Positions 1-10,118 of a DNA stretch of 10,118 bases are shown here, piece after piece. The DNA is taken from NCBI GenBank assembly GCA_023248505.1, contig JAHFEM010000027.1, positions 1 through 10,118 of the forward strand, given 5' to 3'. Both the position numbers and the translations under genes were made by a program. Position 1 is the first letter of the stretch. Each line of letters opens with the position of its first letter. The DNA comes from Nitrospirota bacterium (lineage in GTDB: Bacteria; Nitrospirota; Nitrospiria; SBBL01; Manganitrophaceae). The notes beneath the pieces are model-generated. The model searched no databases, was not told where the DNA came from, and saw only the letters and a program-made list of their open reading frames with translations.

Positions 1-360
1 AACGTGCAGCCGTTCCGTGCGCCCGCGGATCTCCCCCACGGTCTGAGGCCCGCGCAGCATCAAGACGCAGAGGATCGCGGCCTCCCGTTGCACCAGGTTG
101 GCCGTTTTGAGGAAGGTCTCCTCATACTTCGGCACCCGGCCGACATTGCTCGGAGAGACGAGACGCTTCTCCTTCAAGGTATCGAGCGCCGTGGCCACGG
201 TCTGCTCATCGTATGAGACGACCGGTTCGCGATTGGAGGTTTGATTGCAGGCGTTCTGAAGGGCATTGAGGGAAAGGGGATAGTAGTCGGGTGTGGCCAT
301 TCCCTTTTCGATCAAGCAGCCCAAAACGCGGGCTTCCGTGTCGGTGAGAACGAAATCCAT
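1..360 (-). CDS. YceH/DUF480 (UPF0502) family protein, N-terminal part, cut by the window edge
   Basis: Reading leftward from an ATG at 358-360, the frame is open for 120 codons and leaves the window without a stop. The start MDFVLTDTEARVLGCLIEK, followed by TPDYYPLSLNAL and NACNQTSNREPV, matches the conserved opening of the YceH/DUF480 family (usually a little over 200 residues). These proteins have two winged-helix-like domains; their cellular role is not established. A strong ribosome site, AAGGAG, sits 8 bases before the ATG. A sigma-70-like promoter lies about 40 bases upstream, so the gene is probably transcribed alone. Family identity is from memory of the motif and is fairly secure; the function is unknown. 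Confidence 0.85.
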   Translation of the reverse strand, partial: MDFVLTDTEARVLGCLIEKGMATPDYYPLSLNALQNACNQTSNREPVVSYDEQTVATALDTLKEKRLVSPSNVGRVPKYEETFLKTANLVQREAAILCVLMLRGPQTVGEIRGRTERLHV

Positions 361-400
361 CAGCAGAGCTCCTTTGCAAATTTCTTTGCGGATCGGTTCT

Positions 401-429
401 TGTATACCTGATCCCGGTCGATTTCGCAA
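401..429 (-). promoter_or_regulatory. sigma-70-like promoter for the YceH-family gene
   Basis: On the minus strand TTGCGA (424-429) and TATACA (401-406) are separated by exactly 17 bases. The predicted start of transcription near 394 leaves a leader of about 33 bases that contains the ribosome site. Match and position are good; no experimental support. Confidence 0.55.
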
Positions 430-562
430 CCGATTTTACCGGCGCCGGGGCTTGCGCAAAGGCTTGGCAATCGGGGGCGAGACGAGCCGCACGATCCGGG
501 CGGTATGGCGGGCGGTATGGAATGAAGGGAGGGTGTCGATCTTTTCAGAGGGGAGTCTCTTT

Positions 563-615
563 GGCGACGACCCGGATCATCTCCGGGGGGGGAGAGGGAT
601 CACCGGGTCGTCGCC
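563..615. repeat. perfect 13-bp inverted repeat downstream of the CBS gene
   Basis: GGCGACGACCCGG at 563-575 is repeated exactly in inverted form at 603-615 around a 27-base, G-rich/C-rich loop. It lies about 40 bases past the stop of the minus-strand CBS gene. No run of T follows on either strand, so it is not a textbook intrinsic terminator. It could be a transcript-end stabilising hairpin or a protein-binding site. Confidence 0.5.
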
Positions 616-639
616 TTCTGATAAAGAAAAAGATCAGAA
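616..639 (-). terminator. weak hairpin after the CBS gene
   Basis: TTCTGAT (616-622) and ATCAGAA (633-639) form a perfect 7-bp stem with a 10-base loop that is T-rich on the minus-strand transcript. It starts 16 bases after the CBS gene stop codon and directly abuts the 13-bp inverted repeat. The stem is AT-rich and no U-run follows it, so termination is only a possibility. Confidence 0.25.
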
Positions 640-655
640 ACTTCCGGCGGCGCCT

Positions 656-1105
656 TTACATCCACCAGACTTTGGCGGGGACCTGTGACTGAAGATATCC
701 TTTCATCAGGTCCCGCCGGGCGAGCATTCCGGCCAGTTTTCCTTCATGATCGACCACGGGGACCCGAATCAAATGCTTGTCTTCCAGCACCTTCATCACA
801 TCCATCGAGTTGGTGTCGACAGAAACCGAGACGGCCGGCTTGCTCATAATCTCCGCTGCGCTAATTTCGCTGAGGTTCTTTCCCTGCCGCATCGCCTTCA
901 GCAGATCGTATTCGCTGACGATCCCGACCGGTTTTAGGTCGCTGTCCACAATCGGGACACTCCCGAAATTCCCGGTGGTGATGGCGGCCGCGATCGATTG
1001 CGCCTTCACCGACTTTGAAAAGTATATCACATCCTCCTGCATGAACTGGGCTGCGGTCAAGGTGTTGAAGTCTTTTTCCCCGACCATAAAATCGATCCGT
1101 CTCAT
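656..1105 (-). CDS. two-CBS-domain protein
   Basis: The 149-residue protein is essentially a pair of CBS domains: CBS1 at about residues 20-72 (ending GIVSEYDLL, 61-69) and CBS2 at about 85-140 (ending GMLARRDLM, 126-134). CBS pairs (Bateman modules) bind adenine nucleotides such as AMP, ATP or SAM and act as energy sensors, alone or as regulators of partner proteins. The Ser/Thr-x-x-Asp ribose-phosphate motif is intact in CBS1 (S64, D67) but has Ala129 in CBS2 (D132 kept), so the two sites may differ in affinity. No signal peptide or membrane segment; probably cytosolic. The ATG at 1103-1105 has AGGAGG six bases upstream and is preferred over the internal Met7. It stands as a single gene. 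The domain call is firm; the partner is unknown. Confidence 0.9.
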   Translation of the reverse strand: MRRIDFMVGEKDFNTLTAAQFMQEDVIYFSKSVKAQSIAAAITTGNFGSVPIVDSDLKPVGIVSEYDLLKAMRQGKNLSEISAAEIMSKPAVSVSVDTNSMDVMKVLEDKHLIRVPVVDHEGKLAGMLARRDLMKGYLQSQVPAKVWWM

Positions 1106-1170
1106 CCGATTCCTCCTATGGATTGTTTTTGGGAGATTACTGTAGTGCTTGCGAATGCTATTTAAGAGGA

Positions 1171-1184
1171 TTGATCTATTTCAA
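1171..1184. promoter_or_regulatory. FNR/CRP-family-like operator upstream of the CBS gene
   Basis: TTGATctatTTCAA differs at one position from the FNR consensus TTGAT-N4-ATCAA. Its centre is about 72 bases before the CBS start codon. If it sits near -41.5, transcription would start near 1136, leaving a leader of about 30 bases, a plausible class II layout. I see only a poor -10 element there, as expected for an activator-dependent promoter. Short palindromes also arise by chance. Confidence 0.35.
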
Positions 1185-1433
1185 TTCCATTCTGGGACTT
1201 TCCTCGCGTCGGTATTCAATCCCAGACACAATGTAATTATGCCATAGAAGTGAAAAGTCGGCCATATTCCATTTGGCTACAAATAGCTACGAAAATTCCA
1301 GAGCGTATTTTTCGAAACCGAATAAGGAGAGGTAAGAGAACGTGGCGTCTGGTTCGGAATCGTCGAGATTCGAAGTTGACGAAAACCGGGAGAATGAACA
1401 GAGGGGAGGCGATTCGTAGAAGGAGAGAAGATC

Positions 1434-1450
1434 TCCCTCGCGCGAAGGGA
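1434..1450 (-). terminator. possible terminator hairpin after the ABM gene
   Basis: TCCCT (1434-1438) and AGGGA (1446-1450) form a 5-bp stem with a 7-base loop, 8 bases after the ABM gene stop codon. On the transcript it is followed by a pyrimidine-rich tract (GATCTTCTCTCC) rather than a clean U-run. This would end the three-gene minus-strand cluster. Confidence 0.3.
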
Positions 1451-1458
1451 AGGACCCT

Positions 1459-1773
1459 TTACCCCGCCTGTTCTCCGGACGTGAAACTGTAATCCCGGAC
1501 CGGCGTGCAAACTTGGATGTGGTAATCTGAAAAGAACTCGGACCGGCCCCGTTTCTGTGCGACCTGGTGCTCGGGATGCGCCCGCCATGCATCGACCGCT
1601 TCCATCGATTCAAATTCGATAATCGTAACGCCCTCCCCATCCTCCGCCACGAAGTCTTTATAGGAGAGGAAGCCCGGCATGGAGGAGGCGAGTTCATACA
1701 TCCGCTGTCCGACTTCGGCGAGCTCCCGGCCCACGCCGTCTTTGATTCGGCTTCGAAAAACGGTCACGACCAT
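1459..1773 (-). CDS. antibiotic biosynthesis monooxygenase (ABM)-domain protein
   Basis: The 104-residue protein has the shape of a small ABM-fold (dimeric alpha+beta barrel) protein. It opens with a beta strand (MVVTVFRSRI), then a helix ending in MPGFLSYKDF (32-41), a strand around VTIIEFESMEAVDAW (49-63) and the family-typical W63/H66/H69 cluster before the last helix. Family members include quinol oxygenases, heme-degrading enzymes and many of unknown substrate, so no specific reaction can be assigned. The ATG has AGGAGG five bases upstream. It begins only 9 bases after the stop of the Trp-rich gene, so the two are almost certainly co-transcribed. It lacks a signal peptide. The fold is fairly sure; the function is unknown. 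Confidence 0.8.
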   Translation of the reverse strand: MVVTVFRSRIKDGVGRELAEVGQRMYELASSMPGFLSYKDFVAEDGEGVTIIEFESMEAVDAWRAHPEHQVAQKRGRSEFFSDYHIQVCTPVRDYSFTSGEQAG

Positions 1774-1782
1774 AAAATCCTC

Positions 1783-2712
1783 CTAGATATCCTTTCCTTT
1801 TTTCCCCACCAGAAGCGCGTAAAATTCTTTCGCCGACCATTCCGGCCGGCCCGGAACCATCGGGCATGATCTCTGGAGAAGAACGAGGTCGCCGTGTTCT
1901 TTCCGGATGTAAGACTCCTTATGCGCCAGGCTGTCCAGGTTGTAATCGATGGCGCTTTTCTCTGTAAAGTTGGTGTGCTCCCAAATGAAGTAGACGTGGT
2001 TCAAGCTGAGCGCCTTTTTTTCCTCCAGCCACTTTTTCGGCGCCACACACTTCCAGAGATAACCCGAATAGATGTCGGTGTCGTCGCAGCGCAGCGAGAT
2101 CTTGTGGTCTTTGTCGTCCTCCTTCAGCCAGATGCAGTAATCGAGGAGTCCGCCGACCAATCCCAGGCTGTCCGGATTTTGGGTGAATTGTGATCGGTGA
2201 CCCAGCAATCCCGTCACCGTGACCTCCAGTCCTCCCCAGCTCCCCTGAAATTCTTGACGGATTTTCATCCCTTTGTCGCGCGGAATGAGGATGGGGAGAG
2301 AGTCGGCTTCGTCGCCGTCGCCCAGCTGGGCGACGAAATACGGTTTATCGATCTCCTTTTCGGAATCCTCGAAATCCCAGGAGAAATCCCACGACGGACC
2401 CCAGAGATCGAATCCGAAGAAGAGCCACTTCTGAAGCGGATCGTTCCAGCGGGGTTTTGCCATGTCGGCTTTCTCTCGCCGGTCCCACCATCCCGGGGAC
2501 ATGAGGGCGCAGTGGAAGAGTGTTCCCTTCACCGTGACGAGCACCGGCTCTTTTAACCCTTTCATCCGGAGAAGTTTTTTTCGAAGGGCATCGACCGGTT
2601 CGGTTCCCTGAAAGGAGAGGTCCCACGGCTGCATCGGCTCTTCCAGGAAATCTTTATAAGGATCGATCCCTCTGAAGATTAAATAGTTGCGGGGGCCGAC
2701 ATGGACCTCCAT
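1783..2712 (-). CDS. Trp-rich protein of unknown family, second gene of the cluster
   Basis: I do not recognise this protein. From the ATG at 2710-2712 it has 309 residues, 14 of them Trp, clustered in residues 75-112 (GWW, KWLFFGFDLWG, WDFSWDF). There is no signal peptide or membrane segment. A strand-rich stretch around LPILIPRDKG to LEVTVTGLLGH (139-171) resembles an OB-like or beta-sandwich core, but that is only an impression. The start is doubtful. The ATG has a poor ribosome site (GGCCGGGAC), and the frame stays open and protein-like upstream (GPWPTAAEVKAAIHQEEVSV) to the end of the 155-aa gene, with no other start codon in the 74-base gap. The gene may therefore be the 3' part of a longer frame joined to the 155-aa gene. 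The ABM gene follows after 9 bases. Confidence 0.75.
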   Translation of the reverse strand: MEVHVGPRNYLIFRGIDPYKDFLEEPMQPWDLSFQGTEPVDALRKKLLRMKGLKEPVLVTVKGTLFHCALMSPGWWDRREKADMAKPRWNDPLQKWLFFGFDLWGPSWDFSWDFEDSEKEIDKPYFVAQLGDGDEADSLPILIPRDKGMKIRQEFQGSWGGLEVTVTGLLGHRSQFTQNPDSLGLVGGLLDYCIWLKEDDKDHKISLRCDDTDIYSGYLWKCVAPKKWLEEKKALSLNHVYFIWEHTNFTEKSAIDYNLDSLAHKESYIRKEHGDLVLLQRSCPMVPGRPEWSAKEFYALLVGKKGKDI

Positions 2713-2786
2713 GTCCCGGCCGACGGAAACCTCTTCTTGGTGGATGGCCGCTTTGACCTCAGCGGCAGTAGGCCACGGACCTTTGC

Positions 2787-3254
2787 CTAGTGCCGCTTCG
2801 AAGGGCGCGACGGGTCGTCGCCTCCGCCGGCGCGGACCCCGCTGATTTTGATGTCGCCGCTGATCTCCGCTTTTTTGATCTTCACCCCCGCGCCGGCGCT
2901 CAGGATGTCGTCGATCTGAAGCGACGCCCCCTTGATCTCCTCCAGATCGACCCCCGCCGCCGCGGCCGCTTCGGGGGCGTGTTGCCTGATCGCTTCGAGC
3001 ATTGCTTTGGCCCGTCGCAAGAGCTCCTCGTCGCCGGAGACGTCCGCCTTCGCCAAGTCTTCCTTCACGACGCTCTGCCGGGCCTCTGAGGCGGGGTCGG
3101 CCTCCAGCATGTCGATGTTGACGCGCCGATACTTGTCTTGGATAAAAGTTTTGACGCCTTCGTAGGCATCCTTCACCGCCTTCTCCGCCGTCGGCTTCAG
3201 TCCGGCCGACGCACCGGTGATCAGCGCCGTAATGATGATCGAGATGGGATCCAT
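2787..3254 (-). CDS. 155-aa orphan protein, helical N-terminus and Gly/Ile-rich beta-like tail
   Basis: The N-terminus, MDPISIIITALITGASAGLK followed by PTAEKAVKDAYEGVKTFI, is a hydrophobic then amphipathic helix pattern that I have seen in hypothetical bacterial proteins with large unknown neighbours; I cannot name a family. The middle (about 43-100) is helical, charged and Ala-rich. The tail (about 103-145) carries two similar Gly/Ile-rich strand-like units, LQIDDILSAGAGVKI and AEISGDIKISGVRAG, then GGGDDP. The ATG at 3252-3254 has AAGGAG seven bases upstream, and a strong promoter lies in front. After the tail the frame ends KRH and stop, while the -1 frame continues into protein-like sequence joined to the next gene. 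A shift at the CCCTTCGAA stretch would give one protein of about 490 residues. Coding status is secure; function unknown. Confidence 0.75.
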   Translation of the reverse strand: MDPISIIITALITGASAGLKPTAEKAVKDAYEGVKTFIQDKYRRVNIDMLEADPASEARQSVVKEDLAKADVSGDEELLRRAKAMLEAIRQHAPEAAAAAGVDLEEIKGASLQIDDILSAGAGVKIKKAEISGDIKISGVRAGGGDDPSRPSKRH

Positions 3255-3312
3255 CGGCTTTCTCCTTTCGTCGGGAACTCAGAGACTCGTTCTTCTCGGT
3301 GTTTGCCCCTCC

Positions 3313-3342
3313 TCTATAACCCTTTTTTAGTATGGATGTCAA
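3313..3342 (-). promoter_or_regulatory. sigma-70-like promoter of the orphan cluster
   Basis: On the minus strand a consensus -35 TTGACA (3337-3342) is followed after 17 bases by TTATAG (3314-3319), or after 18 by TATAGA (3313-3318). The spacer carries a run of six A. Predicted start near 3306 gives a leader of about 50 bases before the ATG at 3254. One of the best promoter matches in the window. Confidence 0.65.
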
Positions 3343-3505
3343 ATTGGAAAGGACGGTGAGGATCAACGTCCGCTCGATTGCGAATGCGCCGCCGAAGAAT
3401 GTCTTCATCGGCGCGGCGCGTGAAAGGGGAGAGTCCGGGAAGGAAGGAGGCCTTCGCTTTCCAAGAGAAACGTGACCGGCCCGTCATTGCGCCACGACCC
3501 TGCGC

Positions 3506-3528
3506 GCGCCGAACCGGCCGGTCTCGAC
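3506..3528. repeat. 23-bp direct repeat, copy 1 (upstream of DAHP synthase)
   Basis: This 23-bp unit begins GCGCCGAACC and ends GGTCTCGAC. It contains the perfect 10-bp palindrome ACCGGCCGGT, and the next two bases complete CGGTC-TC-GACCG, a small hairpin. An identical copy lies at 4874-4896 in the same orientation, on the far side of the DAHP synthase gene. Confidence 0.75.
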
Positions 3529-3549
3529 CGTCTAATTTGCACAAGATGA

Positions 3550-3579
3550 TTGACACGACCCCCCGCTTCATGAAAAAAT
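3550..3579 (+). promoter_or_regulatory. possible promoter for the DAHP synthase gene
   Basis: A perfect TTGACA (3550-3555) is followed after 18 bases by AAAAAT (3574-3579), a poor -10. The leader would be about 90 bases. It is the only reasonable plus-strand candidate I find in front of the gene, and it follows the 23-bp repeat by about 20 bases. Confidence 0.3.
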
Positions 3580-3677
3580 CAGCCCCGCTGAGATGTTCCG
3601 GTCGGCCCATGAGACCCAGGCGCGGCCGGATCAGCGTTCGGCGTGATTGCGGTCCTACAAGAGGCGCGTACGAAACG

Positions 3678-4793
3678 ATGCTCCTGATTATGCACCCCAA
3701 CATCGATGAGAAGAGCGAAGCCTTTCAGCAGACCTGGACCTATCTGACCACCCTTCCCAACATTCGCGTCCAGAAGCATATCGTGGAGGGGAAAGCGCAG
3801 CGGCTGATGGAGATCTATCTCATCGGCAACACGGCCAAGATCGACAAGGAGATAATCGAAATCTTGCCCGGGGTGGAGCGGGTCGTGCGGATTTCGGAGG
3901 AGTACCGCATCCTGGGAAAGCATAAGGACGAACGGCGCACCATCGGCTTCGATTACAACGGCATCCGCTTCGACCAGGACAACCTTCACATCTTTGCCGG
4001 TCTCTGCGCCGTCGACAACCGGGAGAACGTCGAGGCGATGATGAAGGCGCTGGCCGTTCAGGGCCAGCCCTGCACGCGGATGGGGGCCTACAAGCCGCGG
4101 ACCAATCCCTACTCGTTCCAGGGGCACGGCAAGGGCTGCTTGCCGTACACCTTCGAGCTGGCCGGGAAATACGGCATCAAGGTCATCGCGATGGAGGTGA
4201 CCCATGAGGACCATGTCGAGGAGATCGATGCCTGCCTGGAGAAGACCGGACGGCCGACGGGGGTGATGCTGCAGATCGGCACGCGCAATACGCAGAATTT
4301 CGAGCTGCTCAAAGCGATCGGCCGCCAGACGAAGTACCCGGTCCTGCTCAAGCGCGGTTACGGGATCTCGCTCACCGAGTCGTTGAATGCCGCCGAGTAC
4401 CTGGCGAGCGAAGGGAATGCGAACGTCGTTTTTTGCCTCCGCGGGATGCACAGCTCTTTCGGCGCGCCGCATCGGAACCTGGTCGACTTTGCCCAGATCC
4501 CCGTGGTCAAACGCCTCACCCGCATGCCGGTGGGGATCGATCCTTCCCACGCCGTCGGCAGCCGCGATCTCTCCCCGGAGGGGATACTCGATCTTTTTCA
4601 CGCGGCGGCGCAGGGGGTGATCGCGGGGGCGAACCTCATCCTGGTCGACTTCCATCCCGAGCCGCTCAAGGCGCTGGTGGACGGTCCGCAGGCGCTCCGG
4701 CTGGAGGAGTTGCCGCTCTTCTTGGAAGACGTGCAGATCGCGCGCGAAGCGTACGAGAAGCGCCGCCGCCTGGCAAGACCCCCTCTGTCCTGA
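3678..4793 (+). CDS. divergent type I DAHP synthase with N-terminal ferredoxin-like regulatory domain
   Basis: The enzyme condenses phosphoenolpyruvate and erythrose 4-phosphate to DAHP, the first step of the shikimate pathway to aromatic amino acids. From the chosen ATG it has 371 residues. Residues 1-85 look like the N-terminal ferredoxin-like (ACT-like) feedback domain; the barrel follows. Family motifs seen: AGLCAVDN (107-114, metal ligand C110), KPRTNPYSFQG (139-149), QIGTRNTQNF (199-208), LLKRG (223-227), DPSHAVGSRD (288-297, H291) and ALVDGPQAL (332-340, D335). Odd points: the usual Glu metal ligand of the IEVHP motif is Asp324 in LVDFHP, CERG reads CLRG (253-256), and AGPC reads AGLC. 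The start at 3678 (MLLIMHPN) fits the first beta strand of the family. Its ribosome site is weak (AGAGG about 13 bases upstream), and the upstream in-frame extension is not protein-like. It appears to be a single-gene unit. Confidence 0.9.
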   Translation: MLLIMHPNIDEKSEAFQQTWTYLTTLPNIRVQKHIVEGKAQRLMEIYLIGNTAKIDKEIIEILPGVERVVRISEEYRILGKHKDERRTIGFDYNGIRFDQDNLHIFAGLCAVDNRENVEAMMKALAVQGQPCTRMGAYKPRTNPYSFQGHGKGCLPYTFELAGKYGIKVIAMEVTHEDHVEEIDACLEKTGRPTGVMLQIGTRNTQNFELLKAIGRQTKYPVLLKRGYGISLTESLNAAEYLASEGNANVVFCLRGMHSSFGAPHRNLVDFAQIPVVKRLTRMPVGIDPSHAVGSRDLSPEGILDLFHAAAQGVIAGANLILVDFHPEPLKALVDGPQALRLEELPLFLEDVQIAREAYEKRRRLARPPLS

Positions 4794-4803
4794 GAGAGGA
4801 GGT

Positions 4804-4820
4804 CTTCAATCGTCTTGAAG
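4804..4820 (+). terminator. possible terminator hairpin after DAHP synthase
   Basis: CTTCAA (4804-4809) and TTGAAG (4815-4820) make a perfect 6-bp stem with a 5-base loop, 10 bases after the stop codon. It is followed by AGGGTTTTGG, a short T-run. The stem is AT-rich and weak. Confidence 0.3.
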
Positions 4821-4873
4821 AGGGTTTTGGAAGATTTCGCTCGTAGGATGTGTCCAGCGAAACGATCTTAGAT

Positions 4874-4896
4874 GCGCCGAACCGGCCGGTCTCGAC
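4874..4896. repeat. 23-bp direct repeat, copy 2 (downstream of DAHP synthase)
   Basis: Identical over 23 bases to 3506-3528 and in the same orientation; the two copies are 1368 bases apart and bracket the DAHP synthase gene. The identity ends after GGTCTCGAC, where copy 1 continues CG and copy 2 GG. Both copies are intergenic. An 11-base core, GGCCGGTCTCG, also appears near 7727, upstream of the kinase gene. Confidence 0.75.
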
Positions 4897-4912
4897 GGTG
4901 AGGCCGGGGCGG

Positions 4913-4941
4913 AAAGCCGCTCGGCAAAATGAGCGGCCTTT
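4913..4941. terminator. bidirectional terminator-like hairpin between convergent genes
   Basis: GCCGCTC (4916-4922) pairs with GAGCGGC (4931-4937) around an 8-base loop. It is flanked by AAA on the left and, after one C, TTT on the right, so each strand ends the stem with a short U-run. It sits directly against the cytochrome stop codon and downstream of the DAHP synthase, as a shared terminator should. The U-tracts are short. Confidence 0.5.
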
Positions 4942-6089
4942 CAGTCCTCGTCTCTGGCTTTTGAGGAGGGAGGCGGCGGAGGTTCATTCTTTCGGGCGGA
5001 TTCTTCGTCGAGGGTGAGGAGAAAATCGGCCAGGCGGTCCAGGGCGCCGTAGGTCAGCTTCTCCTTGAAATTCTTCGGCATGGCGTTATCGAAACCGGGA
5101 ACGATGAATCCGTCCGGGTTTAGGATCGACTCGATGACATACTCTTTCGGCGTCGTCGCCCGGACTTTCCCCTCCTTCAAGGCCTTTTGATACTCCGGCG
5201 ACTGGATCCGCCGCGCGGCGGCGGTCTTGAGGGTCAGCACCGGGCCGATTTTTCCGACCTGCGCGATCGGAACCGTCGGAATCGTGTGGCAGGCAAAACA
5301 GGCCATCTTCTCGATGATCACTTCCGGCGTCTCCTCGGCGAGACCGACCTTCGAAAGGTCCGCCGGAGAAGGGACGGAGGGGGCTTTCGTTTCCATCACG
5401 TCGCCGGCCGTTAATTTTCTCCCGAAATAATTTTCCCAATCTTGTTTTGCCGTGACCTTCGAGAGATCCCCTCGCGCGTCGGCGGCCTGCACGTAGGCCG
5501 CGATCGCCACCATTTCATAGTCGCTGAGCCCGACTTCCGGACGATTAATGACCGGCATGGGGCTGACCGTATCCTCCGTCTCCTGCAAGCCGAATCCTTC
5601 CACCACGTAGCAGCTCGGGCAGTAAATCGATTCGATTAAATACTCGCCGGCCGTTCGCGCGTGGGGCCGAATCCCAGTCTTCGGTTCCCCGGTTTCGGCG
5701 TATTTCAGAGCGGTTTTCTTGTAGCGCTCTTCCTGGATCCGCTCGCCGGAGCGGGCCGTCATCCCGATTAATTTCGGAAAGCGGGTCGGCCGCTGTCCTT
5801 CCAGAATCACATGGCAGGCGGGGCACTGGCCTCGGCCGACCGGCAGGTCCAGGTTCGGCTCGAATGCGGGAACGTGGCCGCCGAAGATGACCCGCTCGCC
5901 CACGGCGACCAATCTCTTCGCAGAGAGCGGATCGGCGTTCTCGACCGGCTTGGAGACGGGGGCGGAAGCGGCGCCGGGCGGGGCCGGCTTTTTCACCCCC
6001 GCTCTCGGTCCGAGTTCCCGAAACAAGACTAAAACCAAGAGGAGCAATAGCCCCAAAATAAGATGTACGATCGGTCTGCTTATCTTCAA
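4941..6089 (-). CDS. membrane-anchored c-type cytochrome with two heme domains and an extra CxxC
   Basis: The 382-residue protein begins with a short basic stretch and a hydrophobic segment (about 7-23, LILGLLLLLVLVLF) that is a signal anchor, then a Pro/Ala-rich linker. Two related cytochrome c domains follow. Domain 1 has CPACH (89-93) and a Met-ligand candidate in SPMPVINRP (177-183). Domain 2 has CFACH (264-268) and AMPKNF (336-341). Each has a YxIESI segment before the Met. Domain 2 then reads NPDGFIVPGF (324-333), close to the common class I NPSAYVVPGF, while domain 1 reads CPSCYVVEGF (157-166), with a CxxC lacking the heme-ligand His. It probably carries electrons at the periplasmic face. 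The tail is Pro-rich and charged. The start is TTG (complement of 6087-6089) with only a GGGGA ribosome site; it is chosen because it gives a complete signal anchor. A weak promoter is possible: TTGAAA (6154-6159) and TACCCT (6131-6136), 17 bases apart. Confidence 0.88.
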   Translation of the reverse strand: MKISRPIVHLILGLLLLLVLVLFRELGPRAGVKKPAPPGAASAPVSKPVENADPLSAKRLVAVGERVIFGGHVPAFEPNLDLPVGRGQCPACHVILEGQRPTRFPKLIGMTARSGERIQEERYKKTALKYAETGEPKTGIRPHARTAGEYLIESIYCPSCYVVEGFGLQETEDTVSPMPVINRPEVGLSDYEMVAIAAYVQAADARGDLSKVTAKQDWENYFGRKLTAGDVMETKAPSVPSPADLSKVGLAEETPEVIIEKMACFACHTIPTVPIAQVGKIGPVLTLKTAAARRIQSPEYQKALKEGKVRATTPKEYVIESILNPDGFIVPGFDNAMPKNFKEKLTYGALDRLADFLLTLDEESARKNEPPPPPSSKARDED

Positions 6090-6198
6090 TTGCGTTTTCC
6101 CCAGCGGATTATTTCTTTTAAACCTGAGGGAGGGTATCAGAAAGGAAGGGATGTTTCAAGGGGCCGGCCCGTCGGCTGATCGCGCCGCTTGCGGCCGG

Positions 6199-6456
6199 TC
6201 AGCGGGGCACGCTCGGTCCGATTTGGAGCGTGGCGCCGAGGGTGAACAGCCGGTCCATTCCGGCCTCTCGCGTCGGGTCATCCGTCTTCCCGGCATTCAC
6301 CGAGAGGTCGAGCCATCGCCAGCGGTAGCCGAGCGCCATGCCGGCTTCGGCGCCGATCTCCTTCTTGCCGCTGCCGATGGCGAGCGCCGGCCCGCCGAAG
6401 AAGGAGAGATGGATGCCACCCGGCCGGCCGGGATCGAGTCGAAGGCCGGCGAGCAA
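6199..6456 (-). pseudogene. probable remnant of an outer-membrane beta-barrel protein (C-terminal part)
   Basis: The frame reads like the end of an outer-membrane barrel: alternating strands such as GGIHLSFFGGPALAIG, AGMALGYRWRWLDLSVNAG and RLFTLGATLQIG. It is open for 85 codons from a TTG at 6454-6456 and continues open to a TAG near 6610, but it has no ATG or GTG, no ribosome site and no signal peptide. The sequence upstream of 6456 looks degraded, with fragments of protein-like sequence in different frames. A GC hairpin (6178-6200, roughly 10 bp with one bulge) overlaps the stop codon. I infer a truncated gene; an intact short gene with a TTG start is the alternative. It lies behind the intact outer-membrane gene on the same strand. 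Confidence 0.45.
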
Positions 6457-6609
6457 TGAGTTCCGAGGGTGCGTTGTAACGGTAGAAGGGGGTGGCCGTC
6501 GTGAGCGGGCGAGGAGGTTCTCTTCCGTGATCGGGTCGGGTCGTTGGCGGTTCGCCGGTGATTCTGTTTTTGTGGAGGGAGTCGCATCGTCTTCCCCACG
6601 GTTTCAGCT

Positions 6610-6639
6610 ATTTTCGCCTGCCGGCGTGGGGCCTGTCAA
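6610..6639 (-). promoter_or_regulatory. possible promoter in front of the outer-membrane protein remnant
   Basis: A perfect TTGACA (6634-6639, minus strand) is followed after 18 bases by GAAAAT (6610-6615). The -10 is only fair. It lies in the 267-bp stretch 6457-6723, which otherwise holds no gene I can support, only a small CCCAT...ATGGG hairpin near 6655-6670. Confidence 0.3.
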
Positions 6640-6723
6640 AGAAAAGATGAGGTCCCATGCTCTTATGGGGGAGAAGGGGGGTGGGTATTGCCTGGAGAGG
6701 TCGGCAGAGAGGTTTCATCAAGG

Positions 6724-7551
6724 TCAGAACAGATAACTCCCCTGAACGACGAATCGGCTCGTGTCATTTACGCCTGTCTCGGACCGAATGCGCCGCTGTA
6801 TCCCGCCGGTGACGTTGAGGTGAGAATGGACATAGCGAAGCCCGGCCGTCGTGCCGGTGTAACTCCCTTCCAACGCGGCGTTATTATGGTGGGTGATGTT
6901 TGCCTCCAGGAGAAGCTGCAGCTGTTTCGATTCGGTCAGGGGGAAGAGGACGCCGAAGTCGAGTAGGCTGTGCTTTTCCTCGAAGGACTTGCCCAGATCG
7001 AAGACGATGACGCCGGCGTCGGCGTAAAGGCCGACAAGAATACCGTAAGGTTTTCCCAATTCGACCTCCGCCGAAGAAACGATCAGCGCTTTCAACCCCC
7101 ACGACCCGAACTGCCGCAGCTCTTCCTTGCCGGCCGGCAGGAGATAAGTGAAGGAGAGTCCGAACGCGGGAAGATTTGCTTCCTCGTTGGCGTCGAGGAA
7201 GCGCCACTTCAGCGAGACATCGACGTCCTGGAGAGATTGCTCCCGCTCGCCCACCGCATTGATGGCCAGAAAGGGCGCGCGCGCGGACACCTCCAGTCCA
7301 TCCAAAAGACCGAACGTGACCGTCGGCGACAGTTCGTTCAGCGTGAAGTCCGGGCGGTCGCTCTGCTCGTGCGAGAGGCTGGCCCCGATCTCAACTTGTC
7401 CCGGATCCAAGGTATCCGCCGATTGTGTAAAAATAAGTCCGCTCGGTCCGAATACCGTGGGCGAGGTCTTCACAAACGCGGTCTGATCGCTTGCCCGGGC
7501 GTTCGTGAATGAAGAACAAAAAACGAGCAGGAACAAAAGAAAGCGACGCAT
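6724..7551 (-). CDS. outer-membrane beta-barrel protein with signal peptide
   Basis: From the ATG at 7549-7551 the protein has 275 residues. It starts with a typical signal peptide, MRRFLLFLLVFCSSFTNARA, with cleavage likely after ARA. The mature part is rich in alternating amphipathic strands (QVEIGASLSHE, VTFGLLDGLEVSARAPF, VDVSLKWRFLD, GLSFTYLLPAG, LQLLLEANITHH, TAGLRYVHSH). It ends in the strand SRFVVQGSYLF, whose terminal Phe is the usual recognition signal for the BAM assembly machinery. The overall pattern resembles MetA-type or phenol-degradation-type barrel proteins of unknown substrate, so a transport role is only a guess. An in-frame ATG ten codons upstream (7581) is rejected: it spoils the signal peptide, has no ribosome site and lies only about 8 bases after the predicted transcription start, whereas the chosen ATG has GAGAGG just upstream. 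The gene is divergent from the kinase gene. Confidence 0.85.
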   Translation of the reverse strand: MRRFLLFLLVFCSSFTNARASDQTAFVKTSPTVFGPSGLIFTQSADTLDPGQVEIGASLSHEQSDRPDFTLNELSPTVTFGLLDGLEVSARAPFLAINAVGEREQSLQDVDVSLKWRFLDANEEANLPAFGLSFTYLLPAGKEELRQFGSWGLKALIVSSAEVELGKPYGILVGLYADAGVIVFDLGKSFEEKHSLLDFGVLFPLTESKQLQLLLEANITHHNNAALEGSYTGTTAGLRYVHSHLNVTGGIQRRIRSETGVNDTSRFVVQGSYLF

Positions 7552-7595
7552 AGATCCTCTCTCAATAAGATTTATCTTCATCGACGGTCATTCGG

Positions 7596-7624
7596 AGTAT
7601 ATCCAAGCGTTCGAAAACGGTCAA
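7596..7624 (-). promoter_or_regulatory. sigma-70-like promoter of the outer-membrane protein gene
   Basis: On the minus strand TTGACC (7619-7624) and TATACT (7596-7601) are exactly 17 bases apart, each one base off consensus. The predicted start near 7589 gives a 38-base leader to the ATG at 7551, which supports that start codon over the one at 7581. Confidence 0.7.
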
Positions 7625-7765
7625 GGAAGCGCGACGCCTTCCATCCCGCCTCGGTTTATCCCTTATTTAAAAATCGGTAGATGTAGGAAGGTTCAGTACG
7701 ACTGAAACATGAGGCCATTTAAAGGGCCGGTCTCGGCGTTCATGCGGATCGATTGATCTCGCGTG

Positions 7766-7795
7766 TTGGACAGAATCCCGAATTGGCGTTAAAAT
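7766..7795 (+). promoter_or_regulatory. sigma-70-like promoter of the kinase gene
   Basis: TTGGAC (7766-7771) is followed after 18 bases by TAAAAT (7790-7795). Predicted transcription start near 7802 leaves a leader of about 58 bases before the ATG at 7860. Confidence 0.45.
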
Positions 7796-7859
7796 CGACC
7801 GTTAGATGCTGCGGCGTCGGAGCGCAATGTTTTTACATTCTTTATTCGGCGGGTGATGG

Positions 7860-9539
7860 ATGAAGTCCGTTGGGCAATACCAAATCATCGAAAAGGTCGG
7901 TGAGGGAGGAATGGCGAGTGTCTATAGAGGCATTCAGCCTTCTTTGAACCGGTCTGTTGCGATTAAGTTCCTCTCTCATAAGGTGGTCGGAGATAAATCG
8001 ATTGTCGAGCGTTTCAATCGAGAGTCTCTGATTATCGCGCGCCTTTCTCATCCCAACATCATCCACGTCATCGACCGCGGCATCTCCGACGAAGGGATGC
8101 CCTACTTTGTCATGGATTTCGTGGAAGGGACCAATCTCGCGGTTCTGATGAAAGAGGTCGGATTTGATCTCAACCGGAAGCTCGACATTCTCGTCCAGGT
8201 CTGCAAGGGGCTTTCCTATGCCCATAAAAATGGCGTGATCCATCGGGACATCAAACCGGCCAATATTCTGATCGACAAAGAGGGGAATGCCTTGGTGACC
8301 GATTTTGGCATTGCCCAGTTTTATGAAGAGGGGAAGGGTGAAGACGAACTGACAAAAGAGGGAATCGTGATGGGGACCTTCGCCTATATGTCCCCGGAGC
8401 AGAAGAGCGGATCGAAAAATGTCACCGCTTCGAGCGATCTCTATTCCCTCGGCGTGATGATGTATCTGCTGTTTGCAGGGAGGAAGCCGGAGGGGCGCTT
8501 TAAACTTCCATCGGAGCACAATGCAAGTCTTCCGGAGGGTCTCGATGGGGTCGTCGTAAAATGCCTTGAAACCGATCCGAACGACCGCTACAAATCGGCG
8601 GATGAAGTTAAAAATCACCTTTTGGAGCTTCTCCAGGGAGCGCATCTTCGGGATACCCAGAAGGAACGGGCCCTCGAGAGTGTCTCGAAAACAGAGGATC
8701 GTTTTGTCCTTCTGGATGTGATCAAAGAGACCCCATACGGCGGTGTCTATCTTTTCCAAGACAAAACCGATAATCAATTCATGATCGTAAAGAAATGCAA
8801 GAGCAGCAGGGAGCATCCGAACTATAAAAAACTCATGACCACGCTGAAGCATCCGAACATCGTCAATCTCTATGGCGTTTCCGAGGAACGGGAGACGCTC
8901 ACCATTGTCATGGAATATATCGGCGGGGGAAGTCTCAAGGAGCGGATCGTCCAAAAACATGCCTGGCAAGAGACGCTCCAAATCATCCGGGTGATTTGTG
9001 AAGCGCTGAACTTTGCCCATCGGAATCAGGTCATCCATGGGAACCTTCGGCCGAGCAATGTTTTGATCGACGAATCGGGAAAGGTGAAACTTTCCGATTT
9101 CGGATTGGAGGAGCATTATGCCCGGTCGGGAAACGAGGTGAACTGGTACAGTCCTCCCGGTGAAAAGAGAACGGCGCAGGCCGATATCTATGCGGTGGGT
9201 GCGATTGTTTATGAGATGATCGCAGGAACGCCTCCCCTCTGGAAGGAGGGGAAACCGGCGCCGCACGCGGAGTTTAAACTTCTTCCCTGGGATTTGTGGC
9301 CGATGGTGTCGAAAATGATTTCACGCCAACGGGAAAACCGCTATCGGAACTTCGATGAGGTGATTCACGCGATTGACGCCCTTGTCCTGGAAGCGGGAAA
9401 AGCCAAGCAAAAAAAAGGGAACATTCTTCTCTATCTCATCGTTGCGCTGACGGCCCTCCTCGTCGGCGTCTATCTCGCCTGGAATTTTGTCCCCGCAATA
9501 AAAACCTATCTCGAAGAGATTCTTCGCTTATTCCGCTAA
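7860..9539 (+). CDS. tandem Ser/Thr kinase-pseudokinase with C-terminal membrane anchor
   Basis: The 559-residue protein has two Hanks-type kinase domains. Domain 1 (about 7-258) has every catalytic landmark: GEGGMASV (14-21), VAIK with K36, E55, HRDIKPAN (D130, N135), DFG (148-150), SPE (178-180), D193 and R243, so it should phosphorylate Ser/Thr. Domain 2 (about 281-508) keeps the fold: VKK near 310, HPNIV (331-335), MEYIGGGSL, NVLI, SDFG (412-415), D442, R494. However, it has no Gly-rich loop (ETPYGG instead), HGN in place of HRD (393-395, catalytic Asp lost) and SPPGE instead of APE, so it is a pseudokinase. A transmembrane helix (about 520-543) follows a Lys-rich stretch, leaving a 16-residue tail. 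Both kinase domains should lie in the cytosol. A stop codon three bases upstream of the ATG fixes the start; the ribosome site (GGCGGG) is weak. No PASTA or other sensor domain is present. Confidence 0.93.
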   Translation: MKSVGQYQIIEKVGEGGMASVYRGIQPSLNRSVAIKFLSHKVVGDKSIVERFNRESLIIARLSHPNIIHVIDRGISDEGMPYFVMDFVEGTNLAVLMKEVGFDLNRKLDILVQVCKGLSYAHKNGVIHRDIKPANILIDKEGNALVTDFGIAQFYEEGKGEDELTKEGIVMGTFAYMSPEQKSGSKNVTASSDLYSLGVMMYLLFAGRKPEGRFKLPSEHNASLPEGLDGVVVKCLETDPNDRYKSADEVKNHLLELLQGAHLRDTQKERALESVSKTEDRFVLLDVIKETPYGGVYLFQDKTDNQFMIVKKCKSSREHPNYKKLMTTLKHPNIVNLYGVSEERETLTIVMEYIGGGSLKERIVQKHAWQETLQIIRVICEALNFAHRNQVIHGNLRPSNVLIDESGKVKLSDFGLEEHYARSGNEVNWYSPPGEKRTAQADIYAVGAIVYEMIAGTPPLWKEGKPAPHAEFKLLPWDLWPMVSKMISRQRENRYRNFDEVIHAIDALVLEAGKAKQKKGNILLYLIVALTALLVGVYLAWNFVPAIKTYLEEILRLFR

Positions 9540-9540
9540 C

Positions 9541-9615
9541 CGATCCGAGCTTTCCGGCCTTCGCAGCTTCGTTCCCGGCTTCGACCGGGATGTTCACTTT
9601 CACAAGAAATCGCAT
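9541..9615 (-). pseudogene. severed 5' end (25 codons) of a small conserved gene
   Basis: From an ATG at 9613-9615 with a very good ribosome site (GGAGGGG, four bases upstream) the frame reads MRFLVKVNIPVEAGNEAAKA then GKLGS. From memory this is the opening of a family of roughly 90-110-residue hypothetical proteins (MKFLVKVNIPVEAGN-type). The resemblance stops at residue 25, one base from the kinase stop codon. Beyond that the frame runs antisense through the kinase tail to 9436 with Arg-rich, unnatural sequence. The rest of the gene is not found in this window. It is a remnant cut by the rearrangement that placed the kinase gene here, though a 59-aa chimeric peptide could still be made. Confidence 0.55.
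9573..9590 (+). terminator. weak terminator-like hairpin after the kinase gene
   Basis: TCCCGG-cttcga-CCGGGA forms a 6-bp GC-rich stem with a 6-base loop, 33 bases after the kinase stop. It is followed by TGTTCACTTT, not a true T-run. It lies inside the remnant gene on the other strand, so it may be incidental. Confidence 0.25.
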
Positions 9616-9687
9616 CGATCCCCTCCGGAAGAATGTCGTCACGCGACAGGCCTCTGCCGCAGAAGAATATGACTTCTCTTCTGAGGA

Positions 9688-9924
9688 CTACCGTCCCTTG
9701 CCGAAGACCTCTATCGCCAGCGGGATAGTCGTGATCGCTCCCACCATCACCAGGGTCCATCCGATCGCTTTCCGCTGGTTCAGGTTGAATTTGTCGGCGA
9801 GCAAAAACCCAACCCCCGCGCCGAGCATCGCGCGCGTTCCGGCGATGAGCGCCATCTCCGGCAATGTGACTTCCGCTGTTTTTTGCATGCCGCCACTTTT
9901 TAAAGTAGATAGTAGGTTCTTCAT
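9688..9924 (-). CDS. small two-helix membrane protein of unknown function
   Basis: The 78-residue protein has a short polar N-terminus, then two hydrophobic helices at about 24-44 (MALIAGTRAMLGAGVGFLLAD) and 55-74 (IGWTLVMVGAITTIPLAIEVF), joined by the polar loop KFNLNQRKA, and a basic end GKGR. The Gly-rich first helix suggests close helix packing. I know similar unnamed proteins by style only and assign no function. A GTG three codons upstream (9931-9933) is in frame, but GAGGGAG lies eight bases before the ATG at 9922-9924 and overlaps that GTG, so the ATG is chosen. A hairpin CAGAAGA...TCTTCTG (9660-9683) lies just past the stop codon without a U-run. Confidence 0.75.
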   Translation of the reverse strand: MKNLLSTLKSGGMQKTAEVTLPEMALIAGTRAMLGAGVGFLLADKFNLNQRKAIGWTLVMVGAITTIPLAIEVFGKGR

Positions 9925-10000
9925 CCGGTTCACTCCCTCAAGATTGTTTTATTGGGTGTCGTATACCGTAAAGCAGAGTGATCATTCCTTCCCCTCTCCT

Positions 10001-10030
10001 ACTCTAAACCGCTCTTCTTCCCGATGACAA
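10001..10030 (-). promoter_or_regulatory. possible promoter of the small membrane protein gene
   Basis: On the minus strand TTGTCA (10025-10030) is followed after 18 bases by TAGAGT (10001-10006). The leader to the ATG at 9924 would be about 70 bases. The remaining sequence to the window edge (10031-10118) shows no gene I can support. Confidence 0.35.
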
Positions 10031-10118
10031 GGGTCTCACTTACAATCAAGGTGTAAATTCTCCTTTGTCTCCACCCTGATTGGGCGGCGCGAGGCTGCTG
10101 AGATTGAGCCGTACCGAG

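Follow-up and report, generated by a model that had tools for sequence, protein, structure and literature searches.

A family of bacterial membrane-anchored kinases with an HGN pseudokinase domain as a candidate in-chain regulator

A gene from a Nitrospirota bacterium encodes an active-type kinase domain, a pseudokinase domain and a C-terminal membrane anchor in a single polypeptide. The gene lies at positions 7860–9539 (+) of the window, by which we mean the whole stretch of DNA analysed (10,118 nucleotides), and it is an intact open reading frame of 559 amino acids with an ATG start. We favour, at somewhat better than even confidence, the reading that the product is a membrane-tethered tandem kinase, in which an ATP-binding but non-catalytic domain 2 sets the activity or the dimerisation of domain 1. 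A broader proposal is held more tentatively and falls a little short of an even call. It takes the protein as one member of a multi-phylum family that uses an HGN pseudokinase for in-chain allosteric control, as an order-reversed counterpart of the JH1/JH2 pair of the JAK kinases, with an independently acquired HGN motif and with FHA and second-messenger outputs.

Layout of the protein and its active-type domain

The Pfam Pkinase profile covers two stretches of the protein, with 278.3 bits for the entire chain. When matched separately in a genome scan, the two domains score 159.6 and 120.5 bits, both above the cut-off. Domain 1 (7875–8633, +; about residues 6–258) is a PknB-like, active-type Hanks kinase. 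It is followed by an interdomain linker (8634–8699, +; residues 259–280) and by domain 2, the pseudokinase (8700–9359, +; about residues 281–500), where HGN replaces HRD at 9036–9044 (+; residues 393–395). The most hydrophobic 19-residue segment, residues 522–540 (9423–9479, +), has a mean hydropathy of 2.63 and is the predicted C-terminal transmembrane helix, after which the chain continues for 19 residues. A hydrophobic stretch C-terminal to domain 2 is present in 124 of 137 family sequences at a threshold of 1.6, with some duplicates among the 137. The positive-inside rule relates a Lys-rich flank of a transmembrane helix to the cytoplasmic side, and the Lys-rich stretch N-terminal of this helix would accordingly place both kinase domains in the cytoplasm. 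The original prediction of a kinase, a pseudokinase and a C-terminal anchor in one chain is borne out by the two Pfam matches, the motif pattern and the hydropathy. It had also noted that no other sensor domain is present, and neither Pfam nor NCBIfam identified one in the 559 residues.

AlphaFold2 modelled kinase secondary structure in both domains of the protein (pLDDT 86.1, pTM 0.83). Models of two divergent members, whose input alignments have 5 rows in common, reached a pTM of 0.82–0.83, which suggests that the two domains have a defined arrangement. Fold searches returned single kinase domains among the matches listed (best 50 each), and these aligned mostly to domain 1. A 474-aa antisense ORF (7842–9266, −) spans most of the kinase gene; it has no Pfam match and is probably no more than a shadow of that gene's frame.

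Relatives were collected by a search of 5.8 billion proteins, which gave at least 7998 matches, ordinary single-domain kinases included. The best 120 of these cover 88–100% of the query. Starting from a divergent member (L144), another search contributed a further best 120, of which 108 were new. The alignment holds 228 two-domain proteins, the window's among them, and 196 remain at <90% identity. Both searches rank the best matches first, so distant members, in which an HRD motif might survive in domain 2, would lie outside this sample.

Domain 1 carries K36, E55, H128-R129-D130, N135, D148-F149-G150, P179-E180 and D193. K36, E55, D130, N135, D148 and D193 are each identical in 196/196 of the non-redundant relatives, and the APE-type E180 is present in 120/120. 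The catalytic residues listed for this domain in the original prediction (K36, E55, HRD130, DFG and D193) are therefore all in place. Domain 1 thus has every feature by which a Hanks-type Ser/Thr kinase is recognised (Lys, Glu, HRDxKPxN, DFG, the APE-type Glu and the F-helix Asp), and its HRDIKPAN motif is what we take to be a Ser/Thr kinase signature. Two activation-loop positions are phosphorylatable residues in much of the family: T165 is Thr in 155/196 members, and T173 is Thr in 176/196 and Ser in the other 20/196. From this conservation, domain 1 would be expected to be catalytically competent.

Nucleotide site and ancestry of domain 2

The second domain carries H393-G394-N395, N400, DFG at 413–415, D442 and R494. 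The GxGxxG motif is absent; KETPYGG stands at 289–295, with Gly left only at the third Gly position, and the first two glycines of the loop are replaced in the 110-row alignment. SPPGE stands where APE is expected, although the Glu at that position (435) is E in 77/110 rows, making this loss less clear-cut than the others. At the α-C Glu position the window protein has Tyr, and 125/196 members have E. A pseudokinase has lost at least one of the β3 Lys, the HRD Asp and the DFG Asp; in the window's domain 2 the HRD Asp is Asn. All the motif losses and retentions originally described for this domain (HGN, no Gly-rich loop, a broken APE, DFG and the C-lobe Asp and Arg kept) were found, the last two being D442 and R494. 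The kept β3 Lys (K311) and the Tyr at the α-C Glu position were not among the features listed there.

This loss is a property of the family. Among the 196 non-redundant members the motif is HGN in 171, HGH in 12, HGD in 8, HGS in 3, HAN in 1 and HNN in 1, and the catalytic Asp is missing from 188/196, with N, H or S in its place. HRD does not occur in domain 2 of any of the 196. An intact HRD in homologues, or a failure of domain 2 to model as a kinase, had been named in advance as grounds for abandoning the pseudokinase assignment, and the assignment survives on both counts so far as the 196 relatives and the models reach. The 12 HGH members have DDL...AHFY or close variants where most have EHY...NWY. 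They form a second putative pseudokinase subfamily, degraded in a different way. The most degraded domain 2 among the fetched loci is that of G489 (L152; outside the 196-row set), which has HGS (S at position 395), a Lys for the catalytic-loop Asn at position 400, and a retained DFG.

Against this background the nucleotide site stands out. ATP and the metal are held in protein kinases by the β3 Lys, the catalytic-loop Asn and the DFG Asp, and the HRD Asp serves as catalytic base. The β3 Lys K311 is present in 195/196 relatives (R in the one exception), and N400, D413 and D442 are each present in 196/196. Only 15 of the 220 columns of domain 2 hold a single residue in ≥98% of rows, and they include K311, H393, G394, N400, D413, F414 and D442. 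Since the β3 Lys, the catalytic-loop Asn and the DFG Asp are about as fixed here as in domain 1, selection seems to have retained nucleotide binding and discarded phosphotransfer. Residues for ATP and metal that are fixed, a base that is gone and a Gly-rich loop that is degraded form the pattern expected of a nucleotide-bound, non-catalytic regulatory domain.

The retention of K311, N400 and D413 would also suit a domain 2 that is not dead and carries out weak phosphotransfer or another ATP-dependent chemistry such as AMPylation; SelO and SidJ are described as kinase folds with other chemistries (PMC12599244). We regard this as unlikely. The 8/196 members with HGD, one example being the copy in G026 (L142), have the catalytic position occupied by Asp, and some of these domains could be active. 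Their history was followed on a FastTree of the 196 rows built without the motif columns, on which HGD needs 6 changes, 4 of them forced by starred branches. Seven of the eight HGD rows fall in a 16-row group together with 9 HGN rows, and this nesting hints that the Asp is derived, which speaks against residual catalysis. So do the replaced first two glycines of the loop (110 rows) and the N, H or S at the catalytic position in 188/196 members.

The two domains appear to have a common history. A tree of 29 domain 1, 29 domain 2 and 50 other bacterial kinase domains (quick search without bootstrap) places domain 1 and domain 2 in one group each, with SH-aLRT values of 97 and 100. Each domain being one group, the pairing probably arose once, and both domains would have been inherited together since. 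A long branch leads to domain 2 in this 108-domain tree, which gives no answer on whether domain 2 descends from domain 1. The mean pairwise identity of domain 2 is lower (51% vs 62% for domain 1; 109 clusters), and this faster divergence, together with the further degraded copy in G489, is what one would see if domain 2 were a functionless, decaying kinase duplicate. That explanation is very improbable. Both domains stand together in the 228 aligned proteins, the tree supports a single origin and the nucleotide-site residues are near-invariant; these three observations point to purifying selection and contradict decay. The linker is conserved as well, with G260 and H262 each in 195/196 members.

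Occurrence and gene neighbourhood

The family is sparse and patchy across Nitrospirota, Thermodesulfobacteriota and gammaproteobacteria, with phylum assignments taken from the names of the matched records. Members are assigned to Nitrospira defluvii, Deferrisoma camini, Hahella sp. KA22 and Oleiphilus messinensis. Three genome sets were scanned, with a full two-domain match defined as E ≤1e-100 (1e-90 for the third set). Full matches occur in 6/395 genomes of Nitrospirota, 9/395 in the phylum of a Desulfobacterales MAG and 3/185 in the class of the L039 genome, which is recorded as Alteromonadaceae. The seed genome is part of each set, and scoring was limited to 3 first-look candidates per genome (7 in the third set), so the counts are rough and probably low. 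One genome (G016) has the protein and is absent from the matches of the Nitrospirota set; it either fell outside the sample or escaped detection. In the genus to which the window belongs, the protein is present in G000 and G004, and no full-length match was found in G001, G002, G003 or G005.

A contig scan, checked by profile at its best 80 loci, showed a pair of kinase regions sharing one open frame in L038 and L039 alone; the first motif there is HRD or HCD, and the second is HGN. One further locus, L079, matched the query over residues 4–502 and was rejected as a tandem kinase on having one kinase domain by profiles. No clear case of a free-standing HGN pseudokinase was found among 31 matches to domain 2 alone, all of which were excluded from the 228-row alignment. 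Twelve of the 31 (P0121–P0132) have HGN or, in two cases, a motif close to it (HAN and HKN); judged by eye, nine of them start in domain 1 and the other three in domain 2, and they were taken as fragments rather than free pseudokinases. A motif search of the other 19 found HRD in 13 and no motif in 6.

Upstream of the kinase gene the window has a divergent gene of 285 aa, and on the downstream side a reverse-strand ORF of 81 aa. After the kinase gene 579 bases of contig remain, and neither an FHA nor a PP2C gene lies within the window; the genome (72% complete) has 4 FHA matches and 1 PP2C match elsewhere. Neighbouring genes of these two types were identified in the other loci by six-frame reading and by profile search (L150 and L151 are GC-rich). 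An FHA gene lies within 2 kb of the kinase in 7/19 family genomes (G021, G184, G433, G489, G588, G635 and G706) and a PP2C gene in 3/19 (G433, G588 and G635). Random placement, a null that disregards the general tendency of FHA genes to cluster with kinases, expects 0.15 genomes for FHA (P = 6e-11) and 0.05 for PP2C (P = 2e-5). As G433 and G635 are close kin, the FHA association amounts to 6 independent cases at most (P for ≥6, 4e-9). The remaining 12/19 genomes, the window's included, are without FHA inside 2 kb, and some of their contigs are short. No other neighbour cluster was found in more than 3 of the 19 compared loci, the window included, with genes picked crudely. Three of ten neighbours scanned are FHA fusions: FHA-GGDEF in L140 and L147 and cyclase-FHA in L143.

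The kinase, a double-FHA protein and a PP2C phosphatase are consecutive on the same strand in L150 and L151 (G635 and G433), and this gene row is a compact write/read/erase module. In L148 (G588) a stop codon interrupts the kinase reading frame within the C-lobe of domain 1, from either true decay or a sequencing error, and the adjacent FHA and PP2C genes are still there.

FHA domains near 7/19 of the kinases can also be accommodated by a scaffold without allostery, in which domain 2 would be phosphorylated by domain 1 and would act at the membrane as a docking site that recruits FHA proteins or substrates. Family-specific residues that could serve this role stand in the domain 2 activation segment (H419 in 108/110 rows, Y420 in 106, N428 in 108 and W429 in 106), and the MviN pseudokinase, which recruits FhaA in mycobacteria, is a precedent (PMC12599244). 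We consider this possible, at clearly less than even probability. MviN is described as deficient in ATP and Mg binding (PMC12599244), and a pure scaffold has no need of the β3 Lys, catalytic-loop Asn and DFG Asp that are near-invariant here. The original prediction had proposed that domain 2 may act as a built-in sensor or scaffold; the conservation of the ATP- and metal-binding residues makes a regulatory domain with bound nucleotide likelier than a bare scaffold.

Domain 2 is thus most likely an ATP-binding intramolecular regulator of domain 1. By this mechanism domain 1 would be a catalytically competent PknB-type Ser/Thr kinase, and domain 2 would bind ATP and metal without transferring phosphate. 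The conserved linker would help domain 2 to dock onto domain 1, and domain 2 would control the activity or dimerisation of its partner, as JH2 does for JH1 (by analogy, not descent). FHA effectors are probably the output in members with FHA genes nearby, where FHA proteins would recognise phosphothreonine; some of these proteins also carry a GGDEF or a nucleotide-cyclase domain. The signal could be reset by PP2C phosphatases in members that have them close to the kinase.

Several other features of the window were noted. A gene for a protein with two CBS domains by Pfam lies at 656–1105 (−), and relatives of it occur near the kinase in L138 (6043–6522, −) and L139 (18145–18624, −), at differing distances. 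Two ORFs overlap in different frames, one of 541 aa (1783–3408, −) and one of 155 aa (2787–3254, −), both without a Pfam match; the N-terminal part of the 541-aa ORF may be an out-of-frame reading of the 155-aa ORF. The product of the ORF at 4941–6089 (−) has a hydrophobic stretch in its N-terminal part and matches cytochrome c in Pfam; its match to SoxX is under the cut-off. Next to the kinase gene there is a small hydrophobic ORF both in the window (9688–9933, −) and in L138 (7388–7660, −), a relative with 79% identity, on opposite sides of the gene; the two products look similar by eye.

Relation to known kinases and pseudokinases

The JAK proteins are tyrosine kinases with the layout FERM-SH2-JH2-JH1, and Pfam identified neither FERM nor SH2 in the window protein. 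The JH2 pseudokinases of JAKs carry an HGN motif, retain the β3 Lys, which is paired with the DxG Asp, and have ATP bound; they are without the α-C Glu (Ala there) and have DPG instead of DFG (PMC6287396). The window protein shares with them a kinase and an HGN pseudokinase in one chain, the kept β3 Lys and DxG Asp, and the missing α-C Glu, which is Tyr here (PMC6287396). Since the JH2 domains also have HGN, the likeness to JAKs is closer than was stated in the original prediction. The differences are that the kinase precedes the pseudokinase, that DFG is present where JH2 has DPG, that domain 1 has the Ser/Thr-type HRDIKPAN, that the protein has its own transmembrane helix, and that the family retains the α-C Glu in most (125/196) members. 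As our tree held only bacterial kinases, we infer that the resemblance to the JAK pair is probably due to convergence.

The PASTA kinases PknB and StkP are similar in the sequence and fold of domain 1 and in the single transmembrane helix after the cytoplasmic part. The window protein differs from them in having a second kinase domain instead of PASTA repeats and almost no extracytoplasmic part. Pfam detected no PASTA repeats in it, and the NF033483 score (396.6 bits) is below the 450-bit cut-off. Among profiles of anti-phage kinases, NCBIfam MAD6 scores 267.3 bits vs a 460-bit cut-off, and the PADLOC PD-T4-6 and MAD6 models, which have no cut-off, match mainly via the kinase domain and are unspecific. 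Wheat Yr15 has a similar kinase and pseudokinase in tandem, and such plant proteins act in disease resistance (PMC6170490).

The bacterial pseudokinase families ActPs1–3, GLW, CP1, DYD and DLHK are described as Ser/Thr kinase-like, several with a C-terminal transmembrane segment (PMC12599244). ActPs2 has Arg for the β3 Lys, Asn for the HRD Asp and mostly a DFG deletion; the window's domain 2 shares the Asp-to-Asn change and differs in its intact K311 and DFG 413–415. The other described families lose all three motifs or the ATP/metal motifs, and some CP1 members have one degraded motif (PMC12599244). Compared by these descriptions, the loss of HRD alone and the fusion to an active-type kinase set the present family apart. 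The words 'tandem', 'dual' and 'HGN' are absent from the available text of that review, and the 42-family atlas that it cites may group the family (PMC12599244). A bacterial kinase–pseudokinase tandem family is not described in the literature searched (titles and abstract openings, with subscription journals and bioRxiv mostly outside the search); the pairing of a kinase with a pseudokinase is itself already known.

Bacterial pseudokinases are largely unexplored by experiment, and most of their families are without several catalytic motifs (PMC12599244, 2025). The present family offers a compact system, in which one chain joins an active-type kinase to a pseudokinase whose ATP-site residues are intact, and it includes natural HGN, HGH, HGS and HGD variants. 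It makes testable the questions of why pseudokinases hold on to ATP binding after losing catalysis and whether the HGN solution recurs.
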